The translations under genes and the position numbers were made by a program. Shown here piece by piece: positions 1-64,000 of a DNA stretch of 64,000 nt (its first letter is position 1; every line of letters begins with the position of its first letter). The DNA is from an uncultured Oscillospiraceae bacterium (GTDB lineage: Bacteria > Bacillota > Clostridia > Oscillospirales > Oscillospiraceae). A model generated the notes under the pieces. The model was not told where the DNA came from, ran no database searches, and was given only the letters and a program-made list of their open reading frames with translations. The DNA lies in NCBI GenBank assembly GCA_944386985.1, contig CALXDD010000004.1:62001-126000 (forward strand). The letters run 5' to 3'.

Positions 1-352
1 TAGCCGCCGACACCTCTTCAATAGCGGTAAAGTTCAGCGGGTCGGACATCCCCAGATACAGCTCGGCTCGGGTGGCACGCACCGGGACTACCCGGTACTT
101 TTTTGCGATGCTCTTGGGCACCAGTTGAGCCATTTCCGATGAGATCGTACAGGCGTTCAGATCGATGAACTCCAGCCCCAGCTGGGTCATCAGGGCCTCG
201 ATCACCTGGTTTTCCGTAATGATGTGGTTATCCCGCAGGATGTCGCCCAGGCGCTTGCCGTTTTCTTTCTGCAGCTTGAGGGCTTCCTGCAGCTGCTCCT
301 GGGTAATGGTGCCGTTGCCCACCAGCAGGTCGCCCAGTCGCGTGTACTTCAT
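1..352 (-). CDS. GspE/PilB-type assembly ATPase, N-terminal part (partial, runs off window)
   Basis: The first 117 residues of a protein that starts MKYTRLGDLLVGNGTITQEQ and continues beyond the left edge. The pattern LGDLLV...ITQEQLQEAL followed by a second helical repeat (RLGDILRDNHIITENQVIEAL) and IDL...PKSIAKKYRVVPV is the MshEN / T2SSE N-terminal domain that precedes the hexameric ATPase of type II secretion and type IV pilus systems. The ATPase core with Walker motifs lies outside the window, so assembly versus retraction cannot be told. The start overlaps the stop of the upstream pseudopilin gene by ATGA, so it is the fifth visible gene of one minus-strand operon. MshEN domains can bind cyclic di-GMP in some family members; that is family knowledge, not something shown here. 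Confidence 0.85.
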   Translation of the reverse strand, partial: MKYTRLGDLLVGNGTITQEQLQEALKLQKENGKRLGDILRDNHIITENQVIEALMTQLGLEFIDLNACTISSEMAQLVPKSIAKKYRVVPVRATRAELYLGMSDPLNFTAIEEVSAA

Positions 353-867
353 GTGCTTCCTCCCTCTTCACCGGCGCCGCCATTGAGGCAGCGAACGGAA
401 AATTCGGTTTCATTGGAAACGGAGCTGCGGCCGGTCACTTTTAATTGGACCGTAAAAAGCTTGGCCGTTTGATCATAAACGATGCTCCATGCCTCAATCC
501 GGTAGGTCCCGTTTCCGTAGGCTCCACCGGAGAGCATCTGGCGGCTGTTGGCCTCCAGCTGCGCGTTCTCGTTGAGGGACAGGGTTGTGTTGCGGCCGTA
601 ATTGACGCTGGTATAGCGCAGGAGCTCTCCTCCCCCGCCAGTTACCACGTCCCGGGCGTAGCGCAGCTCGTTGGACAGAAGGTCAGTAAGGGTAGACAGG
701 AGCAGCTGGCTTTCCGCCTCGCCGGTCATCTTACTGTAGCTGTTCTGGACCATAAATAAGCCGGTGTTGAGCATCAGTCCCAGCAGAGCCAGCACCCCTG
801 CCGCCGCAACCATCTCCACCAGGGTCAGGCCCCGGCTGCTTTTCAGCTTTCGGCGCAGGCGGTTCAT
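349..867 (-). CDS. Minor pseudopilin, PulJ/PilW-like
   Basis: A 172-residue protein with a class III prepilin leader: basic MNRLRRKLKSSRG, then cleavage before LTLVE and a hydrophobic helix (VAAAGVLALLGLMLNTGLF). Glu at mature position 5 is present, as in true pilin subunits. The rest is a beta-rich domain of about 130 residues without recognisable motifs. Such proteins are processed by the prepilin peptidase PilD and act as minor components at the pilus or pseudopilus tip. It overlaps both neighbours by four bases (ATGA at 864-867 and at 349-352), so it is translationally coupled inside the operon. The J/W-type assignment rests on gene order and size; the prepilin call is firm. Confidence 0.85.
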   Translation of the reverse strand: MNRLRRKLKSSRGLTLVEMVAAAGVLALLGLMLNTGLFMVQNSYSKMTGEAESQLLLSTLTDLLSNELRYARDVVTGGGGELLRYTSVNYGRNTTLSLNENAQLEANSRQMLSGGAYGNGTYRIEAWSIVYDQTAKLFTVQLKVTGRSSVSNETEFSVRCLNGGAGEEGGST

Positions 868-1190
868 GGTCCGACACCCCCGGCGGCGGTGTCCAGGGCG
901 TAGGAATATAGTCCCTCTCCCCCATACACCTGAATGGGAATGTCAATCGATGTGCCGCCCTCCGTCAACGCAATGGTCCCGTCTTTCACAGGGGTTTGGC
1001 GGCTTTCTGCTGCCGTCAGGGTCTCATAGAAATACTCGTCCGACGTGTCCGCCTGTCGACCCAGGTTGGAGGAAACTGCAACGCCCCCCAGCAGCATCGC
1101 CACCGACAAGGCGGCGATGAGGATGGACGCCAGCACCTCTACCAGGGTCTCGCCCCGCTGGCTGCGAAGCTTTCTTTTCAGCACTGTCAT
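864..1190 (-). CDS. Minor pseudopilin, GspI/PilV-like
   Basis: A 108-residue prepilin starting MTVLKRKLRSQRG, cleaved before ETLVEVLASILIAALSVAMLL. The +5 Glu of the mature protein is present. I place the start at 1190 because it forms an ATGA overlap with the stop of the upstream gene; an upstream ATG in the same frame exists but would lie well inside that gene. The globular part is short (about 75 residues), typical of GspI/PilV-class minor pilins that dock to other tip pseudopilins. No catalytic function is expected. It sits between the PilX-like and PulJ-like genes, the usual grouping of minor pilins in one operon. Confidence 0.8.
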   Translation of the reverse strand: MTVLKRKLRSQRGETLVEVLASILIAALSVAMLLGGVAVSSNLGRQADTSDEYFYETLTAAESRQTPVKDGTIALTEGGTSIDIPIQVYGGEGLYSYALDTAAGGVGP

Positions 1191-1930
1191 GACCCTGCCT
1201 CCCCTTCTCCCAGAATGGTAATCCAGCCAAGAGTCCATTTCATTGCCTCTGTGGAGTGGGTGCCTACTGCCGGCGGTGTGGAAACGGTGGGCTTACTCTC
1301 CTTCGGAGTCAGCTCAGCTTCGACTTTGTAGGTATCCAGTCCGTCCAGATATGCGGTAATATAGATGGCGTAGGAGTCTTTTACCTCCAGGGTAATGTGA
1401 ACTGGAGCGGCGTCCAGTTCCGTGCCGGTAACGGGGGTAAGGGTGAGCGCATGAGAGGAAATGGCGCCGGATTTGGGTTCTATAATCGTAATTTCGCTTC
1501 CAGTCAAAGAACTGCTGATTTCCTCAGCAAAAAGAAGTTCAAAGTCATTCAAAAGGACATTTACCAAATTCCCGTCTCCTGGGGCAGGACTGGTATGGGT
1601 GTACGTTCCGTCCAACTGGCGTAAATATTTCAGAATTTTTGTTCCTGTTACTTCCCCGGCATCGTCCGTAATATCTTCGGTCTCTTCCCAATACTCGTAC
1701 CGCCCCCGATACTCACACCGGTTGAGCTCATCACACAGTGTGCTCACAGCACTGGAGAGCGCCAGATAGATCTGGTGCTCCTCCAGGTTGCTGCGGTGCT
1801 TGCCGGCGTTGGCCGCTGCCGCCATCAAAATGGAGGCGGTGACCATGGAGCAGATCAGCAGAAACAGCAGAGCCAACAGCATGGAGGCCCCCTTCTGACT
1901 GCGCAGCTTTTGGAATATCGCATCCATCAT
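1187..1930 (-). CDS. PilX-like membrane-anchored pilus assembly protein
   Basis: A 247-residue protein with basic N-terminus MMDAIFQKLRSQKG, followed by ASMLLALLFLLICSMVTASIL, a single hydrophobic helix, then a soluble region. The Lys-Gly-Ala site resembles a prepilin cleavage site, but mature position 5 is Leu rather than Glu, as is common in PilX-N type proteins. It overlaps the giant pseudopilin stop by ATGA (1927-1930) and the following gene by ATGA. Position in the operon suggests a minor pseudopilin or accessory tip protein. Whether it is processed by the prepilin peptidase cannot be read from the sequence. Confidence 0.7.
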   Translation of the reverse strand: MMDAIFQKLRSQKGASMLLALLFLLICSMVTASILMAAAANAGKHRSNLEEHQIYLALSSAVSTLCDELNRCEYRGRYEYWEETEDITDDAGEVTGTKILKYLRQLDGTYTHTSPAPGDGNLVNVLLNDFELLFAEEISSSLTGSEITIIEPKSGAISSHALTLTPVTGTELDAAPVHITLEVKDSYAIYITAYLDGLDTYKVEAELTPKESKPTVSTPPAVGTHSTEAMKWTLGWITILGEGEAGS

Positions 1931-4900
1931 GGCTGCCCCTCCTCTGTCTCTGTGCCTGCTCCCCCTTCTTCAGCGGTTTCTTCTTTGATTTCCACCGTCA
2001 GATCCTTCCACACAATGTGCGTGCTGCCGGCATATTCATACTGGATCTGGATTCGTACCGAGGCATAGGCCGGATAGTTGGTTTGAGGATAAGCCGAGAT
2101 GGACAGGGTGCCGATTTGATCCTGTCCCTGCGCATCCTTGGCCCATTCCACCAAAAGAATGTCCTTGTATTCCTGGAGCACCTCCTCAAAACCGACAATG
2201 GTCAAGCCGGAGATTTCCACCGGATCTCCATCTACCGCCACGGTAAACTCATTTTCTCCTCTGCCCGTATATTCCAGAGACTGCGATTGCTCCTGACGAT
2301 CGGCCGCAAAGGTAAATGCCAGGGGCTTCAAAGTGATCTCCGGGGTGACAAGACGCAGAGCAATGGAGCTGGTGGCATGGTAGCCGTTGCCCTGGTATGT
2401 AAAGTCGTATCCCACCGTCATCTGGGTATTGCCGGATTTCGTGCCGCTGGCGGCGGTAAGGGACAGGCCGCCTTCCTGCGCAATGGAGGCCGCGGCAAAG
2501 TAGTCCGGATCAATTTCCACTGTGATGTTCTCAAGCGCAATGGAGAGCTCCTCCGCCAGCGCTTTGTCACTGTGATCCCGCAGTTCCAGAGCGGTCTTAA
2601 CCGTCTCATTGGTAAAGACCAGCACAGGGGAATCAGCCTTGGCCGCCAGACGCAGCTCTGCCGTCACGTTGACCTCAATGTCCAGGGTGTATTCGCTGCC
2701 GCCTGAGGTATAGGTTACGGTAACCACGGTACTGCCCGCTTTGAGCGGGACAATGGACAATGTCTGAGTCCCATCTCCATTGGGGGTCAGATCCGCTTTG
2801 GCGACGTCCTTATTCTCGTCCTGGATTCTAAGATTCCAGGTGCCGCCCAGAGATACCCCCTCTAAGGAGAGGATCTCGGTATATACCGCGCCTTTGTCCT
2901 CTGTCTTATAATCGGCAAACAGATCCAGATTCACCGGCAGCGCGCCGTTTTCCCGGCGGATACCTGCCAGAGGCCAATCTCCATAGTGGACATTGGCTTT
3001 TCCGTTCTCAACCAGGCTGCTGGACTGAGTGAGGATGGTGGGGAAGGGATAATCGTGCCCCAGCAGGCTGGGAGCGCAGCCGAAACTGTACCGTCCGGAG
3101 AGGGGATTGCCGCCGGAGGAGATGGTGGTGACAGTGGAAAATTTTTCGTTGGCGTCGGTAATCTTAGCGTTGAGCCTGGCCAGCAGGCCGGTGGTGCTGT
3201 TCGGATCGGTATCCTCCATTTGGGCGTAGGTCATGCCGATGACATCACCGTTTCCTCTGGTGTCAGTTTCCGCCATGATAATCCCAGATGCATCCGTGGT
3301 TTGGATGCCATTGGGGTTATTCCGCATCACAACCGCTTCCAGATAGTAGTTATTGATATAGGTAGTTGTCCCTTTGTCACTGGTATTCTGTCCGACACCT
3401 TGCCCCGCGGTATCCCGCAGATCGCCATTGCCCCCGATGGCATATAGTGCGGTAATACCGCCGCCATACTGCAAAGCATTACTGTTGGAATCCCAAAATG
3501 TTTTGACCGGCTTGTCATCCTGATCCGGTAGCTCCACATAGGTATAGCAATTCTCAATGGTATTGGTCAGCTTTTTCTGGCCGCTTTGGCCGATTTGTGT
3601 TGTGCCTACTGACAGCGGCTTGATGTAGATGCCGCCGGAGATGCCGCCGATATAAATGCCGCGTGCCGCATCAACCTGCGCATCCTTCACCTGAATGCTG
3701 CCGCCGGAATAACAGCTGGAGATGCTGCCCTGGCTGGCGCCCACCAGGCCGCCCACCCGGACATTATCATTATCGTGAGATTTCAGCACAAGATCCGTCA
3801 CCGCGCTGCAGCCAAAGAGATTCATATTGGAGATCCCCACCAGACCGCCCAGTCCGGTGCCGCCCCAGCCGCCACCGCCGGTGTGGCTGTCGGTAATGGT
3901 ATAGCCTGCCACGGCGCAGTTTTCAATGGCGCTGCCCTGGGTGGAGGCTGCCAGTCCGGCCAGGCCGCCGATGGCGTACCAGGTGCTCTCCGTGCTGCCT
4001 TGTGAGTTGTCATAGCTCTCCACAAACCCCTTGCCATCCTCTGAGTAGAGGACTACATTCCGCAGCACACCGTTGAATACCGCGCCAAAGAGGCCGGCAC
4101 AAGAGGACTTTTGTCCCTGAATGTTCACATTTGCGATCAGGTAGTCCTGCCCGTCATAGGTGCCTCCGAACCAGCCGGACAAAGAACCGGTTTGCCCGGC
4201 CTGCTGATCATAAAACTCCGCAATGGGAGTGTAAGTCGAATTACTGCCGGTTAGATCGTGGCTTTGTTCCCAGTGGAAGGGGCGGGTGGTTTGGTAGCCG
4301 TTTTGAATGTAGCACAAGTATGGGAATGCAGTATTATTGTCCTTGGTAAGAACGGTATCCGTATCTTTATTCGCAGAATTCCAGTTGATAAACTGCAGCT
4401 GGTCGATGGAACGCACCTCATAGGGGTTCGTTTCCGTGCCCGGCAGAACAGTGGGAGCGTTGGTGTTCTGGAGTACGCCGGCTTCACAGGACATGGCGTC
4501 GGCAAAGAACGGGTTGAGCTGTACGGTCAGAGAACGCGCTCCCTGTTCCAGCTTCCAGGTGCCGCAGAGGGGCTGGCTGTTGACGCCTGCCGCAGAAGTA
4601 TATAACCCCGCGCTGTCCGCTGCGGTTCCCCAGGTGTTGTAGCTGTGGAAGGTGTACTTCCCGCCCATCAGATCGGACAACGCCTTGTTAACATCTGTGT
4701 TTTCCAATCCTTCATCGGGAATAAAAAACGAATTGTTGCCGTATCCAATTCCTGTGCTGGTCAGCGTGGTATCCATGAACTCTCCCTGAGTTTCTGCCTG
4801 GGAGAAATATCCATACCCGTACTCGGTGACCACGCCGCCGTCCCCATGGGCGGTGGAAAGTGTGCCGCTTTTCACTGCCTGATTGTCTGCTGTCACGGAG

Positions 4901-7900
4901 ATGGCGCTGATATGGTAAGATTCGGTCGTACCAATGGTCAGCTTCTCCCAGTAATACACGCCCATAGTGCCCAGGTCCATCCGCTCAGGCCACTGGCCAT
5001 AGTGGATCAACGACACAGTGCCGTTCTCCTCCGCTGTAACCACGGCGGGGTAGGGGTAAACTTCCTTCCAACTGGACGCGGCTCCCCACTCCATGTCCAG
5101 CGCATCAACGGCATCACTCTCGTCCTGCCCTGTCAGAGCCTCCCATGCTACGGGGACGGCATAGGGGTCCTTATACAGGGCGGCATAATTTTCTTCCCGG
5201 TAGGTGAAATTTCCGTTGTTGAGATAGACACAGTTCTGGGAGTTATCAGGGCAGAAACCGTAGCGCTGCGCATCGCCGTCGGCCAACAGGCAGACGGCAG
5301 CATAGCTGCGGGAGAGAGTCGCGCTGCTGCGCCCGGCAAAGCCGCAGGCGTATACTGTGCCGTACCGGGCCTGGGTAACCGATACCTTGCCCACGGCGTA
5401 GCACTGGTCGATGATGCCGCCGGCGGTGTTTTCTCCCACAAATCCTCCCGCATAGGCATGGGACATGGAGGCTTCCGCAGCGATGGACGCGCCCTCCACG
5501 GCGCTGCTCTGTATGGCGCCGCGGTTCTCGCCCACCAGACCGCCCAGGTAGATGGTGCTGTACTGATAGCCGTTGGCCTGCATCTGCACTCCGAAGGCGG
5601 CGCAGTTATCCACCGTACCTCCGTTGTATCCGGCCAGCGCGCCTGCATACAGGGTCTCGGAGCTGCTGCCCGATTGGGTCACGGAGAGAACATCACCATC
5701 TTGCATCTGGTAAACAATATCCTGGAGCACGCCGGTGCTGTACCCAAACAGGCCCACATACTGGTAGGTACTCCCTTCTTGATCCCGAGCGGCAGGAACC
5801 ACCCCGGCAATGCTGTGACAGTTGCCGTAATAGATGCACCGGAAGGGACTCGCCGCGTCCAGGCCAATGGGAGCCTGAGACCAACTGCCGGTAAACAGAT
5901 CGTACCCCTTGTAGGTATCGTAGCTGAGATCCAGCTGCTGGAGGAAACGGTATTGGTTGCTGCTGGAGTAGTAGCTCGCAAATTTGCTCAGATTATAGAG
6001 GTGTCGTGGGGTGCGCACTTCCACCTGCAGCCGCTTGGCCTTGGCGGGAAGATCCTCCTCTTTGACCTCGTCGGTGGAGAGGACGGTGTTGGCAAAGTGG
6101 GGACTATAGTAATAGCTTTTTTGTGTCCCCGCTGCATCCGCCGCGTCAGGAATATCTTGAATCGTAATTTTCTGGTAAAAATTTTTGGAAACATAGCCGC
6201 TGTTGACAACCTTATCCGGCAAGGGGAGAAGATAGTAGTCATCCTCTTGGCCAGAGATATCCGCTACATGCTGCACTTGATACATGGCGTAAGCGGAATC
6301 ATCTTCACCGGCTCCATTCACATAGGAGAACGATTGCGTTTTTGAATTCCCATCTTCGTCTGTATAAGTCACTTTCAGCTCGATCGAAATGCCGGCGGTA
6401 AAATTTGTACCCTTGTAGGCCACGGCATATCCATCTTCCACCGCGGTTTTATCGTGAAACAGGTGGCTCAGTCCGCTGATATTAAAACCGTAGGAACCGT
6501 CGCCGTAGGCTTCATAGTACACCAGACTGCCGTTTTGAAACTGCGCTCCCCAGTCCCCCCAGTGGTCCAGCGCTCTCAGGCCGGGGTAAGTAAAGGTGGT
6601 GAGGGACAGGGTGGTCTGAAGGTTGTAAGGGTGGGACTGAACAATGCTTTTGGCGGTAAAAACACCGCTGCCGAAGAGAGTATCCCACTGGGTGGAGTCG
6701 ATGAGGGTACTGTAAGACTCACCCAGATCGGCATCCTGTTCAAAGGCAAAGTGGTCGGAATCAAGGAAGTGGGTCAAAGAATATGTACCTTCTTCGCACA
6801 AAGGATAGTTGGTTGCCGTCTCCGCTGCCGTAAACAGCATGGCGCTGTAAGAGCTTGTTACCGTCGCGGTACCGCCGCCCAGGCACAGCCCGGCGGCCTC
6901 AGCTGGTGTAGTTCCGCTGTCGATAAACCCCACGGCATAGCTGCCGTAAATGTCGGCGCTCCCCGTCAGATCGCCCACCAGGCCCCCTGCGGCAGGCCCG
7001 GCCAAATAGGAGGCAGCATAGGAGCGGTCAATATCCAGTTCGCTGCCCTCGCCCACCAGTCCGCCCACAGGTCCGATACTTTTCACCAGTGAGGAGGCGG
7101 AGCAGCCGGTTATGGTGGAGCTGGTCAGCTTTCCCGCCAAACCGCCTGCCGGGCCGCTGCCGGTAATCTGGTAGTTGATTTTGGTGGCGCTGTCACCCAG
7201 CACATCCCGCAGGTTGGTGGTCTCCTCGGAGCGGTTCTCCCAGTAGATCTGACAGTTGTTGATGGTTAGGTTGCTGCCATTGCCCACCAGCACGCCTGCC
7301 GGACCGCCGCTGCCTGTAAGTACAGTATTCGCCAGGCGGATATTCTCTAACGTTTTTCTTGTACCGGCCTCGCCTGAAAAATTACCGAACATACCGGCGG
7401 ACGCACCGGTTCCACTGATATTCAGATCGTAGATGGAAAACTCTCCACCGTCATAGCTGTTTAGAGCCGTATTCTCAATGGGCCGGAATTTATAGCCCTC
7501 CACCCCATAGATGTCGCTCTTTTGCACCGCCTTGGTCTTCTCAGCGGCCACCTCAGACCAATCTGCGCTCAGGTTTTGCAGGTGGCGCAGGCAGGTGATG
7601 TAGGCGGTGTCCCCATCGCTGCCCTTGGCAAACAGGCTGTTGTCGCTGGCACTCTTCCGGGCGCCGTTGACCTCCAAGGCGTCTCCTGTGTAGCTTACCT
7701 CTGCGGAAACCGTGAAATCATCGCCGTAAGTCAGCCCAGCGGCGCCATGGAAGGGAATATCTTTAAATTGTTTCCCGGTTCCGGTCAAAGAATCCAGTGT
7801 CCAGGTGTAGACATGGGTGATATAGGATACTTCTTCCGTATAGACATGATCCGCATCACCGTCAATCTGCTCCAGCGTAGTAGTCTGCTCCTGATAGGTC

Positions 7901-8595
7901 AAAGTCACATCCAGCTTGACGTGATCATCCTCGCCCATAGTATGAAGAGTCCTGGGCACCCAGTAAGTGACCTCCACCCGCAGCGTATCCTCGTTATAGA
8001 TATTGATCACCGGAGTGCGAAGGGAGATGGTGGTGCCGCTTTCGGCGGACTCACCCCCGTAGTAACCCACCATAGGCTTGCGGTCCATACGGTCGACTTT
8101 GGTCGCGGCCCGCCATTCTTCATAGAAGTCGGGGAAATGATCCCCCACCTCAAGGTCCTGATCACAGAAAAACACGTCAATCACGCTGCCGCTCTCCGGC
8201 TCATAGGTGATCCAGAAGTCCCCATCCCACAGAGTGGGGTCGATTGTTCCGCTGGGAAGCAGCTGGGACATATGAGAACTGTCACAATGAATATAGTAGA
8301 CGGTGATCTGGATTCCTCCGTCGGAATTGGGAATAACTTCCACATTTTTAATAAAATTTCCATCCTCAACAACCAATCCATCCAACTGCTGACTGCTGTG
8401 CAGGAGGATGGCCCGGTTCTGGGCGGCCAGAAAGATCTCTTTGGCGGAGTTGTCCAGCCGGGCCAGTTGTAAATAGCGCATATAGGTCACGATCCCCACA
8501 ACAGACAGCGCCAGAAAAACCAGGGTGATCAGTATAACAAGCAGCATTTCCTGTATGGTGAAGCCATGCTGGTTGTATTTCTTTCCAACATTCAT
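1927..8595 (-). CDS. Giant GLUG-repeat pseudopilin (2222 aa), candidate pilus-tip adhesin
   Basis: First visible gene of the pilus operon. The start at 8595 is chosen because AGGGGG lies about 8 nt upstream and the product begins with a prepilin leader: MNVGKKYNQHG cleaved before FTIQEMLLVILI, with Glu at +5 and one hydrophobic helix. Beyond it lie about 2150 residues. They contain clusters of GLUG-type repeats (motif GGLVGENRG and variants with CYAVG or SYAVGF) around residues 430-560, 1010-1100 and 1540-1640, in a beta-helix-like context. Near residues 1900-1980 there is a bacterial Ig-like (BIG2-like) stretch, followed by further beta-rich segments to the C-terminus. GLUG repeats occur in secreted adhesins and metalloproteases. 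Typical pilins are 120-200 residues, so this one is about ten times larger. I infer a surface adhesin held in the pilus by its pilin helix; ligand unknown. An in-frame ATG at 8793 has no good ribosome binding site. Confidence 0.8.
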   Translation of the reverse strand: MNVGKKYNQHGFTIQEMLLVILITLVFLALSVVGIVTYMRYLQLARLDNSAKEIFLAAQNRAILLHSSQQLDGLVVEDGNFIKNVEVIPNSDGGIQITVYYIHCDSSHMSQLLPSGTIDPTLWDGDFWITYEPESGSVIDVFFCDQDLEVGDHFPDFYEEWRAATKVDRMDRKPMVGYYGGESAESGTTISLRTPVINIYNEDTLRVEVTYWVPRTLHTMGEDDHVKLDVTLTYQEQTTTLEQIDGDADHVYTEEVSYITHVYTWTLDSLTGTGKQFKDIPFHGAAGLTYGDDFTVSAEVSYTGDALEVNGARKSASDNSLFAKGSDGDTAYITCLRHLQNLSADWSEVAAEKTKAVQKSDIYGVEGYKFRPIENTALNSYDGGEFSIYDLNISGTGASAGMFGNFSGEAGTRKTLENIRLANTVLTGSGGPAGVLVGNGSNLTINNCQIYWENRSEETTNLRDVLGDSATKINYQITGSGPAGGLAGKLTSSTITGCSASSLVKSIGPVGGLVGEGSELDIDRSYAASYLAGPAAGGLVGDLTGSADIYGSYAVGFIDSGTTPAEAAGLCLGGGTATVTSSYSAMLFTAAETATNYPLCEEGTYSLTHFLDSDHFAFEQDADLGESYSTLIDSTQWDTLFGSGVFTAKSIVQSHPYNLQTTLSLTTFTYPGLRALDHWGDWGAQFQNGSLVYYEAYGDGSYGFNISGLSHLFHDKTAVEDGYAVAYKGTNFTAGISIELKVTYTDEDGNSKTQSFSYVNGAGEDDSAYAMYQVQHVADISGQEDDYYLLPLPDKVVNSGYVSKNFYQKITIQDIPDAADAAGTQKSYYYSPHFANTVLSTDEVKEEDLPAKAKRLQVEVRTPRHLYNLSKFASYYSSSNQYRFLQQLDLSYDTYKGYDLFTGSWSQAPIGLDAASPFRCIYYGNCHSIAGVVPAARDQEGSTYQYVGLFGYSTGVLQDIVYQMQDGDVLSVTQSGSSSETLYAGALAGYNGGTVDNCAAFGVQMQANGYQYSTIYLGGLVGENRGAIQSSAVEGASIAAEASMSHAYAGGFVGENTAGGIIDQCYAVGKVSVTQARYGTVYACGFAGRSSATLSRSYAAVCLLADGDAQRYGFCPDNSQNCVYLNNGNFTYREENYAALYKDPYAVPVAWEALTGQDESDAVDALDMEWGAASSWKEVYPYPAVVTAEENGTVSLIHYGQWPERMDLGTMGVYYWEKLTIGTTESYHISAISVTADNQAVKSGTLSTAHGDGGVVTEYGYGYFSQAETQGEFMDTTLTSTGIGYGNNSFFIPDEGLENTDVNKALSDLMGGKYTFHSYNTWGTAADSAGLYTSAAGVNSQPLCGTWKLEQGARSLTVQLNPFFADAMSCEAGVLQNTNAPTVLPGTETNPYEVRSIDQLQFINWNSANKDTDTVLTKDNNTAFPYLCYIQNGYQTTRPFHWEQSHDLTGSNSTYTPIAEFYDQQAGQTGSLSGWFGGTYDGQDYLIANVNIQGQKSSCAGLFGAVFNGVLRNVVLYSEDGKGFVESYDNSQGSTESTWYAIGGLAGLAASTQGSAIENCAVAGYTITDSHTGGGGWGGTGLGGLVGISNMNLFGCSAVTDLVLKSHDNDNVRVGGLVGASQGSISSCYSGGSIQVKDAQVDAARGIYIGGISGGIYIKPLSVGTTQIGQSGQKKLTNTIENCYTYVELPDQDDKPVKTFWDSNSNALQYGGGITALYAIGGNGDLRDTAGQGVGQNTSDKGTTTYINNYYLEAVVMRNNPNGIQTTDASGIIMAETDTRGNGDVIGMTYAQMEDTDPNSTTGLLARLNAKITDANEKFSTVTTISSGGNPLSGRYSFGCAPSLLGHDYPFPTILTQSSSLVENGKANVHYGDWPLAGIRRENGALPVNLDLFADYKTEDKGAVYTEILSLEGVSLGGTWNLRIQDENKDVAKADLTPNGDGTQTLSIVPLKAGSTVVTVTYTSGGSEYTLDIEVNVTAELRLAAKADSPVLVFTNETVKTALELRDHSDKALAEELSIALENITVEIDPDYFAAASIAQEGGLSLTAASGTKSGNTQMTVGYDFTYQGNGYHATSSIALRLVTPEITLKPLAFTFAADRQEQSQSLEYTGRGENEFTVAVDGDPVEISGLTIVGFEEVLQEYKDILLVEWAKDAQGQDQIGTLSISAYPQTNYPAYASVRIQIQYEYAGSTHIVWKDLTVEIKEETAEEGGAGTETEEGQP

Positions 8596-9063
8596 GCCAG
8601 TTCCCCCTGTGTTCTGTGGTGTAAGCCTGGGATGTGGATCAACCCATGCTGTGTAATTGAAATCCTCCTCTGCGACTATAGATGCCAGTAAGGGGATTAC
8701 TGGTAGCTTTTTACTCCCGATATACCCTATTTGTACCTGCTGCGAAAGGTCGGCTAATATACTGATGAATGCATTCCGGCCATCAAGCGCCACTGTCGTT
8801 CTAACAATTTCGTGCGCCCAGATATAGCTACCATTTTACTGCGTTGTGGGATATTATATATTTTGAACCGCAAACTCTCTACCGCCGATGCAAAATCCAA
8901 GTCTAATTGTGTAAAATTTGTCCGCCGTGTATGCCATAACTATTATTGAATCGGTTTTTGGGGATGTGCCGGAAAACCGCCTTCTATTCTGCCGAAGGAG
9001 ATTTAGCTCATAGGCACAGTTTTGGGAAACCACAGGCATTCCCGCCGTTTTTTTATATATAAA
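8596..9063. other. Intergenic leader region upstream of the pilus operon
   Basis: About 470 bp without a convincing gene. It should hold the minus-strand promoter of the pilus operon. A TATAAT lies on the minus strand near 8856-8861 (within atattatata), but no good -35 is spaced from it. I looked for a cyclic di-GMP riboswitch, often found before pilus genes, and did not see its conserved core. A frame open for 66 codons leads into the pseudopilin but lacks a ribosome binding site. Confidence 0.4.
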
Positions 9064-9108
9064 AAATGCACCCCTCTGAAATCCGCAGATTTTCAGAGGG
9101 GTGCATTT
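9064..9108 (-). terminator. Rho-independent terminator of the LysR gene
   Basis: A perfect 18-bp stem (9064-9081 pairing with 9091-9108) with a 9-nt loop, core TGCACCCCTCTGAAA. Read on the minus strand it is followed by a T-rich run (positions 9063 down to about 9041). It lies about 60 bp beyond the LysR stop codon. Confidence 0.85.
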
Positions 9109-9164
9109 GTATTTCCGATTGTTTCCAGTGATTCAATATTGTATGATACAAATATTCCGTCCTC

Positions 9165-10076
9165 CTATTTACAGGAGGAGCATTCTGTGTGATTTTCCAA
9201 GATGTCATTTTTTAATCGCTGTGCCGCAGCGCTCAGAGGGTGCTGTCGATCATATACCATGCAGATTTGCCGTTCCGGTATTTGCTCCCGCAGTCTAATC
9301 TGGACAATCCTACGTTGGCGAAGTTCCTCCTGTGCCATGGATTCCGGAAGAAAAGCAAGGCCAAGATCGGATTTTACCAATGACAAAACCTGATCTGTCG
9401 TTGCTACTTCGGTGTCGGGGGTCAGCTCCAGACCATGAGATAAAAACAGATCGTGATAAAACTGCCAGGTCATCGTCTCCCGGCCAAGGCAAATGAGCGG
9501 ATAATTCTGCAAGTCAGCAATGCTAAGTTCCCGACTGCTCAGTGCGGCAAAGGTCCTTCCGCCCACAAGAATGTCTTGGAACGATTGTATATGTATTTCT
9601 TTGAGTGGTTCATCCGCATTCGTAGGTGTGGAGACAACAGCGAAGTCTATCTCTCCGTTTTTAATGGAACGGATCGCCTGCGGAGCAGAGTGATTATAGA
9701 TTTTCAACCGAATACCGGGGTGCTCCATGTGAAAGGCTCTCAATTTATCCAGCAGGCAGATATTCAACGCCGTTTCACTGACGCCGATGGAAATACTGCC
9801 CTTTTCTAACCCCATACCGGCCGTTAGTTCCGCCTCTGCCGCCTGCAGCTGCGCCATTGCGACGGCAACATGCTCAAATAGCTTCGCTCCCTCCGGCGTA
9901 AGTTTTACACCGCGGTTGGTTCGAATAAAAAGTGTACAATGGATTTCTTGTTCCAGGCAATTCATCGCCCGTGTGACGTTTGGCTGCTCACTGCCCAATG
10001 CATTTGCCGCTTTCGTAAAATTCTTGTATTTTGCGACATAATAAAATATTTTATAGTATTCAAAGTTAACATCCAT
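9165..10076 (-). CDS. LysR-family transcriptional regulator
   Basis: A 303-residue protein with an N-terminal winged helix-turn-helix (FTKAANALGSEQPNVTRAMN, residues about 20-40) and a LysR substrate-binding domain from about residue 90 (GSISIGVSETALNICLL onward), the usual length for the family. The start at 10076 is preferred over one six codons upstream because AGAGG sits 8 nt before it. LysR proteins bind a small-molecule coinducer and usually control a divergent gene. Here the divergent side carries a strong promoter (10130-10158) but the first clear gene, a DUF1275 protein, starts only at 10395. Its effector is unknown. A strong terminator follows, so it is monocistronic. Confidence 0.9.
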   Translation of the reverse strand: MDVNFEYYKIFYYVAKYKNFTKAANALGSEQPNVTRAMNCLEQEIHCTLFIRTNRGVKLTPEGAKLFEHVAVAMAQLQAAEAELTAGMGLEKGSISIGVSETALNICLLDKLRAFHMEHPGIRLKIYNHSAPQAIRSIKNGEIDFAVVSTPTNADEPLKEIHIQSFQDILVGGRTFAALSSRELSIADLQNYPLICLGRETMTWQFYHDLFLSHGLELTPDTEVATTDQVLSLVKSDLGLAFLPESMAQEELRQRRIVQIRLREQIPERQICMVYDRQHPLSAAAQRLKNDILENHTECSSCK

Positions 10077-10129
10077 ATCCCATGCCTCTGACATATCATT
10101 TCATGATATTTACTATATCAATAATGATT

Positions 10130-10158
10130 TTTACAAACTTCTGTACGATCAGTATAAT
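10130..10158 (+). promoter_or_regulatory. Sigma-A type promoter divergent from lysR
   Basis: TTTACA at 10130-10135, a 17-nt spacer and TATAAT at 10153-10158. It is the best candidate promoter for the DUF1275 gene, giving a leader of about 230 nt. The rest of 10077-10394 holds no clear gene: a frame open from 10194 to 10379 has no start codon or ribosome binding site. The LysR operator probably lies between 10077 and 10130, but I could not single out one T-N11-A box. Confidence 0.6.
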
Positions 10159-10394
10159 AAGTCATATATCTGAGCAAAACAACCCTTTTATAACCTGCCG
10201 CCACATCGAACTTTTTCAAATTTGTCCTAACCCCAGTATCGTCAAAGGGCACTCATCGCCTGAACCAAAACCTTTATGGCCATGTTCATGACGGCTTGCT
10301 CTATGCCACGACGGAGTATGTGGTTAAGATGTTTCCAGCAGGAGGAAGGCAGTATGACTCATAGTTTATACTATTCTAAAGGGGTAATGACACA

Positions 10395-11123
10395 ATGCTT
10401 TCTGAGCATAAAAGGCACAGGAAAAAAGCAAATCAATACCATTCTCATGGGCAAATGTCCGAGTCCTTTCTGATGGCCGTTTTCCTGTCGCTGTCTGGCG
10501 GCTTGCAGGATGCATACACTTATGTTTACCGAGGCAAGGTTTTTGCGAATGCGCAGACGGGAAACATCGTTCTGTTAAGTCAAAGCATCTATGAAAAGAA
10601 CTGGCCGATCGCACTGCACTATTTTGTCCCGCTTCTTTCTTTCGTACTGGGGGTTGCAGCTGCCGAATGGATTCGGCAATCCTTTCGAAATCGGCAGGCC
10701 GTCCACTGGCGTCAGATTGTCCTGCTGAGTGAAATTCTATTGCTGTTTGCCGTAGGATACCTGCCGGAAGGTCTCAATATACTGGCAAATGCGTTTGTAT
10801 CCTTCTCCTGCGCTATGCAGGTGCAGGCTTTCCGTAAAATGACAGGGTATGCGTTTTCCAGCACGATGTGCATCGGAAATATGCGCAGCGGCATGGAAGC
10901 GCTTTCTCTGTACATTCGGACACATGACAGAGAAATGCTGAAAAAGGCGCTGCGCTATTGGGAAATTATTTTCCTGTTTGGATTTGGCGCAGGGCTTGGC
11001 GGACATTTTGTGTCCGTATTCGGGGTAAAAACCATTTGGCTTTCCTGTGTCCTTCTGCTTGTTGGATTTTTCCTGATGTTTATCAAGGAGGAGATTGAGG
11101 AACACTCGGAGATTCATCAATAG
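10395..11123 (+). CDS. DUF1275 (YoaK-like) integral membrane protein
   Basis: A 242-residue membrane protein with about six hydrophobic segments. The family signature is visible in LSGGLQDAYTYVYRGKVFANAQTGNIVLL near the N-terminus and in the Cys/Gly-rich stretch AFSSTMCIGNMRSGMEALSLY in the middle. YoaK/DUF1275 proteins are of unknown biochemical function. AAGGGG lies about 10 nt before the ATG at 10395; an internal Met at 10455 nearer the first membrane segment is an alternative start. It is divergent from the LysR gene and may be its target, which is inference from arrangement only. Confidence 0.85.
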   Translation: MLSEHKRHRKKANQYHSHGQMSESFLMAVFLSLSGGLQDAYTYVYRGKVFANAQTGNIVLLSQSIYEKNWPIALHYFVPLLSFVLGVAAAEWIRQSFRNRQAVHWRQIVLLSEILLLFAVGYLPEGLNILANAFVSFSCAMQVQAFRKMTGYAFSSTMCIGNMRSGMEALSLYIRTHDREMLKKALRYWEIIFLFGFGAGLGGHFVSVFGVKTIWLSCVLLLVGFFLMFIKEEIEEHSEIHQ

Positions 11124-11379
11124 CCGCAGTACATTGCGCAAAAATTGACCGTTCACTGCTTTTCCCGCATTTACTTTACATTCTTTTGGGGAACGCTCAC
11201 TGAATGACAGGCAGATACTCTGCGCGTTCCTGAAGACGCTTCTGCAGTCTGTGCAACGCGGCTTTTGTTTGCGGGAGCAAGGCCCTGGTGAAAGCTTCGG
11301 GATGTTCCGGGATGCCCCAACTCATGACAAATTCGGATGGAATCAAAAGATCGATAAAACGGAAAAGGGGGTAAAATGG

Positions 11380-11679
11380 ATGGCTTTTTTATCAGCAGGG
11401 ATTCTTGCAGGTTTCATGTGGGTTGCCATCGGCATGATGATTTTATTATTTATTGGGACAATTATTTTGCAGATATTTCTCAGCAGAATGAAAAATCCAT
11501 GGGCGGGGTTGATTTTGCCGGGATTTATATTTGGTTTTATTTTCTTATTATGTACGATGGCGCCTGATTTTTCTACTGCGCTGCTGCTGTTTGGTAAAGG
11601 AAATATTCCTACAGCCATTTACTTAATCGTCTACTTCTTTTTTCGCAAAAGGAAGAAAAAATCAGCCCTGGCTTCCTAA
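11380..11679 (+). CDS. Small membrane protein of unknown function
   Basis: A 99-residue protein starting MAFLSAGILAGFMWVAIGMM, with AAAGGGGG about 8 nt upstream. It has three likely membrane helices (residues about 5-30, 38-60 and 68-85) and ends in a basic tail (RKRKKKSALAS). I do not recognise the family. The frame is open further upstream to 11251, but that part is hydrophilic and lacks a ribosome binding site. It could be a phage- or bacteriocin-related small protein; nothing in the neighbourhood settles this. Confidence 0.55.
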   Translation: MAFLSAGILAGFMWVAIGMMILLFIGTIILQIFLSRMKNPWAGLILPGFIFGFIFLLCTMAPDFSTALLLFGKGNIPTAIYLIVYFFFRKRKKKSALAS

Positions 11680-11928
11680 TCCAAAACCGAAGACGGTTAT
11701 AAAAAATAAAATCATGATGGCGGCGAAACTTCGGAAACCAGTGTCTGACTGTCTGGTGTGCCGTCCGGCATTACGCTTTTTTAACGGCCCTGTATCTGTG
11801 CGCTCATCTTCGCGTCAAAAGCCGCTGCCTTCAGCGGTGGCTGCGCTCCGAAGCGCGGCTGCAGGCGCAGGCGGAACGCCGGATCATGGGTTTGAGGCGG
11901 CCCGGCGTCGTAGCTTTCGACTGCAGCA
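11680..11928. other. Intergenic stretch, no gene seen
   Basis: Together with the following hairpin about 300 bp without a supported gene. A weak hairpin (AACCG-AAGA-CGGTT at about 11686-11699) followed by ATAAAAAATAAA may end the small membrane protein transcript. A frame opening at 11714 encodes Arg/Ala-rich sequence typical of a non-coding frame in GC-rich DNA. Confidence 0.4.
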
Positions 11929-11962
11929 AGCCATCCGCAAGCAGTGCTGCTTGCGGATGGCT
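11929..11962 (+). terminator. Strong hairpin between converging transcripts
   Basis: Perfect 15-bp stem (11929-11943 with 11948-11962) and a 4-nt loop, followed on the plus strand by ATTATTTTTT. On the minus strand it lies just beyond the ABC permease stop but has no U-run there, so it acts best on plus-strand transcription. Confidence 0.75.
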
Positions 11963-11982
11963 ATTATTTTTTGCCCTATGCC

Positions 11983-14637
11983 TTATTCCTGCCGCAGACG
12001 TTCCACCACGGAATAGCGCTGGGCGGCGCGGCAGCTCAAAACCGGGATGAGAACACCCAGCGCCCCGAACAGGGGCAGCACCACGGCGATGGGCCAGACG
12101 GTAAAGCGATAGGTAAAGAACCAGATCAATCCGTTGAGGGCGGGGCCCACAAACGGCGCGGTGAGCACAATCAGCGCCAGGGCCAGAAGCGCCGCGCCCA
12201 CTGTATAGAACAATCCCTCCAAAGCCAGCATGGTCCGCAGCTGCCGGGCCGTCATGCCGATGGACTGGAGCACTGCCAGCTCCCGGCGGCGGGCGGTAAT
12301 GCCGGTGAGGATGGCATTGAAGAAGTTCAGCACTCCCACCAGACCCACAATAAAACTCAGCGCTCCGCCCAGCAGGAGGAACATGCTCCGGAAGCTTTCA
12401 AACTCTCCGGCGTAAGAGGCTTTGCTCTCATAGTCAAACTGAGTGTTCTGCATTCCTGTGTAATCCGCCAGGAAGGATTCCATGGAGGCATTTGCCTCGT
12501 CGGTGGTGTCGAAGGCGTAGTACATGACGCAATCTGTTCCGGTGTCCCGGATAAAGGTCTCGCTGCTCAAGACAAACTCATCGGCGCCGTAGTAGCGGTA
12601 GGAGAAGGCGTAGGGCACCGCCACCAGAGCGGCCACAGTGTAGTCCACATCCCGGTATTTTACCGCCCGCTGAGCGCAGCTGGCGCCATCCGGTACATTT
12701 TCCGGAGGCCCGTAAACTTCGCCGGTATCGACATCATAGTACTCATACTCCTCCACATAGCGGATGGTCACCGTGTCCCCCAGACGGGCCCAGTGGCTGT
12801 CCATCTCCGGCCTGTCGTAGTCATCGGTGCTGTACACAGCGGCAATATAATTCCCGTCCGGGTCGCTGAGCTTGGAGAGATCGCCTTCCACCACCGTCAG
12901 GTGGTTCAGGGCAAAGGAATCCATGCCGTAGAGCTGCACCCGATCCTCCAGCAATCCCTCCGGCGTGCGATCCATATAGCGGATAGCCTCGTCCAGCTGC
13001 TCCGGGGTATTCCACTGGCTCCAGATAGAGCGGTAGTACTCCTCGGTGACAAATTCCACCGCCGGGGCGGTCTTGCCGTAGATGCAGCCGCTGTCCGTGA
13101 TGCCGCCCTGGGCATTTACAGCGTCGATAACCTCCTCAGAGACCGCCATTTCATCGTTGAAAGCAGTCCCTCTGGTCTGGAACTGGCCCGCGTCCGCCAG
13201 GATGAAGTCACTGGCAGTAAAATTTGCAGTGTATTTGTCCATGTCGAAGCCGCTTACAAAGGTTATCGTCATCGTCAACAGCACCACCGCCAGGGAAAGA
13301 GAGAGAATGGTCACGAAGGTCTTTCCCCGGCTGCGGCCCAGGTTGGCCCATGCCATGGACAGCAGGGACACGCCCTTGCCGCTCCGCTTCCCCTTCTGCT
13401 TCAGTGCCTTGCCCTCGGTGTAGCGTACCGCCTCCACCGGGGAAACTTTGCCTGCCAGACGTCCGGGGCGGCGGCAGGAGACGAGCACCGTCACCAGGGA
13501 AAAGATGGCCGCGCCCGCAAAGAGAAGCGGACTGACCGAGACCACATTGGTCACCCCATTGAGCTGTGCAGTGATGACAGGGGTAAGCACACCTCCCAGA
13601 AACCAGCCCAGCAGCAGACCGATGGGAATGCCGACCAGGGAGAGAATCAGCGCCTGGGTTCGGATAATCCGCCGGAGCTGCCGGGGCGTGGTGCCGATGG
13701 TTTTCAGCAGGCCGTAGAACTGGATATCCCCAGCCACGGAGATTTGAAAGACGTTGTAGATGATGAGATACCCGGTGAAGATGATCAGCACCAGCACCAC
13801 CACAATCACAAACAGTGTAGTCGGATCCATATTTTCCGACAGCTGGGCCCCGGTGTAACCCCAGTTGATACCCAGGGCAATGTAGTCTGCCCCGGCGGTT
13901 TCGCTTTGATAGCCGTGGTTTGCTAAAATCTCATTGAGGTCCTTGGAAATGCTGCGATCGCCGTTTTTCAGCATCACGTCCAGGTTCCACTCCCCTGTCA
14001 TGCCGTCGCTTCCCGGCGGGGTGACGCCCACCTCCTGCAGCACCGCATCCACCCGGCTCTCTGGAATCAGGATGTGGTTGGCCACGATGGCCTCGTCGTA
14101 GTCCCACCATCCGCACAGGGTAAAGGTCTGGGTGGTCTCATGACCATCCACAGAAAACGTGACGGTGAACTGGGCGCCCAGCTCCGGCTCTACCCCCAGC
14201 AGCGCCAGGACATGGGTATCCGTGGCGGCCTCATCGGTGCCCTCCTTGGGCAGTCGGCCTTCGATGGGGTCGCAGTACATCCAGTGGGCCTGGTTGGCGT
14301 CGGAATAGCCGATCTCTACATGGGATTTGTTGAATGGGACATCCGCAGGCATACCCAAAAAGCGGCGCAGGCCCCAGGACTTGATGAGAGGATCGTCCTT
14401 CAATTCCTCAAACTGCTCCTCTGTCAGATACTTGAAGGTTCCATGGGACCAGCCTCCCGCCTGACGGAAGTTGTTCTGCTGAATGCCCTCGTTGATGGAG
14501 AGGGCAATGGTGAAAAGAGAGGTGAAGAGCACCGTGGTCAACACGATGGCCAGCACCGCCACAAGGTTCCGCGTCCGGTTGGCCCGCAGGCTCCGGAAGG
14601 AAAGATGCCGCACGCACTTGCGGTTTGCTACATTCAT
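11983..14637 (-). CDS. ABC transporter permease, FtsX/MacB-like, duplicated
   Basis: An 884-residue permease with two FtsX-type units. A first membrane helix (residues about 24-46, AVLAIVLTTVLFTSLFTIAL) is followed by a large outer domain to about 275, then membrane helices around 280-390. A second unit starts near residue 430 (FVTILSLSLAVVLLTMTITF) with another outer domain and three C-terminal helices (GALSFIVGLVGVLNFFNAIL onward). It works with the ATPase encoded 12 bp upstream and with the two-component system before it, the arrangement of antimicrobial-peptide sensing/export modules (Bce/Mac/SalXY type). Substrate unknown; cell-envelope stress is the likely role. Confidence 0.88.
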   Translation of the reverse strand: MNVANRKCVRHLSFRSLRANRTRNLVAVLAIVLTTVLFTSLFTIALSINEGIQQNNFRQAGGWSHGTFKYLTEEQFEELKDDPLIKSWGLRRFLGMPADVPFNKSHVEIGYSDANQAHWMYCDPIEGRLPKEGTDEAATDTHVLALLGVEPELGAQFTVTFSVDGHETTQTFTLCGWWDYDEAIVANHILIPESRVDAVLQEVGVTPPGSDGMTGEWNLDVMLKNGDRSISKDLNEILANHGYQSETAGADYIALGINWGYTGAQLSENMDPTTLFVIVVVLVLIIFTGYLIIYNVFQISVAGDIQFYGLLKTIGTTPRQLRRIIRTQALILSLVGIPIGLLLGWFLGGVLTPVITAQLNGVTNVVSVSPLLFAGAAIFSLVTVLVSCRRPGRLAGKVSPVEAVRYTEGKALKQKGKRSGKGVSLLSMAWANLGRSRGKTFVTILSLSLAVVLLTMTITFVSGFDMDKYTANFTASDFILADAGQFQTRGTAFNDEMAVSEEVIDAVNAQGGITDSGCIYGKTAPAVEFVTEEYYRSIWSQWNTPEQLDEAIRYMDRTPEGLLEDRVQLYGMDSFALNHLTVVEGDLSKLSDPDGNYIAAVYSTDDYDRPEMDSHWARLGDTVTIRYVEEYEYYDVDTGEVYGPPENVPDGASCAQRAVKYRDVDYTVAALVAVPYAFSYRYYGADEFVLSSETFIRDTGTDCVMYYAFDTTDEANASMESFLADYTGMQNTQFDYESKASYAGEFESFRSMFLLLGGALSFIVGLVGVLNFFNAILTGITARRRELAVLQSIGMTARQLRTMLALEGLFYTVGAALLALALIVLTAPFVGPALNGLIWFFTYRFTVWPIAVVLPLFGALGVLIPVLSCRAAQRYSVVERLRQE

Positions 14638-14649
14638 GGTCCCGCCCCC

Positions 14650-15318
14650 TTACCGCGTCACGATCCGCCCGTCCTCGATGCGGACGATGCGGTCGGCCAT
14701 CTGGGCGATCTCCTCGTTGTGGGTGATCATCACCATAGTCTGACCAAACTTCTGCCCGGTCACCTTCATCAGGCTGAGCACATCCTGGCTGGTTTTGCTG
14801 TCTAAGTTGCCGGTGGGCTCGTCGGCCAGAAGGATGGCAGGCTTGGTGGCCAGGGCCCGGGCGATGGCCACACGCTGCTGCTGGCCGCCGGAGAGCTGGT
14901 TGGGCAGATTCCGGAGCTTCTTGTCCAGGCCCAGAGTGGCGATGACCTCCTCCACATAGCCCTGGTCCGCCTTTCTTCCATCCAGCTCCACCGGCAGGAC
15001 AATATTCTCCCACACACTGAGCACCGGCACCAGATTGTAGGACTGGAAGACAAAGCCGATCTTCCGACGGCGGAAGATGGTCAAAGCCTCGTCCTTCAGG
15101 GAAAAGATATCCTTTCCATCCACAGTGACGGCGCCCGAGGTAGGCCGGTCCAGCCCGCCCAGCATGTGGAGCAGCGTGGACTTGCCGGAGCCGGAGGTGC
15201 CCACAATGGCCACAAACTCTCCCTGCTCGATGCCGAGATCCACGCCGTCCAGGGCCTTTACCTGGGTATCGCCGGAGCCGTAGTATTTTTTCAGATCCTT
15301 GGTCTGTAAAATCGTCAT
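14650..15318 (-). CDS. ABC transporter ATPase, MacB/LolD-type
   Basis: A 222-residue ATPase with all family motifs: Walker A GTSGSGKS (residues 40-47), Q-loop [10 protein letters not shown], signature LSGGQQQR, Walker [13 protein letters not shown] and the switch His in MITHNEE. It closely matches the MacB/LolD/SalX subclass that powers FtsX-like permeases. It precedes the 884-residue permease and follows the histidine kinase after a 110-bp gap that holds a hairpin, so transporter expression could be tuned separately from the sensor pair. GGAGG lies about 9 nt before the start. Confidence 0.93.
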
Positions 15319-15338
15319 GACTGTTTTCCTCCAATGAA

Positions 15339-15372
15339 AAAGTCTGTACCGTCTTTTGACAATACAGACTTT
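15339..15372 (-). promoter_or_regulatory. Hairpin between histidine kinase and ABC genes (attenuator-like)
   Basis: A 10-bp inverted repeat (AAAGTCTGTA at 15339-15348 with TACAGACTTT at 15363-15372), followed on the minus strand by TTTTTC, in the 110-bp gap between kinase and ATPase genes. It can act as a partial terminator. Nearby, TGACAG occurs twice on the plus strand (about 15406-15420), a possible response-regulator site. Confidence 0.45.
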
Positions 15373-15428
15373 ACCACGGAAATCTGTCCTGGTACTTTCG
15401 AGAATGTGACAGTTTTGACAGAAGTCCG

Positions 15429-16328
15429 TTATGGACGAGGCAGAAAGAGGGAAAATATGCTTCCTTTTCCCGGCGTACTCTCCACCTTCACATAGCCGCC
15501 CTGCTTTTCCGCGATCTGCCGGGTGAGATAAAGGCCGATGCCCACCCCCTCCGCCTGCCAGGCGTTGGGAGCACGGTAAAACCGGCCGAAAATTCTGGCC
15601 TGATCCTCCTCGGAAATGCCCGGACCGGTATCGGCCACCCGGATGGCGGAGAACAGCTCATAGTTTTTTACCTCCACCGTCACAGTCCCGCCGGACGGGG
15701 TATATTTGACGGCGTTGTCCAGCAGATTGCATACCGCCTCCTCCGTCCACTTGGGATCGAAGACGGCGGAGCCGTCCGCCTGTCCAACAGTCAGGGCAAC
15801 GCCCTTTCCCTTTGCCCTGGGGACGTACTGTGCAGCGGCCCGCTCCACCACCGTGGAAATCTCGCCGGGCCGGGGGTGGAGGGCCAAAATCCCCGTTTCC
15901 AAGCGGGAGGTCTTGACCAGGGCCTCAATGAGGGCCTGGAGCTTTTCCGCCTGGGTGGAGATGGCGGCGGCGCAGTCCTTCTCCCGGAGCGTGAGCGGCT
16001 GCTCCAGGAGCAGCTGGGCGTAGAGCTGAAGATTGGCCACCGGAGTCTTGGTCTGGTGGGAGATATCAGAGATCAGGGCGCTGATCTGATCCTTCTGCTC
16101 CCGCACGTTCCGCTCGGACAGGGCGCTGGCCGTCAGGTATCGCGCCAATCGACTCTCCAGAGAGGAGAGGCGGCTCTCATCAAAGGTCTCTTCAAAAAAG
16201 CTGCCGTTCATGGTCGCGGTGAGCATATCGTCCAGCCGCCGGACAATGCGGGAGGTCCGCCACCGATCATAGACGACCACGGCCAGTGCAAGCAGCGCTG
16301 CGGCGCCCATCGCAAGATACCCGGTCAT
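15429..16328 (-). CDS. Sensor histidine kinase, intramembrane-sensing type
   Basis: A 299-residue kinase starting MTGYLAMGAAALLALAVVVY, one short membrane segment with no sizeable outer domain. It has an H-box (SDISHQTKTPVANL, phospho-acceptor His91), N-box LLDNAVKYTP, G1 VADTGPGI and G2 GVGIGLYL, so the catalytic domain is complete. The start at 16328 overlaps the regulator stop by ATGA. Kinases with so little outside the membrane usually sense through a partner, here probably the ABC permease downstream, as in Bce-type modules. It should phosphorylate the regulator at 16325-17008. Confidence 0.9.
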   Translation of the reverse strand: MTGYLAMGAAALLALAVVVYDRWRTSRIVRRLDDMLTATMNGSFFEETFDESRLSSLESRLARYLTASALSERNVREQKDQISALISDISHQTKTPVANLQLYAQLLLEQPLTLREKDCAAAISTQAEKLQALIEALVKTSRLETGILALHPRPGEISTVVERAAAQYVPRAKGKGVALTVGQADGSAVFDPKWTEEAVCNLLDNAVKYTPSGGTVTVEVKNYELFSAIRVADTGPGISEEDQARIFGRFYRAPNAWQAEGVGIGLYLTRQIAEKQGGYVKVESTPGKGSIFSLFLPRP

Positions 16329-17008
16329 GGCTTCACCGCCCAGGTGTAGCCGATGCCGTACACCGTTTTCAGATATTCCGGCTTGGAGGGATCGGCCTCC
16401 AGCTTGCTCCGCAGCCGCTTGACCGTAACGGACAGGGCGTTTTCCTCCACAAAGTCCGCGCCGTCCGTCCATACCCGGTCCACCAGCGTAGCCCGGGGTA
16501 CGGCATGCCCCCGATTCTCCAAGAGAACCCGCAATAGCTTCTGTTCGGTTTTGGAGAGCTCCACTCCCCTGCCGTCCCGGCGAAAGTCCATTTGTTCAAA
16601 ATCAAAGGCAAAGGGGCCTATGGACAGCACCCGGGCAGCGTTGAGGGTGCTCCGACGGAGCTGGGCATTCACCCTGGCCCGGAGTACTGCCAGAGAGAAG
16701 GGCTTGGTGATATAGTCGTCCGCCCCCGCCTCCAGCCCGGTGACCTCGTCCAGCTCCAGATCGTTGGCAGTGAGCAGGATCACCGGCGTAGCGTCGCCCT
16801 CCGAGCGCACCTGACGCAGCAAATCCAGTCCGCTGCCATCGGGGAGATTCACATCCAGAATCAGCAGGTCAACCCGGTCTCCCGCCAGCGCCTCCCGGGC
16901 CTCGGCCAGGCTGGGATGACAGACAACGGATGTCTCCGGCCCCGTCAGCGCCATGGCGATCCCCCGCCCCAGGGTCTCATCGTCCTCCAAAAGAAAAATG
17001 TGTTTCAT
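16325..17008 (-). CDS. OmpR-family response regulator
   Basis: 227 residues: receiver domain with acidic pocket EDD (8-10), phospho-acceptor Asp52 (LLILDVNLPDG) and Lys in YITKPFSLAVL, then a winged-helix DNA-binding domain (LSKTEQKLLRVLLENRGHAVPRATL onward). First gene of the operon regulator, kinase, ATPase, permease, all minus strand. A good promoter lies 45 bp upstream. Likely target is the ABC transporter and possibly its own promoter. Confidence 0.93.
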   Translation of the reverse strand: MKHIFLLEDDETLGRGIAMALTGPETSVVCHPSLAEAREALAGDRVDLLILDVNLPDGSGLDLLRQVRSEGDATPVILLTANDLELDEVTGLEAGADDYITKPFSLAVLRARVNAQLRRSTLNAARVLSIGPFAFDFEQMDFRRDGRGVELSKTEQKLLRVLLENRGHAVPRATLVDRVWTDGADFVEENALSVTVKRLRSKLEADPSKPEYLKTVYGIGYTWAVKP

Positions 17009-17053
17009 GTTCGGTCCTCATCCCTTGTTGCTTCCATTTGCGTATGGTGTTTT

Positions 17054-17082
17054 ATTATACCATACGATGTGCGCCTCTGCAA
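17054..17082 (-). promoter_or_regulatory. Promoter of the two-component/ABC operon with overlapping palindrome
   Basis: On the minus strand TTGCAG (17077-17082), a 17-nt spacer and TATAAT (17054-17059). An 8-bp inverted repeat, CGTATGGT (17041-17048) with ACCATACG (17059-17066), surrounds the -10 box and may be an operator. A separate TATAAT on the plus strand at 17124-17129 may serve the WYL gene; its -35 is poor. Confidence 0.65.
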
Positions 17083-17162
17083 TTCTCCGAGAAACATGAC
17101 AGACAGTTGTCGCATCCCTGTGCTATAATGAGCAAAAACAGGAAGGGAAGGAGGTGCATCCC

Positions 17163-18089
17163 ATGAAGATGGAGCGGCTCATTGGTATCCTGTCGATCCT
17201 GCTCCAGAAGGAGCAAGTCACCGCCCCGGAGCTGGCGGAGCAGTTCGAGGTATCCCGCCGGACCATCCAGCGAGACATCGAGTCTTTGTGCCGGGCGGGC
17301 ATTCCCATCTCCACTGCCCAGGGAGCAGGGGGCGGCATCGCCATCATGGAGGGCTACCGGGTGGACCGCACGGTGCTCACTGCCCCGGAGATGCAGGACA
17401 TCCTGGCAGGGCTGCGGAGTCTGGACAGCGTCAGCGGCACCCGGCGCTACGCCCAGCTGATGGAAAAGCTGTCCGCCGGGACAGGCGGACTGGTCCCCGG
17501 CGGCGCTCACATGCTCATCGACCTATCCTCCTGGTACAAGACCAGCCTGCCGCCGAAAATTGAGCGCATTCAGGAAGCCATTGAGCAGCACCGCACCATC
17601 CGCTTTACCTATTTCTCCCCCAGGGAGGAATCGGTGCGCACTATCGAGCCTTATTACCTGATTTTTCACTGGTCTACCTGGTATGTGTGGGGCTTTTGCC
17701 AAATGCGGGAGGATTTTCGCCTGTTCAAACTCAACCGCATGACGGAGCTTGCCTCTGGAGAACCCTTTGCGCCCCGGTCTGCGCCTCTGCCCAACCTGGA
17801 GGCGGAGCGCATCTTTCCGGCCAAGTATCAGATTACCGCCCTTTTTGAACCCGCCTGCCGCTGGCGGCTGGTGGAGGAGTATGGGACGGACTGCTTCACC
17901 GTAGAGCCGGACGGCAAACTGCTCTTCACCGGCGGCTTTCCGGACGCGGACAGCGTACTCAGCTGGATTCTGACATTTAGGGATAAAGCAGAACTGCTGG
18001 AGCCCGAAGAATTGCGGGAACGGCTTGGAACTTTGATCGAAGCTCTGGCCCGTCGTTACCGAAAGGAGGAGGAGCATGGCGTCTCATAA
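17163..18089 (+). CDS. WYL-domain transcriptional regulator (HTH-11 plus WYL)
   Basis: A 308-residue regulator. N-terminal helix-turn-helix of the HTH-11 type (VTAPELAEQFEVSRRTIQRDIESL), then a WYL domain (residues about 135-215, including EPYYLIFHWSTWYVWGFC and DFRLFKLNRM) and a C-terminal extension. WYL domains bind nucleotides or other small ligands and often control DNA-damage or defence genes. The start at 17163 has AGGAGG 8 nt upstream; an ATG three codons earlier overlaps that site. It heads a run of tightly packed genes and overlaps the TfoX-N gene by 14 bp. Confidence 0.9.
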   Translation: MKMERLIGILSILLQKEQVTAPELAEQFEVSRRTIQRDIESLCRAGIPISTAQGAGGGIAIMEGYRVDRTVLTAPEMQDILAGLRSLDSVSGTRRYAQLMEKLSAGTGGLVPGGAHMLIDLSSWYKTSLPPKIERIQEAIEQHRTIRFTYFSPREESVRTIEPYYLIFHWSTWYVWGFCQMREDFRLFKLNRMTELASGEPFAPRSAPLPNLEAERIFPAKYQITALFEPACRWRLVEEYGTDCFTVEPDGKLLFTGGFPDADSVLSWILTFRDKAELLEPEELRERLGTLIEALARRYRKEEEHGVS

Positions 18090-18396
18090 GGATTTTGTAG
18101 ACTATGTGGCTGAGCAGCTGCGGGAGGCCGGAGCCATCCGCAGCCGGAAGATGTTCGGCGAATACGGCCTTTACTGCGACGATGTGTTCTTCGCCGTCAT
18201 CTGTGACGACCAATTTTTTGTGAAGGTCACTCCGGCGGGGGAAGCGGCGTTTCCCAATCTGCCCAAGGTCCCGCCTTACGAAGGAGCCAAGGATTACATC
18301 TGGGTGGAGGATGTGGACGACCGGGACACCATGACCGCGCTTACCAGCCTTACCTGCTTCACGCTTCAGGAGCAGCCAAAAAAATGGAGGAAATGA
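18076..18396 (+). CDS. TfoX N-terminal domain protein
   Basis: A 106-residue protein with the TfoX-N signature RKMFGEYGLYCDDVFFAVICDD near the middle of its N-terminal half. Stand-alone TfoX-N proteins lack the C-terminal half of the competence regulator TfoX and have no settled function. It overlaps the WYL gene by 14 bp, and AAAGGAGGAG lies just before its ATG, so it is translated as part of the same cluster. Length and motif are typical of the family. Confidence 0.85.
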   Translation: MASHKDFVDYVAEQLREAGAIRSRKMFGEYGLYCDDVFFAVICDDQFFVKVTPAGEAAFPNLPKVPPYEGAKDYIWVEDVDDRDTMTALTSLTCFTLQEQPKKWRK

Positions 18397-18398
18397 CC

Positions 18399-19034
18399 AT
18401 GGCCTTTGATTATAAGAAAGAGTACAAGGAGTTCTATCTGCCGCCCAAAACGCCGGGCATCGTCACCGTGCCCGCCATGAACTTCCTGGCAGTGCGAGGT
18501 AAGGGTGACCCCAACGAGGAGAATGGCGCTTACAAGCAGGCGCTGGGCATGCTCTACGCCGTGGCTTTCACCATCAAGATGAGCAAGCTGGGCAAGCACA
18601 AACTGGAGGGCTACTTTGACTATGTGGTGCCGCCTCTGGAAGGGCTTTGGTGGCAGGAGGGCATCCAGGGGGTGGACTACGCCCACAAACGGGAATTTCA
18701 ATGGATCTCTCTCATCCACCTGCCGGAGTTTGTGACGAAAGAGGTTTTTGATTGGGCCGTCCGGGAGGCTGCAGAAAAGAGGCAGCAGGACTTTTCTCCG
18801 GTGGAGTTCTTTCCCTGGAAGGAGGGGCTGTGCGTCCAGTGCATGCACATTGGCCCCTACGACGACGAGCCTGTCACCGTAGCGGCCATGGAGGAGTACG
18901 CCAGGGAACAGGGGTTTGAGGAGGATTTCGGGGAAGGCCGGTTCCACCATGAACTCTATTTAAGCGATGTGCGGCGGTGCAAACCGGAGCGGCTGAAAAC
19001 AGTCATTCGACATCCGGTGAGGAGGGCGCTATGA
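18399..19034 (+). CDS. GyrI-like small-molecule-binding domain protein
   Basis: A 211-residue protein resembling the GyrI-like/SOUL-type ligand-binding fold: IVTVPAMNFLAVRGKGDPNEENGAY near the start and CVQCMHIGPYDDEPVTVAAM near residue 150, followed by HHELYLSDVRR. There is no DNA-binding domain. The start at 18399 has GGAGG 8 nt upstream; an ATG two codons earlier is too close to that site. Stand-alone GyrI-like proteins bind hydrophobic or toxic small molecules; the partner here is unknown. It overlaps the next gene by ATGA. Confidence 0.82.
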   Translation: MAFDYKKEYKEFYLPPKTPGIVTVPAMNFLAVRGKGDPNEENGAYKQALGMLYAVAFTIKMSKLGKHKLEGYFDYVVPPLEGLWWQEGIQGVDYAHKREFQWISLIHLPEFVTKEVFDWAVREAAEKRQQDFSPVEFFPWKEGLCVQCMHIGPYDDEPVTVAAMEEYAREQGFEEDFGEGRFHHELYLSDVRRCKPERLKTVIRHPVRRAL

Positions 19035-19588
19035 AAGGCTTTGCCCGTTCGGAGACCCGCTTCTCTCTATGCGGACTCAACTGCAGTCTGTGCTCCATGA
19101 ACCTGGGCGGGTATTGCCCCGGCTGCGGCGGCGGAGCAGGCAACCAGAGCTGCGCCATAGCCAAATGCTCCCTGGAGCATGGCGGCGTCCAGTTTTGCTG
19201 GGAGTGTCCGGAGTACCCCTGTTCCTGCTACGAGGGTTTCGACGATGGGGATTCTTTTGTCCCCCACCGGAACCGGCAGCAAAATATTGCCCGGGCCCGG
19301 GAGGTGGGACTGGAAGCCTACCTTGCCCAATTGGAGGAAAAACGGCTTATTTTAGGAGAACTTCTGACCCATTACAATGATGGCCGCCGCAAAACGCTTT
19401 TCAACACGGCGGTCTATCTCCTGCCCCTGGAGGATTTACAGTCCGTGATGGCCGCTCTGGGCAGCCAGCCGGAGCTGGAAGATCAGCCAATCAAGGAGCG
19501 CGCCCTTGCCGCTGTGGGGCTGCTTCAGAAGGCGGCTGACCGCCGGTGCATCAGCCTGAAACTGATTAGGAAAACGAAGAAGGGGTGA
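19031..19588 (+). CDS. DUF3795 Cys-rich protein
   Basis: A 185-residue protein with a Cys-rich N-terminal third: FSLCGLNCSLCSMNLGGYCPGCGGG, then C...C pairs in KCSLEHGGVQFCWECPEYPC. This is the DUF3795 pattern (CGLxCxxC...CxGC), probably binding zinc or an iron-sulfur cluster. The C-terminal part is helical without motifs. Function unknown. It starts by ATGA overlap with the GyrI-like gene and is followed after 4 bp by the SRPBCC gene, so it belongs to the same transcription unit. Confidence 0.8.
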   Translation: MKGFARSETRFSLCGLNCSLCSMNLGGYCPGCGGGAGNQSCAIAKCSLEHGGVQFCWECPEYPCSCYEGFDDGDSFVPHRNRQQNIARAREVGLEAYLAQLEEKRLILGELLTHYNDGRRKTLFNTAVYLLPLEDLQSVMAALGSQPELEDQPIKERALAAVGLLQKAADRRCISLKLIRKTKKG

Positions 19589-19592
19589 TCTT

Positions 19593-19988
19593 ATGGCGAC
19601 TTCCAAGATGATCTTCCATCTCCCTTGCCCGGTGGAGCAGGTGTGGCATACGGTAACCGACCTCGCCCATACCGCGTGGCGCAGTGATTTGGCCAGGGTG
19701 GAAATCTTGGATGAGGCCCATTTTGTGGAGCACACCAAAAGCGGCTATGCCACAAAATTTACCGTCACAGCCTGTGAGCCGCTCCGCTTTTGGGCCTTTA
19801 TCATGGAGAACGGCAATATGTCCGGCTCCTGGGAGGGAATCTTCGAAACGGCAGAGGGGGGTACCCGGCTGACCTGCACCGAGACGGTTAACGCCAAGCG
19901 CTGGTGGATGCGCCCCTTCGTCCCCGGCTATCTGAAGCGGCAGCAAAAGCTGTATCTGGACGATCTGCGAAAGAAATTGCTGAAATAA
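19593..19988 (+). CDS. SRPBCC (START/Bet v1-like) family protein
   Basis: 131 residues with the typical SRPBCC opening (FHLPCPVEQVWHTVTDLAHTAWRSDL) and a core of beta strands ending in a long C-terminal helix (LKRQQKLYLDDLRKKLLK). The family binds hydrophobic ligands in a helix-grip cavity. AAGGGGTG lies 8-10 nt before the ATG. It closes the row WYL, TfoX-N, GyrI-like, DUF3795, SRPBCC, in which each downstream member is a small domain of ligand-binding or unknown type. Confidence 0.85.
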   Translation: MATSKMIFHLPCPVEQVWHTVTDLAHTAWRSDLARVEILDEAHFVEHTKSGYATKFTVTACEPLRFWAFIMENGNMSGSWEGIFETAEGGTRLTCTETVNAKRWWMRPFVPGYLKRQQKLYLDDLRKKLLK

Positions 19989-20071
19989 GCCATGTTAATC
20001 TGTGTTGCTTGCGGCAACGGCCACTTCTTCCTATAATGGCGATAACACCTGAGCGAAAGGAGTTATCCCTC

Positions 20072-20581
20072 ATGTTAAACGAGAATATCAAGACGATCAG
20101 GAAATCAAAGGGGCTTTCCCAGCAAGAGCTCGCTGTGAAGCTGAATGTGGTGCGGCAAACCATCTCAAAATGGGAGCAAGGATTATCAGTCCCGGATTCG
20201 GATCTGCTGATCTCTCTGTCGGAAGCGCTTGAGACTCCCGTGAGCACGCTGCTTGGAGAGACTGTGGTGGAGACGGAGGTGGATGCTGTAAAAGCGCTCT
20301 CCGAAAAGCTGGAGATCATCAATTTGCAGTTTGCGCGGAGAAAGGCCCTCAGAAGAAAAGTTCTCCATTGGTCGCTGATCGCATTATGCGTGGTTGTTGT
20401 GGCGATTTCCGCAGCCTTAGTGGTCGTAAATAGCCCCTACTTGGGTTGGGATTTCAGCGATCCGGAAATTGCCGTTGCAGGCACGGCTTTTCATGCCTTT
20501 GAATGGCTGTTTGTCCGGCTGGCCCCCATGGCTCTGATCGCGGCAATCGGCGGAATTTATTTGACGCGGGAAAAAGCATAA
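20072..20581 (+). CDS. XRE-family regulator with C-terminal membrane helices
   Basis: 169 residues: an N-terminal HTH (IKTIRKSKGLSQQELAVKLN then VVRQTISKWEQGLSVPDSD), a short helical linker, then two membrane helices (about 95-118 and 145-165). AAAGGAG precedes the ATG by about 10 nt. Membrane-anchored XRE proteins of this build are common in Clostridia and lie beside small membrane proteins, as here (20763-21122). I infer a membrane-linked repressor; the signal is unknown. Confidence 0.85.
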   Translation: MLNENIKTIRKSKGLSQQELAVKLNVVRQTISKWEQGLSVPDSDLLISLSEALETPVSTLLGETVVETEVDAVKALSEKLEIINLQFARRKALRRKVLHWSLIALCVVVVAISAALVVVNSPYLGWDFSDPEIAVAGTAFHAFEWLFVRLAPMALIAAIGGIYLTREKA

Positions 20582-20762
20582 GGCGTTTTCCGGAAGGGAA
20601 GTCCCGCTGATTCCAGATCTCTCCTCTCAGAACGAAGTCCATCCCTGGCTGAAATCGGCACAAAAGACCAAAGCTGTCGTTCTCTTTTGGCCTTACATCC
20701 TCTATGATCATATCAGCAGCTGCAGAGAATCCATCCATCGATCATAAGAGGAGAAAATCATC

Positions 20763-21122
20763 ATGAATACAGATAAAATTTTTGCGGAAGCCATTGCCAA
20801 TGAATATGCCCCCAAGGACACCTCCAAGGTCGTTGCCCTGAGAAAGCTGGACCGGAAGGCAAAGGGCCCGGCCAACATCTTCGCCTACAGTTTCGGCGTC
20901 CTGATGACCCTGGTCCTTGGCTTGGGAATGTGCCTTTCCATGCAGGTGATCGGAGGGGGCGGCGTCGTGATGACAGGCGGCGGAATCCTTCTGGGAATTC
21001 TGGGTATCATCGGCATAGGCATGAACTATCCCATCTACAAGAAGCTCCTTCGGACCGGCAAGGAAAAGTATGCCTTTGAGATCATGCAGCTGGCCCGGGA
21101 GATCAGCGAATCGGCAGAATAG
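20763..21122 (+). CDS. Small membrane protein of unknown function
   Basis: 119 residues with two membrane helices (about 43-66 and 72-92, Gly-rich: GGGGVVMTGGGILLGILGIIG) between basic/helical ends. GAGGAG lies about 9 nt upstream. It stands between the membrane-anchored XRE regulator and a TetR regulator 20 bp downstream, suggesting it is co-transcribed with TetR. I do not recognise a named family beyond a resemblance to short DUF-type proteins seen next to TetR genes. Confidence 0.65.
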   Translation: MNTDKIFAEAIANEYAPKDTSKVVALRKLDRKAKGPANIFAYSFGVLMTLVLGLGMCLSMQVIGGGGVVMTGGGILLGILGIIGIGMNYPIYKKLLRTGKEKYAFEIMQLAREISESAE

Positions 21123-21142
21123 CCACGAGAGGAGGGCGGCAG

Positions 21143-21742
21143 ATGAACAAGTCCGAAAGCAAATATTTCAACACCGCCCTGCGGATGGACGAGGCGCTCA
21201 TCGCACTGCTGGAGGAGAGAGATCTGGAATATATTACGGTGAAGGAGATCTGTCACCAGGCCGGCGTGAACCGGTCCACCTTCTACCTGCACTATGAGAC
21301 TATCGCCGATCTGGTGAATGAGACCTTGGAGATGATCAACCGGCGCTTTCTCTCCTATTTCCCCCAACGGGAAGAAGAGGTTCTGGGGAATATGGAAAGC
21401 CGGGAGCGGGAAGAGCTGGTTCTGGTCACCCGGGAATATCTTCTCCCCTATCTCCGCTTCATCCGGGACAACAAAAAGGTCTACCGGGCGGCCTTCCGGA
21501 ATCCCAGCAGCATGCAGGCCTATGCCCGGTACGGGGAACTGAAGCAGCACATCCTCGGCCCCATTCTGGAGCGGTTTGAGATTCCGGCCGCCCACCGCTC
21601 CTACTACATTGCCTACTATATAGAGGGTATCATCGCTGTTGTCAAGGAGTGGCTGCGGCAGGACTGCGCAGATGAGGTGGAGATGATTGCCGGCATCATC
21701 GAGTCCTGTGTGCGGCCCAGGGACGGCAGCTACGAAAAATAA
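21143..21742 (+). CDS. TetR/AcrR-family transcriptional regulator
   Basis: 199 residues. The N-terminal HTH reads YITVKEICHQAGVNRSTFYL, the standard TetR pattern, and the C-terminal ligand-binding part contains YIAYYIEGIIAVVKEWLRQDC, typical of the TetR-C group found in Firmicutes. GGAGGGCGGCAG precedes the ATG. It is probably in one unit with the small membrane protein upstream. A hairpin terminator follows directly. Confidence 0.9.
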   Translation: MNKSESKYFNTALRMDEALIALLEERDLEYITVKEICHQAGVNRSTFYLHYETIADLVNETLEMINRRFLSYFPQREEEVLGNMESREREELVLVTREYLLPYLRFIRDNKKVYRAAFRNPSSMQAYARYGELKQHILGPILERFEIPAAHRSYYIAYYIEGIIAVVKEWLRQDCADEVEMIAGIIESCVRPRDGSYEK

Positions 21743-21747
21743 GAGAG

Positions 21748-21795
21748 AAAGCACATCCAGTGGATGGCCCTTTTGCCGTCCTGCCGATGTGCTTT
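21748..21795. terminator. Hairpin between converging TetR and kinase genes
   Basis: AAAGCACATC (21748-21757) pairs with GATGTGCTTT (21786-21795); the loop of 28 nt contains CCCTTTT. Placed between the TetR stop (21742) and the kinase stop (21803) it can serve both strands. Confidence 0.55.
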
Positions 21796-21802
21796 TCCTG
21801 TT

Positions 21803-23008
21803 TTATCCTTTTGCCGGCAGCCGCAGTTCACACCGATAGGGAGTACCGCTGTGAAATTCCGCTTTGCCCCCGTGGGCGGCGGCAATCTGAGCTACCAGTC
21901 GGAGTCCGGTACCGTGGGCGGCCCCTCCGTCGCTCTCCAATGGCCGGGAGGAGTCCGGCTGCAGCTTTCCTGCCGCAGTCCCGCCCTCTATCCACAGAAT
22001 AAGCTCCTTGCCTGCGGCCCTGGCTCCCAGACAAATGGAGCAGCCGGGAGCATTGTGCCGCACACAGTTGGTGAGCAGGTTGTTCACCGCCCGCCGCAGC
22101 AGGAAGGGATCGGCCTCAATCTCAGGCAGGGGCGTCTCCGGAAGATCCATCTCAAAATCAAAACCGGCTCCCATACCGCCGTTAAGAAAGTCTGCCGCCG
22201 CTTGCCGCAGGAAGACAGCGGGCTGGATGGGTTCCTTCCGCAGAGCCTGCATCTCACAGTCCAGGCGCATCGTCAGGTTCAGGTCGTTCACCAGATCCCG
22301 GATGACCTGGCTCTGGGTCCGGATAGCGGAGGCCTGACGTCTATGCTCCGGCGTCAGGTCCGGGGCCTCTTCCAGCTGAGCGGCGTAGCCCATGACCACC
22401 GATAGAGGGGTGCGGATGTCGTGGGAAACGCCGTTGATCCAGTTTGACCGGGCGGCGTCCCGTACCTGCTGATCCTGCCGGAACCACCGGCCCACCGCCA
22501 GCCAGGCAAGGCCCAGCACACTGCCCAGGGCCAACAGGAAAAAGGCCAGAAACCAGATGGGAGTCTGAAGCAGAGCTTCGGTATTCATGGCAATGTCGTG
22601 CTTCCAGATGCTCCCCTTGGGAGAGCCCACCACCAGCAGTCCATCCTCCCGCACCCAGCTCTGGACCGGATAGTCGCTGAGATACCATCGGGTAAAGGAG
22701 GCCACATCGGAGACGGTATATTGCTCCGGTACATCCTCCGGTTTGCGGAAAGACCACACCACCTGCCCCTCCTGGCTGAGCAGCATGGCCCAGCGGCCTT
22801 CCTCCAGCAGCGCATCCCCGGCAAAGGTATAGGCTGTCCCGTCCCAGACCAGGGCGTCGGAAAGCTCTTCCATAGGGGTGTTCCAGTCCCGGCCGCCGTT
22901 TGAGTTGTAGTAGACAAAGGCGATGAGCCCCAGCAGGGCTACGACGGCGATGAGGAGCGCTGAGACCGTCACCAGCATGGCTCCCTTCAATAAGCTGCGC
23001 AGCTTCAT
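21803..23008 (-). CDS. Sensor histidine kinase, CprK-like
   Basis: 401 residues: helix 12-34, an outer domain of about 115 residues, a second helix about 150-173, then H-box (NGVSHDIRTPLSVV, His196), N-box LLTNCVRHNAP and G2-like HGTGLRLVAQIAAAHGG. The expected G1 motif DxGxG is not recognisable; the region reads LWIEGGTAAGK. Paired with the regulator at 23005-23691 (GTGA/ATGA-type overlap) and divergent from a three-gene ABC exporter, it matches the layout of lantibiotic-sensing systems such as CprK of Clostridioides difficile. The outer domain would sense the peptide. Name by arrangement, not by alignment. Confidence 0.85.
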   Translation of the reverse strand: MKLRSLLKGAMLVTVSALLIAVVALLGLIAFVYYNSNGGRDWNTPMEELSDALVWDGTAYTFAGDALLEEGRWAMLLSQEGQVVWSFRKPEDVPEQYTVSDVASFTRWYLSDYPVQSWVREDGLLVVGSPKGSIWKHDIAMNTEALLQTPIWFLAFFLLALGSVLGLAWLAVGRWFRQDQQVRDAARSNWINGVSHDIRTPLSVVMGYAAQLEEAPDLTPEHRRQASAIRTQSQVIRDLVNDLNLTMRLDCEMQALRKEPIQPAVFLRQAAADFLNGGMGAGFDFEMDLPETPLPEIEADPFLLRRAVNNLLTNCVRHNAPGCSICLGARAAGKELILWIEGGTAAGKLQPDSSRPLESDGGAAHGTGLRLVAQIAAAHGGKAEFHSGTPYRCELRLPAKG

Positions 23009-23691
23009 GCGGTACCCTCCCGCCGAAGCCGGTAGCCCAGCCCCCGCACTGTCAGCAGAAACTGCGGATGGGAGGGGTCCGCCTCCACCTTCTCCCGCAG
23101 GCGGCGGATGTGGACCATAAGGGTGTTCTCATAGCCCACCAGAGGTCCGTCCCACAAAGCAGAGCACAGAGCGTCGATGGTGACGATGTTCCCCCGGGCC
23201 TCCCACAGCTTGCGCAGCAGGGCAAATTCCTTGGCGGTGAGGGCGGTCTCCTGACCGCCCCGGCGGACTGCCCCTTTGCCCCAGTCGATTTCCGTCTCTC
23301 CCAGCCGCACCCGGTAGTTCTCCTCCCGGTAGACCCGGCGCAGCACCGCCCCCAGGCGGAGCAGCAGCTCCTGGGGGAGGAAGGGCTTGGTGATATAGTC
23401 GTCTGCTCCCAGACCCAGGCCCCGGAGCCGCGCCTCGTCCTCATCCCGGGCGGAGAGGAACAGCACCGGCACATCCCGAATTTCCCGGAGTTTCCCGAAG
23501 AGAGAAAAACCGTCTCCGTCGGGGAGCATCACATCCAGCAGCACCGCGTCCGGGGCGGCGGCGTGAAACCGCTCCAACGCCTGGGTACAGGACAGCGCTG
23601 CGTCGGTCCCATAGCCCGCTTGACGCAGGATTTCCTGCACCATGCTCTGAAGGGCGGGTTCGTCATCTACAATCAAAATGCGATAGGCCAT
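23005..23691 (-). CDS. OmpR-family response regulator, CprR-like
   Basis: 228 residues with receiver Asp53 (AVLLDVMLPDGDG), acidic pair DDE (9-11), Lys in YITKPFLPQEL, and a C-terminal winged helix (LTAKEFALLRKLWEARGNIV onward). It overlaps the kinase gene by four bases and is divergent from the ABC operon. Between 23767 and 23809 three copies of GTAAGG stand 11 and 22 bp apart, on one helix face, which suits a tandem-binding OmpR-type regulator. Likely activator of the exporter at 23844-26233. Confidence 0.92.
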   Translation of the reverse strand: MAYRILIVDDEPALQSMVQEILRQAGYGTDAALSCTQALERFHAAAPDAVLLDVMLPDGDGFSLFGKLREIRDVPVLFLSARDEDEARLRGLGLGADDYITKPFLPQELLLRLGAVLRRVYREENYRVRLGETEIDWGKGAVRRGGQETALTAKEFALLRKLWEARGNIVTIDALCSALWDGPLVGYENTLMVHIRRLREKVEADPSHPQFLLTVRGLGYRLRREGTA

Positions 23692-23766
23692 ATGGCTGGC
23701 CTCCTTTGCGTTCAGCTGTTTCCATTATAACCGTTCTTTTCATTCCGTCCAGCCCCGGGGAAAGAA

Positions 23767-23809
23767 GTAAGGTAATTGTAAGGCAGGCTTCATGGATGTG
23801 TAAGGCAGG
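23767..23809 (+). promoter_or_regulatory. Phased direct repeats, candidate response-regulator operator
   Basis: GTAAGG starts at 23767, 23778 and 23800, spacings of 11 and 22 bp. The last two lie in identical 11-mers TGTAAGGCAGG (23777-23787 and 23799-23809). They sit 35-75 bp before the ABC ATPase start, where an OmpR-type activator would bind. A -10-like TAAGAT follows at about 23815. Confidence 0.6.
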
Positions 23810-23843
23810 GGCGATAAGATATGCGGCACAAGGAGGTCTTGCC

Positions 23844-24755
23844 ATGAACATCATTGAAACCTACGATCTGTGCAAGCAATACGGGAACGCCCTGCGGGTG
23901 GCCCATCTGGATCTCAGCGTGCCGGAGGGCAGCGTCTACGGCTTTTTGGGTCCCAACGGGGCGGGGAAGTCCACCACTCTGAAAATGATCCTGGGCCTGG
24001 TACGCCCCACGGCGGGCAGCATCCGGGTGCTGGGAAAAGGCGTGGACAGAAAAAACCGCCTGTCGGTGCTGCGGCAGGTGGGGAGCCTCATTGAGAGCCC
24101 CAGCTACTACGGACACCTTACCGGTGAAGAAAACCTGCGCATCGTTCAGACCCTCCGGGGTGTGCCGGAGAAAAACATCCGGGAGGTGCTGCAGATCGTC
24201 CGGCTGGACGGTCAGCGGGGCAAGAAAGTGGCCCACTACTCCCTTGGCATGAAGCAGCGGCTGGGGCTGGCGGCGGCTTTACTTGGGTATCCCAAGCTGC
24301 TCATTCTGGACGAACCCACCAACGGCCTGGACCCCGCGGGCATCCAGGAGATGCGGGAGCTGATCTGTGATCTGCCCGGCAGGTTCGGCATGACGGTGGT
24401 GGTGTCCAGCCATCTTCTAAGTGAGATCGATCAGATGGCGGACCATGTGGCCATCATCCGGGAGGGAGAGCTGGTATTTCAGGACACGCTGGAGGCGCTC
24501 CACGGCCGCAGCCGTCACCATCTGGCTCTGCGGACCACCAACAACGCAGTGGCCCGCAATCTGCTCATGGAGAAGTCGGTACCCTGTCAGGAAGAGGAGG
24601 GCTACCTGATCCTGCCCATCCTTTCCGACGAGATCGCCGCCCAGCTCACCCGTTTCCTGGCGGACAATCGTCTGGGCGTGGTACGGCTGGAGGAGCGGCA
24701 GAAGAGCCTGGAGGACATCTTCCTGGAGCTGACGGGAAAGGCGGCGAGTCTGTGA
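23844..24755 (+). CDS. ABC exporter ATPase, lantibiotic-protection type (CprA/BcrA-like)
   Basis: 303 residues: Walker A GPNGAGKS (36-43), signature YSLGMKQRL, Walker B LLILDEPTNGLD, switch His in SSHLL, then about 90 extra residues typical of the BcrA/LanF group. AAGGAGG sits 7 nt before the ATG. The next gene begins inside its stop (GTGA). With two ABC-2 permeases following, it forms a three-component exporter of the kind that removes lantibiotics or bacitracin-like peptides from the membrane. Whether this gives immunity or resistance depends on a peptide gene, and none is seen nearby. Confidence 0.92.
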   Translation: MNIIETYDLCKQYGNALRVAHLDLSVPEGSVYGFLGPNGAGKSTTLKMILGLVRPTAGSIRVLGKGVDRKNRLSVLRQVGSLIESPSYYGHLTGEENLRIVQTLRGVPEKNIREVLQIVRLDGQRGKKVAHYSLGMKQRLGLAAALLGYPKLLILDEPTNGLDPAGIQEMRELICDLPGRFGMTVVVSSHLLSEIDQMADHVAIIREGELVFQDTLEALHGRSRHHLALRTTNNAVARNLLMEKSVPCQEEEGYLILPILSDEIAAQLTRFLADNRLGVVRLEERQKSLEDIFLELTGKAASL

Positions 24756-25501
24756 AACTGCTGAGACTGGAATTTTACAAATGCCGCCGCCGAAAGATTG
24801 TGCTGGTGTGCGCCGCTGTGCTGGCGGTGGAGCTTGTCTGGATGGGGGCCTTCTTTACCCGGCAGGACGCCGAGGATTTGAAGTGGGGGTGGATGCTCCT
24901 GCTTTACAATCTGGCCACGGTGGACGCTATTATTCTGCCTCTCAGCGTGGCTACTCTGGCCAGCCGCAGCTGTGAGCTGGAGCACAAGGGCAGCACCTGG
25001 AAGCTGCTGGAGACCATGGCGTCTCCGGGGAGCCTTTATGCCGCCAAGCTGGCCTGGGGCGCTCTGGTGCTGGCGGCTCTGCTGGTTCTCCGCTCGGGCC
25101 TGTTCCTGGCTGTGGGGATCGTACAGGGCTTTCAGGGAGAAATTCCCTGGGGGCGCTTTGGACTCTTTACGCTCATCTCCTGGGGGGTCAGTATGATGGT
25201 CTACGCCCTCCAGCAGGGGCTGTCCCTGCGTTTTGCCAACCAAGCGGCCGCCCTGGTGTGCGGCATCTCCGGAAGCTTTCTGGGCATCCTCTCCATGCTG
25301 TTTCCTCCGGCGCTGGTCCGATGTGTGCCCTGGGGATACTATGGCCTCATGTCCCTGGTTTTCATGGACTGGAACCAAGTCACACGGGTGACCCGGTTTT
25401 ATTGGCGGTGGCCGCCGGTCACAGATGTCGCTTTGCTGTCCCTGTGGGGGGCGGTATTCCTGATCGTGGGCCGGACTCTGTTCGTGCGGAAGGAGGTGTG
25501 A
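24752..25501 (+). CDS. ABC-2 type permease, lantibiotic-protection type (first subunit)
   Basis: 249 residues, GTG start overlapping the ATPase stop. About six membrane helices; begins LLRLEFYKCRRRKIVLVCAAV, the usual N-terminus of LanE/BcrB-type permeases (short basic cytoplasmic stretch then helix 1). STWKLLETMASPGSLYAAKL is the conserved cytoplasmic loop expected to contact the ATPase. It pairs with the next permease, which starts 3 bp after its stop. Confidence 0.88.
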   Translation: MKLLRLEFYKCRRRKIVLVCAAVLAVELVWMGAFFTRQDAEDLKWGWMLLLYNLATVDAIILPLSVATLASRSCELEHKGSTWKLLETMASPGSLYAAKLAWGALVLAALLVLRSGLFLAVGIVQGFQGEIPWGRFGLFTLISWGVSMMVYALQQGLSLRFANQAAALVCGISGSFLGILSMLFPPALVRCVPWGYYGLMSLVFMDWNQVTRVTRFYWRWPPVTDVALLSLWGAVFLIVGRTLFVRKEV

Positions 25502-25504
25502 AGC

Positions 25505-26233
25505 ATGCTGCTGCGTTGCCTGAAGGCGGAAGCGCAAAAGTGCCGCCGCTCCCCGGTGTGGCTGGCCTTTGTGCTGCTGCCCATTTTCCCGGCCATTCTG
25601 GGCACTGGGAACTACCTGGGGAACATTGAGGTGTTGGATGACGCCTGGTACAGTCTGTGGAGCCAGCACACCCTGTTCTCCTCCATGTTCTTTCTGCCCG
25701 CCCTGCTGGGAGTATTCTGCGCCTGGCAGTGGCGGCTGGAACATGCCGACCACAACTGGAACAGCTTTCTTACCGCGCCGGCGCCGGTGGGGGATCTGTA
25801 TGCCGCCAAACTGATCCTGGCCGCCGTGGTGTCCCTGCTGGCCCAGGTGTGCATCGGCCTTTTGTTCCTCCTCAGTGGAAAGATCGTCGGTATCCCCGGC
25901 CCGGTGCCTCCGGAGCTCCCGGAATGGCTGCTCTGCGGGACGCTGGGGGGCGTCTCGGTCTGTGCGGTGCAGCTCTTTTTCAGCCTGGTGCTCCGGGCCT
26001 TTGCCCCGCCGGTGGCCTTCGGCCTGGCGGGCGGCATTGTGGGGCTGATGTTCACCGCCCAGGGGTGGGGATATGCGTTCCCGTACTCTCTGCTGTGCCT
26101 GGGGATGCGGGCCAATAACCCCCAGATGGAGCTGGATCTGCTGCCCTTTGTGCTCTCAGCATTGATTTATACCGTAGTATTCGCGCTTCTCGCCCTGCGG
26201 TATCTCAAAAGATGGGACATAGCGGCGGAGTAG
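25505..26233 (+). CDS. ABC-2 type permease, lantibiotic-protection type (second subunit)
   Basis: 242 residues with about six membrane helices and the same pattern as its neighbour: LLRCLKAEAQKCRRSPVWLA at the start and HNWNSFLTAPAPVGDLYAAK in the coupling loop. The two permeases are paralogues forming a heterodimer, as in LanEG and CprBC. Translationally coupled (stop TGA at 25499-25501, ATG at 25505). Last gene of the exporter operon. Confidence 0.88.
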   Translation: MLLRCLKAEAQKCRRSPVWLAFVLLPIFPAILGTGNYLGNIEVLDDAWYSLWSQHTLFSSMFFLPALLGVFCAWQWRLEHADHNWNSFLTAPAPVGDLYAAKLILAAVVSLLAQVCIGLLFLLSGKIVGIPGPVPPELPEWLLCGTLGGVSVCAVQLFFSLVLRAFAPPVAFGLAGGIVGLMFTAQGWGYAFPYSLLCLGMRANNPQMELDLLPFVLSALIYTVVFALLALRYLKRWDIAAE

Positions 26234-26347
26234 GGACAGTCCACCGAAAAAACGGCCATATCCGGCATCCAATTCCCATGTTCCAAATCCGAAAGTTATG
26301 GTATAATAAATTTTATCAAGGCCATCAGGCGGAGGATGGATCACCCC

Positions 26348-26809
26348 ATGGAAATCAGAAAAGTGGAAACCGATAAAAAGCAGCACCAGGATTTGCTGTT
26401 GCTGGCCGACGAGCAGGAGAACATGGTCGACCGCTATCTGGAGCGGGGAACCATGTATGTGCTGGAGGACAACGGCGTCAAGGCCGAATGCGTAGTGACG
26501 GATGAGGGGAACGGCGTCCTGGAACTGAAGAACATCGCCGTAGCGCCTGCCTCTCAGGGCAGGGGCTACGGGAGAGCCATGGTGGACTTCCTTGTCCGAA
26601 CCTACACAGGACAGTATGCGGTGCTGCAGGTGGGCACCGGAGACAGCCCCGCCACTGTCCCGTTTTATGAAGCCTGCGGCTTTTGCAGGCACCATCTGGT
26701 CAAGAACTTTTTCACCGACCACTACGACCGCCCCATCTATGAGTGCGGGGTACAGCTGGTGGATATGGTATATCTGCAAAGAGAGTTGCGAAAAGCGGAG
26801 CGCCTATGA
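26348..26809 (+). CDS. GNAT-family N-acetyltransferase
   Basis: 153 residues with the acetyl-CoA-binding motif A VAPASQGRGYGRAMVDFL and motif B around FYEACGF, the usual GNAT core. The start at 26348 leaves 12 nt from GGAGG; an ATG at 26336 directly abuts that site and is unlikely. TATAAT at 26302-26307 is a possible -10. Substrate cannot be read from sequence. Its last codons form the left arm of a terminator shared with the converging hydrolase gene. Confidence 0.88.
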   Translation: MEIRKVETDKKQHQDLLLLADEQENMVDRYLERGTMYVLEDNGVKAECVVTDEGNGVLELKNIAVAPASQGRGYGRAMVDFLVRTYTGQYAVLQVGTGDSPATVPFYEACGFCRHHLVKNFFTDHYDRPIYECGVQLVDMVYLQRELRKAERL

Positions 26810-26822
26810 GCGCTCCGCTTTT
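26791..26822. terminator. Bidirectional terminator overlapping the GNAT stop
   Basis: AAAAGCGGAGCGC (26791-26803) pairs with GCGCTCCGCTTTT (26810-26822), loop of 6 nt, T-run on the plus strand and A-run before the stem for the minus strand. It includes the GNAT stop codon and ends 2 bp before the hydrolase stop. Confidence 0.8.
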
Positions 26823-26824
26823 TG

Positions 26825-27547
26825 TCAGCCATTCCTTTGTGCAAGAAAGGCTTCAATAGCCTCCACGGTCTGCTTCTGCTGTTCCTCCGCGGAGATGGCG
26901 GCGGGAAGATCCCCCTTCTGGGGGCCGTAGTTGCCGAACTGGGCATGGTTGCCGCCCTCGATCTCCACGATATTCTCTGTGTAGTCGATGTGGTCTTCCA
27001 CGCTCTGGTTGAGAGAGCCGTAGATGGTCAAGGTCTTTTCATCCGGGTAATCGCCATAGATGTAGGCTCCCATCAGGATGAGTCCGTCTACCTGGTCGGG
27101 ATGGTCAGAGGCAAATTGGGATGCCATAGCACCTCCCATGGAGTGCCCCGCGATATACCAGTGCTGGAACTCAGGGAACTGTGAGATTACCTCTTCGGCC
27201 GCATTAGCATCAAAAATTGCCATACGGAAAGGCATATGTACCAAAATACAGGCAACTCCGGTCTGTCGGATCTGATCCAGCAAAGGCAGATAAGCCTCCG
27301 CCTCCACCTTGGCGCCGGGATAAAAAATGATAGCGGTATCGGTGGGATAAGTCGGAGATAAGATCGTCAAATTGTCCTGCACAGTGATGCCGCTGTCCTG
27401 TGCCATCACCTCAAGAGCCACATCCTCCGCCCGGTAGTAATCCGACACATACCAGAAAAATACCCCCGCTAAAATAGCCAGAATCAAAAGAACGATTCCA
27501 CCTGCAACGATCCATTTTTTGTGCCGGGACATTGGCTTTGTTTTCAT
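26825..27547 (-). CDS. Membrane-anchored alpha/beta hydrolase
   Basis: 240 residues: an N-terminal membrane helix (KWIVAGGIVLLILAILAGVFF) without a clear cleavage site, then an alpha/beta hydrolase fold of the hydrolase-5 type. The nucleophile elbow is GHSMGG; an acid and a His (EGGNHAQFG) follow in the right order. Probably an outward-facing anchored esterase or lipase-like enzyme; substrate unknown. It lies 12 bp after the EFR1 ferredoxin gene and is co-transcribed with it. Confidence 0.85.
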   Translation of the reverse strand: MKTKPMSRHKKWIVAGGIVLLILAILAGVFFWYVSDYYRAEDVALEVMAQDSGITVQDNLTILSPTYPTDTAIIFYPGAKVEAEAYLPLLDQIRQTGVACILVHMPFRMAIFDANAAEEVISQFPEFQHWYIAGHSMGGAMASQFASDHPDQVDGLILMGAYIYGDYPDEKTLTIYGSLNQSVEDHIDYTENIVEIEGGNHAQFGNYGPQKGDLPAAISAEEQQKQTVEAIEAFLAQRNG

Positions 27548-27559
27548 GGATGGATCACC

Positions 27560-28300
27560 TCATTGCTCGCCCCTGGGCAGGTACGCCCGGATGGTATAGC
27601 GGCGCCGTCCGGCCGTGGCTTTTCCGTATTGAATGGCCTGGCAGGGGCATTCGTTGATGCAGCGCAGGCACTGAAAGCACTGCCCCGCCCATACCGGTTT
27701 TCCATCCCGGAGGGTAATCGCATGGGCAGGGCAATTTCCCGCACACTGGCCGCATCCGTTGCAGCTGTCCCCGGCAAAGAAGGGTTTTGCGTTTCGGGCA
27801 AATTTGTTAAACCCAAAGTTTACCAGACGGGACTTCACCCCGGGCAGCGCCCCTTCGTGAACCCGATAGATCCGCTCCTGCCGATGAAGCTCCTGGGCCA
27901 TCCGCTCCAGCTCCTCCCGGGCAGCGGTGATCTTCTGAAGGATCTCGTCCTCATTATCGGGATCGGAGCCGATGATGTAGTTGTTTGGCATTCGTAAGCT
28001 ATAGCTGCTGCGCAGAGGGTACAGCTTGGAAAACTGCTTCATGGTTAGTCCGGCGTCGCCTCCGCAGGTGCAGACGCCGAAGGTAAACACCTGGGGCTTG
28101 GGCAGCTTTTTCGCAAAATCCGCCATAATCTCCGGCACGCCCCAGGCATAGACCGGAAAGACAAATCCGATCTGTTTGGCATTCTCTATATCCGGCAGCT
28201 CTTTCAGATTAGTAATATCATAGGCTTCATCGTCAGTGAGGCGAGCCAGCTGCCGGGCTGCCCACGCCGAGTTGCCTGTTCCAGAAAAATAGAAAATCAT
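27560..28300 (-). CDS. EFR1-type flavodoxin/ferredoxin protein
   Basis: 246 residues. N-terminal flavodoxin-like domain with the phosphate loop FSGTGNSAWAARQLA (residues 5-19) and a C-terminal two-cluster ferredoxin domain: CNGCGQCAGNCP and CFQCLRCINECP, each CxxCxxCxxxCP. This is the EFR1 family common in gut Clostridia, thought to move electrons between FMN and two 4Fe-4S clusters; its partners are not known. Start at 28300 (MIFYFSGTGNS) because the family begins exactly there; the frame is open upstream but without sense. Paired with the hydrolase downstream. Confidence 0.92.
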   Translation of the reverse strand: MIFYFSGTGNSAWAARQLARLTDDEAYDITNLKELPDIENAKQIGFVFPVYAWGVPEIMADFAKKLPKPQVFTFGVCTCGGDAGLTMKQFSKLYPLRSSYSLRMPNNYIIGSDPDNEDEILQKITAAREELERMAQELHRQERIYRVHEGALPGVKSRLVNFGFNKFARNAKPFFAGDSCNGCGQCAGNCPAHAITLRDGKPVWAGQCFQCLRCINECPCQAIQYGKATAGRRRYTIRAYLPRGEQ

Positions 28301-28411
28301 AGTGTACGCTCTCTTCCTTTGCCTGCTGAGGCATTCTAAATACAAGGGATTGGCTGGCCCTATCATACCGTCAGCACCCCGACCTGTCAATGATAGGCCA
28401 TCAGAAGGACA

Positions 28412-28440
28412 TTGACAGGCGGCGGCACATGGCATAGTAT
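28412..28440 (+). promoter_or_regulatory. Near-consensus promoter ahead of a decayed gene
   Basis: TTGACA (28412-28417), 17-nt spacer, TAGTAT (28435-28440) on the plus strand. It leads to a ribosome binding site and ATG at 28468 whose reading frame is short, so it now appears to drive a broken gene. A second promoter-like pair, TTGATT and TATAAT with an 18-nt spacer, lies at about 28777-28806. Confidence 0.6.
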
Positions 28441-28467
28441 TTATTGTAGTAAAGTGAGGTGAGCGCA

Positions 28468-28958
28468 ATGTTGCTTGGGAAATTCTGCATTGATTTTGGC
28501 TTCTTACAAATGGATACCACGAAACATTGTGCGAAGCCTTTTCGGGATGTCAGTCTGTAAAACCGAAATGCCAAGGCAGAAAATCCCTGCCGTTGGTTGA
28601 GGATACCATCGCCGAATTGCCGGACCTGCGGTAGTGGGAGTGGCCTGAGAAATGGATTGCGGCCAATTTGAATGCAACCCAGTCAGGACAACCTGAGCGG
28701 GTCAGGTAAACTGATTTGCCGTGCAGCATGCGGATGCCTGCAGACGGAATTGCCTCCCACACAGGTGCGGATCGATTGATTTTTGCACATAAAATGTATT
28801 ATAATTGTTTAAAAGCGATCTCCAAAGGGACCCTTATCGCCTCGGCATTGTTTGGCGTACTGGCCGTCAGCATTGGCTACCAGATGACATTCTGTGTTTT
28901 CGGCGGCCTGACCACTTTCGGCTTTATCGGCGCCTGCACCATCAAGGGCGTGAAGTGA
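28468..28958 (+). pseudogene. Remnant of a major facilitator transporter gene
   Basis: A start with GAGGTGAGCGCA before ATG opens a frame of only 30 codons ending at 28560. Further on, about 28794-28958, an open stretch ends in a TM11-12-like sequence (LIASALFGVLAVSIGYQMTF then FGGLTTFGFIGACTIKG), which I read as the C-terminus of an MFS permease. The middle is lost or scrambled, so this looks like a deletion remnant of a transporter that once preceded the methyltransferase-like gene at 29011. The MFS call rests on about 45 residues; the link between the two ends is inference. Confidence 0.45.
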
Positions 28959-29010
28959 CCAAACGTTTTACATCCCCACATCAATTACTATAAAAGAAAG
29001 AAACAGAGCT

Positions 29011-30059
29011 ATGAGTAAACAGGAAAACCCGTTGGATTTTTATCTGCGCAGTGAATCTTCCGACACCTCTTTCCGTACACTACGGGAAAATGCAATGGCA
29101 ATTTATAATCGGGAACAGCCGGATTACTACTTTGATCTGATGGATGCCATCCAGATCGTACCTGATCCCGTGCTGCCGGGCGGCAGGGTGCCCAAAGACG
29201 GCAAAGAGCACTTAGACGAATGGGGTACCGTCTATATCTACAAGCCCGGTGCGCCCGGACCGCACCCCATGTAACTGCCGAAAACGCTGTGATCAAGGAC
29301 ATCGAGCATTGGGATCGGGATTTGAAGGTACCCTCCCTGGAGGGGCTGGATTGGACCGCCGCCCGCCAGGTGGCAGAGGGCACCGACCGGCGCGACAAAT
29401 TTGTAGGAGTGATGTTCGGCGGCGGTCTCTTTGAGCGCAGTCACCACCTGATGGGCATGGAAAACGCCCTGTGTGCCTATTTGGAAAACCCGGACGAGAT
29501 GAAAGCGATGCTGCGGGTCATTGCGGATTATAAGATCGGTTACATCCGGCAAATGGTGAAAGAAATCCACCCGGATATTATCTTTTACCACGATGACTGG
29601 GGTTCCAAACAGAACGTCTTCCTGCCTCCGCGTGTCTGGCGCGATATCATCAAGCCTTTGCAAAAGGAAATTGCAGACGCCATCCATGAGGGCGGCATGA
29701 TCTATATGCATCATGCCGACTGCATCTGCCAGCCCATCGTCACCGACATGGTGGAGATTGGCATCGATATCTGGCAGGGCGTCATTGCGCAGAACGACAT
29801 CGTGGAGATCCAGCGCATCACCGAAGGCAAGCTGGCCATGGTCGGTGGTATCGACGGGCCCAAGATCGATGTGGAAAATATCACCGAAGAGGAGATCCGC
29901 GCAGAGGTACGCCGCGCAGTAGATACCTATTGCCCCGCCGGACGGTTCTATCCGGCCATTCCCAACGGCATCTGCTTCCGGGAGTGGAACGACAAGATCG
30001 AAAAGGACGAGCTTAAAAAGTACGGTCGCGAATTCGCACTGAAGCACCCGATTGGCTAA
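29011..30059 (+). pseudogene. Uroporphyrinogen-decarboxylase-like protein gene, one frameshift
   Basis: Two frames together cover one UroD-superfamily protein. Residues 1-87 (MSKQENPLDFYLRSESSDTS to GPHPM) end at a stop at 29272-29274. The rest continues in the next frame from about HVTAENAVIKDIEHWD to the stop at 30057-30059, with YHDDWGSKQ and GGIDGPK typical of the corrinoid-methyltransferase branch (MtaA/CmuA-like). A single extra base in the CCCC run near 29268 would restore the frame, so this is either recent inactivation or a homopolymer sequencing error. An intact relative lies at 51448-52581. Such proteins transfer methyl groups to or from corrinoids or have uncharacterised roles. 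Confidence 0.75.
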
Positions 30060-30072
30060 AGCAACTCCATCC

Positions 30073-30099
30073 GGCCGCCGCCCCGCACGGGCGGCGGCC
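30073..30099 (+). terminator. GC-rich terminator after the UroD-like gene
   Basis: An 11-bp all-GC stem (30073-30083 with 30089-30099, core GCCGCCGCCC) and 5-nt loop, followed by CTCTTGTC, a weak U-tract. It lies 13 bp beyond the stop codon. Confidence 0.65.
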
Positions 30100-30990
30100 T
30101 CTTGTCATATAGGGAGTGTTTTATCTTGCTGTCAGACCCCGATCCTGAGAACAGCCCCCATAAAAACGTCACCTCTGCCGCCCTCCTCAGTTTTTGCCTC
30201 GGCTTATCATCCCCCCCGGGTCCGCGGACCAGCGTTCGCAAACCGGTGCAGAATTGAGACTCAACTACTCTTGCAACATCTATTTTACAGATTCTGGTTG
30301 TGGCTGAAAAAGCGCTGCAGCAAGAGCACCTCTTTCCTGCTCTAAGCCCTTTATAGAGGGCCCTTCTCCGGTTTTATGACATAATTTTCGTACACCATTA
30401 CCAAAGAAATCAGGGAAGAACTCATTTTATCCCGACAGGACTGTCCGTGAAAACGACATTTCAGTCCATTCGCAGGAAAAATCCAAGTTTCCCTTCCTGA
30501 ATCACATAGATTTCAGCACATAGCGTTTATAACAAAGAGAATGGCAGATCATCTGTGGACGCTTTCTGCCGGAGTGACCCTTCAGCACAATCCCATCTCT
30601 TACAATCCGTATAAAGAGGTATTGAAGCCATAAAACTCCACCCAATTTTTCGGTACATGGCTCTATCGCCGCACAAGAGATGTTTGAAAGTCTGGGCCGG
30701 CGCCATGAGCGCATAGCCCATCCGCCGCGCTTAGCATCTCCCTGGTCTGAATTTTGACCGGAATGGTGAACCCTCCTTGGCGATGTGCTGCATTCTCACC
30801 TTCTCCGGTCGAAAATTCAGTTTCAGTTTCTCCGGCAGAGAACCGTCCAGGAGGTAACCCATTCAAAATCCGGTGCTTCTTCCGGCTCGTCCAGTCAAAA
30901 TAGACGCACAGGGCAGACAAGACAGATGGTTTTCTTCAAGGAAAAAATCTGATATACTGGAATACAGAAGAGAATTTCCGGGAGGGGACT
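30100..30990. other. Gene-poor degenerate stretch
   Basis: About 890 bp without a supported gene. Short open frames on the minus strand (30502-30920) change frame repeatedly and could be the wreck of one gene, but I cannot assign a family. A small hairpin GCCCT-TTATAG-AGGGC lies near 30346. The end of the stretch (30940-30990) should hold the promoter of the maturase gene; GATATACTGGAAT near 30952 offers a -10-like TATACT, and GGGAGGGG is its ribosome binding site. Confidence 0.4.
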
Positions 30991-32103
30991 ATGAAACAGC
31001 TCACCTTTTTAGTAAAACCGGCCTCCAGTCTGTGCCAACTGCGCTGCCGCTACTGCTTTTATGAGGACGTAGCCCAGTGCCGAGAGACCAAAAGCATGGG
31101 AGTAATGGGGCGTGAGACGGCAGAGCGTCTTTTGAAGGCCGCCGCCGAAGCGGCAGCGCCAGGGGATCTCATCCAGATCACCTTCCAGGGGGGAGAGCCC
31201 ACTTTGGCCGGTCTGGACTTTTTCCAGGATTTTCTGCGAATGGAGGAGGAGCTGCTCCCCACCTCGGTATCCGTGCACCACTCCATCCAGACCAACGGTA
31301 TGGCGCTGACATCGGAATGGGCGGAGTTTTTTCACAAAAACCGAGTGCTGGTAGGTCTGTCCCTGGACGGGGGCCGGGAGTTTCACAACGCTCTGCGGGT
31401 AGACCCTCAGGGCAAGGGGACCTGGAACCGGGCCATGACCGCCCTGGCCTTGCTGGACCGGGCCGGAGTGGAGACCAACCTCTTGTGCGTAGTGACCGGG
31501 CAGATGGCCCGCAGTCCACAGAAGGTGTACCAATCCCTCAACAAGCTGGGCAGTCACCCCCTGCAGTTCATCCCCTGTCTGGATCCCCTGGAGGCCCCCC
31601 GGGGCAGCATGCCCTACTCCCTCTTCCCCCAACGCTATGGCCATTTCCTCTGCGGCCTTTTTGACTGCTGGTACCGGGACTGGCAGGCCGGGCACTATGT
31701 GAGCATCCGCCTTTTTGACGACTATCTGCGGATCTTGGCGGGAATGGCCCCCAGCACCTGCGCGGCGGCGGGGGCCTGCGGCAGTTATCTGGTGGTGGAG
31801 GGGGACGGCGGGCTGTACCCCTGTGATTTCTTTGTGCTGGATGAGTGGCGCATTGGAAATATCCACGAGATGGGAGTGGAGGAGGCTGTGAACAGCCCAC
31901 AGATCCGCCGTTTCCTGGCTCAGGGCCACACTCGTCCCCGGACCTGCAAACAGTGCCCCTATTTCGCCCTGTGCCGGGGTGGCTGTCCCCGGGACTGGAC
32001 GGACTGGGGACCCCAGGGAGAGAACTACTACTGCCCCGCATTCCGGCAATTTCTGGACTATGCCCTGCCCCGGCTGCAGGAGGCGGCAGCGGTGCTCCGG
32101 TAA
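30991..32103 (+). CDS. Anaerobic sulfatase-maturating enzyme (radical SAM/SPASM)
   Basis: 370 residues. The radical SAM motif CxxxCxxC reads CQLRCRYC (Cys15, 19, 22) in the anSME form with FVKP-like start and CFYEDV after it. GGEPTL, the SAM-binding GGE motif, follows near residue 68. C-terminal SPASM cysteines appear in CAAAGACGSYLVVEGDGGLYPCD and CKQCPYFALCRGGCPRD, holding two auxiliary 4Fe-4S clusters. anSMEs oxidise the active-site Cys or Ser of sulfatases to formylglycine. The converging operon encodes a Cys-type sulfatase, so substrate and enzyme lie side by side. A strong terminator is shared with the regulator gene downstream. Confidence 0.93.
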   Translation: MKQLTFLVKPASSLCQLRCRYCFYEDVAQCRETKSMGVMGRETAERLLKAAAEAAAPGDLIQITFQGGEPTLAGLDFFQDFLRMEEELLPTSVSVHHSIQTNGMALTSEWAEFFHKNRVLVGLSLDGGREFHNALRVDPQGKGTWNRAMTALALLDRAGVETNLLCVVTGQMARSPQKVYQSLNKLGSHPLQFIPCLDPLEAPRGSMPYSLFPQRYGHFLCGLFDCWYRDWQAGHYVSIRLFDDYLRILAGMAPSTCAAAGACGSYLVVEGDGGLYPCDFFVLDEWRIGNIHEMGVEEAVNSPQIRRFLAQGHTRPRTCKQCPYFALCRGGCPRDWTDWGPQGENYYCPAFRQFLDYALPRLQEAAAVLR

Positions 32104-32146
32104 AAAAAGCTCTGAGCGGTTCTCGAGGAACCGCTCAGAGCTTTTT
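32104..32146. terminator. Bidirectional terminator between maturase and GntR genes
   Basis: A 19-bp stem (32104-32122 with 32128-32146) with 5-nt loop; GC-rich core GCTCTGAGCGGTTC flanked by AAAAA and TTTTT, so it works on both strands. It lies directly after the maturase stop and 6 bp before the regulator stop. Confidence 0.9.
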
Positions 32147-32152
32147 GGTCAT

Positions 32153-33259
32153 CTACAGCAGCGTTCGGATAGAGGTGCCCTCGTAAATTTTTGGCTTCAT
32201 TACATAGGTGTAGTTTTTGTCCTCGCAGTCCCGGCGCTGGATCATGGTCATCAACCGGGTAGCCACCAGGCGGCCCATCTGCTGGCCCTGGTGAACCGAG
32301 CAGGTGATTCCCTCCGCCTCCCAATCGTTTCCCGAGTAGTCAAAGCACACCAGCGAGCAGTCCTCCGGCACCCGCTTACCCTGCTCCTCCAGAACTTGGC
32401 GCACCAAGCGGTAGATCATGTAGTTACAGCACACGATGGCGGTATACCTGGGCAGTCCCTTCAAAAAGCGGTCGATGGAGCGGGCGAAGCGCTGGTCGTG
32501 GGCCTCGTTGGAGACGCACCACTTGATGTAGTCGTCCTGAAACTCCACCCCCCGCTTCTGCATAGCAGCGGCAGTGCCCTGGAACTTTTCAATACTCTGG
32601 TAATTGTCGTAGACGAAGATCCCAGCGATGAGCCGGTGGCCCCGCTCAATAAGCAGGCCAATGAGCCGGTCGGCGCACTCCAGGTCATTGACGATGACCC
32701 GGGGACAGCGAAGGTTCTTATAGTAGTTGTTGTAAAAGATCACCGGAATGTGCCGCCGGTAAATTTCCCGGTAGCAGTCCAGGTTGGGGTTGAGAAGGCT
32801 GGCCTTCACCCCGTCAATGATAAAACCGTGAAAGTTCTGGTGGACCACCGTCTGCAGACAGCTTCGCTCATTGGAGAACTTGTTGTCGGTAAAGAACACC
32901 CGCAGATCCACCTTGTCGGCAGGCAGCACGCTTTTGATGCCCTCCAGCAATCCGGAGTTGGCATTGGTGTCCTGCCCCTGGAGGATGAGGCCAATCTTCA
33001 GCGGGGCGGAGCCGGTGTCCAGCTCCCGGGACAGAGCGATCTCCTTATTGATGTAGGTACCGCTGCCCTTCACCCGCCGCACCAACCCCTCCTGGGCCAT
33101 CCGATCCAGGGCAGCCCGCACGGTCTCCCGGCTCATGTCCAACCGGCGGCACAGCGCGTTTTCCGAGGGCAGCTTCAGGTTGCCGGAAAATTTATTCTCA
33201 TCGATATAGGCCATCAGCCAGCGGTAGACCTCTTCCGCCTTTTTCCCAGAACCCGCCAA
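32153..33259 (-). CDS. GntR-family regulator with LacI-type sensor domain (AraR-like)
   Basis: 368 residues. N-terminal GntR winged helix (LPSENALCRRLDMSRETVRAALDRM) and, from about residue 85, a periplasmic-binding-protein-like domain as in LacI (KIGLILQGQDTNANSGLLEGI onward, CFDYSGNDW near the end). This domain order is that of AraR. It lies last in the operon, 13 bp after the sulfatase, and so is probably co-transcribed with its targets. Its ligand is likely the substrate brought in by TctABC or its desulfated product. A candidate operator is the inverted repeat at 37868-37885 upstream of tctC. Confidence 0.9.
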   Translation of the reverse strand: MAGSGKKAEEVYRWLMAYIDENKFSGNLKLPSENALCRRLDMSRETVRAALDRMAQEGLVRRVKGSGTYINKEIALSRELDTGSAPLKIGLILQGQDTNANSGLLEGIKSVLPADKVDLRVFFTDNKFSNERSCLQTVVHQNFHGFIIDGVKASLLNPNLDCYREIYRRHIPVIFYNNYYKNLRCPRVIVNDLECADRLIGLLIERGHRLIAGIFVYDNYQSIEKFQGTAAAMQKRGVEFQDDYIKWCVSNEAHDQRFARSIDRFLKGLPRYTAIVCCNYMIYRLVRQVLEEQGKRVPEDCSLVCFDYSGNDWEAEGITCSVHQGQQMGRLVATRLMTMIQRRDCEDKNYTYVMKPKIYEGTSIRTLL

Positions 33260-33272
33260 GCGTACCCTCTCC

Positions 33273-34625
33273 TCAGTCTGTAATCGTGGGGCGGTATCCT
33301 TCCGCCTTCTCTATCCAATCCAGCAGCCGCTGCCGCATGTCCGCCTTGACCTGAACATAGGCCGGGTCGGCCGCCACATTGTTAAGCTGCCAGGGGTCCA
33401 CCTTCAGATCATAGAGGAAGTCGTCGGCGTAGGTATTCGAGGCGGCGGCCTCGCCGCCGTTGACGCCGGGAGCGTATACGGAGTAGAGGTAGTCCGGAGT
33501 GCGGACACAGCGACCCACCCGGCTCTCCGAGATCTGGGCAAATACCTGGTTGGGTCTATTATCTGTTTTTTTCTCCGCCACGTCAAGGAGATTCTCTCCG
33601 ATCATGGCGTCTCCCACATCCACACCCGCCAGAGCCAGAATGGTCTTGGGCAGACTCTCGGTGCTCACCAGCTCCTTTACGGCTGCACCACCTTTATAGG
33701 GGCCGCCGGCGATGACCAGGGGCACATGGAGCGCCCCGTCGTGACAGGTGCGCTTGTAGTCGTCGTAGCCGTTGAGGTGGCTGTCGGTGTTGCGGGTCTT
33801 GAAGTGGGAGCCGTGGTCGGAGGCGAAAATGATAACCGTGTTGTCGTAAAGGCCCTCCTTCTTCAGCCGCTCCACCAGCCGCCCAAGGTTCTTGTCCAAG
33901 CTGGCGCACTGTCCCAGATAGTCGGGGTACTCCTCGGCGGCGTTGCCCTGAAGCATCTCCAAATCGTGGGGGAGGACGAAGTTTTTGTACTTCTCCTTGG
34001 AGCCCTCGGGTCCCTCGTAGTGCCCCCGGTCATTCTGGTGGTGGGGCTCGATCTGAGAGATGGTCATGAAGAAGGGCTTCTTGCCGTCGTATTGGTCAAA
34101 AAACTCTAAGGCCATGTCAGTGATGCAATCGGCCCGGTAGCCCTTGAAGTCGATGCGGTTGTCATTCTCGTCGAAGACATAGCCATCGTAACCATGGGAG
34201 GTAAACTCCAGCACATCGGCGGCCCGCCAGTAGCCGGTGTAGCCCCCCCGCAGTTCCCTGGGGATGGCGGTGACCGTGTGGTCGATGGTGGGCTTCTTCT
34301 CCAGCTCTCCATCGCTGGCCAGGTGCCACTTGCCGATGTAGGCGGTCTCATACCCCGCCTCCTCAATGTAGTTGGCCAGGGTCTTCACGCCGGCGGGGAG
34401 CATGATGTTGTTGCGGAAGCAGCCCGTCTCCGTAGGGTACTTGCCAGTCTGGAACAGCGCCCGGCAGGGGCCGCACACCGGCTGGGGGGAGAAGGCGTTG
34501 TCAAACTTCACACCCTCCCGGGCCAGCTGGTCCAGATTGGGGGTGATGTCCAGGGGCTGTCCAAAGCAGCCGCAGGTGTCCCAGCGCTGCTGGTCGGTGA
34601 AGTAGAAAATGATGTTATTCGCCAT
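33273..34625 (-). CDS. Cys-type sulfatase without signal peptide
   Basis: 450 residues of the sulfatase/alkaline phosphatase superfamily. The formylglycine site is CGPCR (Cys51 to Arg55, consensus CxPxR), so it needs the maturase encoded at 30991. Metal and phosphate-site residues are visible: TDQQRWD at the N-terminus, KWHL near residue 98 and FASDHGSHF. There is no signal peptide: the protein begins directly with MANNIIFYFTDQQ, placing it in the cytoplasm. Together with a tripartite carboxylate transporter in the same operon this implies uptake of an intact sulfated, carboxylated molecule and desulfation inside the cell. The substrate cannot be told from sequence. Confidence 0.92.
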   Translation of the reverse strand: MANNIIFYFTDQQRWDTCGCFGQPLDITPNLDQLAREGVKFDNAFSPQPVCGPCRALFQTGKYPTETGCFRNNIMLPAGVKTLANYIEEAGYETAYIGKWHLASDGELEKKPTIDHTVTAIPRELRGGYTGYWRAADVLEFTSHGYDGYVFDENDNRIDFKGYRADCITDMALEFFDQYDGKKPFFMTISQIEPHHQNDRGHYEGPEGSKEKYKNFVLPHDLEMLQGNAAEEYPDYLGQCASLDKNLGRLVERLKKEGLYDNTVIIFASDHGSHFKTRNTDSHLNGYDDYKRTCHDGALHVPLVIAGGPYKGGAAVKELVSTESLPKTILALAGVDVGDAMIGENLLDVAEKKTDNRPNQVFAQISESRVGRCVRTPDYLYSVYAPGVNGGEAAASNTYADDFLYDLKVDPWQLNNVAADPAYVQVKADMRQRLLDWIEKAEGYRPTITD

Positions 34626-34626
34626 G

Positions 34627-36144
34627 TCAGTTGCTCTCCTTCTGTACCGCAGCCGCCTTGGCGGCCTTTTGTTCCTTCAGCTTGCCCCGGATGATGGCGG
34701 CCACAGCAATGATAATGAGGGCCAGGAAGATCTTGCAGTAGATGCTCTGGAGGAAGATGGAGGGGTCGCCGTTGGAGATGAGCAGGGCCCGGCGGAAATT
34801 GGTCTCCGTCATGCGGCCCAGCACCAGGCCCAGCAGAATGGGCACCGGAGGCAGCTCCAGCTTGCGCAGAATCCAGGCCAGGGCGCCGAACACCAGCGCC
34901 ACCGCCACGTCGAAGTAGTTCTCATTGACGGAGTAGGCCCCGGCGAAGCAGAAAATCACAATGATGGGGGTGAGGATCTCCTGGGGAATGGACACCACCT
35001 TGGCAAACAGGGTGGTGAGGAACTTGCCCTGGATAAACATGAAGAGGTTCACCAGGATAAGGCCCAGCATAATGGCGTACATGATGTCGCCGTCGGTGGT
35101 GAAGAGGGACAAACCGGGATTGAGGCCGTTGATCATCAGGGCAGACAGCATGATGGCTACAGTGCCGTCGCCGGGGATACCCAGGGTCAGCAGAGGAATG
35201 AGGGTGGCGCCGGTGACAGCGTTGTTGGCGGACTCGGCAGCAGCAATACCCTCTACGGAGCCGTTTCCAAACTCCTCCGGGTGCTTGGACAAATTCTTGG
35301 CGGTGTTATAGCTGAACCAGGACGCCTCAGAAGCGCCGGTACCAGGGATGATTCCCACCAGCACCCCGATAATGGAGGACATGAGCACCGGACGAGCCAT
35401 CCGTTTGTACTCCTGGCGGGTAATTTTTCCGTCGTCCTTAATCTTAGTGGTATCCAGATGGAGCTCGCCAAGGCTCTTTTCCGCCTTGGCCAAAATCTCC
35501 ACCAGAGCAAACAGGCCGATCAGGCAAACGGCCAGATCCAGGCCCAAGTACAGCCGGGGGATGCCGAAGGTGAAACGGTCATAGCTGGTCATGGGGTCGG
35601 TGCCGATGCAGGAGATGAGCAGGCCCAGGCAGGCGGAGACCAGGCCGCGGATGATACTCTTGCCCGACACGCCGGCAATGATGGTGAGGCCAAATACGCA
35701 GACCATAAAGTATTCGGCGGTGCCCAGCTGGGCTGCCACCTTGGCCACCTGGGGGCCCAAAAACAGCAGCATCAAAGCGGAGAAGATGCCGCCGAAGGTG
35801 GACGCGTACAGGGCAATTTTCAGGGCGGCCTTGGTGCGGCCCTGGCGGGAGAGGGGATGTCCGTCCAGCATGGTGGCCGCGGCGTGGGGAGTGCCGGGGG
35901 TGTTGATGAGAATGGCGGACACGCTTCCGCCGTAGCCGCCGGCGCAGTAGATGCCCAGCAAGAACATCATGCCGGGGATGGCAGTCATGGTGTAGGTCAC
36001 CGGCAGAAACAAAATGACGCATAAAATCACACTCAGGCCGGGAATGGCGGCAAACACCGAACCTACAAACACACCGATGTTAATCCACAGGATATTTTCC
36101 AGCGTGAAGAGAAGGCCGGTGGCCGGAAGAATGTATTGCAGCAT
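34627..36144 (-). CDS. tctA: Tripartite tricarboxylate transporter, large permease TctA
   Basis: 505 residues with about twelve membrane helices and the TctA signature GGYGGSVSAILINTPGTPHAAATMLDG split over two conserved stretches; a second one reads GIIPGTGASEASWFSYNTAK. It is the transport channel of TTT systems, which use a binding protein and an ion gradient to import carboxylates. AGGAGGGAGG precedes the ATG, 19 bp after the tctB stop. The sulfatase starts one base after its end. The order tctC, tctB, tctA, sulfatase, regulator is unusual and ties transport to desulfation. Confidence 0.93.
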   Translation of the reverse strand: MLQYILPATGLLFTLENILWINIGVFVGSVFAAIPGLSVILCVILFLPVTYTMTAIPGMMFLLGIYCAGGYGGSVSAILINTPGTPHAAATMLDGHPLSRQGRTKAALKIALYASTFGGIFSALMLLFLGPQVAKVAAQLGTAEYFMVCVFGLTIIAGVSGKSIIRGLVSACLGLLISCIGTDPMTSYDRFTFGIPRLYLGLDLAVCLIGLFALVEILAKAEKSLGELHLDTTKIKDDGKITRQEYKRMARPVLMSSIIGVLVGIIPGTGASEASWFSYNTAKNLSKHPEEFGNGSVEGIAAAESANNAVTGATLIPLLTLGIPGDGTVAIMLSALMINGLNPGLSLFTTDGDIMYAIMLGLILVNLFMFIQGKFLTTLFAKVVSIPQEILTPIIVIFCFAGAYSVNENYFDVAVALVFGALAWILRKLELPPVPILLGLVLGRMTETNFRRALLISNGDPSIFLQSIYCKIFLALIIIAVAAIIRGKLKEQKAAKAAAVQKESN

Positions 36145-36163
36145 AAAATGGCCTCCCTCCTAT

Positions 36164-36679
36164 TTAAAATTCCACATGCAAGGCAAACCGGAAGGCCGCC
36201 CAGATGACCACAGCGATGGTGATGGTAATCACATAGTACGAGGGCTTTTTACAGCGGAAGTAGACCAGAAAGCCCAGGCAGCAGAAGACAGCCCCCACCA
36301 CAAACAGGTCGGTAAAGCGGCAGAGCAGATAGGTGACCACCAAAATGGCCAGGATCACCAGAGCCTTCAGCTCGGTCTGCAAATTGATGGTCTTCCAGTT
36401 CAGGGGCTGCTTGGTGACAATCTTATACAGTTCCTTGCCCACCAGCATCACACAGCAGATCATCATGACCACCATCAGCAGGGTGGGAAAAGCCCGCCCG
36501 TTGACAGCGTCCTTCTCGGAAATGGCAACTTGTTGGGGCATGACGAGAAGAATGGCCAGAGCAAACAGGAAAAAAAGGATACCCACTGTCAGATCCACGG
36601 GGATGCGCAGTTCCTTTTGGCTCAGGCGTTCTCCCCAGCGATCCATGCGGGCATTGAATTGACTTACCCAATGTTTCAT
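36164..36679 (-). CDS. tctB: Tripartite tricarboxylate transporter, small permease TctB
   Basis: 171 residues with four membrane helices (about 28-46, 64-83, 105-125 and 128-165) and little else conserved, as usual for TctB. GGAGG lies 9 nt before the ATG. It stands between the binding protein and TctA genes. A strong hairpin separates it from tctC, which would let the binding protein be made in excess over the membrane subunits. Confidence 0.88.
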   Translation of the reverse strand: MKHWVSQFNARMDRWGERLSQKELRIPVDLTVGILFFLFALAILLVMPQQVAISEKDAVNGRAFPTLLMVVMMICCVMLVGKELYKIVTKQPLNWKTINLQTELKALVILAILVVTYLLCRFTDLFVVGAVFCCLGFLVYFRCKKPSYYVITITIAVVIWAAFRFALHVEF

Positions 36680-36710
36680 ATGGAAACCTCCTTACGCACC
36701 AATATCATTG

Positions 36711-36749
36711 AAAAAGGGGGATGGGGGGAGTCTGGCCCCTCCCATCCCC
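36711..36749 (-). terminator. Attenuating hairpin between tctC and tctB
   Basis: CCCATCCCC (36741-36749) pairs with GGGGATGGG (36717-36725), with more G/C pairing inside; on the minus strand the stem is followed by CTTTTTC (36715-36711). As the gene after it belongs to the same operon, partial termination is the likely effect. Confidence 0.65.
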
Positions 36750-36769
36750 AATTTTATCCATTGGCAGGA

Positions 36770-37750
36770 TCAGCCGGCAACGATATCCTTGTACTCGTTG
36801 ACGATGTTTTTGACGTTCTCCAAATGGGCATCCACATCCTCCTGACTCATAGTGTCCACCTCCAGGAGCATGGTGTCCTGCAGCCAGGTCACCACTTCCT
36901 CGTCGGCCAGGATGTTGTCATAGAGCTCCTTGAGCTCAGCCACGGTCTCCTCGTCGGTGCCGGCCCGGGCCATAATAAAGCAGCGGTTGCGGAAGTAGGG
37001 GTAGCCGTACTGGCCAACACCCTCCACCCCAGCAAAGGGGCCGTTTTCAATGGCCTTCTCATCAAAGGCACACACCACGCTCACACTGCCCTGCTGATAG
37101 GTCTCCTGGATCTGGGACTGGTGGGAAACGGCGAACTGGGTCTCGCCCTTGGCCACAGCCTGGGCAGCCTCTGCGGCGGACTGGTATGCCACCAGCTTCA
37201 GATTGTCGCCGGCACCCATCTTGCCAAACAGAGAAGCGGCCAGGAACGCCTCGGAACCCACAGCGCCGTTGACGGCCACGCTGATCTCCTGGCCCTGGGC
37301 CACATAGGCCTCCAGGTCGGCAATGGTCTTGATATTCAGGGAAGCCTCAGCAGAGAGGACAAAAATGGAAGAATACAAGTTCTCAACAAAGACAAAATCG
37401 TCCTCGCTGAACTGCAGCTTGGAGGGGTCAATGATGGAGGTGATGGACAGCAGGCCCTCGCCCACGAAGACCAGCTCGGGGTCGTTGGCCTCGGTATCCA
37501 TGACCCAGGTGTTCACGGTGGCAGCATCTCCGGCAATGGCCTCAGCCACCAGGGTGATGGTGTCGGAATACTGGGTGGACTTGGCGGCCGCCTTCTGGCT
37601 CACCATGGCCGCCACGCCGGAGGGGGCCCAGGGGCAGGTGACCTTCCAGCTGGCGCTTTTCCCGGAGCCGCTTCCGCTGTCGCCGCAGCTGGCCAGCAGT
37701 ACAACAGTCATGATCATGGCAAGAGACAGACTAAGTAACCGCTTTTTCAT
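36770..37750 (-). CDS. tctC: Tripartite tricarboxylate transporter, substrate-binding lipoprotein TctC
   Basis: 326 residues: signal peptide with lipobox LLASC (Cys22), a Gly/Ser linker, then a two-lobe TctC/Bug fold (KVTCPWAPSGVAAMVSQK, VNGAVGSEAFLAASLFGKMG, GETQFAVSHQSQ). Lipidated at Cys22 and displayed on the outside, it captures the carboxylate for TctAB. First gene of the operon, with AAGGAG 8 nt before the ATG. A possible promoter on the minus strand is TTGAAG (about 37846-37851), 18-nt spacer, TACATT. An inverted repeat lies just upstream. Confidence 0.9.
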   Translation of the reverse strand: MKKRLLSLSLAMIMTVVLLASCGDSGSGSGKSASWKVTCPWAPSGVAAMVSQKAAAKSTQYSDTITLVAEAIAGDAATVNTWVMDTEANDPELVFVGEGLLSITSIIDPSKLQFSEDDFVFVENLYSSIFVLSAEASLNIKTIADLEAYVAQGQEISVAVNGAVGSEAFLAASLFGKMGAGDNLKLVAYQSAAEAAQAVAKGETQFAVSHQSQIQETYQQGSVSVVCAFDEKAIENGPFAGVEGVGQYGYPYFRNRCFIMARAGTDEETVAELKELYDNILADEEVVTWLQDTMLLEVDTMSQEDVDAHLENVKNIVNEYKDIVAG

Positions 37751-37867
37751 ATTTCATTCTCCTTTTCATTTTGTGCAATTTCCCTCAGTTTTTAGGCTTA
37801 TTTCTTCGCCTGTTATGTGTAATGTACCATTTTTGCTGTCTATACTTCAACAGATTTTTTAAAAAAT

Positions 37868-37885
37868 ACCATAAAGTTGTATGGT
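37868..37885. promoter_or_regulatory. Inverted repeat upstream of the tct-sulfatase operon
   Basis: ACCATA (37868-37873) and TATGGT (37880-37885) around a 6-nt spacer, about 120 bp before tctC, in AT-rich DNA. A third TATGGT half-site follows at 37886-37891 region (TTATGGT), and a TTGTACAA palindrome lies at 37930-37937, similar in style to GntR/AraR operators. Either may bind the AraR-like regulator; no second copy in the window confirms it. Confidence 0.35.
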
Positions 37886-37937
37886 TATGGTCATATTTTT
37901 GAAATGTTGTATTTTTGTGCCATTAGATTTTGTACAA

Positions 37938-38483
37938 TTTGAATAATTTTCTTTTAAGGAACTGTGCACACTCACCCAGGGCCTTCAGCGCTGCCAAACA
38001 GCAATCCCGGCGTTTTTCGGTTCAAAGGCTGGCCTCCCTATGCTTCTTTAGGCAGACATCTCCCCTCTTTTTCCCAAAATTTCGTTCCCTGCCATCTCTG
38101 GCAGCGGCGTAAGACAACCAAGTCAGGACCACCCATATAACGGGTGGCCGACACTAACCCTATATGGATCTAATATTGGCCGCGCCTCAAAATGCGGTGA
38201 AATGGCCTGACCTACGGAGTACACATTTTGGAAATTTACATTTTCTGCTTGTGGCTGGTTATGTAGTCAGTAAGGTTTCTTTCAGGTGAGCCGGTCGAGA
38301 TGATTTTCATTTGATATTCTCTTTGGATCCCAGCATACGATACATCCGCCACAGCCAATCCATTAAAATCTTCATGCTAAGCATATCTCCTGCCGTTTCT
38401 CTCAACCAGTTCCCATTCAAATTGCCTCATATAACGCACCCGACAATGGGCCTTTAGAGCATATCTTTATGTCACCAAATTGA
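37938..38483. other. Intergenic stretch, no gene seen
   Basis: Part of a 1.2-kb gap between tctC and the Rieske oxidoreductase remnant. AT-rich first, then mixed composition. A short hairpin CCACCC-GGGTGG lies near 38130-38148. No open frame has a start with a ribosome binding site and recognisable product. The repeated small frames (for example 37930-38112) look non-coding. Confidence 0.35.
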
Positions 38484-38551
38484 CGGGCGCATGAGAAAAA
38501 CACGCAGCCATGCAGTCTCCTGCCGGTCATTGTGTTGTTCTCATGCGCCCG
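38484..38551 (+). terminator. Long hairpin with U-tract, not attached to any gene
   Basis: CGGGCGCATGAGAA (38484-38497) pairs perfectly with TTCTCATGCGCCCG (38538-38551); an inner AACAC/GTGTT pairing extends it. GTTTTTC follows on the plus strand. No plus-strand gene precedes it, so it either ends an unseen small RNA or belongs to a lost gene. Confidence 0.55.
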
Positions 38552-38952
38552 GTTTTTCTACGCTCGCCTATTTTTTTAAATTTTGAAAAATGGGTTATCA
38601 AACCCCTTTTTCCATCTCCTATACAACTATATCTCTGCGATAGTTTGCCTGTCAGAAGTCAGGATAAAGACAAAGGTTACCTCTTCGGGGGCTACGCCAG
38701 GTACATTGCCGCTCTTCCCCACGCGGAGCATCCGGGTGACCACAGACTGCTTGGAGATGAGGACGGTGTGAATCTGGACAAAGCCACGGCGCGGGAAAAC
38801 CTCCCCGGCCGGTTTCGTTGCAAAGTACCCGCCCATCGGGGGCCATTGAAAAAATCTCCTCACTTTAGGAGCACTCAGTCCACTGAGTTTTCCGAATGCC
38901 GGAGGAAGTGCAAGATTGTCTGACGTTTTAAAGAATTTCTCAAATTCGCACC
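38552..38952. other. Remnant-like stretch upstream of the oxidoreductase end
   Basis: About 400 bp. Minus-strand frames of 64 and 78 codons (within 38627-38863) follow a possible ribosome binding site GAGGAG. One reads like a protein tail (GFVQIHTVLISKQSVVTRML, then PEEVTFVFILTSDRQTIAEI), but I recognise no family and the upstream part is missing. I treat it as a possible gene fragment. Confidence 0.3.
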
Positions 38953-40251
38953 TTAATTTTTCAGATCTCCCGTTGCCGGGTTATCGATCAGTTTCCCGTC
39001 TTCGGTGAAGCGGGAGCCGTGACATGGGCAATCCCAGGTGTGTTCTATCGGATTCCATTTTAACGCACAGCCCAGGTGGGGACAGCGTTTGGTAGTGGGC
39101 GTCAGCAGGTTGACCACAGCCTCAAACCCGTTGACGGCCAATTGGGGGTGCAGGATGGAACGGGAAGGGGCGAATACCTCCTCATACGGGTTTTTCTTCC
39201 CCTGCACAAGATCGCTGAGGATCATAGCGGACACCATGGAGGCCGTCATTCCCCACTTGTTGAAACCGGTGGCCACATACAGATCTGTAGTGGAGGCGGA
39301 ATAAGGCCCGATATAAGGAGCACCGTCCAGACTCATGCAATCCTGAGCAGCCCAGCGGTATTGCTCCTTCGCTTGGGGGTAGTGCCGCCGGGCAAAATCC
39401 TGCAGTTCCTGCCAACCACCCCCCTTTTTTCCGGTGCGATGGTCGCCGCCCCCAATGAGCAGCAGATTTTCATAATTCCGAAAGGACATACCCGTCTGCG
39501 CCTCATCCAAATACATGCCGTCCACATCCGGCGCGCTTTGAAAAGCTATGACATAGGAGCGGTGCTGATACAGCTTGAGGAAATAACTGCCGTGCTTGCT
39601 GAGAAAGGGAAAGTGGGTCGTCACGATGATCTTCTTGGCGCGAACCCGGCCATGATTTGTCACAGCCGTGGTGCCAATCAGCTCACGCACCCGCGTGTGT
39701 TCATAAATGTGCAGGCCCTTTGCAATGCCGGAGACGAATTTCAGCGGATGAAACTGAGCCTGATTCGGGAATCTGACCGCACCGGCAACAGGGAAAGGAA
39801 GAGGGATCTTATCCACAAATTCAGCCGGAAATCCCAGTTTTTCCAGAGCATTCAGTTCCCTCTCGATTTTGCGCCGGTCGTCCAGAGAATAGGTGTAGGC
39901 CGCCTTTTCCTCAAAGCCGCAGTCAATACTCCGTCACAGCTCCCGGTATACTTGAAGCGCTGCTTCGTTGGCGGCAAGATATTTCTTTGCCCGCTCAATT
40001 CCAAACTTTGACACCAGCTTGTCATAGATCAGCCCATGCTGGCTGGTAATCTTGGCGGTAGTGTTTTTCGTGATGCCGCTGCATACTGTTTCCGCTTCCA
40101 CCAGCACATAAGGCACACCGGCACAGTGCAGCTGATAGGCGCACAGAATGCCCGCCATACCGCCGCCGATGATCAGCACATCAGTGCTCAGATCTCCTTC
40201 CTGAGCCGGAAACTTCGGCTGCTCCCAGGTTTTCTCCCATAGTGCTTCCAT
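38953..40251 (-). pseudogene. FAD-dependent oxidoreductase with C-terminal Rieske domain, interrupted by in-frame UGA
   Basis: 433 codons from ATG 40251 (GGGGGAG 7 nt upstream) to the stop at 38953. N-terminal FAD-binding motif DVLIIGGGMAGILCAYQL, DAO-type body, and a C-terminal Rieske [2Fe-2S] domain with CPHLGC and CPCHGS. The frame is interrupted only once, by TGA at codon 106 (39934-39936); codons on both sides are in the same frame and continue the protein without a gap (VYREL before, RSIDCGFEEKAAYTYSLDD after). So this is either a gene with a fresh nonsense mutation, a sequencing error, or a UGA read as selenocysteine. A hairpin about 20 nt downstream is discussed under findings. The related family acts as a glycine-oxidase-like or electron-transfer flavoenzyme of unknown substrate. 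Confidence 0.8.
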
Positions 40252-40318
40252 ATACTTCTCCCCCATGATTATTTTGATGATAGTGTAATCCAAAAGGAGG
40301 AAAGTATGTCCCTTCTTT

Positions 40319-41157
40319 TTACGCCCCATGATTTGGGACGAATTCATAGGCAGCATGGTCACTTTGCAGATCAAATAGTATTACTCCGCTTTTCCACAGC
40401 CTCGCCCGCAAATGCACATTACAACTTTTCCGAATGGTACCGGACATCTTTCCGCATTGTGGCGCACGAAGAGGGTAGCCTGTATGGGAGGGTGCTATTT
40501 CCAATTCCAGCAGAAGGCTGCCTTGAGACAGGCAGATATGTTCCGGAGTAAATGCCTGAACTTTGACGCCCCTGTACGTTGCCAGGCGATACTCCCTGCC
40601 CTGGTACAAAATGGCGCAGATGCATCCGCAGAAGGAGCTTCCGCAAAATGGAATATGGGCAATTGAAACCATAATCGAACATGGCTTTGGAAAATCGTTG
40701 CTCTGCATCCACAGGTAGGAGCGCGGAAATGAGATTCCGCTGTCTTTTTCTGCATAACCCAGGCCCCCGTCGAAGCTATGCATGCGTCCGCCTATTATGA
40801 CGCTGCCTTGGAGGGGATGTGCCATGCTGAGAACGCCGTGCCGGCACTCCATAGGGAAAAACCGAAATGGTCCCATAATATCAGAGCAAAGAGGCGCAAA
40901 TGGTCCGTAGATAATCTCTCCGCTGACGCCGGGCAACTCAATGTGGCACCCTGCTTTGAAAACCAACATTGATCCGCTCGTATCATGCCGCCATCAATCG
41001 TCAAATTTGATATCTCAAATTGTTGGGCGCCTTCTTGCGAAATCAATTGGATAAAAGCGCCGCTCTCTGCCCGGCCGGGGATGAACGCAATCATGTCATC
41101 CCCTTTTTGATGCTTAAAATACCAGCCTTCAAAGCCTTTTTGTCCCGACATACGCAT
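40319..41157 (-). pseudogene. Tocopherol-cyclase family protein gene, one frameshift
   Basis: Start at 41157 (GGAAGGG 7 nt upstream), frame 1 gives MRMSGQKGFEGWYFKHQKGD to WFSKQG; after about 40965 the protein continues in the next frame with CHIELPGVSGEIIYGPFAPL and runs to the stop at 40319. Phrases such as GWYFKHQ, HGVLSMAHPLQG and RSYLWMQSNDF are typical of bacterial tocopherol-cyclase-like proteins (about 280-300 residues, lipocalin-like folds, function unknown). One missing G in the CAGGGT run would explain the shift. No cyclase activity is implied in an anaerobe; the name is that of the family. Confidence 0.7.
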
Positions 41158-41263
41158 CTTACATCCCTTCCTTGAGGAATGGACTTAGTATGCCCGTATG
41201 AGCGGGATATAAGACGATATCTACTTGCGCCTCAACGTGGCGCAGGTGCGCGAAGGAATGTGA

Positions 41264-44200
41264 TCAGTTCTTCTTGCACCGCCAGTCCGGGTCTGTCTCG
41301 GTGCTGGAGGCAGTGGCTCGCTCCAGCTGCCAGACCACCTCGCTGTAATAGCGCGCCGGCACCTGGCCCAGCGGGAAGACGTTCTCCTTCTCGGGCACAT
41401 CATAGCAGTAGCTGCCCCGTGCCACAGTACCAGCCTTGTAAAAAACGGCGTCGAAGACGGTAATCTTCCCATTCTCTCCCCCCACAAAGCTGCCGGAGAA
41501 ATTCAGTTCCACGCCAATTCCCGCAGAGGGGTCTTCCCGATAGAAGGTGAAGAACCCGCCGCCATCCACCACATTGCCCCGATACCAGCCCATGCTCTGA
41601 AGCTTGCTCATAAGGGATAGGGAATTGAGTACACGGCCGGCCACCGTCTCCAGAGCAGCGGCCTGGGCCTGCTCCGCCGGAAGACGATAGACGGGCCGGG
41701 AGAGCTGGTCGATGCTCTGGATAATCTCATAGTCCTCCAGCTGCTGTTTCCAGACCGCCAGGGTGTCCGCCTCCAACTCAATGGGGTGGACCAGGCCGAT
41801 GTTTCCCCCATCGGGAAGTGTATACTCTTCCTCATCCGCCGTGTTGAAGCTGCCGTCCTCCATGTAGCGGAAGGTCTCCTTCAGCTTACCGCTTTCATAA
41901 ACGCCCCAGATGAGGCTGATGGCAAACTGGTGCATCACCGGGTTTTCCACAAACAGCTTCCGCCATGCCTCACTGTCCCAGCACCGGTGATTGATGAGAG
42001 CCATCTCCAGCCGGGCACGCTGGGCGGTAATGGTGGTCTTGATCTGCTTTTTCAGGGCCTTATACGCCGCATAAGCGGCAGGGGCCTTCTCCGCGTCGTC
42101 GGCCTTGCTCGGGGATGGCATGGACCTCACTGCCTTGCCCGCCTCCGTGGTTACCGCCAGTTCCAGGGAGGGAGTCAGGCGGACGATGAACTTCCGGGGA
42201 CCGTAGTCGAAAACCCGGGTGCCGTCGGGGGCAAAATCCAGAGTTGGCACGATGCGATCAGCCAGTTCCTCCTCTGTGATCCCCAGTTCCCACACCTCAC
42301 AGGCCAGGACCTCCAGTTCCTTCCCATTCAGGTCGGCGGCAATGGCGTCAGCAGTGTCGCTGCGGCCCATGCCCCCCAAATCAGCATAAGCCACAAAGAG
42401 GGCGGCAATCTGGTCCTCCGAAGCCGCAGTGTGGACCTCATCCGTGCGGTGGACCGTAAGCAGAGGCTGATCCAGAAGCCACTGAACCTTCCGCTTCTTC
42501 CCGCCCTTAAGCACCTGGGCGGCCAGTTCCGCCGGGGTCTGTCCGCCCGCACCCACCGCAGCGGCGGGTGTCCCCAGCAGAGTGGTGATCTGATCCGCCA
42601 CCTTGGTGTTCTTCTCCCCGGCCAGGGCGTTCTCCAGGGCATTGCGGTACTTCCCCACGCCGATACCCGCCAGAACCCGGATGGCAAGGCTCCGCTGAGC
42701 GGCTTTCTTGCTGCTTAGCATGGTCAGATAGTCCTTTTCCCAGTCCGGGTGGCTGATGTAACGCTCCACCAGGACCTCCTGCACCTGCTTCGAGGTGTCT
42801 CCGGAGCAGCGGATCAATACCTCACGCGCTCTTTCGGCGCAGTCAGGGCGACTGGACAGGGCGTCCAGTCCCTCCACTGCCATAACCCGGGCAGTAACAG
42901 AGCTGTTGAGCGCCGCGTCTCCCAGGTCTTCCAGCCCCGCCGGGGTGGCAAAGTGCTCCCGCACCACCTGCTCCAGGAGCTCCCTGCTCCTCTCGTACCA
43001 GCTTTGATGCAGGAGGGTCAGCACGCTCATGCAGTCCCGCACCGGCAGCCCCCTGGCGATCAGAGCATCCACAAAGGCATCCATGCTCCGCTTCTTATCG
43101 CCATCTGTAGAGAGGGGCTTGGAGGTGCCGTTCCCGGCGCAGGTAAGGCAGAAGAGGACCATGCACCGGCAGACGAAGTCATCCCACCCGGCCAGCTTCT
43201 GGTACTCCTGCAGAGCCTCATCTATATTGGAGAGATAGCGGTACTCGTTGCGGATAGGGCTGAGGAGGGCGGCGCTGTCGGCAAAGGCCCCCTGGCCGGC
43301 CAGATAGTTCCGGACAATGTCCTGTTGTTTGGGGTCCTTGCAAAAGAGCTTTTCCATGAAGGGCGTGATCACGCCCCGGAGCGCCTCCATCCAGGCGCTG
43401 TCCCTGCTGTGTTTCAGCTCCGGCAGCAGAGCGCCCAGGCGCTCGTACTCCTCCAGATTTAAGTAATCAAGGATCTCCTCCCCTGCGGCGCGGAAATGGT
43501 GAGCCAGCTTTTGGGCCGCTTCCTCGTGATGTTCGTAAAAGTCTATGACCACGAAGCGCAGCAAAGTGCCCCCTCCGCCGGGAATGTGGGGGAGCAGTGT
43601 GTCCAGGGCGTCCATCTCCCAGTCCTCCGGCAGGAAGCAAATCGTCCCCCACAGCACCCCGCAGAGATCCAACCCGGCCAGTACCCGCATAGCGCAGGCC
43701 AGGCGGGAGTCGCAGCCCAGGCCGAACAGAACCGCCGGCGCAATACACTTCACGGCAGAGGAACATGTCACTGACACCAGCAGCCTGGAAAGGTAATCCA
43801 GTTCCGAAATATGCCAGATATTGGGAAACGAGGTGGCGGGCACCGGAACTGTCGGATCTCCGGCGCGGAGATATGCCTTCAGCTGGGAAATGTCCTCATC
43901 GGAGAGCAGGCTGTTGTCCTCACTGGTGAGGATGGCCTCCACCCGGTTCAGCACCAATTCCACCTGCCGCGCCAGCGGAGCGTCCCCCTTGGCCTCCTTT
44001 GGCCCGGCGGCCAGCAGTACCCCCGCCAGCACTCCGCCGGCCATGGAGTTTTGGGGATCGGCGATCAGCCTCTGGGCCTCCAGCAGCACGTCCGGGTCGG
44101 TGCGGGCCAGTTGGTGCAGCCGCCTGGTTTGGTCATAGTCGCTGGGGTGGGCGGCGGGATACTCCGCATCCATGGCGGCCGCCGCCGCCACGCCCAGCAC

Positions 44201-44554
44201 CTCACAGCGCTGACGGAAGGCGTCGTCGCTCACCATAAAGAGATTTTCCTGACCAAACAGGGCGGCAAAGCCGGCGGTGCTCCGCCCGATGGCCCACAGG
44301 AGTTTCAGGACCTTGGCCTGGTTTTTCGTGTATTCCGGAGCGGTAACCTCCTGCAGCGTGCTGCAGATCTCCTGCCGCTCCTGCCAGTCGAAAGGAGCGA
44401 ACACCTGCCGCTCCGCGCCGGAGAGCAGGCTGTCGTCTGCCGCCTCCGTCAGATAGCTCCGGGCCAGCTTTGCATTTTGTTTCGTCAGCCCCCAGAGCTG
44501 GACAAGACGCGCCACAGCATCCGGCTTTCCTGATTTTTTTGGCTGTATGTTCAT
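41264..44554 (-). CDS. DUF4132 domain protein (1096 aa)
   Basis: A large soluble protein. The first 750 residues are helical, with HEAT-like repeats rich in Leu and Ala (for example RVLAGIGVGKYRNALENALA). The DUF4132 domain follows at about residues 755-905, with DRIVPTLDFAPDGTRVFDYG and KQIKTTITAQRARLEMALIN. The C-terminal part has a Trp/Tyr-rich stretch and a YREDPSAGIGVELNFSGSF segment. AAGGAGG stands 9 nt before the ATG at 44554; a start 11 codons upstream is worse placed. DUF4132 proteins (MolR-like) often occur beside MoxR AAA ATPases or WGR proteins; none is here. Single-gene unit, function unknown. Confidence 0.8.
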   Translation of the reverse strand: MNIQPKKSGKPDAVARLVQLWGLTKQNAKLARSYLTEAADDSLLSGAERQVFAPFDWQERQEICSTLQEVTAPEYTKNQAKVLKLLWAIGRSTAGFAALFGQENLFMVSDDAFRQRCEVLGVAAAAAMDAEYPAAHPSDYDQTRRLHQLARTDPDVLLEAQRLIADPQNSMAGGVLAGVLLAAGPKEAKGDAPLARQVELVLNRVEAILTSEDNSLLSDEDISQLKAYLRAGDPTVPVPATSFPNIWHISELDYLSRLLVSVTCSSAVKCIAPAVLFGLGCDSRLACAMRVLAGLDLCGVLWGTICFLPEDWEMDALDTLLPHIPGGGGTLLRFVVIDFYEHHEEAAQKLAHHFRAAGEEILDYLNLEEYERLGALLPELKHSRDSAWMEALRGVITPFMEKLFCKDPKQQDIVRNYLAGQGAFADSAALLSPIRNEYRYLSNIDEALQEYQKLAGWDDFVCRCMVLFCLTCAGNGTSKPLSTDGDKKRSMDAFVDALIARGLPVRDCMSVLTLLHQSWYERSRELLEQVVREHFATPAGLEDLGDAALNSSVTARVMAVEGLDALSSRPDCAERAREVLIRCSGDTSKQVQEVLVERYISHPDWEKDYLTMLSSKKAAQRSLAIRVLAGIGVGKYRNALENALAGEKNTKVADQITTLLGTPAAAVGAGGQTPAELAAQVLKGGKKRKVQWLLDQPLLTVHRTDEVHTAASEDQIAALFVAYADLGGMGRSDTADAIAADLNGKELEVLACEVWELGITEEELADRIVPTLDFAPDGTRVFDYGPRKFIVRLTPSLELAVTTEAGKAVRSMPSPSKADDAEKAPAAYAAYKALKKQIKTTITAQRARLEMALINHRCWDSEAWRKLFVENPVMHQFAISLIWGVYESGKLKETFRYMEDGSFNTADEEEYTLPDGGNIGLVHPIELEADTLAVWKQQLEDYEIIQSIDQLSRPVYRLPAEQAQAAALETVAGRVLNSLSLMSKLQSMGWYRGNVVDGGGFFTFYREDPSAGIGVELNFSGSFVGGENGKITVFDAVFYKAGTVARGSYCYDVPEKENVFPLGQVPARYYSEVVWQLERATASSTETDPDWRCKKN

Positions 44555-45205
44555 AGGTGCGTTCCTCCTTCTGTCTTTTGACCTCAATCACATTTTTAAT
44601 TGCACCGCCAGGGGCACAGGACCTCCGTTTCCTGCCGCCGCTCCCGGCAGAGGATGATACAGTCTCCGTCGGAGCCATAGCGACCGGCAGGAGACCGTCC
44701 TCTTTCACAAAATAGAAAAACGCACTGCGACACACTGCCACTTGAACAGGACGAAGCAAGGTGCGAAAGGGCCGCAAGAAAAAGCTGCGTCCATCCTCAG
44801 ACGTGCTCTCTTCCACAGATAAAATTCATTCTCTATGTTTGGTAGAATTTTTCAAAAAAGGTCAGATTGTTTTTCCATCATACTTGATTGTATAAAAATT
44901 ATCAACTCAAACTTCCATCAATCAAATCACAAAGATGGGAACCATCTTTCGGGGCAACGCACCAACCGCACCGACAACGGGCAGGTTGAATATCAACTGC
45001 GCATAACTCTATACAGGGTAATTTTTTGATGGTACCACTTTCTGAAGGGCTCCCGATGAATCGGCGCCCATCCCAATGGCATTACCGGCGCCGTGCGGGA
45101 GACTGGTTTGTGCTGTCCGCCAGGCGATCACTCAAACCAAACTCCCCTACCATATGCTTGTAAACCAAACAATACAAAGCAGCAGAACAAAGAGCTCATA
45201 ATATT
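44555..45205. other. Intergenic stretch, no gene seen
   Basis: About 650 bp with no supported gene. It should carry the minus-strand promoter of the DUF4132 gene near 44800-44880 (TTGAAA on the minus strand, poor -10). Near its end (45159-45179) is a 21-bp element that recurs with 18 of 21 matches at 48991-49011 in the same orientation, flanking the PerR module. Confidence 0.4.
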
Positions 45206-45237
45206 GGGGCGCTGCAGAATCTAATCTGCAGCGCCCC
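45206..45237 (-). terminator. Terminator of the PerR-hydrogenase-rubrerythrin operon
   Basis: GGGGCGCTGCAGA (45206-45218) pairs with TCTGCAGCGCCCC (45225-45237), loop of 6 nt; on the minus strand AATATTATG follows, a weak U-tract. It begins 13 bp after the rubrerythrin stop. Confidence 0.75.
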
Positions 45238-45250
45238 TGTTCTCACAAAA

Positions 45251-46435
45251 TCAATAGTTGTCGCCGTGAATTTCAAAGAAGCCCTTGGCGTACAGGCAAG
45301 TGGGACACACCTCCGGAGCGGCGGTACCAACCACGATATGGCCGCAGTTGCGGCACTCCCACACCTTGACCTCGCTCTTTTCAAAAACCTGGGCAGTCTC
45401 CACATTGTGCAGCAAGGCGCGGTAGCGCTCCTCGTGGCGCTTCTCAATGGCGGCCACCAGGCGGAACTTGGCAGCCAGCTCAGGGAAGCCTTCCTCCTCG
45501 GCGGTCTTGGCAAAGCCGTCGTACATATCGGTCCACTCGTAGTTCTCGCCCTCGGCGGCGTGGAGCAGATTTTCGGCGGTACTCCCCACACCATGCAGCT
45601 CCTCAAACCACATTTTAGCATGGGCTTTCTCGTTTTCCGCTGTCTTCAGGAACAACGCTGCGATCTGCTCGTACCCCTCGCTCTGGGCCACAGAGGAGAA
45701 GTAGGTATACTTGTTCCGGGCCTGGGACTCTCCGGAAAAAGCAGCCTCCAGGTTCTTCTCGGTCTGGGTACCGGCGTACTTGTTCGTGCTCTTGACGGGG
45801 GCCTCTTCAATCAGTTCAAAGGCGGAGGCGGGCTGCTTACAGATGGGGCAGAACTCCGGGGCACTGTCGCCTTCGTGAATATATCCGCACACTTTGCATT
45901 TCCACTTTTTCATAACCTTTTTTTCTCCTTTTGATACCGTCTCATTACAGGGAACACGCCCCAACAATTCTTTTGCCGCATGGACAGGAAAATCGGGAGC
46001 GGGCGGCGCATCCACAAAGCTCTGAAGCAGCTGATGGGCGTTGGCGCTCTGAGGAAGCATATAGCCAGCCTCCCGGAGCAGATCTTCATTGACCAAGCGA
46101 ACAGATTTTTCGGCAGCTTTCATCAGCCGGTAAAGGCCGTCTTTATCTGTATTTTCCGCCAATTGCCGGGCAATGTTCTCCTGGTCTGCCTTGTTACCAG
46201 CCATATGATTGGCCTGGGCCACTACAGCCTGGCTCTTTTTCTGCTGCGGGGGATATTCCGTTGGGACCATGGAAATAGCACCGCTGGGACAGGCATCGGC
46301 ACATACGCCGCAGCCCAGGCATTTATCCACATCAATGACGCTGTTTTCCGTATCAGTTGCCCCTGTGGGACATACATACAGGCACAGACAGTCCTTGGTA
46401 CATAACCGCAGATTTCGTACTGCTACTTGTTTCAT
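45251..46435 (-). CDS. rbr: Ferredoxin joined in frame to double-rubredoxin rubrerythrin
   Basis: 394 residues in one frame. Residues 1-55: ferredoxin-type Cys pattern ([12 protein letters not shown] and [12 protein letters not shown]). 56-170: helical linker. 176-210: short rubredoxin (CKVC...CPIC, Cys180/183/196/199). 219-355: rubrerythrin diiron domain with Glu in [14 protein letters not shown] and EKRHEERY. 358-394: second rubredoxin (CRNC...CPTC). Rubrerythrins reduce H2O2 using electrons delivered through rubredoxin. AAAGGAG followed 11 nt later by ATG (codon 175, position 45913) lies inside the frame exactly where a free rubrerythrin ([12 protein letters not shown]) would begin, and TAA and TGA occur just upstream in another frame. 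So both a fusion and a free 220-residue rubrerythrin are possible. It starts 3 bp after the hydrogenase stop. Confidence 0.88.
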
Positions 46436-46438
46436 GGT

Positions 46439-48472
46439 TCAGCCTCTCCCTTCTATTTTTTCAAATTTCCATGCCGGGACCTTACATACCGGGCAGAGTT
46501 GGGGGGCATTGTCACCTACATAGATAAATCCACAGACAGTACAGACCCATACCTGGGTATCTCTCAAAAAGGCTTCCCCATCCTTTTGATAGCGGTTCAG
46601 CAGGGAATCCAGCATCCGGGTGACCTTTTCTCCCCAAACACAGATCCGCTGAGTGCCTCGGTCTCCAGCAGCCGCAGCGATGGCATTCAGCTCGGGATAA
46701 CCTTGGCTGAGATCCTGCCGGATCAGTTCCATCAGCTTATCCAGGCTGGGATCGGAAACCGGAGGCTGAGCGGCGGACAAATAGTCCGCAATCTCCCGGA
46801 ACAGGGCGGCCTCCTTCTCGTGGTACTGCTTCTCGCACCCACGAGCCAGGTTGGAGCATACAGCGGACAGCTCCCCGGCGGACAGCTGCCGCATCTCGCC
46901 AATATGGTGGATGGGGGCGGGCTGTGCCTTGGCCTCGCTTGAGGGCTGCTGAGGGGAAAAAGCGCTCTTGTCCGCCCCACACAGAGGACATACCCAGTTC
47001 TCCGGCAGAGCTTCAAAGGCCCTGCCCTCCTTTGCCTCATCATAGATATACCCGCAGATTCCACAGGCCCATTTTTTCACAGGAATTCCTCCCTTCTGAT
47101 GTATGAGTCCACTTCGGTCTTGGTAGGTGGTGTGAAGCATCCGTTCGGCCAGCTGGCTAAGCGGCTGTCCGTAAAAGGCTTCGTAGACCTCTTTGATTTC
47201 CGGATTATCATGGCTGGCGCGAAGGGTCATGGAGCCGTCCCGCTGATAGAGCGCGGCAATGCGGCTCTTACGGATCTCATCGGCGTTTTTCATCAGATCC
47301 TTTGGCTGTCCGCCGCCGCCGATACAACCCCCGGGACAGGCCATGACCTCCACAAAATGGTACTGCTTTCCGCTTTCTTTCATCCGCTGGAGGAATGTGC
47401 GGGCGTTGGCGGTGCCGTAAACCACGGCCACCTGCAGCGTTAGCGCCCCGATTTCCACTTGGGCCTCCCGCACCCCTTCATAGCCCCGGACAGGACTGAG
47501 CTGAAGCAAAGTCTGGGGCGCTGCCTGACCAGTGAGGTATTCATATGCGGTACGCAGAGCAGCCTCCATCACTCCACCGGTGTTGCCGAAGATGACCCCC
47601 GCCCCTGAGGCCTTACCCATCAGGGAGTCATAGGCGGAGTCCTCCAGGGCGCTCCAGTCAATTCCGGCTGTCTTGGCCCACCGGGCCAGTTCCCGGGTAG
47701 TAATGACGTGATCCGTGTCCCGCATTCCCTCGATGCCGTGGTAATCGGCGGCGGCATGCATCTCTTCCCGGCGGATCTCAAACTTCTTGGCCGTACAGGG
47801 TGTCAGGGCAACATGGACGATCTGCCGGGGGTCCAGGCCCATCTGCTTGGCAAAATAGGTCTTCACCGTAGGACCCTGCATCCCAATGGGGCTTTTGGCG
47901 GTAGACAAGTGCGGCAGCAGTTCCGGGGCATAGATCTCAGCGAAGTGTACCCAACCGGGGCAGCAGCTGGTGAACTGAGGCAGGGGGCGGTCCTGTTCTC
48001 TAATGCGGCGGATCAGCTCACTGGCCTCCTCCACAATGGTCAGGTCAGCGGCGAAGTTGGTATCCAGCACATAGTCCACACCCAGAGCTCGGAGCAGGGC
48101 CACCATCTTTCCCTCCACAAAAGCGCCGGGCTCCATACCGAACTCCTCGCCAAGAGAGGCGCGGACAGCGGGAGAGGTACTAACTACCACCACTTTCTTA
48201 AGGTCGGCAATGGCCTTTTGCACCTGGGAAGCTTCATCCCGCTCGGTGATGCTGTCCACCGGGCAAACATTGGCGCACTGGCCGCAGTAGATACAGATGG
48301 CCTTCCCGCCCGTCTCTTCCAATATGTAAGTTCCGTGTACCCCCATCAGGTTGGCACAGGCCTCTTTGCACTTACCACAGCGGATACACTTTTCCTCCCA
48401 GCGAACGATGCTGGGGTTGTCCGCCTCGATGGGGACGCGGATCGATAAAGGCAAATGGTTCAGTTTCCTCAC
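46439..48472 (-). CDS. [FeFe] hydrogenase joined in frame to rubredoxin/helical/rubredoxin protein
   Basis: 677 residues, GTG start overlapping the perR stop (GTGA at 48469-48472). 29-70: two 4Fe-4S motifs ([23 protein letters not shown]). H-cluster motifs: L1 TSCCPGW (168-174), L2 TPCTAKKFE (224-232), L3 [16 protein letters not shown] (375-390). The hydrogenase ends near residue 455 (AERMLHTTY). 468-500: rubredoxin (CGIC, CPLC). 521-640: helical domain with [19 protein letters not shown], ferritin-like in appearance. 642-677: second rubredoxin (CTVC, CPVC). GGGAGG with a 7-nt gap to GTG (47078-47080) lies inside the frame just where [12 protein letters not shown] would start as a free protein. 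Function by family: H2 oxidation or evolution coupled to rubredoxin-linked reduction. Confidence 0.9.
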
Positions 48473-48846
48473 ATTCCTTTCCTTTTCATTTTCTTTTGAC
48501 AGTCCTCACACAAATAGGTCAATTTCAGATCATATGACAAAATAGCCATTCCAGCCTGCTTTTCCAGCTGTGCGGTAAGGTCACCCAGATCAATGTCCAC
48601 CAGTTTGCCGCACCCCTTGCACACCAGGTGATCGTGGCGTTTGATATGATCATACCGGTCGGGCATTCCCTCCACTGATACCTTGCGGATCAGATCCTCC
48701 TGCCACAGGCGATTGAGGTTATTGTACACGGTAGCTAACACCACAGCTGGATAGGTCTGTCGAAGCGCCTCAAAAATTTCCTCAGCCGTCATATGACTGC
48801 GGGAGGAACTTACAATCTCTAAAATTTTCTTTCCATACTTAGTCAC
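48469..48846 (-). CDS. perR: Fur-family peroxide-sensing repressor, PerR-type
   Basis: 125 residues from a GTG at 48844-48846. The frame is open to an ATG at 48900, but that ATG overlaps the -10 box of the promoter, so it cannot be in the transcript; GTG at 48846 gives [20 protein letters not shown], the expected start of the family. Winged helix ([24 protein letters not shown]), regulatory-metal segment [13 protein letters not shown], and structural zinc pairs CKGC and CEDC. PerR represses peroxide-defence genes until iron-catalysed His oxidation releases it. The box on its own promoter and the peroxidase genes downstream fit PerR better than Fur or Zur. Confidence 0.88.
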
Positions 48847-48862
48847 ACTACTCAACACCGTT

Positions 48863-48910
48863 TTTAGAATTATTCTAAATTTATTATATAAATTTTCCAA
48901 ATTCTGTCAA
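48863..48910 (-). promoter_or_regulatory. perR operon promoter with PerR box on the start site
   Basis: On the minus strand TTGACA (48905-48910), 16-nt spacer and TATAAT (48883-48888), both full consensus. Directly downstream, over the likely start site, is the perfect palindrome TTTAGAATTATTCTAAA (48863-48879), close to the PerR consensus TTATAATNATTATAA. Binding there would block RNA polymerase, predicting self-repression of perR, the hydrogenase and the rubrerythrin genes. Confidence 0.85.
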
Positions 48911-49287
48911 GAGACAAATTTTCCAAAATAGTCAGTCCTATTTTGGCAAAAGCGGCGGTGTAAACCGCAAAAATTCCCTTATACCGTGTCTGTAAACCAA
49001 GTAATACACAGTATAGAGGGAATTTCAAACCGAGCTTCCCCGGGTTGTGCGGGCAGTACAAGAAAGCACCCCTGGTAGGAATGCGAACAGTTCCGGTAAA
49101 AACGGACAGCGACAAAAGCACCCCTGATGTAGAAAACAGACTGCATCAGGGGGGCATGAAAAAATGAAATTACACACACGTTCAAGTTCTGCTGCCTGAG
49201 ATCAAGGCCATACCGGCAGAGAGAAACACACAGCAAAAACTGGTTTCAGTCACCGTCTGCCTGGCCATGAAGTGAGAGAAAAAGAGA
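48911..49287. other. Intergenic stretch between the PerR module and ptsI
   Basis: About 370 bp without a gene. It holds the second copy of the 21-bp element (48991-49011), two copies of AAAGCACCCCT about 60 bp apart, and a hairpin CCCCTGATG (49121-49129) with CATCAGGGG (49144-49152) that could end minus-strand transcripts (TGCTTTTG follows). Confidence 0.4.
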
Positions 49288-49317
49288 GTCTCTGTGGAGG
49301 TGCAGCTCCACAGAGAC
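49288..49317 (-). terminator. Terminator of the PTS operon
   Basis: GTCTCTGTGGAG (49288-49299) pairs with CTCCACAGAGAC (49306-49317), 6-nt loop; on the minus strand TCTCTTTTTCTC follows. It lies about 150 bp beyond the ptsI stop and ends the eleven-gene operon. Confidence 0.85.
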
Positions 49318-49468
49318 CAGGGTGCTCAATACGCCCCATAAGTACATTTTGAGTTGACTCAAAGATACGGCATTACGCCGTCTATATCCATACGCTGTCC
49401 GCACGATCTGGGACAGTTCACGGCCAAGCCGGTGGAATTTCCTTTTCTTCTGTACAGGCTTTTCCAGG

Positions 49469-51091
49469 TCACGGAAGAGACCGAATAGTCTCCTTCAAAG
49501 GCAGAATCCCACCAGGGCTCACCGAAAGCTCGTCGATCCCCCAGTCCAAAAACTGCTCCGTCAGCGACAAATCCGCCGCAAGTTCGCCGCAAATCCCACA
49601 CCAGGCGCCGCCCTCATGGGCGGCCTTCGCGCTGATGCGGATCAGTTCCAGAACCGCCGGATGATGTGGGTCGTAAAACCGCCCGGCTTTGCTGTTTTGC
49701 CGGTCCAGCGCCAGGGTATACTGGGTCAGATCATTGGTACCAATGGAGAAGAAATCCACATGGGCCGCCAGCGTCCCACTGATCAGGGCGGCAGCAGGCG
49801 TTTCAATCATCACGCCGATCTCTGCCTTCTCCGCCACTGGGATCCCCTCCTCTATCAGTTCCTGCCTGACAGCCTCGCAGTGGGCTTTTGCCTCCTGCAG
49901 TTCCCACAGGGAGGTGATCATGGGGAACATGATTCCCACAGGCCCATAGGCGCCGGCCCGGTAAATGGCCCGCAGCTGCGTACGGAACAGATCCGGCCGC
50001 TCCAGACAGATGCGGATAGCCCGGACCCCCATGGCCGGGTTCTCCTCGGCCTCCAGCTGGAAGTAGTCCGCCTGCTTATCCGCGCCGATATCCAGCGTGC
50101 GGAAGATCACTCTCCGGCCGTCCATACCCTGAACCACCTTCCGGTAGACTGCAAACTGCTCCTCCTCTGTGGGATAGGTCCGGCTCTGCAGATAGAGGAA
50201 CTCTGTACGGAATAGCCCTACGCCCTCCGCGTCGTTAGATAGCGCAGCCTGGACATCCTCCACCCCGCCGATATTGGCATAGAGCATCATCCGCCGCCCC
50301 GACTGTGTCTGCGCCGGAAGCCCGCGCAGCCGGGCCAGCCGCCGCTTCTGCTCTTTCTGCAGCGCCGCCTTCTCCCCCAGGGTCTCCAGCACAACGCTGT
50401 CCGGCGAGAGCCATACGGCGCCGCTGTCGCCATCGACTCCCGCCTCCATGCCCTGCTCCACCGCCTTTAGCAGTCCGGAGACGCCTACCACAGCCGGGAT
50501 CCCCATGGTGCGGGCCAGAATAGCTGTGTGGGAATTATCCGAGCCCTTTTCCGTGAGAAAGGCCAGAATCTTCTCCTGATCCAGCTGCACCGTCTCACTG
50601 GGGGACAGATCCTCCGCCGCCAGAATGACCGGCGCATCAAACCGTATCCCAGCGTCGCCGCTCCCGGACAAGATCCGGAGAAGGCGCCGGGAAATATCCT
50701 CCACATCGGCAGCCCGTTCCCGCATATAGGCGTCCTCCATACTGGAAAACATCTGGGAAAACATCTGAGACGCCTTGCTGACCGCCCACTGGACATTGCA
50801 GCCCTCCTGGGTCACAGCGTCGCGGATGGCCTCCAGATAGTCCTCGTCCTCCAGCATCATCTGGTGGATCTGGAACACCTGGGCGCTCTCCTCTCCCGCC
50901 CGCTCCCGGGCGGACTCATACAGCCGCCCCAGCTGCCCCCTGGCGGTCTGCAGCGCCGCCTCCAGCTGCCGCAGCTCACCCGCTGGATCCTCCGTCCGAT
51001 GCATGGGGATTTGCCCCTCCCCTTTCCGGAGAAGATACACCGAACCGACCGCTACGCCTCCGCCGGTCCCTTTTCCCTGCAGCTGTACCAC
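49469..51091 (-). CDS. ptsI: PTS enzyme I (phosphoenolpyruvate-protein phosphotransferase)
   Basis: 540 residues. N-terminal phosphohistidine domain with GSDNSHTAILARTMGIP (active His188, compare His189 of E. coli EI), then the PEP-binding TIM barrel with GVGLFRTEFLYL, MGVRAIRIC, MFPMITSL and the catalytic Cys in WCGICGEL. It is about 30 residues shorter than typical EI, mostly at the C-terminus. EI takes phosphate from PEP and passes it to HPr, encoded 16 bp upstream. As the last gene of a sugar operon it appears to be a dedicated copy rather than the general ptsHI pair, which is normally separate. Confidence 0.93.
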   Translation of the reverse strand: MVQLQGKGTGGGVAVGSVYLLRKGEGQIPMHRTEDPAGELRQLEAALQTARGQLGRLYESARERAGEESAQVFQIHQMMLEDEDYLEAIRDAVTQEGCNVQWAVSKASQMFSQMFSSMEDAYMRERAADVEDISRRLLRILSGSGDAGIRFDAPVILAAEDLSPSETVQLDQEKILAFLTEKGSDNSHTAILARTMGIPAVVGVSGLLKAVEQGMEAGVDGDSGAVWLSPDSVVLETLGEKAALQKEQKRRLARLRGLPAQTQSGRRMMLYANIGGVEDVQAALSNDAEGVGLFRTEFLYLQSRTYPTEEEQFAVYRKVVQGMDGRRVIFRTLDIGADKQADYFQLEAEENPAMGVRAIRICLERPDLFRTQLRAIYRAGAYGPVGIMFPMITSLWELQEAKAHCEAVRQELIEEGIPVAEKAEIGVMIETPAAALISGTLAAHVDFFSIGTNDLTQYTLALDRQNSKAGRFYDPHHPAVLELIRISAKAAHEGGAWCGICGELAADLSLTEQFLDWGIDELSVSPGGILPLKETIRSLP

Positions 51092-51107
51092 GCTTCTCCC
51101 CCTCCTC

Positions 51108-51365
51108 TCAGAGCTGTTCCCGGAAAAACGTCTCCAGCGCCGTCAGTGCGGCCTCTTCATCCGCGCCGGACACAGTGACGGTAACCACCTCATCCTGCTT
51201 GATCCCCATGCCCATCAGGGCGAAGAGTTTCTTGGCGCTGACCGACCGCTCTCCCCGGCGAATGGTCACATCACTGGCAAATCCCTGAGCCAGCTTTACC
51301 AGCTGACCGGCAGGACGGGCGTGGATTCCCTCCTGGTCTTTGATCTGATAGGTAAATTCTCGCAT
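51108..51365 (-). CDS. ptsH: HPr-type phosphocarrier lacking Ser46
   Basis: 85 residues starting MREFTYQIKDQEGIHARPAG, so the catalytic His is His15 with Arg17, as in HPr. GGAG lies 9 nt upstream. By ungapped alignment to Bacillus HPr the regulatory site (Lys45-Ser46) reads Lys45-Lys46 (SAKKLFALMGMGI), so HPr kinase could not phosphorylate it. It would carry phosphate from EI to the IIA of this operon but not serve as CcpA corepressor. Such HPr variants are known in Clostridia; the pairing with EI in one sugar operon suggests a private phosphorelay. Confidence 0.9.
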   Translation of the reverse strand: MREFTYQIKDQEGIHARPAGQLVKLAQGFASDVTIRRGERSVSAKKLFALMGMGIKQDEVVTVTVSGADEEAALTALETFFREQL

Positions 51366-51447
51366 AGTCTTCTCCTTCCTTGTCATCCGGTCCCGTCACA
51401 GCAGGACAGGGGAACAGGAGCAGCTCCCATTCCCCCGTCTCTCCTCT

Positions 51448-52581
51448 TTACAGCGGATACCGTCCGTACTCCTTTGCATAGCGGAACATGGCGATGACAT
51501 TTTCCACCGGTGCGTTGCGCTGGATATGATTGGCGGGAGACAGGATATAGCCGCCGCCGTGACCCAGGGCCTGGACTCGCTTGATCACCTCGTCGCGGAC
51601 CTCATCCAGCGAGCCGTTGATGGCCTGTTGGATATCAATGGCGCCATGGAAGGTGACGCGGTCTCCATATCGGGCCTTCAGTGCGGCGCTGTCCATGTTT
51701 TTGCACAGCGGCTGGATAGGGTTCATCACATCCACGCCGCACTGAATAAATTCCTCAATGAGATCGTTGACGCTGCCGCAGGAGTGGAGGAAGATCTTCA
51801 GATGGGGGTACTTCTCCTTGATGGCGGAGAAAATGCGCATGTAGGGCTCCCGGAAGAACTCCCGGAACATCTGGGGGGAGATGAAGGAGGCGTGCTGGGC
51901 GCCGAAGTCACTGGTGAACTCCACCCACCCGATGTAGGGGGCGATGGGCTCCAGATAGTAGAGATTCAGGCGGATCAGATAATCCGTCACCTTATCGATC
52001 ATCAGGCGGGCAAAGTCCTCCTCCTCATAAAGGTCCACAAGGAAGTCCTCTGTTCCCCGCAGATACTGGCAGATATCAAACACCTGGCCGGAGTGGGCGG
52101 AGCAGGCAGTGACATACTTGTCCGTGTCCTCATAGTAGTGCCGGGCCAGCTCCCCCAGGCCCTCAATGCGGCCGGGGTCCTCGGCGTTTGGCACCTGGAA
52201 GGCCTTCAGGTCATCCAGGGTGGCATCCTTCAGAGGGTGTTTGACAATGGTGGGATAGAGTCCCACCAGAGAGCGCCCCACGCCCCACTCATCGATGACA
52301 TAGCCGTTCTCATCCTTGTAGGACTTGAAGCCCTTAGGCTTTCCAATATTGATGTGGCGGAAATCGCTGCCCAGGGCATCGGCCAGGGCGTAGTCCTCAT
52401 ACTGGGTATCCGAACCGGGCCGAATAAGCCGTCCGGTCTTTTCCGGATCGATGCCCAGTTCCTTGGCCACTGCCATGTACAGCTCTGTATTGATACGGCT
52501 GGCGCTGCCCCAGAGATCTACCGGCACCTGATCCGGTTCCCGATGGGCCAGTGCAGCTTCCACACGCTCTCTCGAAGTCAT
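51448..52581 (-). CDS. Uroporphyrinogen-decarboxylase superfamily protein (MtaA/CmuA-like)
   Basis: 377 residues starting MTSRERVEAALAHREPDQVP, the usual opening of the corrinoid-methyltransferase-like branch of UroD proteins. Conserved stretches include FTSDFGAQHASFISPQMFRE, HSCGSV (His and Cys positions that bind zinc in MtaA), FHGAIDIQ and HIQRNAPVENV. GGGAGG lies about 10 nt upstream. Members demethylate or transfer methyl groups; others in sugar operons have no known role. No corrinoid protein is encoded nearby. It is an intact relative of the broken gene at 29011. Its presence inside a PTS operon is unexplained. Confidence 0.85.
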   Translation of the reverse strand: MTSRERVEAALAHREPDQVPVDLWGSASRINTELYMAVAKELGIDPEKTGRLIRPGSDTQYEDYALADALGSDFRHINIGKPKGFKSYKDENGYVIDEWGVGRSLVGLYPTIVKHPLKDATLDDLKAFQVPNAEDPGRIEGLGELARHYYEDTDKYVTACSAHSGQVFDICQYLRGTEDFLVDLYEEEDFARLMIDKVTDYLIRLNLYYLEPIAPYIGWVEFTSDFGAQHASFISPQMFREFFREPYMRIFSAIKEKYPHLKIFLHSCGSVNDLIEEFIQCGVDVMNPIQPLCKNMDSAALKARYGDRVTFHGAIDIQQAINGSLDEVRDEVIKRVQALGHGGGYILSPANHIQRNAPVENVIAMFRYAKEYGRYPL

Positions 52582-52604
52582 ACTCACATATCCTCCCTGT
52601 CTGT

Positions 52605-53120
52605 TTATTCTCCAAGCACCATTACATGACACTTCCGGTCACGCACCCGGTTTTGATCCCAGTCAACAAAGTAGATGGATCCCACCGACCCCGTCTGCAG
52701 CTTTCCCTCCCGCAGTACGAAGGTCTCGCTGGCCCCGAAGAGGGAGCCACGAATGTGGGCGTCCCCGTTGAGGATGGTCCCCGGGTCCGCCGGAAACTCC
52801 GGGCTGTTGAGACTCATGAGGAAATCCACATGCTTGGGACCGGGATACCGGTAGTCCATATTCTCTGTCAGCTCCCGGGGCACGACCCGGTCCAGGATCC
52901 GGTTGAGATCCACCTGCAGAAATTCGTCTCCGTTGTAGTCTGTATCGTGAACGAACTCCTCAAAGATCACCGAACAGGTGGTGTGCTGGGACTGGACCAC
53001 GCAGATGCCGTTTTTCACGCCGCTGTCGGCAATGATCTGGCGGATCTTGTCTGTAATGTTGTGGTAGGTGGGCCGGCAGCCGTTGGATGTCACCACCACG
53101 ATGTCATGGAACACTTTCAT
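52605..53120 (-). CDS. YjbQ/UPF0047 family protein
   Basis: 171 residues starting MKVFHDIVVVTSNGCRPTYH with GGAGG 8 nt upstream. The family core is visible: SQHTTCSVIFEEF and the His/Asp-rich segments near residues 80-120. E. coli YjbQ has weak thiamine-phosphate synthase activity, which gave the family its odd name; its true role is unknown. Here it stands between the TIM-like isomerase and the UroD-like gene, all co-directional, so it may act on a phosphorylated sugar or aldehyde intermediate of this pathway. That is inference from position. Confidence 0.85.
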   Translation of the reverse strand: MKVFHDIVVVTSNGCRPTYHNITDKIRQIIADSGVKNGICVVQSQHTTCSVIFEEFVHDTDYNGDEFLQVDLNRILDRVVPRELTENMDYRYPGPKHVDFLMSLNSPEFPADPGTILNGDAHIRGSLFGASETFVLREGKLQTGSVGSIYFVDWDQNRVRDRKCHVMVLGE

Positions 53121-53134
53121 TGACTTTTCCTCCA

Positions 53135-53827
53135 TTATACCTGTGCATCCCTCGCCTTTACAAGGGCCTTGATCATCTCTGTCATGGCCGCTGCGGGATC
53201 TTCTGCGGCCACGATGCCGCTGGTGGCGCCGGTGCCGTCCGCACCGGACAGGATGGCCTGATACACATTGTCGCCGGTGCTGATGCCCGCCGCCTGCAGC
53301 ACCAGTGTGCCGGGGGACACCGCCCGTACCGCGTCATTGGTCTGATGCATATAGTCGCTGCCGCTCACCTTACCTGTACCGATGAGGCTGGTGGGCTCAC
53401 AGACCATGATGTCAGGGTGAAACGCGGCGATGGCCGCCGCCTCCTCCTGGGTATCTGCGCACACGATGGTCAGAAGGCCCAGTTCATCGGCTCGGGCCAT
53501 GGCGGAACCCAACTGACTGATGGTCATGGGATGCTCCGCATGGTTGAGGAACACCGCCTCCACTCCCGCTTCCGCCAGGGCGTCCGGCAGCACATGACCC
53601 ATGCCGCGGCCCGGCGTGAGACCATCCATGTGCTGGGCCGTCACGATCAGCCGCTCCGTCTCCCGGCGCACCGCCGGCAGATCTACCGCCTGGGCAGTAA
53701 AGAAGATATCCACGTCATACTCCACAGCCAGCCGCTCGGCCGCTTTTGCCAGGGCCACACTGCCGGCTCCGTAGAGATAGGACTTGGGATTGATTACAAA
53801 AAACGGTGTGCGAATGGTTCTTTTCAT
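53135..53827 (-). CDS. Triose-phosphate-isomerase-like protein (TpiA/EryH/LerI type)
   Basis: 230 residues, shorter than glycolytic TIM (about 250). Catalytic residues are in place: Asn13 and Lys15 (INPKSYLYG), His96 (LNHAEHP) and Glu144 (VCEPTSLIGTGK), and the phosphate loop near GADGTGATSG. Short TIM paralogues in sugar operons include the L-erythrulose-1-phosphate isomerases of erythritol and tetritol pathways. With a class II aldolase and FGGY kinase in the same regulon, I infer a tetrose- or pentose-phosphate isomerase rather than the housekeeping enzyme. Confidence 0.85.
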   Translation of the reverse strand: MKRTIRTPFFVINPKSYLYGAGSVALAKAAERLAVEYDVDIFFTAQAVDLPAVRRETERLIVTAQHMDGLTPGRGMGHVLPDALAEAGVEAVFLNHAEHPMTISQLGSAMARADELGLLTIVCADTQEEAAAIAAFHPDIMVCEPTSLIGTGKVSGSDYMHQTNDAVRAVSPGTLVLQAAGISTGDNVYQAILSGADGTGATSGIVAAEDPAAAMTEMIKALVKARDAQV

Positions 53828-53848
53828 ACCGCTGCTCCCCTCTGCTGT

Positions 53849-54685
53849 TTATGGCTGATAGATGGCGAAGCACCGGCGCAGCATATTTTTCATGCCCGCA
53901 TCGGCGGCCGCCTTCAGCTCCAGGTAGGTGGCAGGACCGACCTTTTCGATCTCCGCCATGGCGCCGACAAAGAAATCTGTCAGCACATTGACCTTTGCGA
54001 TACCCTCTGCAGCACAGCGGCGGAGATTCTCCTCGCCGGAGCCGGAGCTGCCGTGCAGCACCAGGGGCACCGGCACCGCCTTGCCCAGCTCATGGAGGCG
54101 CTGGAAATTCAGCACCGGCTGTCTGGCGTTTTTGTAGGCGCCGTGGGCTGTGCCAATGGATACCGCCAGGGAGTCCACCCCCGTTTGCCGGACAAAGGCC
54201 ACTGCCTCCTCCACCGTGGTATAGACACTGTCAGAGTTCTCATAGCTGTCATAGTTGGCGCCGGTTCCCACATGGCCGATCTCCGCCTCCACCGTTACGC
54301 CACGGGCATGGGCATATTCCACCATGGCGCCGGTACGCTCCACATTTTCTTCAAAGCTCTGCATGGAGGCATCCAGCATGACTGAGGTGAAGCCCAGGTC
54401 GATGGCCTCCTTCAAAAACGCCTCGTCGGTGCCGTGATCCAGGTGCAGCACAATGGGGACCTGGGTCTTCCGGGCAAAGTGCCTGCCGATCCAGGCCGCC
54501 TCCTCCAGAGACAGCAGTCCCATGCCGCAGTGGACCTGGGCAAAGGACAGAATGATGGGACGCCGCAGCTCCTCCGCTACCTCTACAAAGCAGCGGGCGG
54601 AATCCAGATCAAAAAAATCCGGAGCGGGTACGCCGTACCCATTGGCTTTGGCGTCCTCCAGTATTTGCTTGCTGTTTACCAACAT
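53849..54685 (-). CDS. Class II ketose-bisphosphate aldolase (Fba/GatY/KbaY family)
   Basis: 278 residues. Zinc ligands His84 (LHLDHG, with base Asp83), His181 (GTAHGAY) and His211 (VLHGSSGSG), and EAEIGHVG holding the Glu. Length and sequence match tagatose-/fructose-bisphosphate aldolases. It would cleave a ketose bisphosphate or monophosphate to dihydroxyacetone phosphate and an aldehyde. With a galactitol-type PTS, a tagatose route is possible, but the TIM-like isomerase and FGGY kinase point to another sugar. Co-transcribed with the PTS genes upstream and the isomerase downstream. Confidence 0.9.
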   Translation of the reverse strand: MLVNSKQILEDAKANGYGVPAPDFFDLDSARCFVEVAEELRRPIILSFAQVHCGMGLLSLEEAAWIGRHFARKTQVPIVLHLDHGTDEAFLKEAIDLGFTSVMLDASMQSFEENVERTGAMVEYAHARGVTVEAEIGHVGTGANYDSYENSDSVYTTVEEAVAFVRQTGVDSLAVSIGTAHGAYKNARQPVLNFQRLHELGKAVPVPLVLHGSSGSGEENLRRCAAEGIAKVNVLTDFFVGAMAEIEKVGPATYLELKAAADAGMKNMLRRCFAIYQP

Positions 54686-54737
54686 ATCGGTTCCTCTCCT
54701 TGGGCTATGCCCAATGATTTATTTCCGTCGTGTTCTC

Positions 54738-55877
54738 TTATCTTCGAAGGATGGCGCAAAACCGCAGGATCTTCTCTGTCAGAAGGTCGCAGTCCTCTTC
54801 GCTCTGCCCCCTGCCGAAGGAGATGCGCAGACAGCCTCTCTCGTAGGCGGGCGGAAGGCCGATAGCCCGGATCACATGGGAGGGCTCCACGCTTTTGCTG
54901 TTGCAGGCGGCGCCCATGGACAGGCAGATTCCTTCCCGGTCGAGACAAAACAGCATTCCCTCCGCCTCCACATCCCGAAATGCAAGATTCAAAATGGAAG
55001 GCGCGGTGCAGTCCAGAGGACTGTTGCAGAGGACGTCCTCCCCGCAAAGGGCCGACAGCACCCGCATCTTTCTCTCCTGCATCCTTTGGACGTCCTCCTC
55101 CCGGCGCTCCAGCAGCAGCTGGGCCGCCTTGCCAAAGCCTATGATGGCGGGAACATTTTCCGTGCCGCCCCGCCGTCCAGACTCCTGCTGTCCGCCGCGG
55201 AGCAGGGGCGTGATCTCTATACCTGTGCGGACCGCCAGCGCACCGCAGCCCTTTGGGCCGTAGATCTTGTGGGCGGAAACACTCATCAAATCCACGCCGC
55301 TGTCCTGAAAGCACAGCGGCTGGGTCCCCACCGCCTGCACTGCATCGGTGTGGAACAGCGCCCCCGCCCGGTGGGCAATCTCCGCCAGCCGGGGGATCTC
55401 CTGGATGGTGCCGATCTCATTGTTGACCCACATCACCGACACCAGCGCCGTATCCTCCCCCACCTGCTGTGCCAGCGTCTCCGGCAGCAGGCGGCCCCGG
55501 CTGTCCACCGGCAGCTCCACCGCTTCAAAGTCCAAGGTCTCCAGAAAGCGACAGCTCTCTCCCACCGCGTGATGTTCCACCGCGGAGAAGAGGACCCGCC
55601 TGCGTCTTGGGTCCTTCGCCCTGGCAGCCAACGCCCCTCCGATGATCGCTGTGTTGTCCGCTTCTGTTCCGCCGGAGGTAAACAGCAGTTCCTCCGGCTT
55701 TGCTCCGAGCAGCTGTGCCACCTGGCTCCGGGCCTTCTGGACAGCCTGTCTGGCCTTCCTCCCGCCCTGATACAGAGCGGACGCGTTATAGAAGGACTCC
55801 GTAAAATAGGGCGCCATGGCGTCGATGACCTGTGCGTCTACCGGCGTGGTGGCGGCATAATCAAAATACAGCATCAC
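54738..55877 (-). CDS. Cysteine desulfurase (NifS/IscS-like) inside the PTS operon
   Basis: 379 residues, class V aminotransferase fold. PLP lysine Lys204 (SAHKIYGPKG), His102-His103 (SAVEHHAV), substrate-site NNEIGT and catalytic Cys325 in GAACNSKSVEPSHV, so all residues of a working desulfurase are present. It overlaps the IIB gene by four bases, so it is firmly part of the operon. A sulfur-mobilising enzyme in sugar catabolism is unexpected; it may serve a thiolated or Fe-S component of the pathway, or the gene may simply have been trapped in the operon. No IscU-type scaffold lies nearby. Confidence 0.9.
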   Translation of the reverse strand: MMLYFDYAATTPVDAQVIDAMAPYFTESFYNASALYQGGRKARQAVQKARSQVAQLLGAKPEELLFTSGGTEADNTAIIGGALAARAKDPRRRRVLFSAVEHHAVGESCRFLETLDFEAVELPVDSRGRLLPETLAQQVGEDTALVSVMWVNNEIGTIQEIPRLAEIAHRAGALFHTDAVQAVGTQPLCFQDSGVDLMSVSAHKIYGPKGCGALAVRTGIEITPLLRGGQQESGRRGGTENVPAIIGFGKAAQLLLERREEDVQRMQERKMRVLSALCGEDVLCNSPLDCTAPSILNLAFRDVEAEGMLFCLDREGICLSMGAACNSKSVEPSHVIRAIGLPPAYERGCLRISFGRGQSEEDCDLLTEKILRFCAILRR

Positions 55878-56176
55878 ACTACCTCCGAAAGGCCGCCTCC
55901 ACAGAGCAGCTTTACCACCTGCTCCACCAAGGCTTTCTCCCCCACATGGCTGATAAACGGCTTTCCTGAGAGCACCGGACAGGGCTGATCCTGGAAGAAG
56001 GGGAACATCTCCACGATCAGATCATACCGCCCCGCCACATAGGTGGTCTCCCACAGGTTCTGGATGGTGACCTGCAGGGAAATTCCCTCCTGCCGGCAGC
56101 GTTCTGTCAGCTTCTCCCCTGCCATCAGCATGGTGGTCCCGCACAGTCCGCCGGCGATCAGCACCTTCTTCTGCAC
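55874..56176 (-). CDS. PTS IIB-like subunit, galactitol type (second copy)
   Basis: 100 residues starting MQKKVLIAGGLCGTTMLMAG; the phosphocysteine is Cys12 in GGLCGTT. The short alpha/beta fold is that of PTS lactose/galactitol IIB proteins. It lies between the IIA and cysteine desulfurase genes, overlapping the latter. A different IIB is encoded at the head of the operon, so the system has two, perhaps passing phosphate to different partners or with one regulatory. Confidence 0.8.
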   Translation of the reverse strand: MQKKVLIAGGLCGTTMLMAGEKLTERCRQEGISLQVTIQNLWETTYVAGRYDLIVEMFPFFQDQPCPVLSGKPFISHVGEKALVEQVVKLLCGGGLSEVV

Positions 56177-56193
56177 CGTCCCCCGCCCCCTTT

Positions 56194-56664
56194 CTACTCC
56201 TCGGGATAGGAATCTGCCCGGGCCAGGATCTCCGCCACGGCGTCGGCACTCTCTGCGTTCCGAAGATCCAGCAGCAGCTGCGGCCGGGACATATAACCCA
56301 TCAGGTCCTGCAGCGTGTCCATATGATCCCCAGCTCCCTCTGCGTTGGCCAGCAGAAACACCAGCTTCGCCTCCAACTCCTCCTCATAATCCGAGATATT
56401 CCGAAAGATGACCGGGTCCTTCAGCACCGCTACCGCTACCGCCGTTCTCTGCACGTCCTTGGAGAGAGCGTGGGGGATCGCTGCCACGGCGCCCTCACTG
56501 GGCAGACCTGTAGGATACTGCTCCTCCCGGTCCAGCACCGCCTGGCAGTAGGAAGGTCCCACACAACCCTGCTCCTCCAGAAGTTTACACAGCTGGCGGA
56601 TCACCTCCTGGCGGTCCTTTACCTGGGGATGCAGTAAGATCAGATTCTTGTCGCTTTGTATCAT
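56194..56664 (-). CDS. PTS IIA subunit, mannitol/fructose type
   Basis: 156 residues of the PTS-EIIA-2 family. Phospho-acceptor His65 in AVAAIPHALS, preceded by YPTGLPSEG; FLLANAEGAGDHMDTL is the conserved loop near the end. It accepts phosphate from HPr and gives it to IIB. Followed after 17 bp by the second IIB and preceded by IIC, all minus strand. Confidence 0.9.
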   Translation of the reverse strand: MIQSDKNLILLHPQVKDRQEVIRQLCKLLEEQGCVGPSYCQAVLDREEQYPTGLPSEGAVAAIPHALSKDVQRTAVAVAVLKDPVIFRNISDYEEELEAKLVFLLANAEGAGDHMDTLQDLMGYMSRPQLLLDLRNAESADAVAEILARADSYPEE

Positions 56665-56736
56665 GGTATTTCCCTCATTTTCTTTTACCGCCCCCAGGCC
56701 GCTGTACGCAGCCTGAGGGCGAAAATCGCAATGCCG

Positions 56737-57990
56737 TTATTGGAACAGGCCGAAGATCCAGATGATCAGAGCGCCCAGCGGATCGCCGCCCATGTCAAAG
56801 CTGGAATTGACAACCGCGGGATCGGCAAGGCCCAGATTTCCCATGGTCAGGGTGTGCAGAGGCGCCTGGGCCGAAGCCAGCAGGAAGACCGGAATGGTCC
56901 ACACCAGCACAAACAGCACGATCCGAAACACGTTGCCCTTCAGCTGGGGCGCCACAGCACCGCACCAATAGGGGACGATGGCCAGAGATGCAATGGGCAG
57001 CATCTTGTTGCCGGGCAGGATCACTGCCAGCAGAACGATCAGGGGGTAGAGGATCACCGCAGAGGCCATGACAGAGGGATGGCCCAGCAGAGCGGCGCAG
57101 TCCACGCCCACATACAGCTCCCGGTCGCCGAACTTGTCCTGTACCACTTCAATGATGGCGTTGGCAATGGGGATGACGCCTTCGCAGAGCACGGACACCG
57201 TCTTGGGCAGGAACACCATCAAAACGCCGATGCTGATGCCCAGCTGGAGCACCGCGCCGTAGGAATAGCGGGCCAGAAGGCCGATCACGCAGCCGATCAC
57301 CGTACCCATCACGCCCAGCTCGCCGAAGATGCCCATTCTTTTGCGGATGTTCTCCGGGGAGGCGTTGATCTTGTTGATACCAGGGATCTTCTCAATGACC
57401 CAGTTAAAGGGCTTGGCAAACAGCGCCAGGAAGGAGGTGGTGCAGGGCACGGCAATGCCGGGCATGTCATTGAACTCCTGATAATCTTTGGCGGTAATGT
57501 CCGCCACCACAGAACCAATGGCCAGGAAGATCACGCCGGCCAGTACGCCCAGCGTCACATTTCCGGTGAGCGCCCACACCATGCCGCCCAGCACGTTGCC
57601 GTGCCAGATGCTCCAGATATCCGTCCACATGGTCTTGGTGAGCTTCAAAACGATCATCAGTATGTTGATGACCAGGGTTCCCAGAATGACAAAGGCCAGT
57701 CCGGGCCAGGCAAAGGCGATGCCGGAGCTGCCCCAGCCCACATCGGTCACCGTCATATCGGTGGCAAAGTTTTCCGCAAAGGCCTGAATGGCCGGGGTAA
57801 GTACTTCTGTGGAGGCGTTGACGATGACGCTCAGTCCGGCAAGACCGATACCGGCGTACAAACCGCCCCGCAGACTCTTGCTGAACCCCGCCCGGAAGCA
57901 GATGCCCAGAATGAACATGACCAGCGCCACCAGAACAGAGCTTCCCAGATTTCCCAATACGCCAGCAATGGCAGAAGCAATGTTTTCCAT
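56737..57990 (-). CDS. PTS IIC permease, galactitol type
   Basis: 417 residues with about ten membrane helices, GatC family: starts NIASAIAGVLGNLGSSVLVA, with GWGSSGIAFAWPGLAF, ITAKDYQEFNDMPGIAVPC and NWVIEKIPG in conserved positions. It binds and moves the sugar alcohol or sugar across the membrane for phosphorylation by IIB. GatC members transport galactitol, pentitols or tetritols, so the substrate is open. Second gene of the operon. Confidence 0.9.
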   Translation of the reverse strand: MENIASAIAGVLGNLGSSVLVALVMFILGICFRAGFSKSLRGGLYAGIGLAGLSVIVNASTEVLTPAIQAFAENFATDMTVTDVGWGSSGIAFAWPGLAFVILGTLVINILMIVLKLTKTMWTDIWSIWHGNVLGGMVWALTGNVTLGVLAGVIFLAIGSVVADITAKDYQEFNDMPGIAVPCTTSFLALFAKPFNWVIEKIPGINKINASPENIRKRMGIFGELGVMGTVIGCVIGLLARYSYGAVLQLGISIGVLMVFLPKTVSVLCEGVIPIANAIIEVVQDKFGDRELYVGVDCAALLGHPSVMASAVILYPLIVLLAVILPGNKMLPIASLAIVPYWCGAVAPQLKGNVFRIVLFVLVWTIPVFLLASAQAPLHTLTMGNLGLADPAVVNSSFDMGGDPLGALIIWIFGLFQ

Positions 57991-58033
57991 ACTCTTCTCT
58001 CCTTATTTCTCCTGTTTCTCTTACCTCTTGTTG

Positions 58034-58345
58034 TTATGGAACATAGATCTCATCCATTTTCTGCAGAATCTCCTGAATCAGCGCCTCCTTGGCTTTCTTC
58101 GAGCCGATCATGAAGGGCAGGCCCTGCACCGCAGGAGAGCCAAAGGTGGGGTCGATTTTGGTCATCCAGACCACCACCATGTTCTCTCTCCCCTTGTAGG
58201 GACCGATGTCCCCGATCATGGCGTGAACTACCTCAATATCCGTTACCCCCTCCTTTAACAAGTGATCCATGATTCTGTTTTTGGCGTTCAGTGATGTGTT
58301 GATTCCGGCTCCGCATACGCAGAGAATCAGTTTGCTGGCTGACAT
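58034..58345 (-). CDS. PTS IIB subunit, galactitol type
   Basis: 103 residues. Start at 58345 (MSASKLILCVCGAG) with GGAAGAG upstream; the frame is open further but without sense. Phospho-cysteine is Cys11 in CVCGAGINTS, the usual CGxGxxTS signature. First gene of the eleven-gene operon IIB, IIC, IIA, IIB, desulfurase, aldolase, isomerase, YjbQ, UroD-like, HPr, EI. The promoter with operator palindrome lies about 140 bp upstream. Confidence 0.9.
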   Translation of the reverse strand: MSASKLILCVCGAGINTSLNAKNRIMDHLLKEGVTDIEVVHAMIGDIGPYKGRENMVVVWMTKIDPTFGSPAVQGLPFMIGSKKAKEALIQEILQKMDEIYVP

Positions 58346-58491
58346 GTCACTCTCTTCCTTTCTTGATCTGAGATTTTCTCCTGGTGACTGTACAACGGGT
58401 TCTCCGCACGAAGCAAAGAATAATTTGGATGTTTTGCACAATTTTTTCCCGTTTCCTGCCATTTATTGAATCACTCGTCAGAACAAATGTC

Positions 58492-58526
58492 AATATAAAT
58501 TTTCTATTACATTGAACAATTGTTCA
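58492..58526 (-). promoter_or_regulatory. PTS operon promoter with SorC operator palindrome
   Basis: On the minus strand TTGTTC (58514-58519), 16-nt spacer, TATATT (58492-58497). The -35 lies within the perfect palindrome TGAACAATTGTTCA (58513-58526). A near-identical palindrome recurs at 58606-58619, and half-sites occur at the SorC regulator promoter, so this is probably the regulator's operator. Confidence 0.7.
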
Positions 58527-58605
58527 TTTTTGCATGCCTCAAGTTAATAAATTTTAAAAGCCTCAAAAAAGGAAAAGAATTTTGCTTTGTTTTAAAAAGC
58601 AAAAT

Positions 58606-58619
58606 TGAACAGTTGTTCA
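58606..58619. promoter_or_regulatory. Second SorC operator palindrome
   Basis: TGAACAGTTGTTCA, one central mismatch from a perfect palindrome, 93 bp (about nine helical turns) from the first copy. It lies between the divergent PTS operon and kinase promoters and could allow looping or joint control. Confidence 0.65.
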
Positions 58620-58637
58620 TCAATAGAAGAAATTGCA

Positions 58638-58666
58638 TTGCAATGCGGGACGCATCATGGTATGCT
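58638..58666 (+). promoter_or_regulatory. Promoter of the kinase operon
   Basis: TTGCAA (58638-58643), 17-nt spacer, TATGCT (58661-58666) on the plus strand, 80 bp before the kinase ATG and 20 bp after the second operator. With the minus-strand promoter it accounts for the 400-bp gap 58346-58747, which holds no gene. Confidence 0.6.
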
Positions 58667-58747
58667 CTTGTTGGATTACACCAAGAAAGCAAGAAATCAC
58701 CGCTTTTGTCTGTGCAGAATTGCTATATACAGTAGAAGGAGGCCGCC

Positions 58748-60256
58748 ATGGGACAGGAATTATTGCTTGGAATTGACGTGGGGACCACAGGAACCAAAGC
58801 GATCGCTTTTGACACCGACGGAAAGGTGGCAGCCACGGCTTATGAGGAGTATGTCTGCACCTATCCTGCCCCTAACTGGGTGGAGCAGGACTGCAAAATG
58901 CTGATCCGGGCAGTGTTCTCCTGCTGTCGGGCAGTAACGGAGCGCCTGGGAGCAGAATCGGGACACATTGCTGGGATCTCCGTCTCCGCGCAGCGCAGCT
59001 GCACTGTGCTGGCAGACAGCGCCGGACAGCCTATCAAGATGATCTCCTGGCTGGACAACCGGGCCACAGAGCAAGTGGAAGAAATTGCCGCCGCCCTGGG
59101 ACGGGAGCGCTACTACACCATCACCGGCATGCCCCTGGCGCCCACTTGGGTGCTTCCAAAGCTTCTCCACACCCGGGAGAAGGCCCCGGATATCTGGAGC
59201 AAGACAACCCGGGTGCTGCAGCTGCAGGAGGTGATCCTTCACGCCCTGGGAGTGGAGGACTTTTATGCCGACGAGCCTGACGCCACTTTCTGGGGCACTT
59301 GGGACAGCCGCAGTTTCTGCCATAGCCGGGAGATTTTGGACGCCTTCCGCCTCTCCCCTCACCTCTTCCCCCAGGTACTCCCTGCCGGAACTCCGGTGGG
59401 CAGCCTGTCCTCTGAGGCGGCGGCCCAAACCGGGCTGCGGGAAGGAACGCCTCTCTGCGTAGGCATCGGGGATCAGAACAGCGCCGCCCTGGGTGCCGGC
59501 GTAGTCGCTCCCGGTGATGTGTCCGTTTCCATCGGCACAGGGGGACTGGCCACAGTGCTGCTGGACCGGTTCTACCGGGACCCCAAGGGGCAGGCCATGA
59601 TTACTCACCACGCCTCCCACGGCCTGTGGACCTTCGAAGGACTGCAGAACGCAGCGGCGGGAGTGTTCCGCTGGTTCCGGAACGAAATCGCCGCTTTGGA
59701 GTGGCAGCAGTACGGCGAGGCAGTTTACGACAGGCTTAACGAAATGATTGCTCAGACCCCTGCAGGGGCCAACGGGCTGCTGATGCTGCCCTTTTTTGCC
59801 GGCAGTGCCGCCCCCCGCTGGAACGCCGAAGCCCGAGGCTGCATTCTGGGCCTCACCCTGCGCCACACCCGCTCGGACATGGCACGGGCCTGCGTAGAGG
59901 GCATCACCCTGGAGCAGAAGGATATTCTGCAGAGCCTCAGCGGCTGCGGTGTGGCCTTCCAGAAGGTACGGATCGTGGGAGGCGCCACCAAGTCAGCGGT
60001 GTGGAACCAGATTCAGGCGGATATGTACGGCATCCCCTGCGAAACCCTGGCGGTAAAGGACGCTGCCGCTCTGGGCGCGGCCATCTGTGCCGGCGTGGGC
60101 TGCGGCCTCTTCCCGGATCTGGAACAGGCGGTGAAGCGCATGGTACAGGTGGAGCGGCGCTATACGCCTGACCCTGCTGTCCATGAGATTTATGAGGATC
60201 TCTACCGCCGCTATACCCAGGCTTACGAGGCCCTGGACGCTGGAGGTGTCTTTTGA
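58748..60256 (+). CDS. FGGY-family carbohydrate kinase (xylulokinase-like)
   Basis: 502 residues with the actin-like ATPase fold: phosphate-1 loop DVGTTGTKAIAF, SWLDNRA substrate-side motif, adenosine motif IVGGATKSAVWNQIQAD, and IGTGGLATVLL. AAGGAGG stands 5 nt before the ATG. FGGY kinases phosphorylate ketoses or polyols; the xylulokinase-like group includes L-ribulose, L-xylulose and L-erythrulose kinases. Divergent from the PTS operon with shared operators and followed by a VOC-like protein and an SDR, so it is the first gene of the second arm of the regulon. A non-PTS entry route followed by ATP-dependent phosphorylation may run in parallel to the PTS route. Confidence 0.9.
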   Translation: MGQELLLGIDVGTTGTKAIAFDTDGKVAATAYEEYVCTYPAPNWVEQDCKMLIRAVFSCCRAVTERLGAESGHIAGISVSAQRSCTVLADSAGQPIKMISWLDNRATEQVEEIAAALGRERYYTITGMPLAPTWVLPKLLHTREKAPDIWSKTTRVLQLQEVILHALGVEDFYADEPDATFWGTWDSRSFCHSREILDAFRLSPHLFPQVLPAGTPVGSLSSEAAAQTGLREGTPLCVGIGDQNSAALGAGVVAPGDVSVSIGTGGLATVLLDRFYRDPKGQAMITHHASHGLWTFEGLQNAAAGVFRWFRNEIAALEWQQYGEAVYDRLNEMIAQTPAGANGLLMLPFFAGSAAPRWNAEARGCILGLTLRHTRSDMARACVEGITLEQKDILQSLSGCGVAFQKVRIVGGATKSAVWNQIQADMYGIPCETLAVKDAAALGAAICAGVGCGLFPDLEQAVKRMVQVERRYTPDPAVHEIYEDLYRRYTQAYEALDAGGVF

Positions 60257-60338
60257 TGAGAACAGCCGCTTTCTGACGCTGTTCTGTACAAAAACGGCGT
60301 CTTGAGCATAAAACGACCAAAAAGTAAGGAGGAACAAT

Positions 60339-60659
60339 ATGCAACTGAAGAAATTTCTGCATGTAGGTGTACCCACCACTCGTTCTCTCCCCGGTGAGCA
60401 GCTGCTGGAGGACTGGGGCATCTATTTCCTGCCGCCGGATCAGTCTCCCTTCCAGATGGAGTATGTCCGCTTTCTTCCGGATGCCAGGTTCCCGGAGAGC
60501 ATCCACTATGCGCCTCACATAGCGGCGGAGGTGGATTCCATTGAGGCCGCTCAGGCGGAGGTGGACGAGGTGTTGATGCCGAAGACAGACTTTGGTCCCT
60601 TTTACTTTGCTTTTGTTAAAAAAGACGGCGCAATCTTTGAATTGGTGGAAATGAAGTAA
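60339..60659 (+). CDS. Small VOC-like (glyoxalase superfamily) protein
   Basis: 106 residues: KKFLHVGVPTTRSLPGEQLL at the start and FAFVKKDGAIFELVE at the end, with EYVRFLPDARFPESIHYAPH between, the pattern of one vicinal-oxygen-chelate module. Metal ligands may be His8, His and Glu near the end. AAGGAGG lies 7 nt upstream. Function unknown; in sugar operons such proteins may bind or isomerise a ketose or aldehyde. Between kinase and dehydrogenase genes, gaps of 82 and 38 bp. Confidence 0.7.
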   Translation: MQLKKFLHVGVPTTRSLPGEQLLEDWGIYFLPPDQSPFQMEYVRFLPDARFPESIHYAPHIAAEVDSIEAAQAEVDEVLMPKTDFGPFYFAFVKKDGAIFELVEMK

Positions 60660-60697
60660 CCGCTTGAAGACAGCAAGAGGAAAAAAGGAGGATCGCT

Positions 60698-61468
60698 ATG
60701 GGATACTTAGATCGGTTTAAGCTGGATGGGAAGGTGGCCATTGTCACCGGCTCTTCCCGGGGAATCGGCAATGCCACCGCCACCGGCTTGTGCGAGGCAG
60801 GCGCTGCCGTCGTATTTACCGCTACCACACTGGAAAGCGCCCAAGCCGCCGCTGCGGCCGCAGCAGAGAAGACCGGCGCAAAGACTCTGGGTCTCAAGTG
60901 CTGTGTAGAAGATGTGGAAGATGTGAAGAAGCTGTTCCGGGACGTGGTGAACGCTTTTGGCACCGTGGATATTCTCTTCAACAACGCCGGTATCGCCAAT
61001 ATTGCCGACGACCTGGTGAAGCTGGACCCTGCCGACATCCGCCATCATGTGGATGTAAACCTCAACGGTGTGATCTACTGCTGCCAGGAGGCTGCCAAGA
61101 TCATGCTGGCCAAGGGTTCCGGCTCTATTATCAATATGTGCTCCATGTCCGCCCATATCTACAATGGGCCCCAGAAGGCCACCTACTACGCCGCCACCAA
61201 GGGTGGAGTGCTCTCCCTGACCAGAACCCTGGCTTGTGAGCTGGCGCCCGGCGGCGTTCGGGTCAACTGCATCAGCCCCGGCTACCACATGACGGAAATG
61301 GCCAAGCAGTGGACGGACTGTCACCCCATCTGGCTGGAGCGGATCCCCATGGGCCGCTTTGCCGATCCCTATGAACTATCCGGCACGGTCATCTATCTGG
61401 CCAGTGACGCCTCCTCCTATGTCACCGGTGCGGAAATCGTAGTGGATGGCGGATATACGCTGTACTGA
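60698..61468 (+). CDS. Short-chain dehydrogenase/reductase (polyol dehydrogenase-like)
   Basis: 256 residues, classical SDR: cofactor motif TGSSRGIG (17-24), NNAG (95-98), catalytic Ser near 149-151 and Tyr164-Lys168 (YYAATK). No acidic residue follows the second strand (TATTLESAQA), which may favour NADP, but this is uncertain. The closest described types are D-arabinitol, sorbitol-6-phosphate and sorbose reductases. AAAGGAGG precedes the ATG. It would interconvert a polyol and a ketose for the FGGY kinase. A strong terminator follows. Confidence 0.9.
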   Translation: MGYLDRFKLDGKVAIVTGSSRGIGNATATGLCEAGAAVVFTATTLESAQAAAAAAAEKTGAKTLGLKCCVEDVEDVKKLFRDVVNAFGTVDILFNNAGIANIADDLVKLDPADIRHHVDVNLNGVIYCCQEAAKIMLAKGSGSIINMCSMSAHIYNGPQKATYYAATKGGVLSLTRTLACELAPGGVRVNCISPGYHMTEMAKQWTDCHPIWLERIPMGRFADPYELSGTVIYLASDASSYVTGAEIVVDGGYTLY

Positions 61469-61510
61469 TCCAGGTCCTATTCAAAAGAAGTGACCCCCAA
61501 CAGAAAAAAG

Positions 61511-61538
61511 CAGGCGGGAGACATCTGTCTCTCGCCTG
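61511..61538. terminator. Bidirectional terminator between SDR and SorC genes
   Basis: CAGGCGGGAGACA (61511-61523) pairs with TGTCTCTCGCCTG (61526-61538) with one G-U pair; AAAAAAG precedes and TTTCTTTTT follows, serving both converging genes. Confidence 0.85.
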
Positions 61539-61561
61539 TTTCTTTTTCTGTATTAAATTTT

Positions 61562-62527
61562 TCATGAAAGCCCCGCCGCTGCGATCAGAGAGATCGCCGC
61601 CACTTCATCTAAAATCAATCCGTTGATATGGTTTCCCCGCAGTGCGGCAAGGATGGACTGTGCCTTCCGGTGTCCAGCGCAAAGTCCCACCACCAGCGGG
61701 ACCCTGTGCAGCTCCTCCAGAGTGATCCCCACCACACGGCTGCGCAGGAAGGTGTCCGGTTCTGTGCCATCCTCCAGCAGCTGATGGCCGCAGATATCGC
61801 ACACCAGACCCATCTCATGGAGGCGGCGTGCCTCTGCCTCCTCCATATATTCCGCCCGATAAGTGATGGAGTCTTTATAAAAGTCGTAGGAGTGGCCTAA
61901 GCCAACGAAGGCAATGTCCAGCGTACGGATATGGGTGTTGTGTTCAATCACGGACGGCTCCTGCATCAGCAGCTCTCGCAGCACAGGATTGCGCACCAGC
62001 AGCGGTGCCTGCAGCAGGCTGTGTTCGCACTGGAGCTTGGAAGACAGAGTTTTCACCAGCTCCCTCCCGTCAATATTGAGGCTCTGGCTATACATCCCCC
62101 CCACCATCTGCACCACCTTGGCATTGGGTGCCGGAGCCTTCGCCTGAAACTCCCGCACAAAGGCGCACAGGGTCGTCCCCCAAGAGATGCCGATTTTGGT
62201 GTGCTCCTCAATGCGGCTGTTGAGAAAGTCCGATGCAGCATGTCCCACGTTTTTCTTGGAGATCTCGTCGGTCGTCCCGCTGGGAACGATCCGGATATAT
62301 TCCAGGCCAAATCTGTGGCGAAGCTTCTCTTCCTGTTCCTCATAGGAGAGATTGGGGTCCCGTACGGAGATCTGCACGATGTTCAGCTGCCGTGCCTCCG
62401 TCAGCATACGAGAGACCTTGGGCCGGGACAGCCCCAACAGTTTTGCGATCTGTTCCTGAGAGAGGTTCCCGTAGTAATAGAGCTTTGCCACCTTAATGAT
62501 ATCTTTTCTTTTTTGACTCTGTTCCAT
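61562..62527 (-). CDS. SorC/DeoR-type sugar-responsive regulator
   Basis: 321 residues. N-terminal HTH with LSQEQIAKLLGLSRPKVSRM (22-41) and a C-terminal sugar-binding domain (GISWGTTLCAFVREF, VVQMVGGMYSQSLNIDGREL, DIAFVGLGHSYDF, VVGLCAGHRKAQSILAALRG). This is the SorC/CggR build, which binds a phosphorylated sugar. Its operators are probably the TGAACA palindromes at 58513 and 58606, and a half-site overlaps its own -35. It ends the regulon and converges on the SDR gene. Confidence 0.92.
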   Translation of the reverse strand: MEQSQKRKDIIKVAKLYYYGNLSQEQIAKLLGLSRPKVSRMLTEARQLNIVQISVRDPNLSYEEQEEKLRHRFGLEYIRIVPSGTTDEISKKNVGHAASDFLNSRIEEHTKIGISWGTTLCAFVREFQAKAPAPNAKVVQMVGGMYSQSLNIDGRELVKTLSSKLQCEHSLLQAPLLVRNPVLRELLMQEPSVIEHNTHIRTLDIAFVGLGHSYDFYKDSITYRAEYMEEAEARRLHEMGLVCDICGHQLLEDGTEPDTFLRSRVVGITLEELHRVPLVVGLCAGHRKAQSILAALRGNHINGLILDEVAAISLIAAAGLS

Positions 62528-62589
62528 CGCCGCCCCCTGCTTCTATTTGATCCGGCAGTTAATTCCTTCTGCCGGTCCATTTCCTCTTC

Positions 62590-62618
62590 AGTATACACAA
62601 GGCAGAATATTTGTTCAA
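62590..62618 (-). promoter_or_regulatory. Promoter of the SorC regulator gene
   Basis: On the minus strand TTGAAC (62613-62618), 17-nt spacer, TATACT (62590-62595). The -35 overlaps the half-site TGAACA and another TGTTCA lies at 62644-62649, suggesting self-control. Confidence 0.65.
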
Positions 62619-62700
62619 GTCATTTTGAAAATTATATAGCAAATGTTCACACAAGATACATAGACAAAGTATCAATGGCGGGATGCCTTCGAACGCTGCC

Positions 62701-62729
62701 TTTGCATTTTGCGGCCCATTCTCTATAAT
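62701..62729 (+). promoter_or_regulatory. Promoter ahead of the cutC remnant
   Basis: TTTGCA (62701-62706), 17-nt spacer, TATAAT (62724-62729), followed by ACAGGAGG and ATG at 62759. The signals remain intact although the gene is broken. Confidence 0.6.
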
Positions 62730-62758
62730 AAAAAAATATCCATACAGGAGGCATTCAT

Positions 62759-63060
62759 ATGGAACATCTTCTGGAAGTATGTGTGGACTCTCTGACCTCT
62801 GCCGCGATCCCTTCGAGGCGATGGAAACAGCGCAGCTCTGGGATTTGACACCATCTATACCTCCGGGCAGCAGGCCACCGCCCCGGAAGGTCTCCCCCTT
62901 CTAATGCAGTTGGTGGAGCAAAGCGATCACCGTGTCCACATTCTGGCCGGGAGCGGTGTGGGGCCAAACCAGCTTCCCCAGCTGAATGCAGTCGGACTGC
63001 GGCAGAGGTACTGGATATGTCACTGTCCAGTGAGTACAAACTGACGCCCAGACCGGTTTT
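62759..63060 (+). pseudogene. cutC: cutC (copper homeostasis protein) remnant with internal deletion
   Basis: The start MEHLLEVCVDSLTSA is the normal CutC N-terminus, then the frame breaks. A second piece in another frame reads GFDTIYTSGQQATAPEGLPL and continues to HRVHILAGSGVGPNQLPQLN, which match the C-terminal third of CutC (compare LTSGQ and AGAGV in E. coli). About 100 residues between are missing and later codons shift frame again. Ribosome binding site and promoter are intact. CutC family members have an uncertain role in copper tolerance. Confidence 0.7.
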
Positions 63061-63117
63061 CCGGCACTTTGGGTGGGCAACCGCATGGCGGCACCCCAAG
63101 GAACATTCATTTAATGG

Positions 63118-64000
63118 GTGGTAAAACATATCACAAAGTCGATGGGTAAGCAGCTCATCGCAGTTGAAAACACATCCTACATCGACAAGCACGGCATGAA
63201 GCGGAACCAGAGCGTACCCGGAAAAGGGATCAGCTCCTATGTCACAGGGAAAGATATTCAGAAGTTGTATGATACACTGGCTCGTCAGGGAAACCAAATC
63301 ATGGGAGAAGGGTTGTCCAGCGGCACGATCCGAGGCATTCACGCTATGTTTTATGAAGCGATGGGAACTGCGCAACAGACCGGCCTCATCCCACGAAATC
63401 CCACAGAGGATATCGACTCACCCAAATTTTGCTATAAAGGCAAAAAGATGCTGACGGATGAGCAGTTGGAAAAGTTCACAGAAACCACTCAGAGGGCAGT
63501 ATCTGGTGTGACTTTTTCTACATGGAACTGACCACCGGACTGCGCCGGGGTGAAATTTGCGGACTCGGTGAGAGGACTTTGAAGAGGCCCACAGCACACT
63601 GAAAATCCGCCGCACAATCCATAAGGAGAAGAACGGCAAGTTGACTACCCGGGATACCAAGACCGCTGCTGAAACCCGCACGATAACTCTGTCCCCCAGC
63701 ACCTCAGCACCACTTTGGGCGCGGAAAAAACGCTTTGACAGAATGGATCTTCCCACATTCGTGGAAACCGGAGCATCCCCCGAGCGCTGCTTACAAGCAG
63801 ATAAAAGTCCTGCTGAAAGAGGCAGGACTTCCTGACATTTGGTCTTATAATCTCAGGCACACTTTTGCCACGAACGCTCTGGACCATGGAATGGACATCA
63901 AGACTCTGTCCACCATCCTGGGCCATGTATCCAGCGCAATCGCCCTGAATACCCACTCCCATGTCACCGGTGAGATGCGCCAAAGGGCAGCGGTGAAGAT
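63118..64000 (+). pseudogene. Tyrosine recombinase (phage/Tn916-type integrase) remnant, runs off window
   Basis: A first frame (63118-63531) covers the core-binding domain (SSYVTGKDIQKLYDTLARQG, GLSSGTIRGIHAMFYEAMGT, NPTEDIDSPK). The catalytic domain continues in other frames: YMELTTGLRRGEICGL, then KLTTRDTKTAAETRTITL, then KEAGLPDIWSYNLRHTFATN and LSTILGHVSS up to the edge. At least three frameshifts are needed. The final motif reads LNTHSHVTGEM, with His where the nucleophilic Tyr is expected (TYSHVT), a further sign of decay. It suggests that an integrative element once lay at or beyond the right edge. Confidence 0.75.

Follow-up and report, generated by a model that had tools for sequence, protein, structure and literature searches.

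Fusions of an [FeFe] hydrogenase with rubrerythrin were reportedly first predicted by Calusinska et al. in 2010. The closest described system is HydR. According to the accessible part of PMC11926857, the enzyme of Clostridium perfringens (CperHydR) is a chimera of [FeFe] hydrogenase and rubrerythrin that uses H2 to reduce H2O2, behaves as an H2-uptake enzyme with almost no H2 evolution, and has an L2 motif quoted as TPCTAKKFE. A figure legend in PMC6984386 names a rubredoxin-rubrerythrin-rubredoxin class of hydrogenases, and the main text of PMC8924675 mentions neither rubrerythrin nor rubredoxin. The order hydrogenase, rubredoxin, rubrerythrin, rubredoxin is thus already in print, and the sequence-only reading of the present locus, which did not know the architecture as a described system, is not supported on this point. 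Our literature search returned no paper on a version lacking diiron ligands, nor on internal starts in these genes.

The fusion gene and its operon

In the window, by which we mean the whole 64,000-nucleotide stretch analysed, one GTG-initiated frame encodes an [FeFe] hydrogenase followed by a rubredoxin, a four-helix domain that we call X, and a second rubredoxin-like domain (the last three together Rub-X-Rub; Table 1), and profile matches and motif positions bear out the sequence-only reading on this arrangement. The hydrogenase part scores above the cut-off of the group A model TIGR02512 (473.9 bits against 405.95) and contains L1 TSCCPGW at residue 168, L2 TPCTAKKFE at 224 and L3 EVMACPGGC at 375, so that it bears both sequence marks of a group A [FeFe] hydrogenase, model score and H-cluster motifs. 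A gene for the maturase HydG is found in the same genome (923.6 bits against a cut-off of 312.15). Three more hydrogenase-like matches occur there, at G000:C1:217899-219194, C61:177-1433 and C31:18738-19550, with 43, 38 and 34% identity to the query, respectively.

The protein resembles CperHydR, as presented in the accessible part of PMC11926857, in joining hydrogenase, rubredoxin, helical domain and rubredoxin in one chain and in its identical L2 motif; within its own hydrogenase clade there are HydR relatives that reach 93% identity. It differs in that the helical domain belongs to another family and lacks the Glu/ExxH diiron ligands, the intact rubrerythrin being encoded separately by the adjoining gene (FdRbr), and the same part of that paper mentions no internal start for CperHydR. 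The architecture is close to that of the published HydR, and the difference lies in X, a helical domain without diiron ligands.

Table 1. Features of the locus in window coordinates (SD, Shine-Dalgarno sequence with its pairing energy)
Feature	Position	Strand	Basis
Sigma-70-type promoter, TTGACA-16-TATAAT	48883..48910	-	12/12 consensus matches; consensus match only
Operator-like palindrome TTAGAATAATTCTAA, just past the -10 element	48864..48878	.	Sequence match
Fur/PerR-family regulator gene	48469..48846	-	Pfam FUR, 6.5e-22; GTG start placed from aligned relatives
Fusion gene hydrogenase-Rub-X-Rub, 677 aa	46439..48472	-	GTG-initiated ORF
[FeFe] hydrogenase domain (residues 1-458); 4Fe-4S motifs at its N-terminus	47099..48472	-	Pfam Fe_hyd_lg_C 2.6e-91, Fe_hyd_SSU 7.2e-21; TIGR02512; L1-L3
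Internal SD AAGGGAGG	47088..47095	-	-11.6, the strongest among 39 in-frame start-type codons
Internal start codon GTG, residue 465	47078..47080	-	Ten fused genes: five with GTG, five with ATG
Rubredoxin 1, residues 467-505	46958..47074	-	Pfam Rubredoxin, 3.2e-10; 4 Cys in 74/74 rows
X, four-helix domain, residues 532-636, predicted rubrerythrin-like fold without diiron ligands	46565..46879	-	Model, Foldseek, motif counts
Rubredoxin-like domain 2, residues 642-671	46460..46549	-	Pfam RUBY_RBDX; 4 Cys in 74/74 rows
FdRbr, 394 aa: 4Fe-4S domain, helical segment, rubredoxin, rubrerythrin with intact ligands, rubredoxin	45251..46435	-	Pfam, RuberyRbr
Second internal SD and ATG, inside FdRbr before its rubredoxin	45911..45931	-	AAAGGAG...ATG, -8.9
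1184-nt segment missing from the closest HydR gene (L151)	45908..47091	-	blastn; flanks 83.2% and 83.4% identity

The GTG of the fusion gene overlaps the TGA of the regulator gene. The regulator scores below the PerR cut-offs (75.6 bits against 180 for the best NCBIfam match, and 70 against 200), and for this reason we call it only PerR-like. The palindrome TTAGAATAATTCTAA is the sole match in the window at up to two mismatches, where 0.10 would be expected; apart from the window it recurs exactly in eight of the nine other fused loci described below and in five HydR loci, and it is absent from fused locus L046. We take it to resemble a PerR box. Promoter-like sites number 5 in the region 44900-49300, as against 2.4 in shuffles, and a PerR-like gene near Rub-X-Rub was found in just 41 of the 80 related loci, some of which have short flanks.

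We lean slightly towards a stress operon controlled by the PerR-like regulator, probably in response to peroxide, whose second gene would give rise to both the 677-residue hydrogenase-Rub-X-Rub and a free Rub-X-Rub of 213 residues. In the long product an H2-oxidising [FeFe] hydrogenase would be wired to Rub-X-Rub, and the free form would be made from a conserved internal ribosome-binding site, provided that this start is used. X would have lost its diiron site and could act as a scaffold or docking unit for the two rubredoxins. Electrons from H2 would pass from the H-cluster through the 4Fe-4S clusters and a rubredoxin to the neighbouring FdRbr, where the diiron site would reduce H2O2 as the presumed acceptor. 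[FeFe] hydrogenases are often reversible, and this common property would fit the opposite flow, with Rub-X-Rub and Fd feeding the hydrogenase for H2 production. The L2 motif, identical to that of CperHydR, which evolves almost no H2 according to the accessible part of PMC11926857, and the operon neighbours, a rubrerythrin and a PerR-like regulator, make such reverse flow very unlikely. From the sequence we infer the uptake direction for the fusion hydrogenase.

Fused and free genes, and the start at the junction

Genome contigs were scanned with an alignment of nine C-terminal halves, which confirmed at least 574 relatives, and the best 80 loci were kept. The hydrogenase is fused in frame in nine of these (L045, L046, L047, L048, L049, L052, L054, L056 and L072), a fraction that is not a prevalence because the 80 are the most similar relatives. 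In the other 71 Rub-X-Rub has no fused hydrogenase, so that the comparison with relatives suggested in the sequence-only reading gives the second half as a separate gene. Hydrogenase matches above 200 bits occur in nine of the 80 loci, all of them fused; in the flanks examined, Rub-X-Rub was never accompanied by a hydrogenase gene of its own. Locus L048 is from Angelakisella massiliensis Marseille-P3217T and the remaining eight fused loci are apparently from metagenome bins. In a class-wide draw Rub-X-Rub was present in 25 of 391 genomes (the window's own included), fused in the own genome only; among 60 relatives it was present in eight other genomes, free in seven and cut by a contig end in one (L033). 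The family is widespread and usually a free gene. Rub-X-Rub operons in a Spirochaetaceae bin (L101) and an Erysipelotrichaceae bin (L068) reflect either gene transfer or wrong binning. A tblastn search of a phage collection gave 17 records, all below 60% identity and none annotated, comprising 16 hydrogenase-domain matches and one rubredoxin match; this says nothing for or against a link to phages.

The junction reads GGGAGG (47093-47088), 7 nt, GTG (47080-47078) and AAA AAA TGG (47077-47069); the sequence is as first described, the end having been placed 3 nt short, at 47072. The predicted free product comprises residues 465-677, which is 213 residues rather than the approximately 214 first estimated. 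A TGA in another frame overlaps the GTG, so a one-base error could in principle have merged two overlapping genes, and the sequence-only reading had named separate genes in relatives, with the fusion due to misassembly, as one finding that would undo it. The identical in-frame fusion in nine other loci, one of them in a named strain, leaves such an error with negligible probability.

All ten fused genes (the window and nine loci) have the pattern AA[AG] GGA GG[AC] NNN NNN [AG]TG at the junction. The SD energy at the internal start is -11.6 to -11.9 and is the strongest among in-frame start-type codons in every one of the ten, the ranking in the window gene having been made over 39 in-frame ATG, GTG and TTG codons. 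Start-type codons common to all ten genes occur at ten columns, and only at the internal start do all ten have a strong SD. The start of the free Rub-X-Rub genes corresponds to the internal one; across 64 of them its SD energy ranges from -13.1 to 1.2, the median being -11.6. The hidden start proposed at the junction, of the kind with which a separate rubredoxin gene would begin, is therefore kept by every one of the ten fused genes and has its equivalent in the start of the free genes.

It could be that this SD and start are an unused relic of the fusion event, that only the 677-residue protein is made, and that the Lys-Gly-Gly, which is conserved in the linker between varying neighbours, serves simply as a linker. 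Inheritance would account for the origin of the signals, since the free genes share them, and synonymous codon shuffles with the amino acids fixed reach the observed SD in 16-41% of cases per fused gene, which is unremarkable; because of this the SD argument draws its weight from the retention of the signal, and of the Lys-Gly-Gly itself, throughout a set of genes of common descent. On the other hand, SD and start codon persist in genes whose four-fold third-base identity in invariant columns is only 0.446. The two glycine codons of the SD are GGA in 10 of 10 and 9 of 10 genes, against a background of 90/430 over 43 invariant Gly columns, and the start column is split evenly between ATG and GTG. 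We regard the relic explanation as rather unlikely. The conservation of the internal start in all ten genes, its SD being the strongest in each, and its correspondence to the start of the free genes make two products, fused and free Rub-X-Rub, likely. In nine of the ten fused genes, all but L047, the best start found at the hydrogenase end is weaker than the internal start, so that the free carrier may predominate among the products.

Internal in-frame starts have a counterpart in the gene that yields Cas11b (PMC11899642), the shared feature being one frame proposed to give two proteins. Compared with genes of that type, the small product here corresponds to a stand-alone gene of relatives, and use of the start is only predicted. 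If two products are indeed made, a single gene would supply hydrogenase and electron carrier at a fixed ratio, and the fused genes would offer a clean test case for internal starts kept after fusion.

The helical domain X and the neighbouring rubrerythrin

The predicted model of Rub-X-Rub (mean pLDDT 85.7, pTM 0.77) contains four helices, and its top Foldseek match is the rubrerythrin of P. furiosus (1nnq_A; E 6.0e-6, 22% identity, TM 0.60 by target length, rmsd 4.7). The ferritin-like appearance ascribed to the helical domain is thereby borne out as a rubrerythrin-like fold in the model. The diiron fold for which a structure prediction had been suggested is not supported, the ligand motifs being missing: ExxH is present in only 4 of 74 Rub-X-Rub rows and no column has about 30% His or more. 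Two or more ExxH motifs are present in 74 of 75 rubrerythrin rows, a comparison set that was picked by motif search and may count the protein of the window a second time, as L125. On these motif counts we rejected a diiron site for X. Relative to P. furiosus rubrerythrin, X has no ExxH motifs and a rubredoxin on both sides. The Rub-X-Rub alignment comprises the window and 73 of the 80 loci; L057 and L060 were excluded for stop codons in the cited range, and L082, L095, L111, L113 and L120 are also outside it. X has no Pfam match, Rubrerythrin included. A comparison of its sequence profile with that of rubrerythrin falls short of significance, and where solved rubrerythrins do match by profile, the match spans the last part of X together with the rubredoxin. 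It is therefore chiefly the fold and the order of the domains that speak for kinship. By model and motif counts, X is a domain of predicted rubrerythrin-like fold from which the diiron ligands are missing.

That the fusion is an ordinary HydR, with its own diiron site for H2O2 reduction, would agree with the domain order and with rubrerythrin as the best fold match, and is highly improbable given the motif counts just described. X could instead be an enzyme, or bind a cofactor of its own through Cys 539, 546 and 611 and the invariant acidic residues, which would make the fusion an H2-dependent reductase of unspecified substrate. Among the Rub-X-Rub rows, C76 is found in 67, C83 in 73 and C148 in 69 of 74, and E84, E91, D141, R142, R146 and W150 are invariant. 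These residues may equally be structural or belong to an interface, and X contains neither a known motif nor a Pfam match; we consider an enzymatic X unlikely. As X has no ligand motifs, the peroxide-reducing site of the favoured operon reading is more probably in the next gene, FdRbr.

FdRbr passes the RuberyRbr model (271 bits against a cut-off of 200) with its ligand Glu and His residues conserved, and the rubrerythrin ligand residues are retained in at least 74 of the 75 rubrerythrin rows. An Fd-type ORF is present in all 80 Rub-X-Rub loci, but at least 15 of these ORFs have no rubrerythrin part, and FdRbr therefore cannot be the universal partner. Rub-X-Rub and Fd may be the core pair, an apparently uncharacterised one that occurs in many gut-anaerobe genomes. 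The Fd-helical gene ends before any rubrerythrin in L051, L053, L063, L067, L071, L078-L082, L090, L092, L096, L118 and L123. The predicted model of the Fd domain has a pTM of only 0.48 and was set aside. Between the 4Fe-4S part and the rubredoxin of FdRbr lies a helical segment of about 100 residues (window 45941-46240) that has no Pfam match and is conserved in 61 aligned rows. In L045, a metagenome bin, an in-frame TAG (7315-7317) splits FdRbr between the 4Fe-4S/rubredoxin part and the rubrerythrin part. An ATG or GTG precedes the rubredoxin in 43 of 43 FdRbr ORFs in which the motif was found (including the window's own as L125), with SD energies of -4.2 to -11.9.

Relation to HydR

A hydrogenase match at E <= 1e-150 is held by 18 of 394 genomes of the order, the window's own included, and the hydrogenases of the other 17 are 67-93% identical to the query; twelve are fused to rubredoxin-rubrerythrin-rubredoxin, which is HydR, and five stand alone. 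Locus L039, from the set of 60 relatives, is a thirteenth HydR. The L2 motif is TPCTAKKFE in all ten fused genes and in 11 of 13 HydR. ATG or GTG stands before the rubredoxin in 13 of 13 HydR genes and its SD ranks first in seven, with weak values in L152 (-5.6) and L153 (-5.9). Of the 18 genomes that carry HydR or a hydrogenase standing alone, 17 gave no Rub-X-Rub at E <= 1e-20; G026 has both.

Alignment with the closest HydR gene places the edges of the missing 1184-nt segment within the first internal SD and 6 nt past the second internal ATG, and the alignment edges of L152, L153 and L154 lie within 52 nt of those of L151. The hydrogenase tree has 36 rows, with 13 of 21 outgroup rows and L040, a duplicate of L165, omitted, and its bootstrap had not settled. 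On this tree the X-fused state requires 6 changes, 3 of them forced by well-supported branches, and HydR 8, of which 4 are forced. On the rubrerythrin tree, which omits L156 and L167, HydR requires 8 changes, 5 of them forced. These multiple forced changes suggest repeated conversion between HydR and the X-fused form, possibly in either direction, to which transfer between lineages could contribute. On the Rub-X-Rub tree a single origin of fusion was tried and disfavoured, the ten fused rows as one clade giving an AU p of 0.0204 (bootstrap not settled), although the starred branches force only one change for fusion.

A broader proposal, to which we give a little less than even chances, is that modules of the redox defence proteins of these anaerobes each keep their own ribosome-binding sites after in-frame fusion and so yield fused and free forms. 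Excision between two such start modules would then have turned the hydrogenase-Rub-X-Rub/FdRbr operon into the single-chain HydR type repeatedly, and free rubrerythrin would also be made from HydR genes. If this is true, it would provide an origin for the chimeric HydR, and HydR as made in nature may consist of fused and free forms side by side.

Downstream of the operon, a 1107-aa frame (window 41264-44587, minus strand) contains a DUF4132 domain. A 287-aa frame (38953-39816, minus strand) encodes a Rieske domain together with the closing part of an FAD-dependent oxidoreductase domain, and is apparently shortened at its start.
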